A stretch of DNA of 64,000 nt from an uncultured Dokdonia sp. (lineage in GTDB: Bacteria; Bacteroidota; Bacteroidia; Flavobacteriales; Flavobacteriaceae), in the NCBI GenBank assembly GCA_938002835.1, contig CALKZS010000007.1:20061-84060 (forward strand). The letters run 5' to 3'. Shown here piece by piece: positions 1 to 64,000 of this stretch. The first letter of the stretch is position 1; the number at the start of each line of letters is the position of its first letter. The notes under the pieces were generated by a model. It was not told where the DNA came from and ran no database searches. It saw only the letters and a list, made by a program, of their open reading frames with translations. A program made the translations under genes and the position numbers.

Positions 1-616
1 TCTATTTTTTCATTTATAGCAAAGATCATTTTTTGAGCCTTTTTTTGTTTTTCAGGTAATTTATCTATTGAATTGTTATTTATATCTTCATTTATGGTTT
101 CTATATTAAAAGTTTGTATATCTATAGATTTAGTAATTTGAAGTGATTTTATATTAAATACAGAGTATGATCCGTGGAGAAGCCATAGGCAATCAGGAAC
201 AAATTTTTCATTCTTCATTCTTCTTATTTTAAAAGGATGATTACAAGACTCTAGTAATTCTAACTTTTCATTTAGTATTTCATAATAAACTTGATTTACA
301 ATTGAATCATCTAGCTTAAAAACATCATAAACATCCGTACTATTTCTGTAATAATTATACTTTTTTAAAACAGAAAAATCTTTATAATTAATAGAGTCAT
401 TTTTTTTAATAACTTTTTCTAAAGTAGTAATTAAGGTACCTACTAGAGATTCATCTTGAAATTTAATAATTTCTAGTTTCATAGGTACATTAGGGAATTT
501 AATCAAATAAATTTTTTGATGAATGGATTCATTAAATATAGTTTCTTTTTTTTTTGATCTATTTGAGAAAAACAAAAAATAGAGAATAGCAGAAATAGCA
601 AATTAATTATTTTCAT
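1..616 (-). pseudogene. Secreted protein of unknown function, incomplete at window edge, frame broken at an A10 tract
   Basis: Minus-strand start at 616 gives signal peptide MKIINLLFLLFSIFCFSQIDQ. The frame is lost at the T10 (+ strand) run 546-555; one extra base there joins it to a long open frame (KETIFNESIHQKIYLIKFPNVPMKLEIIKFQDESLVGTL...) reaching position 1. Confidence 0.5.
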
Positions 617-794
617 AAATTTAAAATGTAACACTAAAACAATGTTGAAAATAAGCTAAATATAATAAAGTTTAATAATTTAAAAATCAGCTTTTGCAAA
701 AGCGTATAAATATTTTTTCATTTTATTTGAAAGCCCATAATTCATTGTATAATGCCGTCAATTCTTATTTTTGTAAGAATTTTAAAAAGAATTT

Positions 795-1859
795 ATGTGG
801 TATCGCCGCGCACTTAAAATTTCAATAATATTTCTTTATTTAATTATCATTGCTGGAGCTGTGGTACGTATGACGGGAAGTGGTATGGGATGTCCAGACT
901 GGCCACAATGTTTTGGGTATTTAGTACCTCCTACAGATGCGAGTGAACTTTCTTGGTTACCATCGCATTCATATAAAGAAGGTCAAGTAATTATTCTTGA
1001 TGAATCACTACGTGTGGCTACTTCAGACTTTATATCTAATACTACATATACAGAAGCAAATTGGAACACTTATGAAAAACACGATTATGCTGTATTTAAT
1101 GTATGGCATACTTGGATTGAATATATAAATAGGCTTGTTACTGCTCTTGCTGGCATCCCAATGTTATTGATGGTAATTCTCGCGTTTTGGTACTGGAAAG
1201 GGAAGCCGCTTTATATCATAGGAACATTTATGGTTTTACCTCTAATGCTGTTTCAAGCTTGGTTAGGAAAACAAGTAGTAGATTCTAATTTGCTACCTAT
1301 CAAGATAACAATCCATATGATTGCGGCTCTTTTTATTGTAGCCTTATTATTATGGTTATGGTATGCATCACAACAAAAAGAAAATGCTACTCCTATTATT
1401 AAAGATGGTGTAAAGAAGCACAATTATGATTCGTTATTCAAAAATTTACTTATTGTTGCTAGTATATTAACATTAGTACAAATCGCTTTTGGAACACAAG
1501 TACGACAGTATGTAGATGAGCGGGTAGCTCAAGTAGGATATGAAGCAAAAAACCTTTGGTTAGATCCTGTTACTTTTTGGTTTTATATACATAGATCATT
1601 TTCAATTCTTGTGACAGTTTTAAACATATATCTATATTGGCGCGATAAAAAGAAAAATCTGGGACATCAACACATAATGAACTGGGTACTCATTCTTATA
1701 ACTCTTGAAGTGATTACAGGTATTATAATGTATTATATAGATTTTCCATTTGGGTCACAGCCATTGCACTTAGTTTTAGCATCGTTACTTTTTGGAGTAC
1801 AATTTTATGTATTGTTAGAAAGTTTCAAAAAAAGGACAATGGCAATTAAGTCAATTTAG
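795..1859 (+). CDS. ctaA: Heme A synthase (COX15/CtaA family)
   Basis: Multi-TM protein with GAVVRMTGSGMGCPDWPQCFG motif and paired His helices. Confidence 0.93.
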   Translation: MWYRRALKISIIFLYLIIIAGAVVRMTGSGMGCPDWPQCFGYLVPPTDASELSWLPSHSYKEGQVIILDESLRVATSDFISNTTYTEANWNTYEKHDYAVFNVWHTWIEYINRLVTALAGIPMLLMVILAFWYWKGKPLYIIGTFMVLPLMLFQAWLGKQVVDSNLLPIKITIHMIAALFIVALLLWLWYASQQKENATPIIKDGVKKHNYDSLFKNLLIVASILTLVQIAFGTQVRQYVDERVAQVGYEAKNLWLDPVTFWFYIHRSFSILVTVLNIYLYWRDKKKNLGHQHIMNWVLILITLEVITGIIMYYIDFPFGSQPLHLVLASLLFGVQFYVLLESFKKRTMAIKSI

Positions 1860-1903
1860 GAAGAAACAGACTATCTTTACTGTCCTTTAAAAAAAAGAGC
1901 ACA

Positions 1904-2422
1904 ATGATTTACCGTTTTAGAGCTATTCTAGATACAGAAGAAGATGTTTTTAGAGATCTAGAGATTGAGGCAACAGCGACTTTAGAAGATTTGCATAATG
2001 CTATTAATCAATCTTTTGGATTTGATGGAGCAGAGGTTGCTGCATTTTATTTAAGTGATGATACGTGGTTACAAGGAGAAGAGTTTGCTCAATTTGATAT
2101 GGGAGAAGGTGAGAGCCAGTTGCGCATTATGAATGAGACTTCACTAGATAGTATATTGAGTGAGACCCAGACACGACTTATCTATGTATATGACTTTCTA
2201 AATATGTGGCGTTTTCTAGTTGAACTAGCAGAGATTACTACCTATGAAGATGGCGTGACATATCCTAATTTAATGTATGTGCACGGTCAGATACCTGATC
2301 AAGCTCCAGAGTTTGAGATGGAAGATCAATCTCAAGAGAAAGATCCCTATAGTGATGAGTTTGACGATTCGTATGATGTAGATGATTATGACGATCTTAA
2401 CTTTGATCAAAACTGGAACTAA
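1904..2422 (+). CDS. pRiA4b ORF-3-like (IS1096 TnpR-like) family protein
   Basis: MIYRFRAILDTEEDVFRDLEI..LHNAINQSFGFD motif and acidic C-terminus. Confidence 0.8.
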   Translation: MIYRFRAILDTEEDVFRDLEIEATATLEDLHNAINQSFGFDGAEVAAFYLSDDTWLQGEEFAQFDMGEGESQLRIMNETSLDSILSETQTRLIYVYDFLNMWRFLVELAEITTYEDGVTYPNLMYVHGQIPDQAPEFEMEDQSQEKDPYSDEFDDSYDVDDYDDLNFDQNWN

Positions 2423-2460
2423 ACTTAGCATTTTTTACAGAATAGATATGTATTGGTATA

Positions 2461-2476
2461 CGCTTTCGCGAAAGCG
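2461..2476. repeat. Dispersed palindrome CGCTTTCGCGAAAGCG
   Basis: Exact 16-bp palindrome 38 bp after the preceding stop codon. Confidence 0.95.
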
Positions 2477-2569
2477 TACTCAAAACAATTAATTTTTAAT
2501 ACCAGTGTAATATTTTAAAACACTATTTATAATAGTACCTTCTAACTAATCTTGATTAATAATATTTAA

Positions 2570-3625
2570 ATGATCAATCTATATAGCGCTCAAATAGAGT
2601 CACTTTCTATACACAGAGTAGGAAATAAAAGTAAAGCCGAAGGATTGTTTGTCTCACAAGATCCTTACAGTTTAAGTGATGAACTTACACCACTCATAAA
2701 AGAGTTTTTCTTTAAACCGTTTAGAGAAAAAGAAGAAAATTACTTTAAGTTTTTTCACGAGGAAGACATTGAGTTTAATGAGATGTTTAAGATATCTCAA
2801 AAGGTTTTTGATAACCCAGCGGCCACCCATTTACTTTCTGAAGAAATTGCAAAGCATTTATATGCGCAAAGTGATCACCCACATATTAAACCAGGAGAAG
2901 TCTATGTTGTTCACCTTGATGGTGTGCAGATAGATAATATCAAGACAGATGCAATAGGTATTTTTAAGAGCGAACTTAAACAAGATTTCTTACAGTTTAA
3001 GGAAACAGGTACTAACCTTGAGATGATTTTAGAACAAGGGATAAACCTAAACAAACTAGATAAGGGATGTTTGATCTTTAATCATAAGCCTGAAGAAGGC
3101 TATAAAGTACTGTCTGTAGATTCTAATAGATATGATGCAAAATATTGGTTAGAAAACTTCTTGTGTGTAGAAGCTTTTGAAGATGATAATTTTTACACAA
3201 AAAAGTATTTAAAATTTTGTCAAGACTTTGCAAAAGATGTAATACTCCCTGCCGAAGATAAAAAGGAAGAAGTGTTGTTTATGAATCGTGCCGTAAATCA
3301 CTTTGCAAAAAATGACGCTTTTGAAGAAACTGCTTTTATGAATGATGTGATAGAAAATCCTGAGCTTATTCCAGAATTCCGTAATTATAAAAGTGAACAA
3401 GCACCAAAATATAAAATAGAAGATCTTACAGATTTCCCTATTAGTAATACAGCTGTAAGCGCACAACGTAAGAAGATTAAAAATGTAATTAATCTAGATA
3501 CAAACATCCAGATTAAAATGGATTTTATAAATCCAGAAAGTGCAGAGAAGTTTGTAGAAAAAGGATGGGATGAAGAAAAACAGATGTACTATTATCTAGT
3601 ATATTTTAATAAAGAAGAGAAGTAA
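2570..3625 (+). CDS. Nucleoid-associated protein (NdpA/YejK-like, 37-kD family)
   Basis: Full-length similarity by eye to the NA37/NdpA family (HRVGNKSKAEGL..., FFKPF). Confidence 0.8.
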   Translation: MINLYSAQIESLSIHRVGNKSKAEGLFVSQDPYSLSDELTPLIKEFFFKPFREKEENYFKFFHEEDIEFNEMFKISQKVFDNPAATHLLSEEIAKHLYAQSDHPHIKPGEVYVVHLDGVQIDNIKTDAIGIFKSELKQDFLQFKETGTNLEMILEQGINLNKLDKGCLIFNHKPEEGYKVLSVDSNRYDAKYWLENFLCVEAFEDDNFYTKKYLKFCQDFAKDVILPAEDKKEEVLFMNRAVNHFAKNDAFEETAFMNDVIENPELIPEFRNYKSEQAPKYKIEDLTDFPISNTAVSAQRKKIKNVINLDTNIQIKMDFINPESAEKFVEKGWDEEKQMYYYLVYFNKEEK

Positions 3626-3654
3626 TCTTTATGATAGGTGTGTAATTTAAACTC

Positions 3655-3885
3655 TGTCTGATTCATTTTTTCTTATCCATTTCGGGATTAGTCAAAACTT
3701 GTTTTTGGCTGATCTTGGAATCAGCTATACGTGTTGGTTGGGTTCTACCAATATCTAGATCAATCCTATCTTAAAAGATAATATAAAGCTGTTGTATGGT
3801 AGCACTCCAGTTATGAAGCGGGCTTGTCCACTTTTTCTGAATATTCATTGTGGCTAGATAAACTAGCTTAAGCAGGGTCAAGTCA
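3655..3885 (-). pseudogene. C-terminal fragment of an IS256-family (mutator) transposase
   Basis: Minus-strand translation LTLLKLVYLATMNIQKKWTSPLHNWSATIQQLYIIF*DRIDLDIGRTQ... resembles the IS256 C-terminus (YLATMNIxKKWTxPIxNW). Confidence 0.75.
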
Positions 3886-3918
3886 AAAAGTTGTGGGATT
3901 TTAGAACTAAGCAAATAT

Positions 3919-4080
3919 TGTTGTTAACCTAAATAGGAGAAAACCTACATCTCTAACACCTCTAAATTGCGCTCTAAAAGCTTTAATTTTTGCATTGAAT
4001 GATTCTTCAGATGCATTTGTGCTTCGATTGTCAAAATAGTTGAGTATGTTTTTATAATGTATAGACATTGCTAAAGTGGG
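3919..4080 (-). pseudogene. C-terminal fragment of an ISL3-family transposase
   Basis: Minus-strand translation HPTLAMSIHYKNILNYFDNRSTNASEESFNAKIKAFRAQFRGVRDVGFLLFRL, the characteristic ISL3 C-terminal signature. Confidence 0.88.
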
Positions 4081-4135
4081 GTGTTATACTAATTTCATAA
4101 AAAAAATACAAAATGTATCCAATTTAAACAAGCCC

Positions 4136-4147
4136 TTGCAACGGTCT
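4136..4147 (+). repeat. Direct repeat TTGCAACGGTCT, copy 1 (possible IS-end relic)
   Basis: Same 12-mer at 4280-4291, 144 bp away. Confidence 0.6.
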
Positions 4148-4279
4148 TGTCTAATGCTAAAAACTAAGAGAAAATGAGCCTTAAAAACACTTATTTATGC
4201 CCTAAAACTAAAATGAAATCGAAAAATCAACTAAGTTTTGAACAAAAAAAATAAAAAACCTCCTAGTCTAACTAACCTT

Positions 4280-4291
4280 TTGCAACGGTCT
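4280..4291 (+). repeat. Direct repeat TTGCAACGGTCT, copy 2 (possible IS-end relic)
   Basis: Same 12-mer at 4136-4147; sits at the junction with the truncated lipoprotein. Confidence 0.6.
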
Positions 4292-4502
4292 CAGAGTACC
4301 AGTTGCAAAAGTTCCATCTTGAGAGATTGAAACATTTAAAGTTCCTCTTGTGGTTCCATCTACAGTAGTAAATATACCTTTATAATTTTCTACTGATAAT
4401 TCATCAGTATTGAGATTTTCTGAAGTATAAGTTACCGTATCTACACTGTCTGAACTACAAGCAAATACTAGCTATACTATAACAAATAGGAATAAAAGTT
4501 TT

Positions 4503-4516
4503 GCTTTCGTGAAAGC
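4503..4516. repeat. Dispersed palindrome, variant GCTTTCGTGAAAGC
   Basis: 1 mismatch to GCTTTCGCGAAAGC; lies in the 5' end of the lipoprotein pseudogene. Confidence 0.8.
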
Positions 4517-4589
4517 AAAAAACATTATAAAAAGCACCCAATTAGTACCATCTTATTTTTAAAGTATGATGTTACTTTATGAATATAGT

Positions 4590-5903
4590 CTAAGTTATTC
4601 TTGTAATCTTAGCCCCTATTTTTTGTAAACGCTCATCTATATTCTCATAACCTCTATCTATCTGTTCTATATTATGTATAACAGAAGTTCCTTTTGCGCT
4701 CAAGGCAGCGATTAATAATGATATCCCAGCTCTAATATCTGGAGAAGTCATTGTAGTTGCTTTTAGAGTAGATTGAAAATTGTGCCCTATTACAGTTGCT
4801 CTGTGTGGATCACAAAGAATAATCTTTGCTCCCATATCTATAAGCTTATCAGTAAAAAACAAACGACTTTCAAACATTTTTTGATGTATAAGTACTTCGC
4901 CTTTTGCTTGTGTTGCAACTACAAGGATAATACTTAATAAATCTGGTGTAAAACCTGGCCAAGGTGCATCAGAAATAGTCATAAAAGACCCATCTATAAA
5001 AGTATCTATCTCATAGCCATCTGTATGAGCTGGAATGTAAATATCATCTCCTTTGCGTTCTAATGTAATTCCTAATTTTCTAAAGGTATTAGGTATTAAT
5101 CCTAAATCGTCCCAACTTACATTTTTAATAGTAAGTTCGCTTTTAGTCATTGCAGCAAGTCCTATCCAAGAACCTATCTCAATCATATCTGGAAGAATGC
5201 GATGCTCACAACCTCCCATTGCTGTTACACCTTCTATAGTGAGCATATTTGAGCCTATTCCTTGAATTTTTGCTCCCATACGAACCATCATTTTACATAA
5301 CTGTTGCAAATAAGGTTCACAAGCTGCGTTATAAATAGTGGTAGTACCTTTTGCCATTACGGCAGCCATTACAATATTTGCTGTCCCAGTTACCGATGCT
5401 TCATCTAATAACATATATGTTCCAGTGAGACCTTCAGGAGCTTCTACTCCATAGAAGCGTTCTTCTCGATTATATCTAAAATTTGCTCCTAACTTTATAA
5501 ATCCTTCAAAGTGTGTATCAAGACGACGACGACCTATTTTATCTCCTCCAGGACGAGGAATATAACCTTTACCAAAACGTGCTAAAAGAGGACCTACAAT
5601 CATTATAGAACCTCGCAAACCGCTTCCTTCCTTCTTAAACTTCTCACTTTCTAGGTATTCTAAATTAAGATCATCTGCTTGAAAAACAAAAGTTCCTTTT
5701 TCAAGTTTTTCTACCTTAACGCCAAGATGTTTTAGTATTGTGATTAGTTTATTTACATCTATGATATCTGGAACGTTTCTTAAGGTAACTTTTTCAGGAG
5801 TGAGCAATACACCACATAATATTTGTAATGCTTCATTTTTTGCACCTTGTGGCTGAATATCACCTTTTAATTGGTGTCCTCCCTCGATCTGAAATGTTGC
5901 CAT
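4590..5903 (-). CDS. murA: UDP-N-acetylglucosamine 1-carboxyvinyltransferase
   Basis: Full-length MurA: QGAKNEALQILCGVLLTPE..., GRRRLDTHFEGF. Confidence 0.96.
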   Translation of the reverse strand: MATFQIEGGHQLKGDIQPQGAKNEALQILCGVLLTPEKVTLRNVPDIIDVNKLITILKHLGVKVEKLEKGTFVFQADDLNLEYLESEKFKKEGSGLRGSIMIVGPLLARFGKGYIPRPGGDKIGRRRLDTHFEGFIKLGANFRYNREERFYGVEAPEGLTGTYMLLDEASVTGTANIVMAAVMAKGTTTIYNAACEPYLQQLCKMMVRMGAKIQGIGSNMLTIEGVTAMGGCEHRILPDMIEIGSWIGLAAMTKSELTIKNVSWDDLGLIPNTFRKLGITLERKGDDIYIPAHTDGYEIDTFIDGSFMTISDAPWPGFTPDLLSIILVVATQAKGEVLIHQKMFESRLFFTDKLIDMGAKIILCDPHRATVIGHNFQSTLKATTMTSPDIRAGISLLIAALSAKGTSVIHNIEQIDRGYENIDERLQKIGAKITRIT

Positions 5904-5920
5904 AAATTTTATATCTGTTT

Positions 5921-6571
5921 TTAGTAACGCTTCTTGCGATTATTATTTTTAGAATAGTTTCTTTTTTTAACAGGATTTTCCGAAGCTTTTGCTTTTTTAT
6001 TTGCCCGTATCAATCTTTCAGAGTCTCTCAACTCTTCATTTTTATCTTTTAAATTAATCTCACCCTTGCTCAGCTCAAACAAGTGATCAAAAATAACATC
6101 GTCTTCTACGGTATCTTTATTCCAGTTTAGAAAACATTTTTTCATATGGTTTGCAATGGTGATAGCAAGTGCATCACGCATATCTCCTTGTTCCCAACCT
6201 ATAGCTACATCTATCATTCTCTTGATATTATTACCATAAAAACGGTATTTAGGATGGTTCTGAGGATATCCTAGTGGCCTAGGCCTTTCTGCTAGTTCTT
6301 CACGAGATGGTTTTCCAAAAGGAGACTCTACATCTAGTTTAAAATCTGACATTATAAATAATTGATCCCAAAGTTTATGCTGAAAATCTGGAACATCACG
6401 CAAGTGTGGTTGTAAATTTCCCATAACAGCAATAATAGCTTTTGCTGTTTTATTACGTTCTTCTATATCTTCTATAACTATGGTATCATTTACCATTTTT
6501 TGAATATGACGTCCATATTCTGGTATAATGAGATGTTCTCTCTCTGTGTTGTATTCTAATTGATCTATCAA
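5921..6571 (-). CDS. DUF4290 family protein
   Basis: LEYNTEREHLIIPEYGRHIQKMV...PHLRDVPDFQHKLWDQLFIMS; typical murA neighbour in Bacteroidota. Confidence 0.88.
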   Translation of the reverse strand: MIDQLEYNTEREHLIIPEYGRHIQKMVNDTIVIEDIEERNKTAKAIIAVMGNLQPHLRDVPDFQHKLWDQLFIMSDFKLDVESPFGKPSREELAERPRPLGYPQNHPKYRFYGNNIKRMIDVAIGWEQGDMRDALAITIANHMKKCFLNWNKDTVEDDVIFDHLFELSKGEINLKDKNEELRDSERLIRANKKAKASENPVKKRNYSKNNNRKKRY

Positions 6572-6788
6572 TTGTAAAAAAATTAAGTGAAGTAGTCTAT
6601 CCTATTTTTAATAGACAACCGCAAAATACTAAATTTTGTGATATTATATAAGTGTTTAATAATTTGATAACACGAAGTAGGTGTAAAAAATGACTATAGC
6701 TATATTTTATACTACAAATCACTATTTGCAAACTTCACAAACAAAGTCTATATTCTAAATACTATTCGATAACAAAAATTTATTTATA

Positions 6789-7274
6789 ATGAATATAAAA
6801 CTACTCTGTGTATTGTTTATAATTACTAACATTTCCTGCACAAAAAAGAATCCTAAGTCAGTAGAGGTACCTATGCTAGATCCACAACTAATATCACGTG
6901 CACATTTAATTACTAACGATTATTTCACACTAGCTAATACAACATTGGGTTTTGTAGAGTTACGGAATAAAACGTATTTATCTAATGTTGCAAAAGTTGG
7001 TTTTAATGCTACAAATACCCCTTATTCTCAATCTCCTAAAATTTTTGAACATATACTAGGAGAGGTCTCAGAGTGGGAACTCACTAGTGTAGTACCTAAA
7101 GGGCTAGTCACACGTTTTAAATATAGCGTCATAGTGACTCTTCAAGAAAAACCTGTCGATTTTTGGATTGATATTAATCAAGATTATAGATTGTCAAAAA
7201 TATATCTTTTTATACACCACGCTGCTTCTGGAGAACGTGTAAATCTTTTTAAAGATGCTTACATAAAATTTTAA
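6789..7274 (+). CDS. Hypothetical lipoprotein
   Basis: Signal peptide with lipobox-like ITNISC. Confidence 0.65.
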   Translation: MNIKLLCVLFIITNISCTKKNPKSVEVPMLDPQLISRAHLITNDYFTLANTTLGFVELRNKTYLSNVAKVGFNATNTPYSQSPKIFEHILGEVSEWELTSVVPKGLVTRFKYSVIVTLQEKPVDFWIDINQDYRLSKIYLFIHHAASGERVNLFKDAYIKF

Positions 7275-7287
7275 ATGGTATGCAATC

Positions 7288-7303
7288 CGCTTTCGCGAAA
7301 GCG
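7288..7303. repeat. Dispersed palindrome CGCTTTCGCGAAAGCG
   Basis: Exact palindrome between two convergent genes. Confidence 0.95.
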
Positions 7304-7313
7304 TTATTCAACT

Positions 7314-7625
7314 CTATAAAGAAATAACTCCTTCTATAGCCGATACTTCTTTGTATTTTTCAATCACTGCATCAGGGTTTTTCATACGCACATTAATCGA
7401 AACACTTGTATATTTTCCTGTACGCGATTCTTTTTTTGTGATCACAGCACCAGAATGATTAAAAATATCCTCTATCTGTTTAATTTTTGAAACATCAGAC
7501 GGTACAATAAACTTATATAAATAAAGCGCTGGCCATAGTGACGTATCTGCAAGTTGATTTTTTAATTTTTTATAAAATTCTTCAGGATTTTCTTTTGGAT
7601 TCATTATCAAAATTTGAGGTATCAA
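7314..7625 (-). CDS. DUF493 family protein
   Basis: Small alpha/beta protein; F(I/V)VPS..., SVSINVRMKNPDAVIEKYKEVSAIEGVISL. Confidence 0.75.
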   Translation of the reverse strand: MIPQILIMNPKENPEEFYKKLKNQLADTSLWPALYLYKFIVPSDVSKIKQIEDIFNHSGAVITKKESRTGKYTSVSINVRMKNPDAVIEKYKEVSAIEGVISL

Positions 7626-7687
7626 AGATACAGAATTACCGTTCTCTATGGTTTGTTTAATTTTGCCGTAAAGATTACTATTTTCTT

Positions 7688-8224
7688 ATGCCAAAACGTA
7701 TCCTCCTCATAGGTGGTCCATCTACTGGAAAAACTACACTTCTCAATTACTTAAAAGATATAGGATATCCGTGTTTAGAAGAAATATCTCGTGAGGTAAT
7801 TCTCAAAGCTCAAGCAGAAGGTATAGATCAACTTTTTTTAGAGCAACCTTTATTGTTTTCTGAAATGCTGAGAGATGCTCGCATAAAACAACACAAAGCA
7901 ACACAAAAAATTAGTAACGATTTTGTGTTTATAGATCGAGGAATTCCAGACACTGTTGCTTATATGGATTATATAGGGCAACCCTATCCAGAATCGTTTA
8001 TAGAAGCTTGTAATAAGTATCGTTATGATATTGTTTTTGTATTACCTCCCTGGGAGGTAATACACGTTATAGATAATGAACGATATGAAACTTTTAAAGA
8101 AGCACAAAAAATACATAAGCACCTCATTAAGACTTATACAACATTTGGTTACAAACCTATAGACGTTCCTACTGGTAAAGTAGAAGATAGAGCTACCTAT
8201 ATTCTAAATATTATTACTTCTTGA
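7688..8224 (+). CDS. AAA ATPase/NadR-like kinase (AAA_28)
   Basis: Walker A GGPSTGKTTL, DRGIPDTVAYMDY. Confidence 0.82.
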   Translation: MPKRILLIGGPSTGKTTLLNYLKDIGYPCLEEISREVILKAQAEGIDQLFLEQPLLFSEMLRDARIKQHKATQKISNDFVFIDRGIPDTVAYMDYIGQPYPESFIEACNKYRYDIVFVLPPWEVIHVIDNERYETFKEAQKIHKHLIKTYTTFGYKPIDVPTGKVEDRATYILNIITS

Positions 8225-10125
8225 TTAATACACCGGAAGAAATATTACAAAAATACTGGGGACACAAATCGTTTAGACCCAAACAAGAAGCTATTATTAA
8301 TAATGTGCTTTCTGGTAAAGATAGTATTGCTTTACTACCTACAGGTGGCGGAAAATCTATATGTTTCCAGCTTCCTGCGATTCTTTTAGAAGGAATTACT
8401 ATTGTTATTTCTCCATTAATTGCTTTGATGAAAGATCAAGTTTTATCACTAGAAGAGAAAGGAATAAAAGCGCTTGCTATTACTAGTGGAATAAGGTTTA
8501 AAGAACTAGACTCTTTGTTAGATAATTGTATATATGGAAATTACAAATTACTTTATTTATCTCCAGAACGTTTAGAACAAGAGTTAGTACAAGAACGCAT
8601 CAAGCAAATGAATATAGCCCTCATCGCTATAGATGAAGCACACTGTATCTCACAATGGGGGCACGATTTTAGACCTGCTTATAGAAATATTGCAACGATT
8701 AGAAGTCCAAAAAACTTTATCAATAAACCTTTACCCCCTATTATTGCATTAACTGCAACAGCAACACCTAAAGTCATTAATGATATTACAGACCTTTTAG
8801 ATATTAAAGAGGCACACTTATTTCAGACATCATACCACAGGCCTAATCTTACGTATAGTGTAGAGAAAACCACAGATAAATTATATAAACTAGATACCTT
8901 ACTATCAAACACTAATGGGAGTGCAATTGTATACGTAAGGAATAGAAAAGCAACTGCAAATACTGCTCACTTTTTAAATGCCAGAGGTATTAAAGCTGGG
9001 TTTTATCACGGAGGTATGTCCAGAGAAGATCGCCATAAACAATATTTAAAATGGCGTTCTAATGAGATACAGGTAATGGTAGGAACTAGTGCTTTTGGAA
9101 TGGGTATTGACAAAGCAGATGTAGATCTTGTAATTCATATGGAGATTCCTGATAGCATTGAAAACTATTTTCAAGAAGCAGGAAGAGCTGGTCGTTCGGG
9201 TCAACAAGCAAAGGCAAAACTATTATACAATGATAATGATCTTGTAAGACTAAATAATCAATTTATAAAGGTCATTCCGCAAGTAAGTGATGCAAAAAAA
9301 ATATACAAACATCTCAATAATTACTTCCAGATATCTTATGGAGAAGGTCAAGAAACTATACATCGTTTCAATTTTAGTGAGTTTTGTACAACATACAAAC
9401 TACACAATATACTTGCATTTAACACACTTCAGGTATTAGATCGCAATAGTATTATTAGTTTATCACAAGAGTTTACAAAACGCACTACCATTAATTTTAA
9501 AGTTAATGACTTTGCTTTAAGTTATTATTTATTACGTAATAATCAATTAGATGATGTCACAAAAGCAATTTTAAGAACATATGGAGCTGTTTTTGAACAG
9601 GTCACTTATGTAAATCACAGTATTATTGCTTCAAAGTCAGGAAAAACAATACAACAAGTACACGATACATTATTGACATTAGATCAAGATGACATTATTG
9701 ATTATGAACATCAAAGTTTTGATACCGTAATTACATTCCTAGTCCCACGTGATGATGATAGGACTATTAACGTTATTGCTTCTCACATAAAGTCTCAAGC
9801 ACTTTATAAAAGATCCCAAATAGAAGCTGTTAAGAAATTTATTCATACGTCAGATATATGTAGAGTTATACAGCTTATGTCATATTTTAATGAAAAGCTT
9901 ATAGAGTCTTGTAATTTATGTGATGTCTGCCTGCAAAAAGAACAAGAGAGGTATAAAGCTCCAATAGATCAAGCAATATTAGATATTTTAAGAGAAGAAC
10001 CTAAAACGTCTAGAGAGATCGCCAGTTTATCATATCCAAAAGAAGAAATAATACAAACAATTCGATTACTTTTGGATCAGAAAAAAATTATTTTACAAGA
10101 CAATAATACATATACTTTATTATGA
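8221..10125 (+). CDS. recQ: ATP-dependent DNA helicase RecQ
   Basis: RPKQEAIINNVLSGKDSIALLPTGGGKSICFQLPA, DEAHCISQWGHDFRP; apparent TTG start overlapping the previous gene by 4 nt. Confidence 0.94.
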   Translation: MINTPEEILQKYWGHKSFRPKQEAIINNVLSGKDSIALLPTGGGKSICFQLPAILLEGITIVISPLIALMKDQVLSLEEKGIKALAITSGIRFKELDSLLDNCIYGNYKLLYLSPERLEQELVQERIKQMNIALIAIDEAHCISQWGHDFRPAYRNIATIRSPKNFINKPLPPIIALTATATPKVINDITDLLDIKEAHLFQTSYHRPNLTYSVEKTTDKLYKLDTLLSNTNGSAIVYVRNRKATANTAHFLNARGIKAGFYHGGMSREDRHKQYLKWRSNEIQVMVGTSAFGMGIDKADVDLVIHMEIPDSIENYFQEAGRAGRSGQQAKAKLLYNDNDLVRLNNQFIKVIPQVSDAKKIYKHLNNYFQISYGEGQETIHRFNFSEFCTTYKLHNILAFNTLQVLDRNSIISLSQEFTKRTTINFKVNDFALSYYLLRNNQLDDVTKAILRTYGAVFEQVTYVNHSIIASKSGKTIQQVHDTLLTLDQDDIIDYEHQSFDTVITFLVPRDDDRTINVIASHIKSQALYKRSQIEAVKKFIHTSDICRVIQLMSYFNEKLIESCNLCDVCLQKEQERYKAPIDQAILDILREEPKTSREIASLSYPKEEIIQTIRLLLDQKKIILQDNNTYTLL

Positions 10126-11072
10126 GAGATTTACGCATTATATTTATGGGCACACCAGAATTTGCAGTGACTATTTTAAATAGTCTTCTTAATGTAAAAT
10201 ATAATGTAGTAGGTGTCATTACGGCCCCTGATAGACCAGCTGGCCGTGGTCAAAAAGTACGTAAAAGTGCTGTCAAAATTTTTGCAGAAGAAAATCATCT
10301 AAATATTTTACAACCTACTAACCTTAAAGACAAAACATTTATAAAAACACTAAAAGCCTTAAATGCAAATCTTCAAATTGTTGTTGCTTTTAGAATGTTA
10401 CCTGAGGTTGTATGGAAAATGCCACAATATGGCACTTTTAACTTACACGCTTCTCTATTACCTCAATATCGAGGCGCTGCTCCTATTAATTGGGCTATTA
10501 TTAATGGAGAGACTGAAACAGGAGTTACAACTTTCTTTATTGACGAAAAAATAGATACTGGCGCTATCATATTTCAAGAAAAACTTTCAATTTCTCCTAC
10601 AGAAAATGCAGGACAGCTTCACGATAGATTAATGAATGCTGGAAGTGAACTTGTTATAAAAACCGTACAAGCAATTGAAGAAGATCTCATTACAACTCAT
10701 ATTCAAGATACTAATAACGATCTAAAAACTGCATATAAACTCCATAGTGATAATACAAAAATAGATTGGAACGCTCCTTTAGAAACTATTTATAATCACA
10801 TAAGAGGCCTTAGTCCATATCCAACAGCCTACACATTATTAGAAAATGATGGAAAAGAACAACGTGTGAAAATTTATAATGCATTTATAAAAGAAGACAA
10901 AGAAGTAACATTAGAAACTGGCAGCATTTCTATCATAGATAATCATCTAGCTATTGCCACTCCAGGAGGATACATTTGTATTACAGAAATACAACTTTCT
11001 GGTAAACGTAAAATGTCTGTAAAAGACCTTTTAAATGGTTACAAGTTTAGCAAAAATGCAAAAATGCGCTAA
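10122..11072 (+). CDS. fmt: Methionyl-tRNA formyltransferase
   Basis: IIFMGTPEFAV, FNLHASLLPQYRGAAPINWAIINGE. Confidence 0.96.
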   Translation: MRDLRIIFMGTPEFAVTILNSLLNVKYNVVGVITAPDRPAGRGQKVRKSAVKIFAEENHLNILQPTNLKDKTFIKTLKALNANLQIVVAFRMLPEVVWKMPQYGTFNLHASLLPQYRGAAPINWAIINGETETGVTTFFIDEKIDTGAIIFQEKLSISPTENAGQLHDRLMNAGSELVIKTVQAIEEDLITTHIQDTNNDLKTAYKLHSDNTKIDWNAPLETIYNHIRGLSPYPTAYTLLENDGKEQRVKIYNAFIKEDKEVTLETGSISIIDNHLAIATPGGYICITEIQLSGKRKMSVKDLLNGYKFSKNAKMR

Positions 11073-11118
11073 ACCCCTGCCCTCATTGACGTTAAGTGAT
11101 TATTAAAAATAGCATTCT

Positions 11119-11147
11119 TTATCAACAATTGCCCTGACTTATCAACA
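11119..11147 (+). promoter_or_regulatory. Pair of TTATCAACA 9-mers (DnaA-box-like) upstream of HU gene
   Basis: TTATCAACA at 11119-11127 and 11139-11147, spaced exactly 20 bp. Confidence 0.4.
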
Positions 11148-11259
11148 AAACCGCCTATTTAGCTTGCTATCGCTTGTGTGAGAGCATAATCCATATAAAT
11201 TTGTTAGTGAATTAAACATTTAAGTTTAACCAACATTTAATTAATTAATACAATACATT

Positions 11260-11532
11260 ATGAACAAATCAGAATTAATCGATGGAATGGCAGAGCACGC
11301 AGGAATTACTAAAGCGGCTGCAAAAAAAGCTTTAGAATCTTTCTTAGGTGATGTCGAAGGAACTCTTAAAAAAGGTGGACGTGTTTCTCTTGTAGGTTTT
11401 GGATCTTGGTCTGTTTCTAAGCGTAATGCACGTGAAGGAAGAAACCCACAAACTGGAGCAACTATCAAGATTGCTGCTAAAAATGTAGTAAAGTTCAAGG
11501 CTGGATCTGAGCTTGCTGATTCAGTAAACTAG
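11260..11532 (+). CDS. HU family DNA-binding protein
   Basis: MNKSELIDGMAEHAGITKAAAKKALESFLGDVEGTLKKGGRVSLVGFGSW. Confidence 0.96.
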   Translation: MNKSELIDGMAEHAGITKAAAKKALESFLGDVEGTLKKGGRVSLVGFGSWSVSKRNAREGRNPQTGATIKIAAKNVVKFKAGSELADSVN

Positions 11533-11553
11533 TCGATTACTAAGTGTTATATA

Positions 11554-11586
11554 AAAGTGTGCAATTAATTTTGCGCACTTTTTTAT
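11554..11586 (+). terminator. Rho-independent terminator after HU
   Basis: AAAGTGTGCAATTAATTTTGCGCACTTTTTTATTTT. Confidence 0.8.
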
Positions 11587-11610
11587 TTTTAAGAATTATG
11601 ATTTTTTTCT

Positions 11611-11624
11611 GCTTTCGCGAAAGC
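11611..11624. repeat. Dispersed palindrome GCTTTCGCGAAAGC
   Basis: Exact core, extended symmetrically to CTGCTTTCGCGAAAGCAG; convergent intergenic. Confidence 0.95.
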
Positions 11625-11636
11625 AGAATGAATACC

Positions 11637-12539
11637 TCATAAATAACACACTACAAAAAATAGTAATGCTAGTAAAAAAGTAGAAAGTGCTACTTTCTTT
11701 AGTTCTGGGTCTAATTCTGGATGAGATTTTGTTTTATACACCTTTACAAGATGTATTGTCACAGGCACAAAAGCAAGTAAAGAGAGATATTCTAGTATAT
11801 TCTGTAAACTCATAAATATATAAGTAAACCAACTACTTAAACTCAAAATAAAGAGAGCTGTGTGATAAAATACAGCCTTTTTTTTACCTAAGATAACTGC
11901 CATTGTATTTTTACCTACTTTTTGATCTTCCTTACGATCACGCATATTATTAAGATGCAATACCATTGTAGAAAGAGCCCCTATTGTTGTAGCTGGTAAT
12001 ATCTGAACAAACGAAAGCTGTTGTGTAAACAAAAAGTAACAACCCGCCACACCTATTAAACCAAAAAATATAAATACAAAAAGATCTCCCATACCTCGAT
12101 ATCCATAAGCTGTCTCTCCTACGGTATATTTTATAGCAGAAATAATAGCAACAAGCCCCAGTACTAAAAATAGTAATGACAATAAAAATTGATCTTTACC
12201 AAAAGCCGTATATATCAATAGTATAACAATTAGTACCGTAATTACAGAAGTGATAACAATTGCCTTTTTAAGATGAAAGGCAGTGAGTAAACCACTTTGC
12301 ATCGCACGAGCTGGCCCTACTCTATCTTTATTATCTGTTCCTTTAATTCCATCCCCATAATCGTTTGCATAGTTTGATAAAATCTGAAAACCCAATGTAG
12401 CCAGCAATGCAAGCAAAAAAACACTCCATTCAAAAGCATCTGACTTTAAAGCAAGTGCACCTCCTACAATAATACCAGATATAGATAATGGTAATGTTCT
12501 AGGTCTAGCGGCACTGAGCCATACTTTAAATGAAGGCAT
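11637..12539 (-). CDS. menA: 1,4-dihydroxy-2-naphthoate polyprenyltransferase
   Basis: UbiA-type: SAARPRTLPLSISGIIVGGALA, NYANDYGDGIKGTDNKDRVGPARAMQSG. Confidence 0.93.
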   Translation of the reverse strand: MPSFKVWLSAARPRTLPLSISGIIVGGALALKSDAFEWSVFLLALLATLGFQILSNYANDYGDGIKGTDNKDRVGPARAMQSGLLTAFHLKKAIVITSVITVLIVILLIYTAFGKDQFLLSLLFLVLGLVAIISAIKYTVGETAYGYRGMGDLFVFIFFGLIGVAGCYFLFTQQLSFVQILPATTIGALSTMVLHLNNMRDRKEDQKVGKNTMAVILGKKKAVFYHTALFILSLSSWFTYIFMSLQNILEYLSLLAFVPVTIHLVKVYKTKSHPELDPELKKVALSTFLLALLFFVVCYL

Positions 12540-12639
12540 ACTTAATTTTAGAACGTAAAAATACCATTTTATTAATGTAAAATAACATTGCTTACTATTG
12601 TTTCGTTTTTAGTAGCTTAGTCATCATAATATCATTACT

Positions 12640-14310
12640 ATGCATATAAAAAAAATATTTTATTCCTTATTGATAACGCTCTCTATTATAGGTTGTAAAA
12701 ATGATAATGCTACACCAAAAACAGAAATAGAAGTGCTATCACCTCCTTTTTTTTGGGAAGCTTCTAATATGTATTTTTTACTTACAGATCGTTTTTATAA
12801 TGGCAACCCTAATAATGATATTCAATTTGAAAGAACTAAAGAGACAGCTGTTTTAAGAGGTTTTGAAGGTGGAGATTTAAAAGGTATACAGCAAAAGATA
12901 GAAGAAGGCTATTTTACAGATTTAGGAATTAACGCTATATGGTTTACTCCTATTGTAGAGCAAATACACGATGCTGTAGATGAAGGTACAGGAGTCACAT
13001 ATGCATATCACGGATATTGGACCAAAGACTGGACAGCACTAGACCCTTCTTTTGGTACTACAGAAGATTTACAAAGCTTAATAGAGGCTGCTCATAATAA
13101 AGGAATACGTATTGTAATGGACATTGTCCTTAATCATACAGGACCTGTAACAGACAAAGATCCCTTTTGGGGAGAAAACTGGGCTCGTAAAAATCCTATT
13201 TGTAAATTTTCTACATACAACAATACTACCGAGTGTAATCTTGTAGATAATCTTCCAGATATCCTATCTGAAAGTGACAAAGAGGTTGAATTACCTCCTA
13301 CACTAGTTAAAAAATGGAAAAAAGAAGGAAGATATGAACAAGAAGTAAAAGAACTAGACATTTATTTTAAAGAAAATAGTCTAGCTAAAACTCCTAGAAA
13401 TTATATCATAAAATGGCTTACAGATTATATAAGAGAGTTTGGTATAGACGCTTTTAGAGTAGATACTACTAAACACGTAGATGAAGGTTCTTGGTTAGCC
13501 CTTAGAGATCAAGCAGATAAAGCTTTTACAATCTTTAAAGAAAACAACCCAGAGAAAGTGCTTGATAACACACCTTTTTTTATGTTTGGTGAGGTATATA
13601 ACTATTCTATCAATAGTGGTCGTATTTATGATTTTGGTGATAAAAAAGTAGATTATTATGCGCACGGTTTTGATAACCTCATCAATTTTCAATTTAAATA
13701 TGACGCTCAGGGAGATTATGAATCTTTATTTTCAAAATATGCATCTATAAATGATACTATTTTTAAAGGAAAAAGTTTTCTAAACTATGCAACTTCTCAC
13801 GACGATGGGCAACCTTTTGACAAAAAACGTTTGACACCTATGGAAACTGGAACAAAATTAATACTCACCACAGGTATTTCTCAAGTTTATTATGGAGATG
13901 AAAGTGCTCGAAATCTTACTATTGAAGGCGCAAATGGTGATGCTACATTGCGTAGTTTTATGAATTGGGATGATTTGAAAACTCCAGAAACACTAGAAAT
14001 TCTATCACACTGGCAAAAATTGGGTCGTTTTAGAAGAAATCACCCATCAATAGGTGCTGGTAAACATAAAATGTTAAGTCAATCGCCATATATTTTTCAG
14101 CGGTCATTTAACAAAAATGAATATTCAGACCAAGTAATTATAGGGCTTGATCTACCTCTAGGAAGTAAAAGTATTGAAATGAATGACGCTTTCGCGAAAG
14201 CAAAAAAAGTAACAGACGCTTATTCTGGAACAACAGTTACTGTAACAAACGGTAAAGTAAATCTAAACACTCCTTACACTATTATATTACTAGAAATATC
14301 AGAATACTAA
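12640..14310 (+). CDS. Alpha-amylase family (GH13) lipoprotein
   Basis: Lipobox SIIGC; GH13 motifs DIVLNHTGP, GIDAFRVDTTKHV, FGEVYNY, NYATSHDDGQ. Confidence 0.93.
   Translation: MHIKKIFYSLLITLSIIGCKNDNATPKTEIEVLSPPFFWEASNMYFLLTDRFYNGNPNNDIQFERTKETAVLRGFEGGDLKGIQQKIEEGYFTDLGINAIWFTPIVEQIHDAVDEGTGVTYAYHGYWTKDWTALDPSFGTTEDLQSLIEAAHNKGIRIVMDIVLNHTGPVTDKDPFWGENWARKNPICKFSTYNNTTECNLVDNLPDILSESDKEVELPPTLVKKWKKEGRYEQEVKELDIYFKENSLAKTPRNYIIKWLTDYIREFGIDAFRVDTTKHVDEGSWLALRDQADKAFTIFKENNPEKVLDNTPFFMFGEVYNYSINSGRIYDFGDKKVDYYAHGFDNLINFQFKYDAQGDYESLFSKYASINDTIFKGKSFLNYATSHDDGQPFDKKRLTPMETGTKLILTTGISQVYYGDESARNLTIEGANGDATLRSFMNWDDLKTPETLEILSHWQKLGRFRRNHPSIGAGKHKMLSQSPYIFQRSFNKNEYSDQVIIGLDLPLGSKSIEMNDAFAKAKKVTDAYSGTTVTVTNGKVNLNTPYTIILLEISEY
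14188..14201. repeat. Dispersed palindrome GCTTTCGCGAAAGC inside the GH13 CDS
   Basis: Encodes ...NDAFAKAKK... Confidence 0.93.
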
Positions 14311-14846
14311 GATACTTGATGTAAAAAAGAAGCGACTACTTCATTTATGCCAAGTTGCATTGTAGGATCTTTAATGTCTAATTTATCAGTATCATAATGA
14401 TCATAAAAAGAAGGAAAACTAAAAGCTTCAACAACGATACCTCCATAACGAGGTATTGTATTTTTCATATAATCTAATGCTGACGCTCCTCCTCGTTTCC
14501 CCGGAGATGTGCTAACTAATAGTATTTTTTTTGATTCTAAAAAATTACGATCTGCGCGAGATAACCAGTCTAAAATATTTTTAAAAAAAGCAGATATCAT
14601 CCCATTATGCTCATTTACTGCTATAATTAATGCAGAGGCTTCTGAAATTTTATTTTTAAGAATTTGTATAGATATCGGAATACCAGAATCTTGTTCTATG
14701 TCTATGTTATAGATAGGAAATAGTTCACTCACTAAAGATATTTGCTTGATGCGATCGTCATCTATGAGTTTCATAATATGACTGAGCAACATACTATTAA
14801 TAGATTTTTTACTATTACTTCCTGATAATGCTACAATACTATCCAT
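14307..14846 (-). CDS. NADPH-dependent FMN reductase family protein
   Basis: ALSGSNSKKSIN...AVNEHNGMISAFFKNILDWLSR flavodoxin-like motifs. Confidence 0.85.
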   Translation of the reverse strand: MDSIVALSGSNSKKSINSMLLSHIMKLIDDDRIKQISLVSELFPIYNIDIEQDSGIPISIQILKNKISEASALIIAVNEHNGMISAFFKNILDWLSRADRNFLESKKILLVSTSPGKRGGASALDYMKNTIPRYGGIVVEAFSFPSFYDHYDTDKLDIKDPTMQLGINEVVASFLHQVS

Positions 14847-14908
14847 AAAAATTTATATAAAAAAAAGTTGCACTAAGGTAACTTTTTTTAAATTTATAGA
14901 AGTGTTTT

Positions 14909-16432
14909 TTACAAGCTTAAACTAAGTGTAGCTATTATTGATGAATTATCTCTATTTACTGTTGCTCTATCTGTAAGTCCTACATCAAATAGTTGCTCAC
15001 CACGATCTTGTGTATAAAAATCATAAGCTACATCAACTTTTATTTGCCCAAAATTATAACCTATTCCAGCAGAGTATCCTGAAAGATCACCAATGGTAGT
15101 TTCATCTTCAAAAGGACTTGTTTCAAAACGGTAACCCCCTCTAAAACTCCACTCATTAGATCTTATTTCTCCTCCTAATTTATAACGGTGTACTACTTGT
15201 AAGATATCTTGTATTGCGATATTCTGATCATTAAAAAAGCTATCTGTTTCTGGTCTAAAACGCAAGTTTGAATAATCTTGATAGGTATAATCAAAACTTA
15301 TTAAACCTTGTTTTCCAAATAAATAAGCAGCACTACCTGTAATTTTTCCTGGAGTTTTTATTTGATAATCTTCAAAAACATTTATTACCTGAGGATTTAC
15401 ATTAGTGGTAAATTCTCCAAGATTATCTACTGCACTTGTACTAATTTGTTGTGATGTCTCCTCTGATAGAGTTAACCAAGTAGGAGAATCATATGTAAAT
15501 CCTAAACGTAAATTATCATTAACTTTTGAAATACCTCCTAACTGAAAAGAAAAACCTCTTCCTACTGTTCTTAAATTATTTTCAAAACGAATATCTGTTA
15601 CGTTAGTTAGATCTACTTCTGCTCCCGCATTATTAGATTCAAATAATACAGTTGTTCTGTTATAATCTAAAAAGTGTGAGTTTAAATTAACTCCTAGAAA
15701 CAAATTATCATTATACTGAGCTGCTAGATTAAAAGATGCCTTACCATTAGATCCACTTGAAGCAAGAACATATTCTTGATCATAATTTGTAGCTCTAGTA
15801 TTTGTTGTATAAACAGTATTTGTTAACTCAGCTGAATCAGGTTCAAGAATAAAAGATTGAAAGCCTAAAAATGCTTGTTGTGCACCAAAACCTTCGTTTT
15901 CTCCTAAAAATTGATACAAGTCTGATATAGACTCACCATCAACTGTTTCTAATAAATCTAAAGAAACTCCTTGAGCAAATTCATTAAAGTAGGATGAGAT
16001 AGAATTAGAATTAACACCCTGAGCTATAAATTGATCATCATAATTTGCTGATCGATCATAATTAAAACCTAGAGATATTTTAGACCATCTAGAATTTTGC
16101 GATCCTCTAATAACAAAAACACCTCCTACTTGATTTACTGAAAGATCAGAATCTGAAATATTTGTTTGATCTCCAAAAAAAGAGGTTGTATTATCATAAG
16201 AATCATTTGCAAAAGTTATTGACGCTATTCCTTTAGTAAAAACCGCACTACTTGCAGGGTTATCTCCTATTGCACTCAAATCTCCTCCTAATGCTCCAAA
16301 AGCTCCTCCCATTGCTCTATAACGCGCAGTACCTGTAACATTTGATGTTCCATAACGTAATGCATCTACTATAGATTGGGCAAAAGTACTCCCTGTAACC
16401 ATAAAGGCTACTATATATATAAATGTTTTCAT
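14909..16432 (-). CDS. Outer membrane protein, OmpP1/FadL-like transporter
   Basis: Signal peptide; ALRYGTSNVTGTARYRAMGGAFGALGGDLSAIGDNPA. Confidence 0.85.
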   Translation of the reverse strand: MKTFIYIVAFMVTGSTFAQSIVDALRYGTSNVTGTARYRAMGGAFGALGGDLSAIGDNPASSAVFTKGIASITFANDSYDNTTSFFGDQTNISDSDLSVNQVGGVFVIRGSQNSRWSKISLGFNYDRSANYDDQFIAQGVNSNSISSYFNEFAQGVSLDLLETVDGESISDLYQFLGENEGFGAQQAFLGFQSFILEPDSAELTNTVYTTNTRATNYDQEYVLASSGSNGKASFNLAAQYNDNLFLGVNLNSHFLDYNRTTVLFESNNAGAEVDLTNVTDIRFENNLRTVGRGFSFQLGGISKVNDNLRLGFTYDSPTWLTLSEETSQQISTSAVDNLGEFTTNVNPQVINVFEDYQIKTPGKITGSAAYLFGKQGLISFDYTYQDYSNLRFRPETDSFFNDQNIAIQDILQVVHRYKLGGEIRSNEWSFRGGYRFETSPFEDETTIGDLSGYSAGIGYNFGQIKVDVAYDFYTQDRGEQLFDVGLTDRATVNRDNSSIIATLSLSL

Positions 16433-16461
16433 ATGTTTATTGATTGTAGAACTATAAAACC

Positions 16462-17640
16462 CTATCCTCTTCTTGAACCACCTCTTGAAGAAGAAGATCT
16501 AGATGATGATCTTGAAGAACCACTACTTCTTGAGGAAGAACGAGAAGGTGATGAAGCTCTCGAGCTACTTCTATATGAAGAAGATCTTCTAGTAGTTGTT
16601 CCGCTACTTCTTCTACTAGTATTAGATGAAGCTCTTGAGGTAGTTCCTCTACTCCTTGTTGTAGGTCTAGAGCGAGAGGTTGTCGTTGGTCTTCCTCTTG
16701 TAACTCTATCTCTAGAAACAGATCCATTAGAAGGTCTAGTTCTTGTAACATTGTTACCTCTAGAAGTAGTTGTTCCAGTTGTTGGTCTTCCTCTTGTAAC
16801 CCCATCACGAGAAACAGTTCCTCTATTTCTTGAGTATGTTGCACGGCTTCTAGTAGTAGACAACCTTCTTCCAGATGCAGACCTTGCTCTAGAAGAAACA
16901 TTTCTACCGTTATTATTTCTAGAAACTGTCCTTGCTCTACTTGCAGTTCTACCAGAAATATTTGATCTTCTTGCAGTATTATATGCTATAAATCCATTAT
17001 TAAATCTTCCACCAAATCTATTTCCGTAGAATGCGTTACCATAAAAACGATTACCCGAAAATCCATAAAAAGGTCTGTAAAAACCACCATAGCTAAAAGG
17101 TGACCAATAAGCTACATAGGGACTATAAAAACCGCCATAACCATAACCGCCGTAACCAAAACCTCTAAAACCTCTAAAACCTAAGCCAAAATTATTAAAT
17201 CCACCATAGCCATAACCGAAACCAAAGTTGTTAAAACCTCCATAACCCCAAGCAGAATTATTATAGTAATTGATCTCAACATCATCTACTTCATCTCCCC
17301 ATCCTGCATAACCAGTATTTACATCAAAACTTGATTCGTCTATATAAATATCTTCACCAGCTTCAGAAGAATACGAATCTACATCTGTAAATACATCTAC
17401 ATCCCCTTGAATATCTTGTGTCGAACTTCCAAAATAGTTTTTATAGAACTGACTATTTGAGCTTCCATTTGTACTGGCAGCAACAGATTCTTGCGTTGTT
17501 TCTTGACTAGAACTACTACTATAAATTCCATCTTCATCATATACTTGCTGTGCAGCTGTACAGGCAACTAGTGTGTACATAGCAAGCGCAGCAAGAGAGA
17601 CATTTTTCAAAAGGCTACTAAATGAGGTAATTAATTTCAT
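16462..17640 (-). CDS. Secreted lipoprotein with Gly/Tyr-rich centre and Ser/Arg/Thr-rich basic C-terminus
   Basis: Lipobox TLVAC; GYGGFNNFGFGYGYGG region; RS/RT-rich tail ending SSRGGSRRG. Confidence 0.8.
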   Translation of the reverse strand: MKLITSFSSLLKNVSLAALAMYTLVACTAAQQVYDEDGIYSSSSSQETTQESVAASTNGSSNSQFYKNYFGSSTQDIQGDVDVFTDVDSYSSEAGEDIYIDESSFDVNTGYAGWGDEVDDVEINYYNNSAWGYGGFNNFGFGYGYGGFNNFGLGFRGFRGFGYGGYGYGGFYSPYVAYWSPFSYGGFYRPFYGFSGNRFYGNAFYGNRFGGRFNNGFIAYNTARRSNISGRTASRARTVSRNNNGRNVSSRARSASGRRLSTTRSRATYSRNRGTVSRDGVTRGRPTTGTTTSRGNNVTRTRPSNGSVSRDRVTRGRPTTTSRSRPTTRSRGTTSRASSNTSRRSSGTTTRRSSSYRSSSRASSPSRSSSRSSGSSRSSSRSSSSRGGSRRG

Positions 17641-17741
17641 AACGATCTTGTTTTAATTGTTGCTTGGTGTAAAAATACCTAATTTTGCTTAGTATTTTTA
17701 CAATAATTATAGACACAATATTTGTGCCAAAAAAAGAATTT

Positions 17742-19220
17742 ATGGGCAAGAACCTCACAAAAAGAAGTGAAGATTATTCAAAATGGTATAATGAACTCGT
17801 TATTAAAGCAGACTTAGCAGAAAACTCTGCTGTTCGGGGGTGTATGGTAATTAAACCATATGGATATGCTATATGGGAAAAAATGCAAGCAGAACTAGAT
17901 CGAATGTTTAAAGAAACTGGTCACGAAAACGCATATTTTCCATTATTTGTTCCTAAAAGCCTCTTTGAAGCCGAAGAAAAAAACGCAGAAGGTTTTGCAA
18001 AAGAATGTGCTGTAGTAACACATTATAGATTAAAAACAGACCCTGAAGACAGTAGTAAACTTATTGTCGATCCAAATGCTAAACTTGAAGAAGAGCTTAT
18101 TGTAAGACCTACTAGTGAAGCAATTATCTGGAACACATATAGAGGATGGATTCAATCTTACAGAGATTTGCCATTACTTATAAATCAATGGGCAAATGTT
18201 GTACGTTGGGAAATGCGCACACGCCTATTTTTAAGGACAGCAGAATTTCTTTGGCAAGAAGGTCATACAGCCCACGCTACAAAAAAAGAAGCTCTAGCTG
18301 AAGCAGAACAAATGAATGATATATATGCAGAATTTGCAGAAAATTTTCTAGCAGTTCCTGTAATTAAAGGGATAAAAACAGAAAGCGAGCGTTTTGCAGG
18401 AGCAGATGAAACGTATTGTATTGAAGCATTAATGCAAGATGGCAAAGCACTTCAAGCAGGAACTTCTCATTTCTTAGGACAAAACTTTGCAAAAGCATTT
18501 GATGTTAAATTTACCACTAATGAAGGAAAACAAGAATACGTTTGGGCAACTTCTTGGGGAGTATCTACTCGTCTAATGGGAGCACTTATAATGACTCATA
18601 GTGATGATCAAGGTCTGGTATTACCACCTAACTTAGCGCCTTTTCAAGTAGTTATTGTTCCGATATATAAAGGTCAAGAACAGCTTGAGGCCATCTCACA
18701 AGTTGCAAATGAAATTGTAAGCGATCTAAAATTACACGGTGTTACTGTAAAATATGATAACAGAGACACTCACAAACCGGGTTGGAAATTTAATGAGTAT
18801 GAACTCAAAGGAGTGCCTCTACGTATAGGAATAGGACCAAAAGATCTAGAAAAAAGAACGGTAGAACTTGCAAGACGAGATACACTTACCAAAGAGTTTA
18901 TTGCAAAAGACAATGTAGTAGAAAAGATAGTAGATCTACTTAAAGAAATACAAGACAATCTTTACAAAAAAGCAAAAGACTACAGAGACACTCATATAAC
19001 AGAAGTAAATGACTTTAAAACATTTAAAGAAATGCTAGATACAAAAGGTGGTTTTATAAGTGCACATTGGGATGGTACAATAGCTACTGAAGACAAGATA
19101 AAAGAACTTACAAAAGCAACAATAAGATGTATTCCTATGAGTAGTACTCAAGAAGCTGGAACCTGCGTCTTTTCTGGGGCTAAGTCCAAAAGAAGAGTCT
19201 TATTTGCAAAGGCATATTAA
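17742..19220 (+). CDS. proS: Prolyl-tRNA synthetase (ORF track extends to 17685)
   Basis: [41 protein letters not shown]; class II aaRS motifs. Confidence 0.95.
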
Positions 19221-19270
19221 AAAAAATAAGAAAAAGTACAATTGATGTTTGTGTGATCTAAAAATAGTTG

Positions 19271-19278
19271 TATTTTTG
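19271..19278 (+). promoter_or_regulatory. Putative Bacteroidota -7 element (TAnnTTTG) for tRNA-Glu
   Basis: TATTTTTG upstream of the first tRNA-Glu. Confidence 0.55.
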
Positions 19279-19304
19279 CATCCGCAATTCAAACAATTGT
19301 TCTA

Positions 19305-19376
19305 GGCCCGTTCGTCTATCGGCTAGGACGCCAGGTTTTCATCCTGGTAAGAGGGGTTCGATTCCCCTACGGGCTA
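19305..19376 (+). tRNA. tRNA-Glu (anticodon TTC)
   Basis: GGCCCGTTCGTCTATCGGCTAGGACGCCAGGTTTTCATCCTGG...GGTTCGATTCCCCTACGGGCTA cloverleaf. Confidence 0.97.
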
Positions 19377-19421
19377 CAATTTTTTTGATAAGTTTTTTTT
19401 AATAAAACTTATATGTTTCTA

Positions 19422-19493
19422 GGCCCGTTCGTCTATCGGCTAGGACGCCAGGTTTTCATCCTGGTAAGAGGGGTTCGATTCCCCTACGGGCTA
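19422..19493 (+). tRNA. tRNA-Glu (anticodon TTC), identical second copy
   Basis: Sequence identical to 19305-19376. Confidence 0.97.
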
Positions 19494-19525
19494 CAATTTT
19501 TTTATAATTTATTTAAAAAACAGTA

Positions 19526-19777
19526 ATGGCAAATCATAAGTCAGCTTTAAAAAGAATTAGAAGTAACGATGCTAAGCGTCTTAGAAATCGTTACCAGCAC
19601 AGAACGACTCGTAATGCAATAAAGAAATTGCGTGAGACTACTGACAAGAAAGATGCAGAAGCATTATTTCCTGCTGTTGCTTCAATGATTGATAAGCTTG
19701 CAAAGCGCAATGTTATTCACAATAACAAAGCAGCAAATTTAAAATCTAAACTTGCAAAACACATAGCAGCCCTTTAA
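19526..19777 (+). CDS. rpsT: 30S ribosomal protein S20
   Basis: [36 protein letters not shown]. Confidence 0.97.
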
Positions 19778-19859
19778 TAGCTGTTATTCTTACTATACTT
19801 TAAAAACTTCTATTATTTCTTTAGAAGTTTTTAAAGTTATAAAAAACGAGTATGTTTCC

Positions 19860-19873
19860 GCTTTCGCGAAAGC
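19860..19873. repeat. Dispersed palindrome GCTTTCGCGAAAGC
   Basis: Exact copy downstream of rpsT. Confidence 0.95.
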
Positions 19874-19990
19874 ATAAAAAACATACCCTTAAATAAATAA
19901 TTTTGTAGATTAGATCTACATCTGCTTAGGCTAACCTCTGACGAAACTCGTGTATGTTACCCCAAAGTAAACCCTTTTAACATCCATACA

Positions 19991-20341
19991 ATGGAAGATT
20001 TAGTAAAGTTTGTTCAAGACGAATTTGTAAAAAAGAATGATTTCCCAGAATTTTCAGCTGGTGACACAATCACTGTGTACTATGAAATTAAGGAAGGTGA
20101 AAAAAGTAGAACTCAGTTTTTTAGAGGTGTTGTTATACAACTAAGAGGCTCTGGAGCAACTCAGACGTTTACTATACGTAAAATGTCTGGAACAGTAGGA
20201 GTTGAACGTGTATTCCCCATTAACTTACCTGCAATCCAAAAAATTGAAATAAATAAAAGAGGTATTGTACGTCGTGCGCGTATCTTTTACTTTAGAGGTC
20301 TTACTGGTAAGAAAGCTCGTATTAAAGAAAGAAGAGGATAA
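19991..20341 (+). CDS. rplS: 50S ribosomal protein L19
   Basis: FPEFSAGDTITVYYEIKEGEKSRTQFFRGVVIQLRGSG. Confidence 0.97.
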   Translation: MEDLVKFVQDEFVKKNDFPEFSAGDTITVYYEIKEGEKSRTQFFRGVVIQLRGSGATQTFTIRKMSGTVGVERVFPINLPAIQKIEINKRGIVRRARIFYFRGLTGKKARIKERRG

Positions 20342-20366
20342 TCACTTCCATATTATAATATTTTTA

Positions 20367-20397
20367 AAAGTGCCATTATATAGTGGCACTTTTTTTA
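20367..20397 (+). terminator. Rho-independent terminator after rplS
   Basis: AAAGTGCCATTATATAGTGGCACTTTTTTT. Confidence 0.88.
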
Positions 20398-20560
20398 TTC
20401 GTTATATTTAAAAATAATGATTGTCAAAAATTTGTAATACCTACCATAAAAACCCATTATATTCAGTTATAAATGTATTGTATTTAACAAACATTGTTTT
20501 TTACGTTAAATATATACGATTATGACCATATAAGAATTGCATATAACACTCACTATACGC

Positions 20561-20568
20561 TATATTTG
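20561..20568 (+). promoter_or_regulatory. Putative -7 element TATATTTG upstream of icd
   Basis: TAnnTTTG with TTG about 20 bp upstream (20536-20538). Confidence 0.6.
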
Positions 20569-20620
20569 CAAGCTCCTTAAAAAGGAAAATTGCAATTAAT
20601 TACTTAAAAAAATACAATAA

Positions 20621-22843
<2,223 letters not shown>

Positions 22844-22854
22844 GATATTTAATA

Positions 22855-22870
22855 CGCTTTCGCGAAAGCG
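22855..22870. repeat. Dispersed palindrome CGCTTTCGCGAAAGCG
   Basis: Exact copy 11 bp after the icd stop. Confidence 0.95.
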
Positions 22871-22889
22871 TACTTTTTACTATACATAC

Positions 22890-22926
22890 AAAAAAGTCTC
22901 TTCATTATTTTGAAGAGACTTTTTTA
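22890..22926 (+). terminator. Rho-independent terminator after icd
   Basis: AAAAAAGTCTCTTCATTATTTTGAAGAGACTTTTTT. Confidence 0.85.
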
Positions 22927-23087
22927 CACAATAACATATTATTACAACAGCATATCTTTCTTATAAATTAAAATCTTTGACAAACTATTTATTAGTAGGC
23001 TTCAAGAAAATAACTCAAAACTTATTTTATACTATAATTAATCATAAATAAGTTAATAGTCTGTAATTTTATGCTAAAAATTTCAGG

Positions 23088-25457
23088 ATGAGAAAAATCT
23101 TTACAGTTATACTCATTTGTATTACTACTATACAAATTATAGCTCAAGAAAAATATACTTTAAGTGGCACCATAACAGATGCTGAAAGTAACGAGACACT
23201 CATAGGGGTTTCTATTCTCTTTCCCGAACTATCTAATGGTGTGGTTACAAATTCATATGGTTTTTATAGTATTACTTTACCAGCAGGGATATATAATGTT
23301 CAAGTAAGTTATTTGGGGTATAGTACTATTACAAAATCCATCACACTTTCTAAAAATATACGTAGCAATTTTGCTTTAGAACAATCACTAGAATCACTAG
23401 ACGAAGTAGTTATAGAAGAAAAAGTAGAACGAGTACGTATCCGTAAACCACAAATGAGTGTTAATGCATTGAGTGCGGAAACCATAAAAGATATTCCTGT
23501 GGTTTTAGGTGAAGCAGATGTTATAAAAGCTATTTTATTACTACCTGGTGTTACCAGTGCTGGTGAAGGAGCCTCTGGTTTTAATGTAAGAGGAGGTGCT
23601 GCAGATCAAAATTTAATACTGCTTGACGAGGCTACTATTTTTAACTCTTCACATCTCTTTGGTTTTTTCTCAGTATTTAATCCAGATGCTATCAAAGATT
23701 TAAAATTGTACAAAGGAGGAATTCCTGCTCGTTATGGAGGTAGAGTATCTTCTGTATTGGATATTTATCAAAAAGAAGGAAATAGCAAAGAATTTAAAGT
23801 AAATGGCGGTATAGGAGCTGTTGCAAGTAGACTTCTTGTAGAAGGCCCTATTATTAAAGATAAGGCCGCTTTCCTTTTTGGAGGTAGAGCTTCTTATGCA
23901 CATCTCTTTTTACCTCTTTTTGATTTAAACAATAGCGCATATTTTTATGATCTCAATACAAAAATTAATTATAAGATTAACAATAACAACAGTTTATACC
24001 TCTCAGGGTATTTTGGTCGTGATTTATTTAGTATTGATGAAAGCTTTAGAAATGTATATGGAAATGCCGTAGGAAACCTTAGATGGAACCACATTTTTTC
24101 TGACAAGTTATTTTCTAATGCATCACTTATATATAGTGATTATGATTATGGATTAGATCTAGATTTTGTAGGTTTTGAATGGGACTCTGGCATCACTAAT
24201 ATCAATGCAAAATATGATGTTACATATTATGCAAATGAAAAGTTTAAAATTTACGCTGGTCTTAATAATTTATACTACACTTTTAACCCAGGACGAATAC
24301 AACCTAATGGTCCAGATTCTGGTATAGTAGAAGATCAACTCACTAAGAAATTTGCAAATGAGTTTGCTGCATATATAGATATAGAACATAAAGTGACTCA
24401 AGACTTATCACTTGAATATGGATTACGATACAGTAATTTTATAAGGCTTGGACAAGATGAAATCAATGTATACCGCAATAATGAAGCAGTCATTTTTGAT
24501 CCTCTTTTATTAATCTATCAAGGTGCAGATCCCATAGGTGTTCAAAATCCATCTAGAAGTGATCAACTTGCTACTTTTGATGCCCTTGAGCCTAGGCTAG
24601 CTGCTTCTTATGCTTTTAATGATAACACCTCAATAAAGGCAAGCTATACTAGATTAGTGCAATATTTACACTTATTGTCAAACACAAGCTCTCCTACTCC
24701 ACTTGATATTTGGACACCTAGTGGACCTTTTATAGATCCGCAAAAGTTAGATCAATTTGCTGTAGGCTATTTTAAAAATTTCTATGCTGGAAATAAAGAA
24801 TATACGCTAGAAACAGAAGTTTTTTACAAAAGCATTGATAATCGCATAGATTATATAGATGGTGCCCAACTTATCGCAAATGATGCTATTGAGCAAGTGA
24901 TCTTACAGGGAGAAGCAAGAGCTTATGGTCTTGAGTTTTTATTACGTAAAAATGAAGGGAAATTAAAAGGTTTTCTTGCATACACACTATCTAAATCTGA
25001 GCAAAGAACACCAGGGAGAACACCTGAAGAATTGGGGATTAATGGTGGAGAGTGGTATAATACTCCTTATGATAAAACGCACGATATCTCAATGAATCTT
25101 AGTTACTCTTTGAGTGATAAATGGAAATTTGGGAGTAATTTCTTATTTCAAACAGGACAACCTACTAATTTCCCAACAGGGCAATTTGAATTTCAAGGTA
25201 TTACAATCCCAACATTTGGACTCCGTAATGAACAACGACTACCAGAATATCATAGGCTAGATATAAGTGCTACGCTCACTCCAAAAGCAAACCTAGGGAG
25301 AAAGAGACAATCTGAATGGGTTTTTAGTGTCTATAATATATATAATCGCCGCAATGCTGCTTCTATAAACTTTAGACAAAATGAAGGTGCTAATGAAGCT
25401 ATACGGACTTCTATTTTTGGTATTATTCCGTCTGTGACTTATAATTTTAAATTTTAA
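23088..25457 (+). CDS. TonB-dependent receptor with N-terminal carboxypeptidase-regulatory-like domain
   Basis: YTLSGTITDAESNETLIGVSILFPE..., plug domain GFNVRGGAADQNLILLDEATIFNSSHLFGFFSVF. Confidence 0.93.
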   Translation: MRKIFTVILICITTIQIIAQEKYTLSGTITDAESNETLIGVSILFPELSNGVVTNSYGFYSITLPAGIYNVQVSYLGYSTITKSITLSKNIRSNFALEQSLESLDEVVIEEKVERVRIRKPQMSVNALSAETIKDIPVVLGEADVIKAILLLPGVTSAGEGASGFNVRGGAADQNLILLDEATIFNSSHLFGFFSVFNPDAIKDLKLYKGGIPARYGGRVSSVLDIYQKEGNSKEFKVNGGIGAVASRLLVEGPIIKDKAAFLFGGRASYAHLFLPLFDLNNSAYFYDLNTKINYKINNNNSLYLSGYFGRDLFSIDESFRNVYGNAVGNLRWNHIFSDKLFSNASLIYSDYDYGLDLDFVGFEWDSGITNINAKYDVTYYANEKFKIYAGLNNLYYTFNPGRIQPNGPDSGIVEDQLTKKFANEFAAYIDIEHKVTQDLSLEYGLRYSNFIRLGQDEINVYRNNEAVIFDPLLLIYQGADPIGVQNPSRSDQLATFDALEPRLAASYAFNDNTSIKASYTRLVQYLHLLSNTSSPTPLDIWTPSGPFIDPQKLDQFAVGYFKNFYAGNKEYTLETEVFYKSIDNRIDYIDGAQLIANDAIEQVILQGEARAYGLEFLLRKNEGKLKGFLAYTLSKSEQRTPGRTPEELGINGGEWYNTPYDKTHDISMNLSYSLSDKWKFGSNFLFQTGQPTNFPTGQFEFQGITIPTFGLRNEQRLPEYHRLDISATLTPKANLGRKRQSEWVFSVYNIYNRRNAASINFRQNEGANEAIRTSIFGIIPSVTYNFKF

Positions 25458-25461
25458 AACA

Positions 25462-26343
25462 ATGAGATATATATCACTTTTAATATTGATACTGTTTACT
25501 TGTTCTTGTGAAGATATAATAGATGTAGATCTTGATAATGACGAACCGCGTCTTATTGTAGATGCATTGGTACGTATAGATACTTCTCAAGAATTTACAG
25601 AAGCAAATATAAGAGTCTCTTTAAGTTCTTCATTTTTTGGAGAGATAGAGCCTGCTTTAATTGAAAGTATGGAAATGCAAAACCCCATATCTGGTAGTTC
25701 TGTTCCATATGAACCCATCCCAGAAGAGCCTGGTTTATATAGACCTTTTGCCATTTTTGGTTCTCCAGTGGCTAATAATATGATACAAACTAGCTGGCTT
25801 ACAAACCCGGAAGAACCCATTACACTCTTTGTAAGATATGATGATCAATTATATATTGCGAGAACTTCATTTGTGCCTAGTGTCCCTATTGATAATTTAG
25901 AACAAGGAGATGGTGAGCTTTTTAGTGACGATACTACTGAGGTAGAAATTACCTATACAGATGTTGAAGATAGAGATGATTTCTATGTAATAGATTTTGA
26001 TTTTAATGAGTTCATAGCTTCAGAAGATCGATTTTATGCTGGACAACAATTTTCTTTTTCGTACTTCTATGATGAGCAATTACAAAGTGGCCAGGAAGTA
26101 AACATTAGTATTTTAGGGGCAGATCAATCTTTTTTTGATTATATAAATGGACTACTGGAACAGAGCCAGCAAGGACAAAATGGCCCCTTTCAAACGCCTA
26201 CTGCCACTGTAAGAGGTAACTTTTTAAATGCTACAGGAATAGATAACATAGATATTTTTAATAATACCGCAAGACCAGATGCCTTTATTTTGGGGTATTT
26301 CTCACTTTCGCAAGAGCATACTAGTTCTATTGTGATTGAATAA
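25462..26343 (+). CDS. DUF4249 family lipoprotein
   Basis: CSCEDIIDVDLDNDEPRLIVDALVRID. Confidence 0.87.
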   Translation: MRYISLLILILFTCSCEDIIDVDLDNDEPRLIVDALVRIDTSQEFTEANIRVSLSSSFFGEIEPALIESMEMQNPISGSSVPYEPIPEEPGLYRPFAIFGSPVANNMIQTSWLTNPEEPITLFVRYDDQLYIARTSFVPSVPIDNLEQGDGELFSDDTTEVEITYTDVEDRDDFYVIDFDFNEFIASEDRFYAGQQFSFSYFYDEQLQSGQEVNISILGADQSFFDYINGLLEQSQQGQNGPFQTPTATVRGNFLNATGIDNIDIFNNTARPDAFILGYFSLSQEHTSSIVIE

Positions 26344-26349
26344 AATTAT

Positions 26350-27216
26350 ATGAAAAAATATACCCAATTATTAACAACATTACTAATCTTATTTTGTTTA
26401 AGTTGTGAAGACGAAATAGAAGTTGATTTTGAAAACTCAGAAGAACGTCTCATTGTAGATGCATTGATTGAAGTAGAAACAACTAGTGATATGACCTTTG
26501 CTAGTATTCTTATCAGAAAAACTGCTCCCTTTGATCAAGAAGGAAGATTGGAAGGAGCTTTAATAACAAATATTACTCTACAAAACTCTGTTACTGGGGA
26601 GTTTATATTTTATGATTCTAATAATGAATCTGGCCAATATAATCCTATTGAAGGTCAAGAGTCAGAAGTTTCTCAACAGAGTGTAGAAACTAGCTTTTTT
26701 ACAACACAAAACGCTAATTATATTTTGAGATTTGATTATAAGGAGAACTCTTATATAGCTTTCAGCAATTTAGCCTTTTCATCTCCAATAACAATAGAAC
26801 AAACAACTAACATAAATAGTCTAGAAAGAGAAGTTACAGTGAGATTTGAAGATATTGAAAATCAAGAAAATTACTACATTATTGAGTTTGATGGTCGGAC
26901 TTTTTTAACAGCCTCAGATCGGTTTTTTGAAAATGGAGAAGCAATTATATCTTTCAATAGATCTTTAGATAATTCTGAAGATACGAGAACTGAATCCGTA
27001 AGAAATATTGGTGCTGATGTAGAATTTTTCAATTATTTTAATGCTATTTTACAGCAAAGTGATCAGGGTGACCCTAACTTCCAGATACCAAGAACAACAA
27101 TTAGAGGAAATATTGTTAAAATAGAAAATGGCATTCCTTCAGAAGATATAGATAATTTTCCATTAGGGTACTTTACTATATCCGAAAAGTATACAGATAC
27201 TATTGTAATCGAATAA
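26350..27216 (+). CDS. DUF4249 family lipoprotein (paralog of preceding gene)
   Basis: LSCEDEIEVDFENSEERLIVDALIEVE; tandem homolog of 25462-26343. Confidence 0.87.
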   Translation: MKKYTQLLTTLLILFCLSCEDEIEVDFENSEERLIVDALIEVETTSDMTFASILIRKTAPFDQEGRLEGALITNITLQNSVTGEFIFYDSNNESGQYNPIEGQESEVSQQSVETSFFTTQNANYILRFDYKENSYIAFSNLAFSSPITIEQTTNINSLEREVTVRFEDIENQENYYIIEFDGRTFLTASDRFFENGEAIISFNRSLDNSEDTRTESVRNIGADVEFFNYFNAILQQSDQGDPNFQIPRTTIRGNIVKIENGIPSEDIDNFPLGYFTISEKYTDTIVIE

Positions 27217-27236
27217 AATTATTAAGTTTTTACACA

Positions 27237-27249
27237 CTTTTGCGAAAGC
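27237..27249. repeat. Degenerate copy of dispersed palindrome (CTTTTGCGAAAGC)
   Basis: Located 20 bp after the CDS stop. Confidence 0.6.
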
Positions 27250-27309
27250 ATAACAATAAAACATACTCTTTTTCATTATTAGTATTGATTGACTACATTA
27301 GCTATATAT

Positions 27310-29013
27310 ATGACGCAACGGTTTATATTTTTATTTTTTATACATATACAGTGCTGGAATATGCTAGCACAAAAAGATATCCCTAAAAATTATTTTGTAA
27401 ATCCACTAGACGGCTCGATGGTGGTTGCTGGTACTTTTGGTGAGTTACGTAGTAATCATTTTCATAGTGGTCTAGACCTTAAGACACAACAACGTCAAGG
27501 ACTTCCCGTATATGCGAGTGCTTCTGGAACAGTGAGTCGCATAAAGATCTCACATTATGGTTATGGAAAAGCTTTGTACGTTTTGCACCCTAACGGGTAT
27601 ACTACTGTATATGCACATTTACAAAAGTTTTCTCCTGAAATAGAAGCATATGTAAAAGCAGCGCAGTATAAGAAAGAGAAATTTGAAATAGAACTCTTCC
27701 CTAAAAGTGGTGTTCTTAGTATTAATCAAGGCGAAATACTAGCATATAGTGGAAATACAGGAAGTAGCGGCGGACCTCATTTACATTTTGAAATACGTGA
27801 TAGCAATGCTCGACCTATGAATCCTTTTCTTTTTGGACTTGCTGCTAAAGATACTAGAATACCTACTATTAATGAATTATATGCATACCCTTTAGATGAA
27901 GAAAGTGTTATAAATAAAAGCGGGAATCCTATTTCTTTACGACTTACTAAAAAACCCGATGGTTCATTTCAATCAGAAAGTATCAAAGCAAAAGGAGCAA
28001 TAGGTTTTTCTATCGGCACAATAGATCAACAAGACTTAGCAAATAACAAAAATGGTATCTATATTATTGAAACTAGTCTCAATGGAGAGACTAATTTTGA
28101 GCTTAAGATGGATAAATTTTCTTTTGCAGAAACACGTTACCTAAATCGAATGATAGACTATAAACTTCATAAAGAAAAACGAAAAAGGGTACAGAAATTA
28201 TTTATAGAAAAAAATAATCCATTGAGTATATATACTACTCATAAAGATAATGGTGTTATACATATAGAAGATAGTCTTTCGTATCAATATAAAATAGACG
28301 TAAAAGATTATGCAGGCAATACTGTAAAAATAAACATTCCTATTACTGGAAGTAGTGATAGTATACAGATACCTCGTGTCATCACAAAAACAGATGATTA
28401 TATATATAGTGATCAAGGATATAATTATAACGAGGGTCGATATGAAGTGTATATCCCTAAAAATGCTTTGTATGAAGATACTTATCTAGATATCAATGTA
28501 CAAGATGATAAACTCAACCTTCACAACAATACAATTCCAGTACATAAAAATATTATAATCTCTTATGATTTATCTAATTACAAAAAAAATGATAGAGATA
28601 AACTCTATTTAGGTAGATTGAACTGGAAAGATCAAGCATATTATAACAGCTCTCGTATAGTAGGTGATAAATTACAAATAAGCACTAGAATATTGGGCAC
28701 CTATGCACTTGCAAAAGATGCAACACCTCCTGTTATAACTCCTATAAATATTACTCCTAAAAAATGGATGTCTAAATATAGATATATCACATTAGAAATA
28801 GAAGATGAAGATAGCGGCATAAAAGGGTATAGAGCTACTGTAAATGGCAAATTCATATTGTTAGAATATGACCCCAAAACAAAAAAACTTACACACGATT
28901 TTAATGATGGTATTATAACAGATACCGAAAACTTATTTAAACTTATTGTGACAGATAATGTAGGAAATAACACTATTTTTGAAACCACATTTTTTAGAAA
29001 AAACTCACGTTGA
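27310..29013 (+). CDS. M23 family metallopeptidase
   Basis: HSGLDLKTQQRQGLPVYASASGTV..., GNTGSSGGPHLHFEIRD LytM motifs; ATG at 27310 preferred over TTG at 27289. Confidence 0.9.
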   Translation: MTQRFIFLFFIHIQCWNMLAQKDIPKNYFVNPLDGSMVVAGTFGELRSNHFHSGLDLKTQQRQGLPVYASASGTVSRIKISHYGYGKALYVLHPNGYTTVYAHLQKFSPEIEAYVKAAQYKKEKFEIELFPKSGVLSINQGEILAYSGNTGSSGGPHLHFEIRDSNARPMNPFLFGLAAKDTRIPTINELYAYPLDEESVINKSGNPISLRLTKKPDGSFQSESIKAKGAIGFSIGTIDQQDLANNKNGIYIIETSLNGETNFELKMDKFSFAETRYLNRMIDYKLHKEKRKRVQKLFIEKNNPLSIYTTHKDNGVIHIEDSLSYQYKIDVKDYAGNTVKINIPITGSSDSIQIPRVITKTDDYIYSDQGYNYNEGRYEVYIPKNALYEDTYLDINVQDDKLNLHNNTIPVHKNIIISYDLSNYKKNDRDKLYLGRLNWKDQAYYNSSRIVGDKLQISTRILGTYALAKDATPPVITPINITPKKWMSKYRYITLEIEDEDSGIKGYRATVNGKFILLEYDPKTKKLTHDFNDGIITDTENLFKLIVTDNVGNNTIFETTFFRKNSR

Positions 29014-31478
29014 AAAACTACTATATAACCATAGCAATTATACTTTTTGCTTTTTTAAATCTACATTCTCAAACAGCTACCATACGTGGTATTGTTACAG
29101 ATGAAGACCAGTTACCACTGTCTAATGTTGTTGTAAGTTATAGTAGTAAAGGCACTACAACTAACAACAATGGCTTTTACATCATAAAAATTCCAGCAAA
29201 TCAAGAAGTTAATATAACATATACTCTCTTAGGGTTAAAAAAGATAACTCAAACTTTTAATGCTGCTCCTAACGTAGAGATAGAGTTTAACCCTATTCTT
29301 ACCTCAGATATCGAGCAACTAAGCACTGTTGTATTAAGTACTACTCCCCGAGAACGAATAGAAGGAATTATAACTTTATCACCAGAAGCTATTAGAAAAA
29401 TTCCTGGCGCAAATGCTGGTGTTGAAAATTTATTAAAATCACTCCCTGGAATTAGTAATAACAATGAACTAAGCTCCCAATATTCTGTGAGAGGAGGAAA
29501 CTTTGATGAAAACTTAGTGTACGTAAATGAAATCGAGGTTTATAGACCCTTTTTAGTACGTTCTGGACAACAGGAGGGATTGAGTTTTGTAAACAGCGAC
29601 CTTGTTCAAAATGTCTCTTTTAGTGCTGGTGGATTCCAGGCTAAATATGGAGATAAACTCTCATCTGTTTTAGATATTACATATAGACGACCTTCAGGTT
29701 TTGGAGCAAGTGTAGATGCTAGTCTATTGGGAGGAAGTATTTCTGTAGAAGGTATTTCAAAAAATGGAAGATTTACAGCCCTTAATGGTTTTAGATATAG
29801 AGATAATAGCTTGCTGGTAGATGCTAGACAAACTGAAACTAATTTTAGACCTCGATTCTTTGATGCGCAATCATTTTTAACCTACAAGTTTTCTGATAAA
29901 TTTCAATTAGATTTCCTAGGTAACATTGCTATAAACGATTATGACTTTACCCCTTTAACTAGGCAAACTAATTTTGGAACAGTGTCAGATCCTATTGCAC
30001 TTATTGTTAATTATGAAGGACAAGAGCAAGATAAGTATGAAACCTATTTTGGAGCACTCAAAGGAACATATACTCTTAATGAACATACTACTCTAAAGTT
30101 TTTAGGATCTACGTATCACACTCAAGAACAAGAATTCTTTGACATTTTAGCAAATTATGAATTAGGTACCCCTAACACAAACATAGGTGATGAAGATCTT
30201 GGTGAGGTAGAGTTTACCCAGGCAATAGGGTCTCAACTCACACACGCGCGTAATGAACTAGATGCACTTTTTGTAAACGCAGCTTTCAAAGGCACATATC
30301 TTAAAGATGAAACTCAAATAGACTGGGGTGTAAAATATACACACGAAGATATAAGAGATCGATTAGAAGAGTTTGAAATTATAGACTCTGCAGGTTTTTC
30401 TATAAGACCACCTCTGCCCGATTTTGTAAATCAGCAGCCATTTGAGCCATTTGATGCACCTTTAGAGCCTTTTACAAACATAAGAGCACGTAATAACGTT
30501 CAAATAAATAGAGTTTCTGCATATGCTCAATATAGTAAACGTGCAGATTGGGGAGATAACGAAGTATGGATTAACGCTGGTATAAGAGCTCAACAATGGA
30601 CAGTAAGTGGTGAAGATATAGAAAGCAATACACAAGCCGTTGTGAGCCCAAGAATACAATTAAGTTTAAAACCAGACTGGAAAAAAGATATGGTTTTTAG
30701 ACTCTCTGGTGGTATCTACCAACAACCGCCATTATATAGGGAGCTTAGAGACTCTTTAGGACAAGTACGTCCTGATGTTAAGGCTCAAAAATCTTTTCAT
30801 ATTGTAACAGGTCTTGATTGGAGTTTTAATATTTGGGAACGTCCTTTTAAACTTGTCTCTGAAGCATATTATAAAGGCTTAGACGATGTAAATCCATATA
30901 CTCTAGAAAATGTACGTATTAGATACAGAGCAACTAATAATGCAGTAGCTAGAGCCTATGGTATTGAAACCCGACTCAATGGCGAATTTGTTCCTGGCAC
31001 AGAAAGCTGGATAAGTTTAGGTGTTTTAAAAACAGAAGAAAATATAGATGATAGAGGTTATATACCTAGACCTACAGACCAACGTCTTAAAGTTGCTTTA
31101 TTATTTCAAGACTATGCACCTAGAATTCCTAGTTTAAAATTATATATAAATATGGTATATCAAACAGGATTACCTGGTGGTTCTCCTAGTTTTGCAGATC
31201 CTTATGATTTTGAAACATTACCTAGACTTCCAGATTATTTTAGAGCAGATATGGGAGTAAACTATGTATTTACAGATGCTTCAAAACCTTTTGAAAAAGG
31301 ACACTGGCTTCATAACTTTAAGGAACTCACTGCAGGATTTGAGATCTATAATATTTTTGACAGACTTAACTCTATTACAAACACTTTTGTAAGAGATGCA
31401 AGTACACAACAACAATTTGCAATCCCAAATTTCTTAACCCCTAGAGTATTTAATATAAGATTATCGGCAAAGTTTTAA
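29010..31478 (+). CDS. TonB-dependent receptor
   Basis: RGIVTDEDQLPLSNVVVSYSSKGTTTNNNGFYIIKIP..., YSVRGGNFDENLVYVNEIEVYRPFLVRSGQQEGLSFVNSDLV; start as in ORF track (non-ATG, TTG). Confidence 0.92.
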   Translation: MKNYYITIAIILFAFLNLHSQTATIRGIVTDEDQLPLSNVVVSYSSKGTTTNNNGFYIIKIPANQEVNITYTLLGLKKITQTFNAAPNVEIEFNPILTSDIEQLSTVVLSTTPRERIEGIITLSPEAIRKIPGANAGVENLLKSLPGISNNNELSSQYSVRGGNFDENLVYVNEIEVYRPFLVRSGQQEGLSFVNSDLVQNVSFSAGGFQAKYGDKLSSVLDITYRRPSGFGASVDASLLGGSISVEGISKNGRFTALNGFRYRDNSLLVDARQTETNFRPRFFDAQSFLTYKFSDKFQLDFLGNIAINDYDFTPLTRQTNFGTVSDPIALIVNYEGQEQDKYETYFGALKGTYTLNEHTTLKFLGSTYHTQEQEFFDILANYELGTPNTNIGDEDLGEVEFTQAIGSQLTHARNELDALFVNAAFKGTYLKDETQIDWGVKYTHEDIRDRLEEFEIIDSAGFSIRPPLPDFVNQQPFEPFDAPLEPFTNIRARNNVQINRVSAYAQYSKRADWGDNEVWINAGIRAQQWTVSGEDIESNTQAVVSPRIQLSLKPDWKKDMVFRLSGGIYQQPPLYRELRDSLGQVRPDVKAQKSFHIVTGLDWSFNIWERPFKLVSEAYYKGLDDVNPYTLENVRIRYRATNNAVARAYGIETRLNGEFVPGTESWISLGVLKTEENIDDRGYIPRPTDQRLKVALLFQDYAPRIPSLKLYINMVYQTGLPGGSPSFADPYDFETLPRLPDYFRADMGVNYVFTDASKPFEKGHWLHNFKELTAGFEIYNIFDRLNSITNTFVRDASTQQQFAIPNFLTPRVFNIRLSAKF

Positions 31479-31479
31479 T

Positions 31480-32637
31480 TTAAGCTGGTACTGATATTAA
31501 AAACTCTTTAAGAATACTTATAACATAGTCTACTTCTTCTTTTGTATTGTATTTTGAAAAAGAAAAACGAACATTAGGTTTAACAATGTCTTCTTCAGAA
31601 AGCACTTCTTGTAACACGTGAGAGCCTCTATCACTACCACTCTGGCAAGCACTTCCTTTTGAACAAGCGATCCCTTTCATATCAAGTTGAAACAATAAAA
31701 GCATAGCCTTATCTATAGCAACTGGTAAACATATATTTAATAAAGTATATGTGCTTTTATCGGGTTTACTACAATTACCATTAAGTTTTATTTCTGGTAT
31801 TTCTTTTTTTATTTGAGATATAAAATACTCCTTAATATCCAGCACATATGCTCGTTCTTCATCAAGGTTTTTGTATGCATATTCTAGTGCTGTTTCTAAA
31901 CCTACTATGTTATGTACACTTTCTGTACCAGCACGAAGGCCTCTTTCTTGAGCACCTCCAAAAATTTGAGGTTTAAGACCACTATTCTTTCTTACAAAGG
32001 CAAAGCCCACTCCTTTTGGTCCGTGAAATTTATGACCCGCAGCAGCTATAAAATCTACAGGAATGTTTTGAAGATCTACTTCAAAATGACCTATACTTTG
32101 TACCATATCTGAATGCACAAGAGCACCATAAGATTTACAAAGCGTTGCAATAGACTTAATGTCTATCATATTCCCTATCTCATTATTAACGTGCATTAAG
32201 GTAACAAGCGTTTTTAAATCACTGTCTTTTAATAAACTTTCTAGAGCCTTTTCATCTGGTGTACCGCATTTTTTTAGTGGTACATATTCTATTAAGATAT
32301 TGTAAGTCTTTGCAGCCTCTTGAGATGCATATAATACTGCGTGATGCTCTATTCGAGAAGTAATAATACGTTGTACACCTAGATCTCGAACAGCACTTTG
32401 TATGACAAGGTTATCTGCCTCAGTACCTCCAGATGTAAAGATAATTTCCCCGGCAGATACATTCAAAATACGCGCTACAGTTTTTCGAGCACGCTCTATA
32501 TGACTCTTTGCTGTTCTTCCCACTGCGTGTGTAGAAGATGGATTGCCTGGCACCTCTCTAAGTACTTCCATCATTCGATCTACAACTTCTTCTCTAACCT
32601 GCGTAGTAGCTGCATTGTCAAAATAAACGTTAGTCAT
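31480..32637 (-). CDS. Cysteine desulfurase (NifS/IscS-like class V aminotransferase)
   Basis: MTNVYFDNAATTQVREEVV, PGNPSSTHAVGR, AAGHKFHGPKGVGF; ATG at 32637. Confidence 0.93.
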   Translation of the reverse strand: MTNVYFDNAATTQVREEVVDRMMEVLREVPGNPSSTHAVGRTAKSHIERARKTVARILNVSAGEIIFTSGGTEADNLVIQSAVRDLGVQRIITSRIEHHAVLYASQEAAKTYNILIEYVPLKKCGTPDEKALESLLKDSDLKTLVTLMHVNNEIGNMIDIKSIATLCKSYGALVHSDMVQSIGHFEVDLQNIPVDFIAAAGHKFHGPKGVGFAFVRKNSGLKPQIFGGAQERGLRAGTESVHNIVGLETALEYAYKNLDEERAYVLDIKEYFISQIKKEIPEIKLNGNCSKPDKSTYTLLNICLPVAIDKAMLLLFQLDMKGIACSKGSACQSGSDRGSHVLQEVLSEEDIVKPNVRFSFSKYNTKEEVDYVISILKEFLISVPA

Positions 32638-32784
32638 ACAAAATATTTTTATGCATTTTGATGTAAAAGTAGCTAAAATTAATATACCTAAACCTAGCAA
32701 TACAATAGACTAATAAACGTTTGACAGTAAAGTAAGTCTATACAGTGTCATATATTTTACGAATTGTTTTTGAGAAAATAATAA

Positions 32785-32800
32785 CGCTTTCGCGAAAGCG
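32785..32800. repeat. Dispersed palindrome CGCTTTCGCGAAAGCG
   Basis: Exact copy; falls in the spurious 5' extension of ORF 32745-33821. Confidence 0.95.
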
Positions 32801-32840
32801 TACTTACAAACATTTCTATTATTTTTGTTTTAATACTTTT

Positions 32841-33821
32841 ATGTCTATGAAAAAGATTTTTGCATTTTTTATTTTAATAGCTATAGGTTTATGTAGTTGT
32901 GATGATGGTGATTTTATTGTGACTGAATTTGACTTTGACGATGCTACGCTAAATTCGTGTAGCGATTTTGAAGATGATAATGAATACGTCTTCTTTTTGA
33001 TAAATGATCAAAATGAAGCACTTGCCTTAAATTTTTCTACTACTATAGACATATTAGAAGAACCTTCTTTAGAGGAAGATGAAGAGGTATATATGATTGC
33101 GTTATCAGGAGATGATAGTGTAGTATATCGTAAATTTGACGAAAGTGTTACTAGCGATTATTTCTGTACAGCGATACCTCCTACTTCGCCTAATGTAATA
33201 GAAGAACTCACAAGCATAGATGCAAACGTTAGGATTCGCACAAACGGTACTTTTATGGATAATGATGGTATCCCATCAGAATTAGAAGATCCTGATAATT
33301 TTGATACTGGTGATTTTAGTGTAATGTTAGATACAGACGGTGATTTAATTCCTGATATTGTAGATGAAGATGATGATGGAGATAATGTACTTACAGCATT
33401 TGAAGGTGTCGTTTTTATTGAAGATGAAGACGGCCAAATAATAGATATAGATGTTGTAAATTCCAGAGACACAGATGGTGATGGCATTCTTGATTACTTA
33501 GATACTGATGATGATGGCGATGGTATCTTAACAATAAATGAAGATCCAGATAGAGATTTAGATCCTTTTAATAATGTCTCTGATGACACACAACCTAATC
33601 AAGACTATCTAAACCCTGCGATTAGTATAGATCACGAGATTATGGAATTTAGAGAGCATTCTTACGTTTTTACAAACATCACAGTTACTATAAGTATTCA
33701 AGATCTTATCTTTAGAGATGAAAATGGTGAGCAAGAAACTAGAATATCGAGTTCACAATCGCTAGGGACTTATAGTGCCCCTGAAGTAGATATAACTAAT
33801 ACCCCTCTCTTTATCAATTAA
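32841..33821 (+). CDS. Acidic lipoprotein with thrombospondin type-3-like Ca-binding repeats
   Basis: Lipobox GLCSC; DTDGDLIPDIVDEDDDGD, DTDGDGILDYLDTDDDGDGI. Confidence 0.82.
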   Translation: MSMKKIFAFFILIAIGLCSCDDGDFIVTEFDFDDATLNSCSDFEDDNEYVFFLINDQNEALALNFSTTIDILEEPSLEEDEEVYMIALSGDDSVVYRKFDESVTSDYFCTAIPPTSPNVIEELTSIDANVRIRTNGTFMDNDGIPSELEDPDNFDTGDFSVMLDTDGDLIPDIVDEDDDGDNVLTAFEGVVFIEDEDGQIIDIDVVNSRDTDGDGILDYLDTDDDGDGILTINEDPDRDLDPFNNVSDDTQPNQDYLNPAISIDHEIMEFREHSYVFTNITVTISIQDLIFRDENGEQETRISSSQSLGTYSAPEVDITNTPLFIN

Positions 33822-33831
33822 AATAGAGGCA

Positions 33832-34380
33832 TCAATTTATAGAAGTATTTTGGTAGATATAGACTTCGGTAGCGCCTGCGCCATATTTTTTAAAATTTGC
33901 GTCATAAAATCTAACACCGTCATAACGTCTCAATAATGTGTAAAGTTCTTCACGCAATACACCTTGTCCTACTCCGTGAATAAATACCATTTTAGAGATT
34001 CGTTTCTTAATGGCAAATTCTAACTGACCTCTTGCGGTATCTAATTGAATGTTAAGCATCTCATAGTTAGATAGCCTACCACTGCGCTCCACAAGTTTAT
34101 GGATATGTAAATCTACTTCCATTGTGGGAGCAGATCGTTGTTTTCGCTGGATTTTTTGAGATATTTTCTTTTTTTTCTCTTCTTTTTCTTTAATAATAGA
34201 AAGAGGTACTTCTATCATTTGTATATCTATAGATCTTTTATCTAAAACAATTAATTCATTAGAAATATACACTACAGAAAAACCATCTTGATCTTCTACA
34301 ACTATCTCATCGCCATTAATAGCAATTACTATTCCTTCAAAATCATCATCTAAAGCTTGAACTTTATCTCCAATATTCAT
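33832..34380 (-). CDS. Smr/MutS2 domain-containing protein
   Basis: EVDLHIHKLVERSG...KRISKMVFIHGVGQGVLREELYTLLRRY. Confidence 0.88.
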   Translation of the reverse strand: MNIGDKVQALDDDFEGIVIAINGDEIVVEDQDGFSVVYISNELIVLDKRSIDIQMIEVPLSIIKEKEEKKKKISQKIQRKQRSAPTMEVDLHIHKLVERSGRLSNYEMLNIQLDTARGQLEFAIKKRISKMVFIHGVGQGVLREELYTLLRRYDGVRFYDANFKKYGAGATEVYIYQNTSIN

Positions 34381-34401
34381 ATTATATACTCAAATAAGCG
34401 T

Positions 34402-34490
34402 TTTTTATCGGTAAAAATTGTATTTTATCGATAAAATTATTGTAAATTTACTAAGTATTTATAACATACTTAAATTTACGGTAAGTTACC
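34402..34490. promoter_or_regulatory. Operator-like cluster in divergent intergenic region
   Basis: TATCGGTA and TATCGATA (within ATTTTATCGATAAAAT), centres 20 bp apart, plus GGTAAgTTACC at 34480-34490. Confidence 0.4.
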
Positions 34491-34521
34491 TTAAATTGCG
34501 TTTTGCCTTAATAAAGTTATT

Positions 34522-36594
34522 ATGAAAAAAATTATACTATTAAGTTTTCTAACAATGGGATTTTTTGCCAATGCACAACTATACGTACAGCCTACTAGCA
34601 CTAATGATCCATCATATATTTATGTAAATGACACTTTTATTTATGTAGAGCAAGATGTCGAGTTAGAAACCAACAGAACATTAGCCGTAGCAGCAGATAG
34701 TGAGACACCTAACATTCTTTTAAGAAGAGGGGCACAATTATTACAAGGTGAAGGTACAGATCAAGACAATAAAGGAACAGGTGAAATATCTGTGTTCCAA
34801 GAAGGAACTGTAAATAATTTTGATTATAACTTTTGGGCATCACCAGTAGGAGCTTCAAGAGTTGAAGGAAGTGGTGTTACTGGTGGTGCAAGAGCAAATG
34901 GTAATTCTGTCTTTACATTTCAAAACAATGAAACAGACAATGTTATTTTTACTCCTACCAGTGTTACTGGAGCTGCAGTTCCTACTATAAATAATGGATT
35001 AAATGGTACCAGTGCTGCAGGTGATTTATCTATTGCACACTTTTGGCTATTTGGATTTAACTCTTCTACGCTAGGATATGCAGATTGGGATCAAATAGGA
35101 AATACAGGAAGTTTAGATGCTGGATTTGGTTTTACTATGAAGGGAGTTTCTGGTACAGATGCCACTACTGCAGGAGAAGCTACTCCAAATAACGGCGGGA
35201 ATGGACAACGATATGACTTTAGAGGAAGACCTAATAATGGTAACATTACTGGAATTACAGTAGCCGAAGAGGCAAGTGTACTTGTAGGTAATCCTTATCC
35301 ATCTGCTATGGATCTTTCATACTTTTTGATAGAGAACTCTGCAGATACAGATGGAGAGGTAGTTACTTACCCAATAGGTCCTGATGCAACAAATGTTTCT
35401 ATTACAAGAAGAAGAGTAACTAGTGGTATTGCATACTTTTGGGATAGTGATCCTTCAGTAAATTCTCATTTTATAGAAGAATATTCTGGTGGTTATGGAA
35501 CGTTCTCACCTTTAGGATCACCACTTAATAGTGGTATTTATACTCCAGCTCCATTTCAGAATTATGATGAATTAGGTGAAGCTATAGCAGGATCTACAGG
35601 AACGGGAGGTAATTATGAAAGACGTTTTTCACCTGTAGGACAAGGTTTCTTTATGCTTGGTATAGATACTAATCAAGGAACAGACCAAATAACTTTTAGT
35701 AATAGACATAGAGTTTATGTACCAGAAGGAGCAGCAAATAATTCTCAATTTAGAAACTCTCAAAACAATGATCCTGTCCCAGGAATAGGTGTTCAGACGT
35801 ATTATCCAGATGTTACAAATATGTCTCAACCCAGTGTTGTATATCTTGCTGTAGGAGTTAATGATCTTTATACTAGACAACTTGCTATTGGATTAATGGA
35901 CTGGGCAACAGAAGAATTTGATATAGCCATAGATGCCCCCATAAATGGAGCGCTAGGAACAGATGCTGCTTTTAAAACTGAGTATACAGAAAATATTGCC
36001 TCTCTTGGGAATGTAATTGCTGGAGTGCCAAAAGATGAGTATCAATGGCTCCCTATGAACATTCAAGCAGATACAAGTTCTGAACTAAGATTTAAAGTAA
36101 TAAAGACTGTAGAATTTGAATATGATACCGTATACTTAGTAGATGCTTTAACAGCTACTTATTATGATATATACAATGACGAAGCAACTCTTCAATTAGA
36201 AGAAGGAATGTATAAAGATCGTTTTTATGTTAGATTTACTACTCAAACAGCTCCTCCACAAGAAGAAGAAACAGAAGACCAGACTGTAGAAGAAGAAGTT
36301 GAAGATATTAGTATTGATACAGGAGACACTTTAATTGAAGATACTTTCCAATCTTTTACAGTTTTTCAAAATAACACTCTTGGACAATTAGAGATATATA
36401 ACCCAGAAAATGTTGCTGTAAAAAACGTATCTATGTTTGACTTAGCAGGAAAGCAACTATTTAATGAAAGAAACTTAGGTAATGAAAATGAATTTATTTT
36501 TTCTACCAATAATATAGCTACTGGTGTGTATATTGTACAATTCACTACAAATGATAACCTTAAAAAAGGTTATAAAGTTAGTGTTTCAAACTAA
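34522..36594 (+). CDS. Secreted protein with T9SS type A sorting domain
   Basis: Signal peptide MKKIILLSFLTMGFFANAQ; C-terminal VSMFDLAGKQLFNERN...ATGVYIVQFTTNDNLKKGYKVSVSN. Confidence 0.88.
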   Translation: MKKIILLSFLTMGFFANAQLYVQPTSTNDPSYIYVNDTFIYVEQDVELETNRTLAVAADSETPNILLRRGAQLLQGEGTDQDNKGTGEISVFQEGTVNNFDYNFWASPVGASRVEGSGVTGGARANGNSVFTFQNNETDNVIFTPTSVTGAAVPTINNGLNGTSAAGDLSIAHFWLFGFNSSTLGYADWDQIGNTGSLDAGFGFTMKGVSGTDATTAGEATPNNGGNGQRYDFRGRPNNGNITGITVAEEASVLVGNPYPSAMDLSYFLIENSADTDGEVVTYPIGPDATNVSITRRRVTSGIAYFWDSDPSVNSHFIEEYSGGYGTFSPLGSPLNSGIYTPAPFQNYDELGEAIAGSTGTGGNYERRFSPVGQGFFMLGIDTNQGTDQITFSNRHRVYVPEGAANNSQFRNSQNNDPVPGIGVQTYYPDVTNMSQPSVVYLAVGVNDLYTRQLAIGLMDWATEEFDIAIDAPINGALGTDAAFKTEYTENIASLGNVIAGVPKDEYQWLPMNIQADTSSELRFKVIKTVEFEYDTVYLVDALTATYYDIYNDEATLQLEEGMYKDRFYVRFTTQTAPPQEEETEDQTVEEEVEDISIDTGDTLIEDTFQSFTVFQNNTLGQLEIYNPENVAVKNVSMFDLAGKQLFNERNLGNENEFIFSTNNIATGVYIVQFTTNDNLKKGYKVSVSN

Positions 36595-36602
36595 AGTACG
36601 CT

Positions 36603-36881
36603 ATGGAAGAATATATGCTACCCTGTCTAAATAGAAAATATTTAGGCTTTGAATGTATGGGGTGTGGTATACAAAGATCTATCTCTTTATTTTTAAAAGG
36701 AGAATTTGTTGATGCATTTTATATGTATCCAGGACTTTATCCCTTAATGTTTTTAATGGTAGTTATATTAGCAAATCAGTTTATTAGTTTTAAATATGCT
36801 AATAAAAGTATTGTTTTTTTTGCTATCTTGACCGTCGCTACAATCATTATTAGCTACACTATAAAAATGACAACTCATTAA
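36603..36881 (+). CDS. DUF2752 family membrane protein
   Basis: FECMGCGIQRSISLFLKGEFVDAFYMYPGLYPLMFL. Confidence 0.85.
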   Translation: MEEYMLPCLNRKYLGFECMGCGIQRSISLFLKGEFVDAFYMYPGLYPLMFLMVVILANQFISFKYANKSIVFFAILTVATIIISYTIKMTTH

Positions 36882-36904
36882 CTAAACTATTTTATTTATT
36901 TATT

Positions 36905-37237
36905 ATGGAACAACAAAAATTACCTAATGTAACTATCTCGCTTATTTTAGCAATATTATCTATTCTATGCTGTTGTCTTCCATATGGATCGGGAAGTATT
37001 ATACTTGGAGGAATCTCACTTTTTTTAACCAGAAAAGACGAAGCTATTTATAATGAAAACCAAGACTTATATAATAACTATGGGCAATTAAAAACAGCCA
37101 AAATTATAGCCATAATAGGACTAGCCCTTGGAGTTATTTTATTAATATTAGCTATTTACCTTTCATTTTCCGGACAAGATCAAGTTTGGCAAGAGTATCT
37201 AGAAAATATGCAAAGAGAATTAGAAGCAAATCAGTAA
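36905..37237 (+). CDS. CCC-motif membrane protein
   Basis: LPNVTISLILAILSILCCCLPYGSGSIILGGISLFL. Confidence 0.83.
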   Translation: MEQQKLPNVTISLILAILSILCCCLPYGSGSIILGGISLFLTRKDEAIYNENQDLYNNYGQLKTAKIIAIIGLALGVILLILAIYLSFSGQDQVWQEYLENMQRELEANQ

Positions 37238-37255
37238 ACTTATTTTATAAAATTA

Positions 37256-37286
37256 AAAAACACGCTTAACAGCGTGTTTTTTTTTA
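37256..37286 (+). terminator. Rho-independent terminator
   Basis: AAAAACACGCTTAACAGCGTGTTTTTTTTT. Confidence 0.85.
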
Positions 37287-37332
37287 TACCAATTTATAGT
37301 ACACATTCTAGAAGATAGAATTTCCATAAAAA

Positions 37333-37370
37333 CAAAAAAACCATCTAGATATATCTAGATGGTTTTGATT
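37333..37370. terminator. Bidirectional terminator between convergent genes
   Basis: AAAAAAACCATCTAGATATATCTAGATGGTTTT; perfect 22-bp palindrome CCATCTAGATATATCTAGATGG. Confidence 0.8.
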
Positions 37371-37393
37371 AATCATAGAAAAGCAATTTGTTT

Positions 37394-38677
37394 TTATTTC
37401 TCAAATTCCTTTAATGTTTTTATTATAATAGCAACACAATCTAGTAGTTGCTCTTCTGTCATTACAAGTGGCGGTGCAAATCTTATAATATTTCCGTGAG
37501 TAGGTTTTGCTAATAAACCATTATCTCTCAACGCCATACAGATATCCCAAGCTGTAGAGCTATCTTCTGTATCATTAATTACAACAGCATTTAGAAGACC
37601 ACGACCACGAACTAAAGTAGCGATATTACTTGTTGCTATAAAATCATTTATCTTTTCTCTAAAGATAGTGCCTAATCTACGTGCATTTTGTATCAAGTGT
37701 TCATCTTTAACCACTTCTAAAGCTTCAGTTGCTACAGCTCCTGCAACTGGATTCCCTCCAAAAGTACTTCCGTGTTGTCCCGGTTTTATAACATCCATAA
37801 CGGCATCGTTTGCTAAAACTGCAGATACTGGATATGCGCCCCCTGAAAGTGCTTTCCCTAAAATTAAAACATCAGGCTGGGCATATGTTTTTTCTTGCCT
37901 CTCACAATGCTCTTCACAAGAACAATTACCACATACGGCTAATAGAGCTCCAGTGCGGGCGATACCTGTTTGTATCTCATCGGCTATAAAAAGAACATTA
38001 TGTTTATTACATAGCTCTTGGGCTCTTTTCATATAATCATCTGCTGGAGTATAAACTCCTGCTTCTCCTTGTATGGGTTCTACTAAAAATCCTGCAACAT
38101 TTTTATGTGATGTAAGTACGTTTTCAAGAGCTTCTATATCATCATATGCAATTTTTATAAACCCTGGTGTATACGGGCCAAAGTTTTTACGAGCATCTTC
38201 ATCATTAGAAAATGAAATAATTGTTGTTGTTCTACCGTGAAAATTATTTGAACAAACGATAATTTGAGCTTCGTGTTCTGGGACTCCTTTCTTTTCATAA
38301 GCCCATTTTCTAGAGAGCTTTATTGCGGTCTCTACAGCTTCTGCTCCCGTATTCATAGGAAGAAGTTTATCAAATCCAAAATAAGATGTTGCATACTTCT
38401 CGTAAGCACCTAAGGTATCATTATAAAATGCTCTAGAAGTTAATGTCAATGTTTTTGCCTGTTCTATCATCGCATTTACAATACGAGGATGACAGTGCCC
38501 TTGATTTACTGCAGAGTATGCAGAAAGAAAATCATAGTATTTTTTCCCTTCAACATCCCATACATATACACCTTCTCCCCTACTTAGAACAACAGGAAGT
38601 GGGTGATAATTATGTGCTCCGTATTTATCTTCTAATGCAATTGCCTCTTGAGATGTAAGTGTTTCTGTAGCGGCCAT
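37394..38677 (-). CDS. rocD: Ornithine--oxo-acid transaminase
   Basis: EDKYGAHNYHPLPVVLSRGEGVYVWDVEGKKYYDFLSAYSAVNQGHCHP. Confidence 0.95.
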   Translation of the reverse strand: MAATETLTSQEAIALEDKYGAHNYHPLPVVLSRGEGVYVWDVEGKKYYDFLSAYSAVNQGHCHPRIVNAMIEQAKTLTLTSRAFYNDTLGAYEKYATSYFGFDKLLPMNTGAEAVETAIKLSRKWAYEKKGVPEHEAQIIVCSNNFHGRTTTIISFSNDEDARKNFGPYTPGFIKIAYDDIEALENVLTSHKNVAGFLVEPIQGEAGVYTPADDYMKRAQELCNKHNVLFIADEIQTGIARTGALLAVCGNCSCEEHCERQEKTYAQPDVLILGKALSGGAYPVSAVLANDAVMDVIKPGQHGSTFGGNPVAGAVATEALEVVKDEHLIQNARRLGTIFREKINDFIATSNIATLVRGRGLLNAVVINDTEDSSTAWDICMALRDNGLLAKPTHGNIIRFAPPLVMTEEQLLDCVAIIIKTLKEFEK

Positions 38678-38856
38678 AAAATAATTTTTAATATAAAGTA
38701 ATCTGTGATTCCTACTTTTCCTATACTGGATATATACACTTTATTTTATAAGTGATTGGGAGAGAAATCATCCCTTTTTTGAGAAGTCCAAATTACAAAT
38801 TATAAAGGACGTGTAAAACTTATGGCACAATTCATAATTGTTCTATTTTTGCGATT

Positions 38857-40269
38857 ATGGGAAGACGTAAACAAAACAGAAAAGTTTTTGAAAATATTGC
38901 TGTAACAGACGCAGGAGCAAAAGGCAAATCTATTGGGCACGCACCAGATGGGAAAGTTATTTTTATAAATAATGCGGTTCCTGGAGATGTAGTTCACATT
39001 CAGACCACAAAAAAACGTAAGGCTTATTATGAAGGAACTGCGACTGAAGTTATTACGCTTTCGCGAAAGCGTACCCAACCACAATGTCAACATTTTGAAG
39101 TATGTGGAGGTTGCAAGTGGCAACATATGGATTACAAATTTCAACTAGAATACAAGCAACAAGAAGTTGTAAATAATCTCACCAGAATAGGTAAAATAGC
39201 ACTTCCGGATATCACTCCTATTGCTGGTAGTGATGAGCAATACTTTTATCGCAATAAAATGGAATTTGGTTTTTCTGATTCAAAATGGCTCACCTTAGAA
39301 CAAATAAGATCTGATGAAGTAATTGAAGATCGCAATGCACTAGGCTTTCATATTGCAGGAATGTGGGACAAAATACTGGACATAGAAAAATGTCACTTGC
39401 AACGCGACCCAAGTAACGCTATACGTAACGGAATTAAAACATTTGCCACTGCAAATGATATGGCGTTTTATAATGCCCGTAATCAAGATGGCTTTTTACG
39501 TACCCTAATGATACGAACCTCAAGTACTGGAGAAGTAATGGTTCTTGTGCAGTTTTTTAAAGAAGATGTTAAAAATAGGGAATTATTACTTGATTATATT
39601 AAAGAAACTTGGCCTGAGATTACTTCTTTATTATACGTGATAAATTCAAAAGGTAATGATACTATATATGACCAAGAAGTGATTTGTTATCACGGGAGAG
39701 ATCACATTTTTGAAGAGATGGAAGGACTACAATTTAAAATTAATGCCAAGTCTTTTTATCAAACAAACTCAAAGCAAGCATACGAATTATATAAAATAAC
39801 TAGAGATTTTGCAGGACTTACTGGAGAAGAGCTTGTCTATGATTTATATACAGGTACAGGAACCATTGCTCAATTTGTTGCAAAAAAAGCTAAGAAAGTA
39901 GTGGGTGTTGAAGCGGTACCAGATGCTATTATAGCTGCAAAAGAAAATGCAAAGCATAATAATATTGATAATGTACATTTTTTTGTAGGTGATATGAAAA
40001 AGGTATTTAATACCGAGTTTATTAATACAAATGGTTTACCTGATGTCATTATTACCGACCCTCCGAGAGATGGAATGCACGCAGATGTAGTACAACAAAT
40101 CATTAATATCGCTCCTAAAAAAATAGTCTATGTAAGTTGTAATAGCGCTACACAAGCACGTGATCTTGCACTATTAGATGATATTTATACAGTAACTAAG
40201 GTACAACCTGTAGATATGTTTCCGCAGACGCATCACGTAGAAAATGTGGTGCTTTTAGAAAAGAGATAA
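38857..40269 (+). CDS. rlmD: 23S rRNA (uracil(1939)-C(5))-methyltransferase
   Basis: TRAM domain, CQHFEVCGGCKWQHMDY, DPPRDGMH, KIVYVSCNSATQARD. Confidence 0.93.
   Translation: MGRRKQNRKVFENIAVTDAGAKGKSIGHAPDGKVIFINNAVPGDVVHIQTTKKRKAYYEGTATEVITLSRKRTQPQCQHFEVCGGCKWQHMDYKFQLEYKQQEVVNNLTRIGKIALPDITPIAGSDEQYFYRNKMEFGFSDSKWLTLEQIRSDEVIEDRNALGFHIAGMWDKILDIEKCHLQRDPSNAIRNGIKTFATANDMAFYNARNQDGFLRTLMIRTSSTGEVMVLVQFFKEDVKNRELLLDYIKETWPEITSLLYVINSKGNDTIYDQEVICYHGRDHIFEEMEGLQFKINAKSFYQTNSKQAYELYKITRDFAGLTGEELVYDLYTGTGTIAQFVAKKAKKVVGVEAVPDAIIAAKENAKHNNIDNVHFFVGDMKKVFNTEFINTNGLPDVIITDPPRDGMHADVVQQIINIAPKKIVYVSCNSATQARDLALLDDIYTVTKVQPVDMFPQTHHVENVVLLEKR
39056..39071. repeat. Dispersed palindrome CGCTTTCGCGAAAGCG inside rlmD
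   Basis: Exact copy encoding TLSRKR. Confidence 0.95.
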
Positions 40270-40367
40270 CCCCGCCCGCTTATTGTAGTAAGTAACTTTT
40301 TAAAAAAAAGACTATTAATTATGTGATGTAAAAACATTTACATATATTACAATTGGAACATATATAG

Positions 40368-41381
40368 ATGATGACTGCAATAAAAAAAATTAAACCCTTA
40401 GGAGCTCAATGGGAAACACAAGATCCGTTTTTATTTTGTGCATATCATAAAGATCTATACCCAAAGGGAAATAATGATCTTGGTCCAGATGCTTCTTTAG
40501 CTGATCGTAATCTTGGTATGGATTTTCAATTAAAAGATGGCTGGCGTATGTATCACGGGAAAACAGTTCCTGGATTTCCGGCACACCCACATCGAGGTTT
40601 TGAGACGGTAACTATTGTAGAAGAAGGAATGGCAGATCATAGTGACAGTCTAGGAGCTGCAGGGCGTTTTGGAAATGGAGATGTACAATGGATGACAGCA
40701 GGAAAAGGTGTTCAACACTGCGAAATGTTTCCGCTGCTCAATAAAGAAGAAGAAAATCCACTATTATTATTTCAATTGTGGCTCAACTTACCTGCAAAAA
40801 GTAAAATGGTTTCTCCACATTTTAAAATGTTATGGAATGAAGATATACCACTCCATAATTATAAAGACCTTAATGAGAAGAGCATCTCTATAAAACTTAT
40901 CGCTGGAAATTATAACGAGATTCACGCTGCAAAAGCAGCTCCAGATTCTTGGGCTGCAGACCCCAGCAATAATGTATGTATCTGGATTGTAAAACTAGAA
41001 GCAGGAGCTTCTTGGAAAATTCCGACAACAGTAACTAGTGTTAATCGTTCACTATATTTTTATCAAGGAGAACAGATTACTACCGAAGGGTATCAAATTC
41101 ACCCCAATCAAGCCTTAGATTTAATATCTAACAATGACATAACTATCAAAAATGGCAATCAAGAAGGACATTTTTTATTCCTACAAGGAAAACCTATTGC
41201 CGAACCTCTTGCGCAACAAGGTCCTTTTGTAATGAACACACAGCAAGAAATTAATGACGCCATTGTAGCATACCGCAAAACTCAATTTGGAGGATGGCCT
41301 TGGCCTACACACGATCATACACACGATACTCATAGCGGTCGTTTTGCTTTATATGCAGATGGCACTAAAGAGGTGAAGTAA
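40368..41381 (+). CDS. Pirin family protein
   Basis: PGFPAHPHRGFETVTIVEEGMADHSDSLGAAGRFGNGDVQWMTAGKGVQHCEMFP. Confidence 0.93.
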   Translation: MMTAIKKIKPLGAQWETQDPFLFCAYHKDLYPKGNNDLGPDASLADRNLGMDFQLKDGWRMYHGKTVPGFPAHPHRGFETVTIVEEGMADHSDSLGAAGRFGNGDVQWMTAGKGVQHCEMFPLLNKEEENPLLLFQLWLNLPAKSKMVSPHFKMLWNEDIPLHNYKDLNEKSISIKLIAGNYNEIHAAKAAPDSWAADPSNNVCIWIVKLEAGASWKIPTTVTSVNRSLYFYQGEQITTEGYQIHPNQALDLISNNDITIKNGNQEGHFLFLQGKPIAEPLAQQGPFVMNTQQEINDAIVAYRKTQFGGWPWPTHDHTHDTHSGRFALYADGTKEVK

Positions 41382-41549
41382 TATTTTTATACCTTTTAAA
41401 TATCACTATTGCAACACAAATACTTAATATCGCGTTATAATATCGATACTACCTTAAAAAAGGTGAGTCATCTACATTTGATTTTTTAAAATTCGCACTA
41501 TGTATAATTCAAATACTCTTAAGTATGAAGTATACAACTCTAAACAATA

Positions 41550-42053
41550 ATGAAAAAAATAATCCTTTCTCTTATCTGTCTTATTTGTCTTGCACAAAGT
41601 GCTTGTGAACGAGACGATATTTGTGCAGAAACTACACTTACTACCCCATTACTAGTAATAGATTTTTTTGATGCAGATGATCCATCTTCAGAAAAAATAC
41701 CTTCTAATCTGGTCATTACCGCAGATGGTCAAGAACCAAACGAAGATGGAGAAGTACTACCTATTGTTATAAGTACCACTAGTACTATCACTATACCGCT
41801 ACGTACTGATCAAGACATAACTTCATTTACTTTTACTATTGATGAAGATGAAAGTGAAAATTCTGATATCATTACTTTTAACTATTTTAGAACTGAAGAT
41901 TTTGTAAGCTCGGCTTGTGGTTTTAGAGTAACCTATGATGGTTTGCTAGAGACACTAGAAGCTGGAGATGATGGCCCTTGGATTAACAATGTAGAAATTT
42001 CAAATCCCACAGTAGAAGATGAAACTACAACACACGTTACTATATTTCACTAG
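41550..42053 (+). CDS. DUF6452 family lipoprotein
   Basis: SACERDDICAETTLTTPLLVIDFFD; paired with DUF6048. Confidence 0.8.
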   Translation: MKKIILSLICLICLAQSACERDDICAETTLTTPLLVIDFFDADDPSSEKIPSNLVITADGQEPNEDGEVLPIVISTTSTITIPLRTDQDITSFTFTIDEDESENSDIITFNYFRTEDFVSSACGFRVTYDGLLETLEAGDDGPWINNVEISNPTVEDETTTHVTIFH

Positions 42054-42783
42054 TATTCTTTTACTATCTACATCTATTTTAAAAGCTCAAGAAGAAGTCA
42101 AAGAAATAGAAAAAAAAGTAAAAGAGGTTAATGAGGTAGAAGAAAAAGAAGTTACAACAGACACCATAGCAAAAGTATACAATACACAATACTATGGGCT
42201 ACGTGTAGGTATTGATCTTTCTAAACCACTAAGATCTTTACTAGATGGCAATTACCAAGGATTTGAAGCAGTAGGAGATTTTAGAATTAGAAAAAACTAT
42301 TACCTCGCTGCAGCTATTGGTAATGAAATTAAAACTTCAGAACTACCTAATATCGAGAATATCACAAGAGGTAGTTACATAAAAGCAGGTTTTAACTATA
42401 ATGCTTATGAGAATTGGTTTGGAATGAACAACTTACTTTATGGTGGTATTCACGCTGGATTTTCAACGTTTAATCAAGAATTAGAAAGTTATACCATATA
42501 TACAGATAATAGTGTCTTTCCAGATAATACAATTATAGATTCTAGAGAATTTAATGACCTAACTGCTGCTTGGTTAGAGTTAAAAGTAGGTCTAGAGGTC
42601 GAAGTTTTAAACAACCTCTATTTAGGGATTAATTTACAACTTAAAAGATCTATTACAGCAAAAGAACCAGACGACTTTGCCAATTTATTTATCCCTGGTT
42701 TTGGTAAAGTAACAGAAGATAGTAGTATAGGTGTAGGTTATGGGTATACTATCTCTTATTTAATTCCTTTCTTTAAAAAATAA
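42019..42783 (+). CDS. DUF6048 family outer-membrane-like protein
   Basis: YYGLRVGIDLSKPLRSLLDGNYQGFEAVGDFRI; overlaps upstream gene by 35 nt. Confidence 0.8.
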   Translation: MKLQHTLLYFTSILLLSTSILKAQEEVKEIEKKVKEVNEVEEKEVTTDTIAKVYNTQYYGLRVGIDLSKPLRSLLDGNYQGFEAVGDFRIRKNYYLAAAIGNEIKTSELPNIENITRGSYIKAGFNYNAYENWFGMNNLLYGGIHAGFSTFNQELESYTIYTDNSVFPDNTIIDSREFNDLTAAWLELKVGLEVEVLNNLYLGINLQLKRSITAKEPDDFANLFIPGFGKVTEDSSIGVGYGYTISYLIPFFKK

Positions 42784-42797
42784 GACTATTGTCGTTA

Positions 42798-42812
42798 CGC
42801 TTTCGCGAAATC
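42798..42812. repeat. Degenerate copy of dispersed palindrome (CGCTTTCGCGAAATC)
   Basis: Located 14 bp after the CDS stop. Confidence 0.75.
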
Positions 42813-42965
42813 ATATAAAATAAAATTAAACAAAGAATTTATTCTGTTTTTAAAACATTTAAATATAGTTAGATAATGTCTCTAGTTAACTCATCTTTGT
42901 TATTAATTTTTATAGCTAAGTTCTAATTTAGATATGTATTATTTTTGTTTTAAACTTCAAAAGAT

Positions 42966-43440
42966 ATGATACCCGATGATTTTAAGGTTTTTTTTGTGAA
43001 TTAAGATGTTTCCACTCAGCAGGAAATAGTTTCTAGTTTACTAGCTATCTCTACTGAGTTCTCATCTTTAATAGAACCTATAGAAGATAAAGTTGTTACT
43101 TGCCCTCATTGTCATAGCACTCGTATTCGTGCCAATGGTAAACTCAAAGAAGTACAACGCTATTTATGTAATGGATGCAAAAAGAATTTTAGTGAGACTA
43201 CTGGTAAATTCTGGTATAATATCAAAAGGAAAGATAAGATAACTCGCTATTTGTTTTTCCTATTGTCAGGGTACAGCAACGAGCAGTAGAAAAAGTCTAT
43301 CACGTGCAAAATGTTAATAATATGGATATGAGACTAAGAAAATTCTTAGCTTCATTTAACGGATTAGCTACCAGATACTTACAGAACTATCTGAATTGGT
43401 TCTTAGTACTTAAAAAGGACAATATCCAAAATTTTGTTTA
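42966..43440 (+). pseudogene. IS1595/ISXO2-like transposase remnant with catalytic core deleted
   Basis: MIPDDFKVFFVN*DVSTQQEIVSSLLAIS...TCPHCHSTRIRANGKLKEVQRYLCNGCKKNFSETTGKFWYN..., then a jump to AVEKVYHVQNVNNMDMRLRKFLASFNGLATRYLQNYLNWFLVLKKD. Confidence 0.82.
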
Positions 43441-43515
43441 AAATGGTGTACTGATTATAGATTTCTCTTCTTGCTATGTGTATTTTTCTAAAATAATTTA
43501 AAACCAATTGTATGT

Positions 43516-43695
43516 ATGATTAAAAACGTTTTAAGTCTAGAAGGTGTAAACACTTTAAACAAGAGCGAACAAAAAAATATTAATGGCGGGTTCTTTGGAT
43601 TTAATACCTGTAACAGAAACTCAGATTGTTACACACCCTATTTAGGTGTAGGAGATGTTTTCTGTAACTCCTATAGTCGTTGTCAGTATTATTAG
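43516..43695 (+). CDS. Small GG-leader (bacteriocin/RiPP-like) cysteine-rich peptide precursor, 59 aa; absent from ORF track
   Basis: MIKNVLSLEGVNTLNKSEQKNINGG | FFGFNTCNRNSDCYTPYLGVGDVFCNSYSRCQYY*; leader LNKxEQKxINGG and two CX5C motifs. Confidence 0.8.
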   Translation: MIKNVLSLEGVNTLNKSEQKNINGGFFGFNTCNRNSDCYTPYLGVGDVFCNSYSRCQYY

Positions 43696-43708
43696 TATTA
43701 AATTTATT

Positions 43709-43740
43709 AGGAAGTGAAGTAGTATAATTTCACTTCCTAA
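43709..43740. terminator. Hairpin between convergent GG-peptide gene and mazG
   Basis: TTAGGAAGTGAAGTAGTATAATTTCACTTCCTAA. Confidence 0.7.
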
Positions 43741-43742
43741 TA

Positions 43743-44525
43743 TTACAATTGCTTTGCCTCTTCCCAAAAAATATCCATTTCTTTAAGTGTCATATCAGAT
43801 AGCTCTTTATTGAGTTCTTTTGCTTTACTTTCTAGATATTGAAAGCGTTTTATAAACTTTTTATTTGTTCGTTCTAAGGCACTTTCTGGATCTATTTTTA
43901 AGAAACGTGCATAGTTAATCATAGAGAAAAGAACATCACCAAACTCGGCTTCCATTTTTTCTTGATTCTTTGCTGCTACTTCTTCTTGTAACTCAGCAAG
44001 CTCTTCTTTTACCTTTTCAAAAACCTGTTGGGGTTCTTCCCAATCAAAACCTACTCCTGCTACTTTATCTTGTATTCTACTTGCTTTTACCATTGCTGGC
44101 AAGCTTCTAGGCACGCCTTCTAATACAGACTTCTTCCCCTCTTTAAGTTTGAGTTTTTCCCAATTGCGTTCTACTTCCTTTGCATCTGCCACATCTATAT
44201 CTCCATAAATATGTGGGTGGCGTGAGATGAGCTTTTCTGAAATAGAGGTTGCCACATCTGCAATATCAAAATCATTGGTTTCAGACCCTATTTTTGCATA
44301 AAAAACAATGTGTAATAACAAGTCCCCTAATTCTTTTTTTATTTCTTCAAGGTCATTATCAAGTATTGCATCTCCTAGCTCGTAGGTTTCTTCTATAGTG
44401 AGATGTCTTAAACTTTGCATTGTTTGTTTTCTATCCCACGGACACTCTACACGAAGCTCATCCATAATGGTGAGTAATCTATCTATTGCGGCTAGTTGTT
44501 GCTTTCTTGTATTCATAATTTTCAT
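43743..44525 (-). CDS. mazG: Nucleoside triphosphate pyrophosphohydrolase MazG
   Basis: LRVECPWDRKQTMQSLRHLTIEETYELGDAI...ELGDLLLHIVFYA. Confidence 0.95.
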   Translation of the reverse strand: MKIMNTRKQQLAAIDRLLTIMDELRVECPWDRKQTMQSLRHLTIEETYELGDAILDNDLEEIKKELGDLLLHIVFYAKIGSETNDFDIADVATSISEKLISRHPHIYGDIDVADAKEVERNWEKLKLKEGKKSVLEGVPRSLPAMVKASRIQDKVAGVGFDWEEPQQVFEKVKEELAELQEEVAAKNQEKMEAEFGDVLFSMINYARFLKIDPESALERTNKKFIKRFQYLESKAKELNKELSDMTLKEMDIFWEEAKQL

Positions 44526-44594
44526 TTCTGCGTAGGTGGAAATCTTATAACTCCCAAACTACTTTTTGTTTTTGCTATCTTTACTATACAGAGA

Positions 44595-44609
44595 AGTTTT
44601 CGCGCAAGC
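44595..44609. repeat. Degenerate copy of dispersed palindrome (GTTTTCGCGCAAGC)
   Basis: Two mismatches to core; intergenic. Confidence 0.5.
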
Positions 44610-44620
44610 ATAAAATTAAA

Positions 44621-44653
44621 AAAGCCTTTACATAGTTACAGTAAAGGCTCTTT
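44621..44653 (-). terminator. Terminator hairpin downstream of DUF5606 gene
   Basis: AAAGCCTTTACATAGTTACAGTAAAGGCTCTTT. Confidence 0.65.
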
Positions 44654-44675
44654 AATATTGTGAGAAAGTTATACA

Positions 44676-45089
44676 CTACTCTTCTTCGTTGCTAGCTGTT
44701 TCTTCTTCAAAATCTAACATATCATTCTTTTGCAAGATATTATACCATTGTACTACCTTCTTGATATCACTAGCATATACTCTATCTTCATCATAATCTG
44801 GAATGAGATTAAAGAAGTATTCTTCAAGCTCATCTTTAGATACTTTATGATTTATCGTAGGCGCTCCATTTTCTTTTTCTTTAATTTTCTGAAAAACCTC
44901 ACGTAAAGGCTTTTCTTCAGACAGTGTATAGATTGCAATTTCAGATAGAACGCTCACATTGTGGCGTATTCCTACAGTGATGCGCTTGTTATCTATTAAA
45001 GACTCTGCTACAAAACCACTGCGTGTTTGCTTTTTAAGTGCATAAATTCCTGGCTTTCCAGAAATCGCTATAACTTTATCTAAACTCAT
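44676..45089 (-). CDS. DUF5606 domain-containing protein
   Basis: LDKVIAISGKPGIYALKKQTRSGFVAESLIDNKR. Confidence 0.85.
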   Translation of the reverse strand: MSLDKVIAISGKPGIYALKKQTRSGFVAESLIDNKRITVGIRHNVSVLSEIAIYTLSEEKPLREVFQKIKEKENGAPTINHKVSKDELEEYFFNLIPDYDEDRVYASDIKKVVQWYNILQKNDMLDFEEETASNEEE

Positions 45090-45172
45090 AGATTTTTTTT
45101 AATTGAAGAGCAAAGATGCACTTTGCCAATCATTTTTACAAATTTGTTTTTATCAGTGTAAGTCTATACAGA

Positions 45173-45763
45173 TTATCTCTTTTTAGACATTGCAGGAAAA
45201 CGCATTCTATAGTCTGCACTACACTTCCCTTTAGAAATATTAGCAAGTTTTCCTTTAATTAGACGTTTTTTAAGGCTTGATAGTTTATCTGTAAATAAAA
45301 TTCCTTCTATATGATCATACTCGTGTTGTATAACACGCGCAATCAAACCATCATACGTTTCTGTATATTCTTTAAAATTTTCGTCTTGATATTTAATCGT
45401 TACCGTAGGTTTTCTAAAAACATCTTCATTTATACCAGGTATACTCAAGCAACCTTCAGAAAATGCCCACTCTTCTCCTTCTTCTTCTAAAATTTCTGCA
45501 TTAATAAATACTTTTTTAAATGAAGCCAGCTTCTGTTGCTCTTCTTCAGAGTAAGTTTCATCATCTGCAAATGGGGTTGTGTCTACTAAAAAAATACGAA
45601 CAGGCAATCCTATTTGAGGTGCCGCTAGACCTACACCGTGAGCTCCATACATAGTTTCCCACATATTTTCTAAAAGGTCAGAAAAGTTTGGGTACTCTGG
45701 AGTTATATTTTTTGCTTTTTTCTTTAATACGGCATCGCCATATGCAACAACAGGTAATATCAT
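45173..45763 (-). CDS. def: Peptide deformylase
   Basis: GVGLAAPQIG, EGCLSIPG, QHEYDHIEGILF. Confidence 0.97.
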   Translation of the reverse strand: MILPVVAYGDAVLKKKAKNITPEYPNFSDLLENMWETMYGAHGVGLAAPQIGLPVRIFLVDTTPFADDETYSEEEQQKLASFKKVFINAEILEEEGEEWAFSEGCLSIPGINEDVFRKPTVTIKYQDENFKEYTETYDGLIARVIQHEYDHIEGILFTDKLSSLKKRLIKGKLANISKGKCSADYRMRFPAMSKKR

Positions 45764-45765
45764 AA

Positions 45766-46194
45766 TTATTTATTATACAAGTAATCTTGTAGTATTATAG
45801 TTGCACTAATTTGATCAACTAATGCTTTATTTTGTCTCTTCTTTTTTCCTATCCCGCTATCTATCATTGTTTGAAACGCCATTTTTGAGGTAAAACGCTC
45901 GTCCTGACGAATAATTTTTAATGATGGATGTGCTTTTTCTACGCTTTAGCGAAAGCGTAAAATATCTTCCTCAACGTCGCTCGCCTCATTATTCATACGC
46001 TTAGGTTCTCCTATTACCATTGCCTCTACGTCTTCTGTACTTAAATAATCTTTAAGAAACTTCATTAGTTCCTTTGTAGCTACAGTTGTTAATCCAGAGG
46101 CAATTAACTGTAACTCATCTGTAACAGCTATTCCTGTGCGTTTTGTTCCAAAATCTATCGCGATAATGCGAGGCATATTGATATTTTGCTGCAA
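45766..46194 (-). pseudogene. ruvX: Holliday junction resolvase-like RuvX/YqgF with in-frame TAA at codon 83
   Basis: N-part MPRIIAIDFGTKRTGIAVTDELQLIASGL...RFR*; same frame continues SVEKAHPSLKIIRQDERFTSKMAFQTMIDSGIGKKKRQNKALVDQISATIILQDYLYNK*. The stop is at 45946-45948. Confidence 0.85.
45942..45957. repeat. Dispersed palindrome, variant CGCTTTAGCGAAAGCG, inside ruvX
   Basis: One substitution from the consensus (position 45948), which creates the ruvX stop codon. Confidence 0.88.
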
Positions 46195-46399
46195 AAATAA
46201 GGAAAAACAAAGTAGAAGTATGTTTGAGTTTATACTAAGGATGTTATCTTACTATTATGGGGAGTTTATTGTTCTATATTTAACAAATTAATTATGTTCG
46301 TAAAGCTATTGTGACAGGTAAAACCCATTTCAAACTTTATCTTTGTGAACTTAAAAAAAATCTTTAACAAGAAATATCTGATTCATAAAACAAATAATA

Positions 46400-47215
46400 A
46401 TGACACAACTCCAAAATATCATTCAACAAGCTTGGGAAGATCGCTCACAACTTACAAATGAGATTACTATAAACGCTATTAGAGAAGTAGTAGATATGCT
46501 AGATCGTGGCACACTGCGCGTGGCAGAGCCTACAGAAAATGGGTGGCAAGTAAATGAGTGGGTTAAAAAAGCAGTGGTGCTATACTTCCCTATTCAAAAA
46601 ATGGAAACATTAGAAGCTGGTATTTTTGAATATCACGATAAAATCCCTCTAAAGAGAGATTTTGCAAACCGCGGTATACGTGTAGTTCCTAATGCTGTTG
46701 CTAGACACGGGGCTTACATATCTAGTGGTACAATCCTAATGCCTAGTTATGTAAATATAGGAGCATATGTAGATGAAGGTACGATGGTAGATACTTGGGC
46801 AACTGTAGGTAGTTGTGCTCAAATAGGTAAAAATGTGCACCTAAGTGGCGGTGTAGGGATAGGTGGTGTTTTAGAACCATTACAAGCTTCTCCTGTTATT
46901 ATAGAAGACGGTGCTTTTATAGGTAGCCGCTGTATCGTAGTAGAAGGTGTGCACGTAGAAAAAGAAGCTGTACTAGGAGCAAACGTTGTACTTACAATGA
47001 GCACAAAAATAATAGACGTTACAGGAGATGAGCCTGTAGAGATGAAAGGACGCGTACCTGCAAGATCTGTAGTCATTCCTGGAAGTTACACTAAGAAGTT
47101 TGCTGCTGGCGAATACCAAGTTCCTTGCGCTCTCATCATAGGTAAACGTAAAGAAAGCACCAATAAAAAGACATCACTTAATGATGCCTTGAGAGAATAT
47201 GATGTCGCTGTATAG
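46400..47215 (+). CDS. dapD: 2,3,4,5-tetrahydropyridine-2,6-dicarboxylate N-succinyltransferase
   Basis: FANRGIRVVPNAVARHGAYISSGTILMPSYVNIGAYVDEGTMVDTWATVGSCAQIGKNVHLSGGVGIGGVLEPLQ. Confidence 0.97.
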   Translation: MTQLQNIIQQAWEDRSQLTNEITINAIREVVDMLDRGTLRVAEPTENGWQVNEWVKKAVVLYFPIQKMETLEAGIFEYHDKIPLKRDFANRGIRVVPNAVARHGAYISSGTILMPSYVNIGAYVDEGTMVDTWATVGSCAQIGKNVHLSGGVGIGGVLEPLQASPVIIEDGAFIGSRCIVVEGVHVEKEAVLGANVVLTMSTKIIDVTGDEPVEMKGRVPARSVVIPGSYTKKFAAGEYQVPCALIIGKRKESTNKKTSLNDALREYDVAV

Positions 47216-47235
47216 AGTAGTGCATTATATAAAAT

Positions 47236-47270
47236 AGGAGATCTGTCAAAATAACAGATCTCCTATTTTT
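47236..47270 (+). terminator. Rho-independent terminator after dapD
   Basis: AGGAGATCTGTCAAAATAACAGATCTCCTATTTTT. Confidence 0.8.
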
Positions 47271-47363
47271 GAACGCTATTTCTTACTAAAATCTGCATAG
47301 TTTAATAATTATATTTATATTAATCATTGCTAAGAGCAGATTAAACGCTAACTACCATCAAAA

Positions 47364-48218
47364 ATGAGCCATACAATACGTCGCTTTGCAGTACGCCATT
47401 TGCGTAAAATGCGATTTTTACCTTCTAAATTATATGTTCATTTTCATTATGAATATTTCTCTGGCAAAAAATTTAACATAAAAGATCCAAGAGATTTTAA
47501 TGAGAAAATAGAATGGTATAAAGTTTTCTACAGACCTCCTATTTTAACTCAACTCGCAGACAAATATGAGGTTAGACCTTATGTCAAAGAGAAGATAGGA
47601 GAACAATACTTAAATGAATTGTATGCAGTCTATGATCGTCCTGAAGAAATAGATTTTGATAGTTTACCTAATAAATTTGTCATTAAAGCAAATCATACTA
47701 ATGGTCATAATATCATTGTAGAAGACAAAAAAAAATTAGACAAACAAAGAGCTGTCAAAAAATTAAATAAATGGTTAGGTGTAAACCAGTACTATCGCAG
47801 AGGACAAGAATGGGCATATAAAGACATTAAACCTAAGCTGGTAATAGAAAAGTTTTTAGAACAAGAAGGGCAAAGCTCTCTTATAGACTATAAATTTTAC
47901 TGCTTTAATGGCACACCCAAATTTGTAGATGTGCATCTTGATAGAGAAGACGATCATAAACAGAGTTGTTTTGATATGGGTTTTAATCTTCTGCCTTTTC
48001 GTAAAGGATCTAAAATAAATCCTCTTTCATCACAAATAATAAAGCCTACTAACTTTGAAGAGATGGTAGAAATTTCTAAAACGCTAGCACATAAACTCCC
48101 ATTTGTTCGTGTAGATTTATATGCAATTAACGGTAAAACAATTTTTGGAGAACTTACGTTTTATCCATCAGACGCTAGAAAACATTTTTACCCTACAAAA
48201 TATAATAGGGCTATATGA
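47364..48218 (+). CDS. ATP-grasp (TupA-like) glycosyltransferase-associated protein
   Basis: DPRDFNEKIEWYKVFYRPPILTQLADKYEVRPYVKEKIGEQYLNELYAVYD. Confidence 0.85.
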   Translation: MSHTIRRFAVRHLRKMRFLPSKLYVHFHYEYFSGKKFNIKDPRDFNEKIEWYKVFYRPPILTQLADKYEVRPYVKEKIGEQYLNELYAVYDRPEEIDFDSLPNKFVIKANHTNGHNIIVEDKKKLDKQRAVKKLNKWLGVNQYYRRGQEWAYKDIKPKLVIEKFLEQEGQSSLIDYKFYCFNGTPKFVDVHLDREDDHKQSCFDMGFNLLPFRKGSKINPLSSQIIKPTNFEEMVEISKTLAHKLPFVRVDLYAINGKTIFGELTFYPSDARKHFYPTKYNRAI

Positions 48219-48320
48219 GATTATTTTGAACTTCCTAAACTAGAAGATGGGAATAAGGTAATCACCACTTTTTAATAAGATAATAGTATATTTCCTTTAA
48301 AAATTGTTGTAAGAAAATCT

Positions 48321-49274
48321 ATGAGTGATACTGAAACAAATATTATTGATGCTGTTATACTTTGGGTAGACGGTAACGATCCTCTTCACAAAGAGAAGAT
48401 GTTACTTTACTTAAAAGATAAGGTGACTGTTAATAACGTGAATTTTCGTACAAGATTTGATCAAGTAAATGAGATAAAGTATACGGTACAGTCACTTAAA
48501 AAATTTGCGCCATATATAAGAAACATTTTCATTGTTACAGATAATCAACAACCCGATTTTTTAAAAGAAGAAAACAGGCTTAGTATATATGATAATGTGT
48601 TTATCATTGATCACACAACAATCTTTAAAGGCTATGAAGAGTTTTTACCTACATTTTGTAGTAAGTCAATTGAAACGTGCATACATAAAATACCCAATCT
48701 TGCAGAACACTTCATTTATTTAAATGATGACTTTTTTATAATAAACAAAACAAAGCCTACAGATTTTTTTAGAAATGGAGATCCTGTTTTGAGAGGAAAA
48801 TGGTTGAAATTTGATGAAGACATTTTTTATAAAAAATTTAAAAAACCTAGATTAGGACATAAATCTGCTCAACAAAGAGCAGCAAAACTCGCAGGGTTAA
48901 AAAAGTATTATAATTTTAAACACACTCCTCACCCTCTCAGAAAATCTTCATTAGAAACCTACTTTAAAGAACATCAAGATGTTTTCCTAAAGAATATAAA
49001 ATATAAGTTTAGAAACAAAAAAAATGACCAGTTTTTAATGCAAGGTTTATCTAATCATATTGAAATTAAAAACAATACTTGTCATTTTGAAAATGATTTT
49101 CGACTCGTTTACTTTAGGTCTTACAAAAAACCATTGACTTGGTATGAATTAAAATTTCAAAATTCTATTAATAAAAAACTGTTTTTAGGTTTACAAAGCT
49201 TAGACCGTTGTCCTCCAAAAATCTTAAATTTCATAATCAATTGGCTAGAAAACCGAATTTCATTAAAATCTTAA
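48321..49274 (+). CDS. Stealth family (CR1/CR2) sugar-phosphate transferase
   Basis: IDAVILWVDGNDPLHKEKM (CR1); RTRFDQVNEIKYTVQSLKKFAPYIRNIFIVTDNQQP, EHFIYLNDDFFI (CR2). Confidence 0.88.
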   Translation: MSDTETNIIDAVILWVDGNDPLHKEKMLLYLKDKVTVNNVNFRTRFDQVNEIKYTVQSLKKFAPYIRNIFIVTDNQQPDFLKEENRLSIYDNVFIIDHTTIFKGYEEFLPTFCSKSIETCIHKIPNLAEHFIYLNDDFFIINKTKPTDFFRNGDPVLRGKWLKFDEDIFYKKFKKPRLGHKSAQQRAAKLAGLKKYYNFKHTPHPLRKSSLETYFKEHQDVFLKNIKYKFRNKKNDQFLMQGLSNHIEIKNNTCHFENDFRLVYFRSYKKPLTWYELKFQNSINKKLFLGLQSLDRCPPKILNFIINWLENRISLKS

Positions 49275-49472
49275 TACCTAACAGAAAATATAAATTAATG
49301 GTAGTAGTTATATTGAACAGTTAATAAAGAATACTTTCATTTAAAGAAATAAATTGATAAATTATCTTTAATGTTGCAATTACTTGCTATGGAGAAAGAA
49401 CTATACTAGATGCCTGAGAAATTACATTTTCGCTCTGAGCGAAATATTTATTCTACTAATGAAGAAAAAAGA

Positions 49473-50243
49473 GTGGTAAAACTATCTGCAACAATAATAA
49501 CTTATAATGAAGAAAAAAACATTGCTAGATGTATAGAATCTTTAATTCTTGTTACAGATGAAATCATAATAGTAGATTCATATAGTACAGACAATACTGA
49601 GTCTATTTGTAGTAAATATCCTGTGACTTTTATAAAAAATAAATTTGAAGGTCATATACAGCAAAAAAACTATGCTATTAAGCAAACTAAAAATGATATC
49701 GTTATTAACCTAGATGCAGATGAGGCTATAGACGAAGAACTTCAGCAAAGCATTTTAGAGTTAAAAAAAGATTATAAAAAAGACGGATACTACATTCAGC
49801 GTTACAATAATTATTGTGGGCAATGGATAAATCACTCTGATTGGAACCCTGACAAAAAGCTTAGGATTTTTGATAAAGCAAAAGCACATTGGGGAGGAAT
49901 TAATCCGCACGATCAAATTATTATGCAACCTGGATCTAACATTGGGATTTTATCAGGTAAAATATTACATTGGGTACATCAAACTCACGAAGAACATAGA
50001 GCAAAAACCGAAAAATTTTCTACTATTGCCGCTGGAGAATACTACAAACTAGGTAGAAGCTCAAACGTATTAGATATTATCATACGCCCGCTATGGATCT
50101 TTACCAGGTCTTATATCATCAGAATGGGTTTTTTAGACGGAAAAAACGGGTTAATTCTTTGTACCTTTAGTGCCAAAACAACGTATTTAAAATACCGTAA
50201 ATTACGTAGATTTATCAAACAAAATAAAGTAAACCGATCGTGA
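49473..50243 (+). CDS. Glycosyltransferase family 2 (LPS core WaaE/KdtX-like)
   Basis: KLSATIITYNEEKNIARCIESLILVTDEIIIVDSYSTDNT; probable GTG start at 49473 (track starts at 49410). Confidence 0.85.
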   Translation: MVKLSATIITYNEEKNIARCIESLILVTDEIIIVDSYSTDNTESICSKYPVTFIKNKFEGHIQQKNYAIKQTKNDIVINLDADEAIDEELQQSILELKKDYKKDGYYIQRYNNYCGQWINHSDWNPDKKLRIFDKAKAHWGGINPHDQIIMQPGSNIGILSGKILHWVHQTHEEHRAKTEKFSTIAAGEYYKLGRSSNVLDIIIRPLWIFTRSYIIRMGFLDGKNGLILCTFSAKTTYLKYRKLRRFIKQNKVNRS

Positions 50244-50920
50244 AAATTGTTATACTCGCTGCAGGAATAGGGTCTCGCCTAGGCAATCCATTTCCTAAAC
50301 CACTTACACCATTAAAAAACGGAAAAAGTATTATGCAAATGATGATAGAGAACATCACGACATACTTCTCTATCGATAATTTACTAACCGTTGTTGGGTT
50401 TAAGAAAAATAGTATAATGGAACATTTTCCAGAAGCAACCTATGTTTATAACCCGTACTTTGACACTACAAATACATCTAAGAGCCTATTGTGCGCGCTT
50501 AAAAAATGCCGTAATGAATCTGTTTTATGGTTTAATGGTGATGTAGTTTTTGATCAATCTCTCATTAAAGAACTACAACCTTATATAGAAAAAAATCAAT
50601 CTTTTGTAGCGGTAAATACAAATTCTGTAGCAGATGAAGAAGTAAAGTACACATTACAAAATGGGTATATAGATAAACTCTCTAAAGAAGTAAAAAATGG
50701 TTTAGGAGAAGCTGTGGGCATTAATTTTATTTCTTCTAATGATATTAATAACTTTATTGAACAATTAGAACATTGCGAAGCTCAAGATTATTTTGAAAGA
50801 GGTCTAGAATTGATCATAGAAAAAAAATCTGCTAAAATTGAAGCTGTAGATATATCTCAATTTAATTGTATGGAAATAGATTTTAAAGAAGATCTAGAAA
50901 ACGTCAATAACTTCTTATAA
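50240..50920 (+). CDS. NTP transferase (LicC-like/sugar-phosphate nucleotidyltransferase)
   Basis: MKIVILAAGIGSRLGNPFPKPLTPLKNGKSIM; overlaps upstream GT2 by 4 nt. Confidence 0.83.
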   Translation: MKIVILAAGIGSRLGNPFPKPLTPLKNGKSIMQMMIENITTYFSIDNLLTVVGFKKNSIMEHFPEATYVYNPYFDTTNTSKSLLCALKKCRNESVLWFNGDVVFDQSLIKELQPYIEKNQSFVAVNTNSVADEEVKYTLQNGYIDKLSKEVKNGLGEAVGINFISSNDINNFIEQLEHCEAQDYFERGLELIIEKKSAKIEAVDISQFNCMEIDFKEDLENVNNFL

Positions 50921-50922
50921 CA

Positions 50923-51963
50923 ATGAAAGTTGTACTCTTCTGCCAGAATGCATATGCTTTTGGTATTATGAAACCCATTAGAGATGAACTTAAAAATGAA
51001 GAACATCCCTATATCTGGTATATAGCACCAAAACTTAAAGAGTTATTTCCTTTTCATAATGATCCTGTAACACAAAGCATAAAGGAGCTCATTAGTTTTG
51101 ATAGCGATGCGATTATTTGCCCTGGTAATGAAGTCCCGCATTATTTAAAAGGAGTGAAAGTTCAAATTTTTCACGGTCTTGCTGGGGAAAAAAAAGGACA
51201 CTTTAGAATACGTCACTACTTTGATTTATATCTAACACAAGGACCTTATTTTACAAATGGATTTAAAAAACTACAACAAAAGCATAAAGATTTTGAAGTT
51301 CAAGAGACAGGATGGTCTAAACTAGATACCTATGTCTCTATAAAAGAGATTGCTTTACAAGAAAAAGAAAACATTCTTACTCACCATAAAGCATCTAAGG
51401 TATTGCTCTATGCTCCAACATTCTCACCATCTCTTACTTCGGCTGGAGATTTCTTTGACAAAATAAAGGCACTAGCACAAAACAAAGAGTATGTGATTCA
51501 TATAAAGTTTCACGACTTAATGGATACTGCGCATATAAAAAACTACAAAAGCTTAGCTCAAACTTTTGATAATGTTTATTTCATAGAAGAAAGAGATATT
51601 ATAAAACAATTAGTAATAGCAGATTTACTCATAAGTGATACTTCGTCTGTAATTTATGAGTTCTTGTTACTAGATAAACCAGTAATCACCTACAATAATA
51701 TAAATAGCAAAATACTTTGGAATAACATTGATGATGCAACGCAATTAGAAAAAGCAATCAAAGATAATATATCAAAAGATCTATTTGCACCTCAAAGGTC
51801 AGAGATCATTGCTTCATATCATCCATATAAAGATGGAAAATCATCAGTAAGGGTGCTTGAATCTATAAAAAAGTATATTGATAAATGTGGTATTCCTTCA
51901 AAGCGAAAACTTCCACTATTAAGGAGATGGAAAATAAATAAACATTTTGATAAGAATAGTTAA
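50923..51963 (+). CDS. CDP-glycerol glycerophosphotransferase-like (TagF/TagB-like) protein
   Basis: VQIFHGLAGEKKGHFRIRHYFDLYLTQGPYFTNGF...KVLLYAPTFSPS...LLISDTSSVIYEFLLLDKPVITYNN. Confidence 0.8.
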   Translation: MKVVLFCQNAYAFGIMKPIRDELKNEEHPYIWYIAPKLKELFPFHNDPVTQSIKELISFDSDAIICPGNEVPHYLKGVKVQIFHGLAGEKKGHFRIRHYFDLYLTQGPYFTNGFKKLQQKHKDFEVQETGWSKLDTYVSIKEIALQEKENILTHHKASKVLLYAPTFSPSLTSAGDFFDKIKALAQNKEYVIHIKFHDLMDTAHIKNYKSLAQTFDNVYFIEERDIIKQLVIADLLISDTSSVIYEFLLLDKPVITYNNINSKILWNNIDDATQLEKAIKDNISKDLFAPQRSEIIASYHPYKDGKSSVRVLESIKKYIDKCGIPSKRKLPLLRRWKINKHFDKNS

Positions 51964-51987
51964 ATTGAAGTAGACCGCTCAATATCG

Positions 51988-52602
51988 CTAACTATTTTCT
52001 TCTTTCTTAGCTAATAAATATATAAGCTGATCTTTAAGGGTACTCATATGATTTTTACGCATACGACGATATAATTTTTTCTTTGTAAAATAAGAAAACC
52101 AATCTACTAGTGGAAAAAAATCACGATGTCCTAGACCGTCTATAATAATAAGATTAACTGTTCCATCATTCATAAGCTGGCAACATATATTCCTTGCCCA
52201 TAAATCTACAGCCATTACTTTATGAGTTATTAGAGTATCTATTAAATTTTCATACTCTTTCTGAAGTATTTCTATAGACAATTCAGGATCTGGATGTAAA
52301 AGATAATACTCTAATGTGTTAGACACTTCTCCAGATACCTCATCTATTATAAAATCAAAACTAAAACCAGGTCCTAAATTAGTAGCTACTGTATTGAGAT
52401 ACTTAGCATAGAAAAGATCTTTATGCTTTAAACCTCTCCTTCTATTAAGTTGTTTATAATACTTGAGTTCTTTTTCAACACGCTGTATAATAGCATTGGG
52501 TTTACTTATTTTAATACAAACATCTTTATTTTCTGGATGTTTATAGCATATTTGATACATCCCCTCTGCTATATAATCTCTTTCTTTATTTAATATTATC
52601 AC
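51988..52602 (-). CDS. YrbL family (PhoP-network, kinase-like fold) protein
   Basis: IAEGMYQICYKHPENKDVCIKI...ELKYYKQLNRR...VMAVDLWARNICCQ...LIIIDGLGHRDFFPL. Confidence 0.78.
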   Translation of the reverse strand: MIILNKERDYIAEGMYQICYKHPENKDVCIKISKPNAIIQRVEKELKYYKQLNRRRGLKHKDLFYAKYLNTVATNLGPGFSFDFIIDEVSGEVSNTLEYYLLHPDPELSIEILQKEYENLIDTLITHKVMAVDLWARNICCQLMNDGTVNLIIIDGLGHRDFFPLVDWFSYFTKKKLYRRMRKNHMSTLKDQLIYLLAKKEENS

Positions 52603-52735
52603 TATAGGTTTATATTATATTTGATGTCTACACTAAGCTAAAATAAATAGTAAAGAAAGATACAAAATAACTTTTTTTTGAATTCAACAATATAAAAATC
52701 TAACAACAAAAATTTACATAGTATAATAATAGGTG

Positions 52736-52751
52736 CACTTTCGCGAAAGCG
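52736..52751. repeat. Dispersed palindrome, variant CACTTTCGCGAAAGCG
   Basis: One mismatch; downstream of minus-strand OMP gene. Confidence 0.88.
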
Positions 52752-52754
52752 AAT

Positions 52755-52797
52755 AAAAAAACCTCTCAGCATCCTGAGAGGTTTTTAAAATTATAGT
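52755..52797 (-). terminator. Rho-independent terminator
   Basis: AAAAAAACCTCTCAGCATCCTGAGAGGTTTTT. Confidence 0.82.
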
Positions 52798-52807
52798 TTT
52801 CTTCTTA

Positions 52808-53332
52808 TTAGAAGAATATTGCAAAACCTATGTTAAGGCTTAAAGGGTTGAAGTCTCCGTCTCCAGCTTCTTCATTAAGACCTAAACCATAACGTATACC
52901 TGGCTCAATACTAACGTTATCAGCAACAAACCAAGCATATCCACCTTGGATTCCTACATAAAGAGGTGAAAAACCATCAACAGAAGCTCCATTTAAATCC
53001 AATTGTACTGGAAATTTACTAGAGATATAATATTTAGCTCCTACTTTCCAGTTAAAAGTACCATCGTCATCACCAAAACCATCACTGTATCCTAGACCTA
53101 CTTTTGCAGCTAAGTTATCTATTAGAAAATAACCTCCTTCAGCTCCAATACCCCAACTGCTTTCACCATCTATTGATGTAAAGTTAAAAGAAGTATTTGC
53201 TACACTTGCTTCTCCAAAGCCAGTGTTTGCTTCTACAAGCCATTTTCCTTTTGCTAATGCATCGTTATCTTGTGCGTTAGTACTTAATAATGCTCCTACT
53301 GCAAATGCAGCTGTTAAAATAAATTTTTTCAT
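52808..53332 (-). CDS. Outer membrane beta-barrel protein
   Basis: Signal peptide MKKFILTAAFAVGALLSTNAQ; alternating beta-strand pattern, terminal aromatic. Confidence 0.85.
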   Translation of the reverse strand: MKKFILTAAFAVGALLSTNAQDNDALAKGKWLVEANTGFGEASVANTSFNFTSIDGESSWGIGAEGGYFLIDNLAAKVGLGYSDGFGDDDGTFNWKVGAKYYISSKFPVQLDLNGASVDGFSPLYVGIQGGYAWFVADNVSIEPGIRYGLGLNEEAGDGDFNPLSLNIGFAIFF

Positions 53333-53711
53333 AATTAATGAATGTTTAGTAGTTAATCGCTTATAATCAATTTTGATATAAACGACCGCAAAAATATAGT
53401 ATTTTCATTTAACCGCCAGCATCTTAAATTAAAAAAAAAAGTTAAAAAATTAAAAAAACACTCCAAAAAATAAAGACTCTTTAAATAAAAATCTTTTTTA
53501 TGTTAATATGTTAAAAAATAACATTTATTAAAATTGACAGCTTAAAATTAATATCGCAAGAAAAACTCTCTCTAGTATTTAAACTTTTGAACTTAAATGC
53601 ATAATGGCCACAATTAAGAAAAGGTATACTACTTATCATATCCTAAACCACTTGTTAATCTAAAAGGAAGATTACTATCAATTTATAGTATAAGGTTGGT
53701 TTAGTAATAAA

Positions 53712-53743
53712 CAAAAAAAAGCCCTCAAAAATGAGGGCTTTCT
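53712..53743 (-). terminator. Rho-independent terminator after rpsA
   Basis: AAAAAAAAGCCCTCAAAAATGAGGGCTTTCTT. Confidence 0.85.
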
Positions 53744-53763
53744 TAGTATTATGAAATTGAGAA

Positions 53764-55596
53764 TTACTTCCCTCCTTCCATCTTCTTTTTAAGAGCAGCA
53801 AGTGCTTCGTTTGCATCACCTAATGTAGGTTTAGCCTCATCAGATTGAGCCTGTGCCTTCTTAGCTTGCTGCTTAACGATCTTAGCTTCTTCTTCTTTAT
53901 GTATTACCATATGAGATGCCACTACACGTTTGAAATCTTTGTTGAATTCTATAATTTGGAAATCAGCTTCTTCACCTTTTCCTAGTTTTGTTCCATCTTC
54001 TTTTTCAAGGTGACGTGTAGGAATAAATGCAGTGATATCATCATTAAAGTCTATCGTAGCTCCTTTATCTACAATCTCTGTGATAGCAGCTTTGTGAGTA
54101 GTACCTACTTTAAACTCTGCCTCATATTGATCCCAAGGATTTGCTTCTATTTGTTTGTGACCTAAAGATAATTTACGACCATCTACATCAAGCTCAAGAA
54201 CTACTACTTCTAGTTTATCTCCTACTTCACAAAACTCAGATGGATGCTTTACTTTCTTAGTCCAAGATAGATCTGAGATATAAATTAATCCATCAATACC
54301 TTCTTCTAGCTCAACAAAAACACCAAAGTTTGTAAAGTTACGTACAATACCTTCGTGACGTGAACCTACAGGGAACTTAGATGTAATGTCTGTCCAAGGA
54401 TCTTGAGAAAGTTGCTTGATACCAAGACTCATCTTACGATCTTCACGATCTAATGTTAAAATTTGTGCCTCAACAGTATCCCCTACTTTTACAAAATCTT
54501 GTGCACTACGCAAGTGAGTTGACCAAGACATTTCAGATACGTGTATTAATCCTTCTACACCTTCTTCTACTTCTATAAACGCGCCGTAATCTGCAATAAC
54601 TACAACTTTACCTTTAACGTTATCTCCTACTTTTAAGTTATCTCCAAGTGCTTCCCAAGGATGCTTAGAAAGTTGTTTAAGTCCTAATTGTATACGTGTC
54701 TTATCTTCATCAAAGTCAAGGATTACAACATTTAATTTCTGATCTAACTCTACAATCTCGTTAGGGTGGTTAATACGAGACCAAGAAAGGTCTGTAATGT
54801 GTACTAATCCATCTACTCCTCCAAGATCTACAAAGACACCATAAGAAGTAATGTTTTTAACAACACCTTCTAATACTTGTCCTTTTTCTAGCTGACCAAT
54901 AATCTCCTTCTTCTGCTCTTCGATATCTGCCTCGATAAGCGCTTTGTGAGATACTACAACATTTTTAAATTCGTGGTTAATTTTTACAACCTTGAATTCC
55001 ATTGTTTTATTTACATATTGATCGTAGTCACGAATAGGCTTTACATCTATTTGCGATCCAGGTAAGAAAGCTTCTATACCAAAAACATCTACAATCATTC
55101 CTCCTTTAGTACGTGCCTTTACAAAACCATTTACAATAGTTCCCTCATCGTGAGCAGCATTTACACGATCCCAAGCCTTAATTACACGAGCCTTACGGTG
55201 TGATAATATTAATTGACCTGTAGCATCTTCACGCACGTCTATAAGTACTTCTACTTTATCTCCTACTTTAAGATCTGGGTTGTATCTAAACTCATTAAGA
55301 GAGATTACACCTTCAGACTTTGCGTTAATGTCTATAATAGCATCACGATCAGTAAGTGTGATTACTGTTCCTTCTACTACATCATCATCAAGGGTATCTA
55401 CAAAGTTACTAGCTACTAAAGCTTCAAACTCTTCTAGTTGCTTGTCATCTACTGTATCAATACCTTCTTCGTATTTTTCCCAGTTAAAGTCTTTAAGAAA
55501 TTGTTCTGGATTTTCTTGAGCTGGAGATAGCTCAACTTTTGGTGCTACTGCAGTAGCTTCTTCCTGAACTTCAGGATTTTTTGTTTCTTCAGCCAT
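53764..55596 (-). CDS. rpsA: 30S ribosomal protein S1
   Basis: Multiple S1 repeats, e.g. GVFVDLGGVDGLVHITDLSWSRINHP. Confidence 0.97.
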   Translation of the reverse strand: MAEETKNPEVQEEATAVAPKVELSPAQENPEQFLKDFNWEKYEEGIDTVDDKQLEEFEALVASNFVDTLDDDVVEGTVITLTDRDAIIDINAKSEGVISLNEFRYNPDLKVGDKVEVLIDVREDATGQLILSHRKARVIKAWDRVNAAHDEGTIVNGFVKARTKGGMIVDVFGIEAFLPGSQIDVKPIRDYDQYVNKTMEFKVVKINHEFKNVVVSHKALIEADIEEQKKEIIGQLEKGQVLEGVVKNITSYGVFVDLGGVDGLVHITDLSWSRINHPNEIVELDQKLNVVILDFDEDKTRIQLGLKQLSKHPWEALGDNLKVGDNVKGKVVVIADYGAFIEVEEGVEGLIHVSEMSWSTHLRSAQDFVKVGDTVEAQILTLDREDRKMSLGIKQLSQDPWTDITSKFPVGSRHEGIVRNFTNFGVFVELEEGIDGLIYISDLSWTKKVKHPSEFCEVGDKLEVVVLELDVDGRKLSLGHKQIEANPWDQYEAEFKVGTTHKAAITEIVDKGATIDFNDDITAFIPTRHLEKEDGTKLGKGEEADFQIIEFNKDFKRVVASHMVIHKEEEAKIVKQQAKKAQAQSDEAKPTLGDANEALAALKKKMEGGK

Positions 55597-55658
55597 TTGC
55601 TAAAAATTACATCTCACTCAAAACAAATGTTTTGTAATGGGATGGGGTTTGTATTTTA

Positions 55659-55674
55659 CGCTTTCGCGAAAGCT
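55659..55674. repeat. Dispersed palindrome CGCTTTCGCGAAAGCT
   Basis: Exact 14-bp core, 62 bp upstream of rpsA start. Confidence 0.92.
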
Positions 55675-56018
55675 CATAAAACCAAAAAACCGTAAAAGAG
55701 TTTGTTTTGTTTTTAAATCTCCTATAATGGCGGCTTTCTAAAGGTTACCAAAAAGGAGTGCAAAAATACAGCATACTATACTTAAAGTAAAGCAAAAAGA
55801 AAAGAAAATACAATTAATTTAATTTACTATATAAATTTAGTGCAATTACCCATAAAATCACAAAGAAAAGCTATTAACATTAAAAAATAATAAACACCCT
55901 GTCTTAATAAATAGTACATTCTCAAAAAGAAGAGTAATCTTACAATTTTATCGTAAAAAGTCTATCCTCTATTTAATAAAACATATATTTGCCGCTTCAA
56001 AAATTAAAAACTTACAAA

Positions 56019-56543
56019 ATGAAAAAATTTTTTTACACCTTATTATTTGTTTCGACAGCAATATTAACTTCTTGCGGTAGTGATGATGATTCTTCTTCTG
56101 ATGACGATGGAACAGTAAATTTTGCAAACACAGTTTCTATTGATGATCAAACTTTTGATGTAACGACTGCACAATCAGATGATTTTGGGACTAACACAGA
56201 AAACACTGGTTATTACAACGTAGATTTTATTTTAGGTGGAACTACAGCTGATGACGAAGATTTCCAGTTATATGTAGAGACTTTCTCTGCTGGTGACTCT
56301 TTTTCTGAAGGAACTTTTGTATTCCAAGATGGTAGTGATATTTCTGAAGCTCCAAACCAATTTTTCAACAACTTCTTATTTGGTATACCAACATTAATGG
56401 TAGGAGATACTCAATATTTTGCAACTGAAGGTACTGTTATTATTACTGGAACCTCTCCAAATTACACCTTTGAAGCTGACCTTACAACTGAAGATGGTAC
56501 AGTTATCAATGCTGAGTTTTCAGGAGAGTTTACTTCAAACTAG
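56019..56543 (+). CDS. Hypothetical lipoprotein
   Basis: MKKFFYTLLFVSTAILTSCGSDDDSSSDDDG lipobox; TATATTTG -7-like element at 55984. Confidence 0.75.
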   Translation: MKKFFYTLLFVSTAILTSCGSDDDSSSDDDGTVNFANTVSIDDQTFDVTTAQSDDFGTNTENTGYYNVDFILGGTTADDEDFQLYVETFSAGDSFSEGTFVFQDGSDISEAPNQFFNNFLFGIPTLMVGDTQYFATEGTVIITGTSPNYTFEADLTTEDGTVINAEFSGEFTSN

Positions 56544-56567
56544 TAACAATTCCTCATTTTACTTATT

Positions 56568-56598
56568 AAAAACCAGATCATAACGATCTGGTTTTTTT
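56568..56598 (+). terminator. Rho-independent terminator
   Basis: AAAACCAGATCATAACGATCTGGTTTTTTTG. Confidence 0.87.
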
Positions 56599-56735
56599 GT
56601 GTTCTTTTTAAAACATATAATTCTTAACTTCCAATGTGCTTACGCTAAAAATTAAACTAACACTATTTTAATCATTTATTCATTTTCGTAAAAGCACAAT
56701 TACATACTTTTATATCACATTAAAAAAACACTTAT

Positions 56736-57017
56736 ATGAAACTCACAGAAGCGCAAATAAAAAACAATCTCAGTAGTCTTCCAGACTGGGAGTATGAAGA
56801 CAATGCGATACATACAACTATTGAATTTGAAAACTTTAGAGAAGTTTTTGCAACAATGACTCGCATTGCTTTTGAGTGTGAAAAAATGAATCATCACCCT
56901 ACCTGGACAAACACCTACAACGAATTAGAAATCACACTCTCTACGCACGATGCAGATGGCGTGACTCAAAAAGATTTTGACCTTGCTGCAAGTATAGATG
57001 ACATATTAGATGCATAA
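56736..57017 (+). CDS. 4a-hydroxytetrahydrobiopterin dehydratase
   Basis: NLSSLPDWEYEDNAIHTTIEFENFREVFATMTRIAFECEKMNHHPTWTNTYNELEITLSTHD. Confidence 0.95.
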   Translation: MKLTEAQIKNNLSSLPDWEYEDNAIHTTIEFENFREVFATMTRIAFECEKMNHHPTWTNTYNELEITLSTHDADGVTQKDFDLAASIDDILDA

Positions 57018-57127
57018 AACAGTTATAGGTTTTTAAGAAATCAATCGATTTCCTATTTTTACTGCGAGCAATGAAAATTGCTCACATTTTATTTACAAAG
57101 TATTTTAAAGTTTATAATTAATATAGA

Positions 57128-57145
57128 TTTCCGCCTCCGCGGAAA
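57128..57145. repeat. Short hairpin repeat TTTCCGC-CTCC-GCGGAAA (followed by TGACA)
   Basis: Perfect 7-bp arms, 4-nt loop, just upstream of YebC. Confidence 0.6.
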
Positions 57146-57161
57146 TGACATTCACTATACT

Positions 57162-57875
57162 ATGGGAAGAGCATTTGAATTTAGAAAAGCAAGAAAAATG
57201 AAGCGCTGGAGCGCAATGTCTAAAGCCTTTACTCGTATAGGAAAAGATATTGTAATGGCTGTTAAAGAAGGTGGCCCAGATCCAGATTCAAACTCTCGTC
57301 TACGTGCTGTTATACAAAATGCAAAGGCTGTAAATATGCCTAAAGATAATGTAGAACGTGCCATAAAAAGAGCTTCTGATAAAAGTCAAGGAGATTATAA
57401 AGAAGTCATTTTTGAAGGATATGCGCAACACGGTATCGCTATTCTTGTAGAGACTGCTACAGATAATAACACACGTACTGTTGCAAATGTAAGAGCGGCT
57501 TTTAATAAATGTGATGGAAGTCTAGGAACTTCTGGTTCTGTCGTATTTATGTTTGACCACACGTGTACCTTTAGAGTAAATGCAGAGGGACAAGATGTAG
57601 AAGAAATTGAACTTGAATTTATAGATTTTGGAGCAGAAGAAGTTTTTCAAGATGAAGATGGAATACATATATATGCTCCTTTTGAAAGTTTTGGGGCTAT
57701 ACAAAGTGCTTTAGAAGAACGTAACATTGAGATATTAGAATCTGGTTTTGACAGAATTCCGCAAGTAACTAAAACCGTTACTCCAGAACAAGAAGAAGAC
57801 GTAAACAAGCTTCTTGAACGACTAGAAGAAGATGACGATGTTCAAAATGTATTTCATACAATGCAAGCAAATTAA
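57162..57875 (+). CDS. YebC/PmpR family regulatory protein
   Basis: MGRAFEFRKARKMKRWSAMSKAFTRIGKDIVMAVKEGGPDPDSNSRLRAVIQNAKAVNMPKDNVERAIKRA; ATG at 57162, track start 57078 is an extension. Confidence 0.95.
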   Translation: MGRAFEFRKARKMKRWSAMSKAFTRIGKDIVMAVKEGGPDPDSNSRLRAVIQNAKAVNMPKDNVERAIKRASDKSQGDYKEVIFEGYAQHGIAILVETATDNNTRTVANVRAAFNKCDGSLGTSGSVVFMFDHTCTFRVNAEGQDVEEIELEFIDFGAEEVFQDEDGIHIYAPFESFGAIQSALEERNIEILESGFDRIPQVTKTVTPEQEEDVNKLLERLEEDDDVQNVFHTMQAN

Positions 57876-57913
57876 AGCATCCGTCTAACTACCAAACACA
57901 TTAATAATAAGAT

Positions 57914-57950
57914 AAAAAGGTTCCACTCCATTGAGTGGAACCTTTTTATT
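57914..57950 (+). terminator. Rho-independent terminator after YebC gene
   Basis: AAAAAGGTTCCACTCCATTGAGTGGAACCTTTTTA. Confidence 0.87.
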
Positions 57951-58106
57951 TTAGTAAGATACTTCTAAAAATCTTAAGAGAGATATATTTGATGCATTGT
58001 ATTCTCATTATAACAATCTAGCACATAAAAACAAAAAAAATCCCAATAAACAGAGATGTACATAAAATTTATTATTAAGTAATTTACTACAAACTAATCA
58101 CCTACA

Positions 58107-61100
58107 ATGAATAAAAATTATCTCCTGCTTGTTCAGTTATTCATATTACAATCTATATTCTCATTTAATGCTTTTGCAAAAGAATATACAGTAACTAATA
58201 ACAGCGAAAACTTTGAGTCCATTTCCTTTTGGAATAACGATGAGACTATTTCTACTACCTACAACAAGAATACTTCTTTTGAAAAATTTTCTATAAGAAA
58301 ATTAGGGCACGTTATTAACCCAGCACTAGATGCCTACTTTGAAACCGAAATTAACACTCTAAATCCTGATGGATTTACTGCCATCTGGAATACCGAATTA
58401 ATTTCAAATGGAAGTTCTGGTATCAATCAAATCGAAATACCTACAAATCCTGTATTTACATATAACTATACGGTAGATTGGGGAGACGGACAAACAGATA
58501 CAAATGTAACTGGCAATATCACCCATACATATACAACTACTGGATTAAAAACAGTATGCATATCTGGAGATTTTCCTGCTATTTATTTTAACGCAGATGG
58601 TGATAGATTAAAAATAATAGAAATATTACAGTGGGGTGATATCCAATGGCAATCTATGGAAAGTGCTTTCCAAGGGTGTGAAAATTTAAATTTTGATGCT
58701 ATTGACAATCCGGACTTATCACAAACAACCAGCTTAAAAAATATGTTTAGAGATGCCACACTATTTAATGGCATTATAAATAACTGGAATATTAGTACAA
58801 TTACAGATATTTCTGGGATGTTCTTTGATGCCGAAGCTTTTAATCGACCTCTAGATAACTGGGATGTAAGAAATGTGACAGATATGTCTGAAACATTTGA
58901 ATCTACCGACTTATTTAATGAACCCCTAGATAGCTGGAATACAGGCTCTGTAGTTACAATGGCTTCTATGTTTGCTCGTGCTAGCTCATTTAATCAAGAT
59001 ATAAGTAGTTGGAATGTGAGTAATGTGACAGATATGAGTGAAATGTTCTCTAGTACTAGATATAACTTCCCGTTAAGTAGTTGGGACGTATCCAATGTAA
59101 CTACTATGTCATCTATGTTTAGTTCTTCTGATTTTAATCTGCCTATTGAAAATTGGGATGTTAGTAATGTCACAGATATGTCTTCAATGTTTGCACAATC
59201 AGAATTTAACCAACCTCTTGATGGGTGGGATGTGAGCAATGTTACGGATATGGAAGAAATGTTTTACAGGCATAGAACATTTGATCAACCCATAAATAGC
59301 TGGGATGTATCTAACGTAACCTCTATGGCAGGAATGTTTGATGGATGGATATGGGGAGGTGTTTTTAATCAACCTCTAGATGCTTGGGACGTTTCTAATG
59401 TTCCTGATATGTCATTTATGTTTAGAGACAATAGGTTTTTTAATCAACCTCTAGATACTTGGGATGTTTCGAATGTTACAAATATGGAAGGATTTTTTGA
59501 TCATACACTTTCTTTTAACCAAAATATTGATAATTGGGATGTAAGCAATGTAACCAATATGAGTTTAATGTTTGATGGGGCTCAAAGCTTTAATGAACCA
59601 CTAAACAGTTGGAATGTTTCCTCTGTTGTAGAAATGAACGGTATTTTTAGAGATGCTTTTGCATTTGATCAACCTTTAAACAATTGGGATGTTAGTAGTG
59701 TTATAAATTTTGCATCTGCCTTTCAAGATACTAGCACTATTGAAAACACTATTTTCAACCAAGATATTACAGGGTGGGATACTAGTGCTGCTACTAATAT
59801 GAGTTCTATGTTTAGCAATGCTAGTGTTTTTAATCATAATTTGAGTAGTTGGAATATTACAAATGTTTCAAATATGACAAATATGCTGTCTAATAGTGGA
59901 TTATCTCAAGAAAATTATGATGCTATACTAATAGGTTGGTCTACACAAATGGTTACAGATAATATTTACCTAGGAGCTGTTAATCTTAATTATTGCGATG
60001 GTAGAGAAGAAAGACAAAGCTTAATTGATGATCACAACTGGACATTTACTGGAGATATAGTAAATTGTTCTTTTGTGCTTTGTACTGAAATCACTTCTCC
60101 GCAGGATGGAGACACCAATGTTCCTGCAAACTCTGATATACGATGGGCTCCCGCACCTAACGCAACAGGGTACAGAGTTACCTTAGAAGTAGAAAGAGGT
60201 GGAGTACGAGATTTTGTGATTTTCAATGGCAATATTGCTAATAATCTTGATGTTGGCAATGTAGTAGGATTGGACTTTACTAATGAGTTTGCACCTGGAG
60301 ACATTGTATATGTAACTGTCACCCCCTATAACGATGAAGGTCCAGCAACAAGCTGTGAAGAAATTAGTTTTACCGTCATTGAAAGCTGGGTAAACAGCCC
60401 TGATGCTTTCAAATTAACATACGACACAACAGAAAACGGTAATACACCTATCAATCAATTAGAAATAGAAACTACAAATGGTCTAACGTATGATTTTTCT
60501 ATTGACTGGGGAGATGGTCAATACAATCATAATGTTTCTGATGATATTATTCACACCTATTTAGTACCTGGCATTTACACGGTGAGTATTATTAATACGT
60601 ACCCCGCACCTAGCCATAGTGAGGCTTCCAGTGATTCTAACAAACTATTAAGTATTGATCAATGGGGAACACAAGAATGGCAAAGTATGGTTAGTGCATT
60701 TGCTGGCTGTTCTAATATGGTTTACAACACCACAGAAATCCCCAACCTAAACAATGTAACAAATATGTCTAGTATGTTTGTTGCTTGTGATGCTTTTAAT
60801 GGAAACATAAATAATTGGGACGTAAGTAATGTTACAAATATGTCAAGAATGTTTGCAGCAGCAGATACTTTCAACCAACCTATAGACAACTGGGATGTGA
60901 GCAATGTTACTACTATGAGTTTAATGTTTTTTGGAATGGAGACTTTTAATCAAAATATTAATAATTGGGACACTGCAAATGTTATAGATATGTCAAGGAT
61001 GTTTGAAAGCACTGAAGCTTTCAATACACCTTTAAATGATTGGGATGTGTCTAATGTGACAAATATGAATCGAATGTTTAAAAGAGCAGATGCATTTAAT

Positions 61101-64000
61101 CAGCCCATAGGTAATTGGGATGTTAGTGCTGTCACTACAATGGAGGAAATGTTTAATCAAGCCCTAGTCTTTAACCAAAATATTGACTCTTGGGATGTTG
61201 GTTCTGTTACTACAATGAAAAATATGTTTAATGGAGCCTCTTCATTTAATAGTCCTTTAAATTCTTGGGATGTTTCAAATGTGATCACTACAGAATTTAT
61301 GTTTCAATCTGCCATTGCATTTGATCAACCTCTAGAAAATTGGGATGTAATATCAGTTACTTCAATGCAATCTATGTTTCAAAGTGCATCAGCATTTAAT
61401 CAGTCATTAAATAGTTGGAATGTGTCTAATGTAACCACTATGCGTTCAATGTTTTCTGGAGCAACTGTGTTCGATAGTGTTCTGAACAACTGGAATGTTG
61501 ATTCTGTAGTAGATATGTCTTTTATGTTTGCTTTTGCTACAGCCTTTAACCAACCTTTAAATAATTGGAATGTTAGTGCTGTTTCAAATATGTCTTCAAT
61601 GTTTGAAAGTGCTGAAACTTTTAATCAAGATTTAAACAATTGGGATGTGAGCTCTGTAACTTTAATGAGCTCTATGTTTGAAAATACCATTGCTTTTAAT
61701 CAACCTTTAAACAACTGGGATGTAGGTAATGTCACATTAATGAATTTAATGTTTAAAAATGCATCTATTTTTGATCAACCACTAGAAAATTGGGATACAG
61801 GAGAAGTTCTCAATACTTCAGAAATGTTTAGTGGAGCTTCTGTATTTAATCAGTTAATAGATTCTTGGGATGTCTCTTTTGTAACAACAATGGAATCTAT
61901 GTTTGAAAATGCAATCACTTATAATCAAACTATGAATTCTTGGAATACTACTTCTGTTTTAACAATGGAAGATATGTTTAATGGAGCAACTGTATTTAAT
62001 GGAAATATTTCTAATTGGAATGTTAGAAATGTAAATACCACAGAGAGGATGTTTCAAAATGCTATCACATATAACCAACCTATGAACGAATGGAGAGTAA
62101 ATGGTATTACAAATATGCAGAGTATGTTTAGAGGTGCAACTTCTTTTAACAGACCTTTAAATCAATGGAATATAGGTTCTGTAACAATGGCATCTATGCT
62201 TAGTGATGCCAGCACTTTTAATCAATCTTTAGAAGAGTGGGATGTCTCTAATGTAAGCAATATGACTAATATGCTTGATAATACAGCACTAACTAGAATG
62301 AATTATGACAATACATTAATTGCTTGGTCAGAACTCAATCTAACTCCTGGAATTACATTAGGTGCCCTAGGCTTACCATATTGTGAAGCTATAGAAGAAA
62401 GACAATCGATGATAGATAATTTTGGATGGACTTTTAGTTTAGATGAATTAGATTGTCCTATACCATTATGTACGCAACTTGTAGCTCCTATCAATGGTGC
62501 TATAGATGTTCCTGCAAACACAAATATCACTTGGGACCCTGTATTATATGCAATAGGAGGCTATAGCGTTACTGTAAGAGTTGAACCTTCAGGAACTTTA
62601 ATTTTAGATAATGAAGTAGTAACAGAAACCACATATGAATTTCCAACCGATTTTAATCCAGGAGATACTGTTTTTATTACTATTATCCCTTTTAACTTTA
62701 ATGGAGAACCAACTGGATGTTCAGAAGAAAGTTTTGTCATTACAAATGACACTACTCCAGTTATTCCAGAATGTACAACACTCTCATTGCCTATAAATAA
62801 TACTGTTGATGTATCTGTAGCAACAAATATAGAATGGCTAGCCATAGAAAATGCAGATGGATATAGAATAGATATAGGTACGACTCCTGGCGGTACTGAT
62901 ATCATAAATAACCAGGATGTAGGCAATGAAACTACATTTGACATTCCTAATGATTTACCAGATAATGTTATTATTTATGTAAATATTACACCCTATAATG
63001 AGGTAGGAGATGCTACAGGATGTATTGAAGAAACGTTTACTACAGAATTGATTCCTGTGATTCCTGATTGTACAATGCTATCATTGCCATTAAATGGAGC
63101 TATTGATGTTAATATAGATACAGATATAACTTGGGATATAGTAACAAATGCTACTGGTTATCTAATTACCATTGGCACTAACTCTGGAAGTGGAAATATT
63201 ATTAATAGTCAAGATGTGGGTAATGTCACTACTTTTATATTACCTGAAAATCTCCCAGAAGCAAGAACCATATATGTAACCATAATACCATATAATGATT
63301 TAGGTGATGCCACTGGATGTATCGAAGAGAGTTTTATTACTATTGACACCTCGGTTCCTCCTATGGCTCCAGTATGTACTTCATTAACAAGCCCAATAGA
63401 TGGGGCTATTAATATAGCTTTAGATACTAATATAACTTGGAATGCTATTGGAGATGCAACAGGATACTTCCTTACTGTCGGTACTACCTCAGGGGGAAAT
63501 AACATTATAAATAACCAAGACTTAGGAGATGTAACTACATTTGACTTTCCTAATGATTTTGAACCCAATCAAACGGTATTTGTAACTATCATTCCTTATA
63601 ATGATATTGGAAGTGCTACCGGATGTTTGGAGGAAAGCTTTACAACAGAAACCATTCCAGATTGTACAACTCTGTCAAACCCTCTTAATAGTGCTACAGA
63701 AGTAACACTTGATACAGATCTCACTTGGAATGCTATTGCAAATGCTACAGGATATTTCCTCACAGTAGGAACTACTACTGGAGGAAATAATATTATAGAT
63801 AATCAAGATGTGGGTAATGTTACAACGTTTGACCTACCTAATGATCTTGATGGAAATGCAACCATTTTTGTAACAATCATACCATATAATAATGCAGGTA
63901 GTGCGATGGGATGTACTGAAGAAAGTTTTAACACAGAAACCTCCCCAGATTGTACCTCATTAGCAAGCCCTTTAAATGGAGATACAGGAGTAGCACTTGA
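58107..64000 (+). CDS. Giant BspA-like surface protein (DUF285 repeats, PKD-like and Fn3/Ig-like repeats), incomplete at right window edge
   Basis: Signal peptide MNKNYLLLVQLFILQSIFSFNAFA; open frame checked at 60000, 62400 and 63960; repeats such as FNQPLDNWDVSNVTDMSSMF; PKD-like TVDWGDGQT...HTYTTTG. Not in ORF track because no stop is reached. Confidence 0.92.
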   Translation, partial: MNKNYLLLVQLFILQSIFSFNAFAKEYTVTNNSENFESISFWNNDETISTTYNKNTSFEKFSIRKLGHVINPALDAYFETEINTLNPDGFTAIWNTELISNGSSGINQIEIPTNPVFTYNYTVDWGDGQTDTNVTGNITHTYTTTGLKTVCISGDFPAIYFNADGDRLKIIEILQWGDIQWQSMESAFQGCENLNFDAIDNPDLSQTTSLKNMFRDATLFNGIINNWNISTITDISGMFFDAEAFNRPLDNWDVRNVTDMSETFESTDLFNEPLDSWNTGSVVTMASMFARASSFNQDISSWNVSNVTDMSEMFSSTRYNFPLSSWDVSNVTTMSSMFSSSDFNLPIENWDVSNVTDMSSMFAQSEFNQPLDGWDVSNVTDMEEMFYRHRTFDQPINSWDVSNVTSMAGMFDGWIWGGVFNQPLDAWDVSNVPDMSFMFRDNRFFNQPLDTWDVSNVTNMEGFFDHTLSFNQNIDNWDVSNVTNMSLMFDGAQSFNEPLNSWNVSSVVEMNGIFRDAFAFDQPLNNWDVSSVINFASAFQDTSTIENTIFNQDITGWDTSAATNMSSMFSNASVFNHNLSSWNITNVSNMTNMLSNSGLSQENYDAILIGWSTQMVTDNIYLGAVNLNYCDGREERQSLIDDHNWTFTGDIVNCSFVLCTEITSPQDGDTNVPANSDIRWAPAPNATGYRVTLEVERGGVRDFVIFNGNIANNLDVGNVVGLDFTNEFAPGDIVYVTVTPYNDEGPATSCEEISFTVIESWVNSPDAFKLTYDTTENGNTPINQLEIETTNGLTYDFSIDWGDGQYNHNVSDDIIHTYLVPGIYTVSIINTYPAPSHSEASSDSNKLLSIDQWGTQEWQSMVSAFAGCSNMVYNTTEIPNLNNVTNMSSMFVACDAFNGNINNWDVSNVTNMSRMFAAADTFNQPIDNWDVSNVTTMSLMFFGMETFNQNINNWDTANVIDMSRMFESTEAFNTPLNDWDVSNVTNMNRMFKRADAFNQPIGNWDVSAVTTMEEMFNQALVFNQNIDSWDVGSVTTMKNMFNGASSFNSPLNSWDVSNVITTEFMFQSAIAFDQPLENWDVISVTSMQSMFQSASAFNQSLNSWNVSNVTTMRSMFSGATVFDSVLNNWNVDSVVDMSFMFAFATAFNQPLNNWNVSAVSNMSSMFESAETFNQDLNNWDVSSVTLMSSMFENTIAFNQPLNNWDVGNVTLMNLMFKNASIFDQPLENWDTGEVLNTSEMFSGASVFNQLIDSWDVSFVTTMESMFENAITYNQTMNSWNTTSVLTMEDMFNGATVFNGNISNWNVRNVNTTERMFQNAITYNQPMNEWRVNGITNMQSMFRGATSFNRPLNQWNIGSVTMASMLSDASTFNQSLEEWDVSNVSNMTNMLDNTALTRMNYDNTLIAWSELNLTPGITLGALGLPYCEAIEERQSMIDNFGWTFSLDELDCPIPLCTQLVAPINGAIDVPANTNITWDPVLYAIGGYSVTVRVEPSGTLILDNEVVTETTYEFPTDFNPGDTVFITIIPFNFNGEPTGCSEESFVITNDTTPVIPECTTLSLPINNTVDVSVATNIEWLAIENADGYRIDIGTTPGGTDIINNQDVGNETTFDIPNDLPDNVIIYVNITPYNEVGDATGCIEETFTTELIPVIPDCTMLSLPLNGAIDVNIDTDITWDIVTNATGYLITIGTNSGSGNIINSQDVGNVTTFILPENLPEARTIYVTIIPYNDLGDATGCIEESFITIDTSVPPMAPVCTSLTSPIDGAINIALDTNITWNAIGDATGYFLTVGTTSGGNNIINNQDLGDVTTFDFPNDFEPNQTVFVTIIPYNDIGSATGCLEESFTTETIPDCTTLSNPLNSATEVTLDTDLTWNAIANATGYFLTVGTTTGGNNIIDNQDVGNVTTFDLPNDLDGNATIFVTIIPYNNAGSAMGCTEESFNTETSPDCTSLASPLNGDTGVAL
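58734..59940 (+). repeat. First DUF285/26-residue surface repeat block
   Basis: Tandem ~75-bp units encoding (F)NxPLDxWDVSNVTxMxxMFxxA. Confidence 0.9.
60720..62300 (+). repeat. Second DUF285/26-residue surface repeat block
   Basis: Same ~75-bp units, preceded by a second PKD-like segment (SIDWGDGQYNHNVSDDIIHTYLVPG). Confidence 0.9.
62455..64000 (+). repeat. Tandem ~95-100-aa Fn3/Ig-like repeats
   Basis: At least 5 complete units plus one partial: CTxLxxPxNGAxDVxxxTxITW...ATGY...GTTxGGxxIINNQDVGNVTTF...VTIIPYNxxGxATGCxEESF. Confidence 0.88.

Follow-up and report, generated by a model that had tools for sequence, protein, structure and literature searches.

A double-glycine leader peptide with four cysteines in an uncultured Dokdonia: a probable survivor of an eroding disulfide-peptide system

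The genome of an uncultured Dokdonia sp. contains a small gene that appears to encode the precursor of an exported cysteine-rich peptide, with no modifying enzyme and no immunity gene beside it. How such a precursor could be processed, what its cysteines do and whether it still belongs to a working system are the questions raised by this locus, which lies within the 64,000-nucleotide stretch of DNA that was analysed (the window). It is regarded here as fairly probable that the gene is a surviving member of a bacteroidetocin-like system of exported disulfide peptides, processed in trans, and that this system is eroding in the host. The gene and its surroundings are arranged as follows:

42902..43417, plus strand: internally deleted InsA/IS1595-type transposase element with a zinc ribbon; a neighbour outside the peptide unit
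43516..43695, plus strand: GG-leader cysteine peptide gene, 59 aa plus stop
43516..43590, plus strand: leader, 25 aa, MIKNVLSLEGVNTLNKSEQKNINGG; a cut is expected after GG, from the leader profile and alignments
43591..43692, plus strand: core, 34 aa, FFGFNTCNRNSDCYTPYLGVGDVFCNSYSRCQYY, from the 21-sequence alignment
43705..43742, no strand assigned: hairpin with a perfect 16-bp stem; probable terminator shared with the convergent mazG gene
43743..44525, minus strand: MazG nucleoside triphosphate pyrophosphohydrolase; a convergent, unrelated neighbour

The peptide gene and its family

The open reading frame, its translation, the double-glycine (GG) site and the arrangement of the four cysteines in two C-x5-C units, as described in an earlier note on this DNA, are confirmed from the sequence; the cysteine codons start at 43609, 43627, 43663 and 43681. 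The note had also recognised CN-x-x-S-x-C twice, which is true of the window peptide but is not a feature of the family, since a 21-sequence alignment of the core type conserves only the first C-x5-C and shows a variable spacing in the second. Invariant positions in this alignment are L14, Q19, G24 and G25 in the leader and C32, D37, C38, G44, G46, D47, C50 and C56 in the core, the invariant residues of the core type including all four cysteines and no serine or threonine. The window copy has its four cysteines, GG site, start and stop intact; it alone has GVGD in place of GPGD, and its leader carries a two-residue insertion, changes that would be compatible with relaxed constraint. Upstream of the gene, matches to sigma-70-type promoters are near chance level, and the consensus Bacteroidota promoter TTTG-N-TAnnTTTG is matched only partially.

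Relatives that conserve both the leader and the cysteines, for which the earlier note had proposed a search, were found: the whole 59 aa match solitary open reading frames in other Dokdonia over their full length (E = 6e-12 to 7e-11), and a genome scan places the same core type at 20 loci in all in Dokdonia, Aquimarina and Tenacibaculum. In these relatives, selection on the core type is strongly purifying, with pS/pN values of 0.45/0.04, 0.35/0.03 and 0.32/0.05 in pairs of close relatives. A leader profile was built from 32 family leaders, and the window leader matches it at E = 2.1e-11 in the genome, being itself one of the 32. It is scarcely credible that the reading frame arose by chance and has no coding function; it is short and its matches to curated families all lie below cut-off, but the full-length homologues in other species, the invariant cysteines and the leader-profile match speak against such an origin.

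Counted at E <= 5, matches to the leader profile number 45-57 apiece in four Dokdonia genomes and 2-7 in three others, the remaining Dokdonia genomes having zero or weak matches only; in the host genome there are six, three of them at E <= 0.001. Most leader peptides in the two genomes read in detail are solitary and scattered, with differing Cys-rich cores, and a solitary position is thus the normal arrangement. The description of the window gene as an orphan holds in that local maturation genes are missing, but not in the sense of an oddity, since Dokdonia relatives carry dozens of solitary copies. Across the Dokdonia genomes (G300-G315), the size of the leader-peptide repertoire follows genome size: the four genomes with 45-57 peptides measure 4.8-5.5 Mb, and those of 2.6-3.6 Mb have none or few.

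Searches of Pfam, NCBIfam and PDB sequences with the peptide and its core type returned nothing above cut-off, and scans of family members likewise stayed below the Pfam and NCBIfam cut-offs throughout. The NCBIfam model NF047798 (leader_Chryseo, "bacteriocin-like protein") represents a comparable short flavobacterial GG-type leader. The window peptide scores 12.7 bits against a cut-off of 23.5, with the last 12 leader residues covering 12 of the 18 model positions, and is outside NF047798 by that model's own cut-off. The leader profile and the core-type alignment place the window gene in a flavobacterial family in which the GG leader is conserved and the Cys-rich cores vary, and within it in one core type with four invariant cysteines; this core type is new, having no above-cut-off match to any curated family.

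Within a genus, the core type commonly shares its flanking genes: an rsmD-like gene at most Aquimarina loci, a dihydrolipoyl-dehydrogenase-like gene at most Tenacibaculum loci and a UvrA-side locus in Dokdonia, names that were read from sequence and not from a family search. The location of the window peptide differs from these shared loci, its neighbours being a DUF6048 protein, the IS remnant and mazG. A conserved site beside mazG was rejected, as the peptide is absent at 16 of 16 other Dokdonia mazG loci. The transposase remnant that had been noticed upstream is real, and the element occurs in the genome several times, as copies or remnants. Its homology ends ~100 bp before the peptide, which is therefore no part of the element, and the peptide as an IS passenger was discarded on this ground and because the core type occurs elsewhere without the element. 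The internally deleted element is contiguous at two sites, in the window and on contig C31 (L208), the two copies being 92.5% identical over 519 bp; this recurrence suggests a non-autonomous, MITE-like derivative. The downstream hairpin is likewise present and strong (-22.6 kcal/mol, z = -6.4) and sits between the convergent peptide gene and mazG; a consensus terminator scan found no canonical T-run there and called no terminator.

Disulfide formation and export

The core had been suggested to form two disulfide or thioether loops. Because its four cysteines are invariant and no serine or threonine is, disulfides are favoured over thioethers, and because the family also tracks a VKOR-thioredoxin oxidoreductase, two disulfides are the most likely bonds in the window core. 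AlphaFold2, run on a 21-row alignment, predicts short strands with a mean pLDDT of 62 and values of 68-78 for the core blocks. In Foldseek, all nine top-ranking PDB matches are cystine-rich miniproteins, including seven squash-inhibitor types, at E values of about 1 or worse. Min-23 has a cystine-stabilised sheet with two disulfides (PMC2659701), which the C-x5-C...C-x5-C spacing would suit, implying a pairing of Cys1 with Cys3 and of Cys2 with Cys4; such a pairing in a small cystine-stabilised sheet is put forward as a hypothesis from modelling. The likeness to the squash-inhibitor sheet (EETI-II, MCoTI-II, Min-23; PMC2659701) lies in the C-x5-C spacing at both ends, but the window core would have two disulfides only, the searches found no sequence homology and the structural matches are non-significant; at most, the models would point to a resemblance of shape. 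Kinship with potassium-channel toxins, raised by two matches to a relative's core (E about 1.5), was rejected and ascribed to a coincidence of cysteine spacing.

In several other genera, the peptide genes share clusters with those for three larger proteins: a C39-peptidase ABC exporter (~730 aa), an HlyD protein (~430 aa) and a fusion protein of ~535 aa, a membrane oxidoreductase that combines a C39-like, a VKOR and a thioredoxin domain. All 13 fusions compared conserve their VKOR cysteines and both CxxC motifs, while alignment of these 13 proteins shows that the catalytic Cys is missing from the C39-like domain, with no His or Asp equivalents seen. The dead C39 domain may thus dock the leader, and the VKOR-thioredoxin part may make the disulfides. 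The leader family and the long-form fusion occur together in 29 of 300 genomes of the family, six having the leader only (the host genome among them), 12 the fusion only and 253 neither (Fisher p = 5e-25, genomes counted without phylogenetic correction), and leaders are present in all seven Dokdonia genomes with the fusion. Searches of open-access literature, which includes few subscription journals, found no description of this fusion as a bacteriocin or RiPP maturase. The fusion cluster is often found beside surE-prc-permease genes in other species, and at the Dokdonia fusion loci (L109, L201) there are also TPR-CHAT (caspase-like) genes, together with a sigma/anti-sigma-like pair. C39-ABC and HlyD genes occur in Dokdonia in yet another setting (L102:7394-9662, L103:4700-6971), which contains two unassigned proteins of 317 and 370 aa and no Lan enzymes, and is possibly another peptide-modifying system.

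As the earlier note had stated, the window contains no C39 exporter. The search elsewhere in the genome that it had recommended located a single C39 domain, on contig C120 (PF03412, E = 3e-32), so that processing of the peptide would be in trans. All three catalytic residues (Cys, His, Asp) are retained in the C120 exporter, which shares 69-71% identity with the VKOR-linked exporters and ~80% with other Dokdonia Lan-operon exporters. It sits in a class I lanthipeptide operon, presumably of the pinensin type, that comprises LanC, a split LanB, the C39-ABC protein and HlyD (L035:630-8956). In D. pacifica, ~50 leaders coexist with a single exporter of this kind, a Lan-operon copy that is 80% identical to that of the host; thus, one exporter plausibly serves all of them in trans. 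Cleavage and export of the window peptide in trans by the C120 exporter is plausible from these comparisons. Two features of GG-leader (C39-processed) exported peptides are present: the window peptide has a leader that ends in GG with the family pattern, and its genome encodes a C39 exporter with intact catalytic residues.

The position of the only C39 exporter next to a complete LanB/LanC set also allows the window peptide to be seen as a lanthipeptide that is modified in trans by the C120 enzymes, and the prochlorosins, in which dispersed precursors are served by a single lanthipeptide synthetase, offer a precedent. The peptide shares a C39 exporter, of the same exporter family, and a GG cleavage site with the class I lanthipeptides of Bacteroidota, but it has another leader, no modifying enzyme at its locus, and neither the conserved Ser/Thr plus Cys nor the local Lan-type leader of that class. 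Precursors at homologous Lan operons have the leader MKKxLKELTLxKEVISNLxLxKxEGG and the core CCPTxxALNSCPPPGxxCY. Since they differ in both leader and core, lanthionines are not expected in the window peptide. In addition, all Cys but zero Ser/Thr are conserved in its core type and its leader family tracks the oxidoreductase instead, which leaves modification in trans by LanB/LanC quite improbable. The precursor of the C120 operon itself lacks an ATG start, has a shorter leader than its counterparts in other Dokdonia operons, and looks degraded.

State of the system in the host genome

No VKOR domain was found in the host genome, an assembly that is 93% complete in 196 contigs and from which a fusion located elsewhere could have been missed. 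The syntenic locus (contig C28) is assembled without a break and holds neither fusion nor peptide; what remains there is a TPR-CHAT gene together with sigma-factor and anti-sigma-like genes, all related to their counterparts in a fusion-bearing Dokdonia genome (G313). Judging from these retained neighbours, the fusion appears to have been lost rather than never present. The three other family members traced in the host genome are all broken or altered, by a premature stop codon within the core (C45), a leader frameshift at a poly-A run that could be a sequencing error (C125) and loss of the GG site (C111), whereas other Dokdonia have intact nearest relatives of all three. No intact member other than the window gene was found in the host genome, and the system seems to be decaying, with this gene as its last intact copy.

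The same observations can be taken to mean that the window gene is itself a relic, the reading frame of which is intact because too little time has passed, and which is now neither processed nor used. The nonsense, frameshift and GG-site mutations of the other members, the missing VKOR fusion together with a syntenic locus reduced to sigma, anti-sigma-like and TPR-CHAT genes, and the status of the window copy as the only GVGD variant of the family are consistent with such a relic. Yet the window copy has kept its cysteines, GG site, start and stop, and the C39 exporter has retained its catalytic residues. A relic is therefore considered unlikely, although with some weight, and a surviving member of an eroding system is the preferred reading.

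Proposed mechanism, function and significance

The closest tested precedent in Bacteroidota is provided by the bacteroidetocins, which have a GG leader and a ~40-aa four-Cys core with disulfides supported by gel shift, are encoded in a four-gene locus with a 5-TM protein, a thiol oxidoreductase and a C39-peptidase ABC transporter, and kill Bacteroidales (Coyne et al. 2019, PMC6671954). The window peptide has the same kind of four-Cys core after a GG site. However, its leader comprises 25 aa, compared with 15-16 aa in bacteroidetocins, and its neighbours (DUF6048 protein, IS remnant, mazG) form no such four-gene locus. Its core type has the pattern C-x5-C...GPGD...C...C and is encoded by solitary, multi-copy genes, unlike bacteroidetocins, and the related oxidoreductase is the C39-like-VKOR-thioredoxin fusion that is seemingly absent from the host. 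The window peptide is no bacteroidetocin, a distinction drawn from leader length and locus and not from the cores.

In the proposed mechanism, the window gene would yield the precursor of a small exported peptide, and the C39 peptidase domain of the C120 exporter would cut it after GG. Together with its HlyD partner, the exporter would then carry the 34-aa core out of the cell in trans, and this core would fold with two disulfides, probably Cys1-Cys3 and Cys2-Cys4. In relatives, the membrane oxidoreductase with its C39-like leader-docking domain, VKOR and thioredoxin would form these bonds; in the host, which appears to have lost it, air or some other oxidant would be needed for folding. In the least certain step, the product may act outside the cell as a bacteroidetocin-like antagonistic peptide. 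Antagonism would be the leading guess for the function of the core type, at less than an even chance; far more secure are its place in the family, its processing at GG and the disulfide nature of its bonds. An arms-race toxin would not usually show such strong purifying selection or such stable synteny, which count against antagonism.

Purifying selection in relatives and the lack of an adjacent immunity gene would also fit a secreted signal, with a membrane receptor that senses the core. Some GG peptides (L110, L111, L112, L040, L130, L146) have as neighbours large TPR proteins that end in an AraC-type HTH_18 domain, each a possible peptide-receptor pair, and some family members would pair with such TPR-TM-HTH_18 regulators. 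TPR-HTH_18 proteins account for 5/167 genes within two genes of the peptides, compared with 2/452 further off (p = 0.018). This comparison is limited by its small numbers and by selection, since the loci had been picked for the peptides they contain and the TPR-HTH proteins used as references had come to light as peptide neighbours. Most peptides, including that of the window, have no TPR-HTH neighbour, and a signalling role is rather doubtful. TPR-HTH receptor pairing as a general rule was rejected, as it concerns a minority of peptides only.

The single window gene is a modest finding, and the system behind it is the interesting part. It is tentatively suggested, as a possibility short of an even chance, that marine flavobacteria use a scattered repertoire of up to ~50 diverse cysteine miniproteins, served by one shared C39 exporter, which may even be borrowed from a lanthipeptide operon, and by a dedicated oxidase that recognises the leader through a dead C39 domain, and that the host lineage is losing this system. 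The leader may then serve for two recognition events, one with an active C39 protease for export and one with an inactive C39-like domain, fused to the VKOR-thioredoxin oxidase, for disulfide formation. The window gene points to a wealth of secreted cysteine peptides in marine flavobacteria, most of them uncatalogued. If the tentative reading is true, they would constitute a combinatorial secreted-miniprotein system, and the window gene would be a survivor in a lineage that is losing it.
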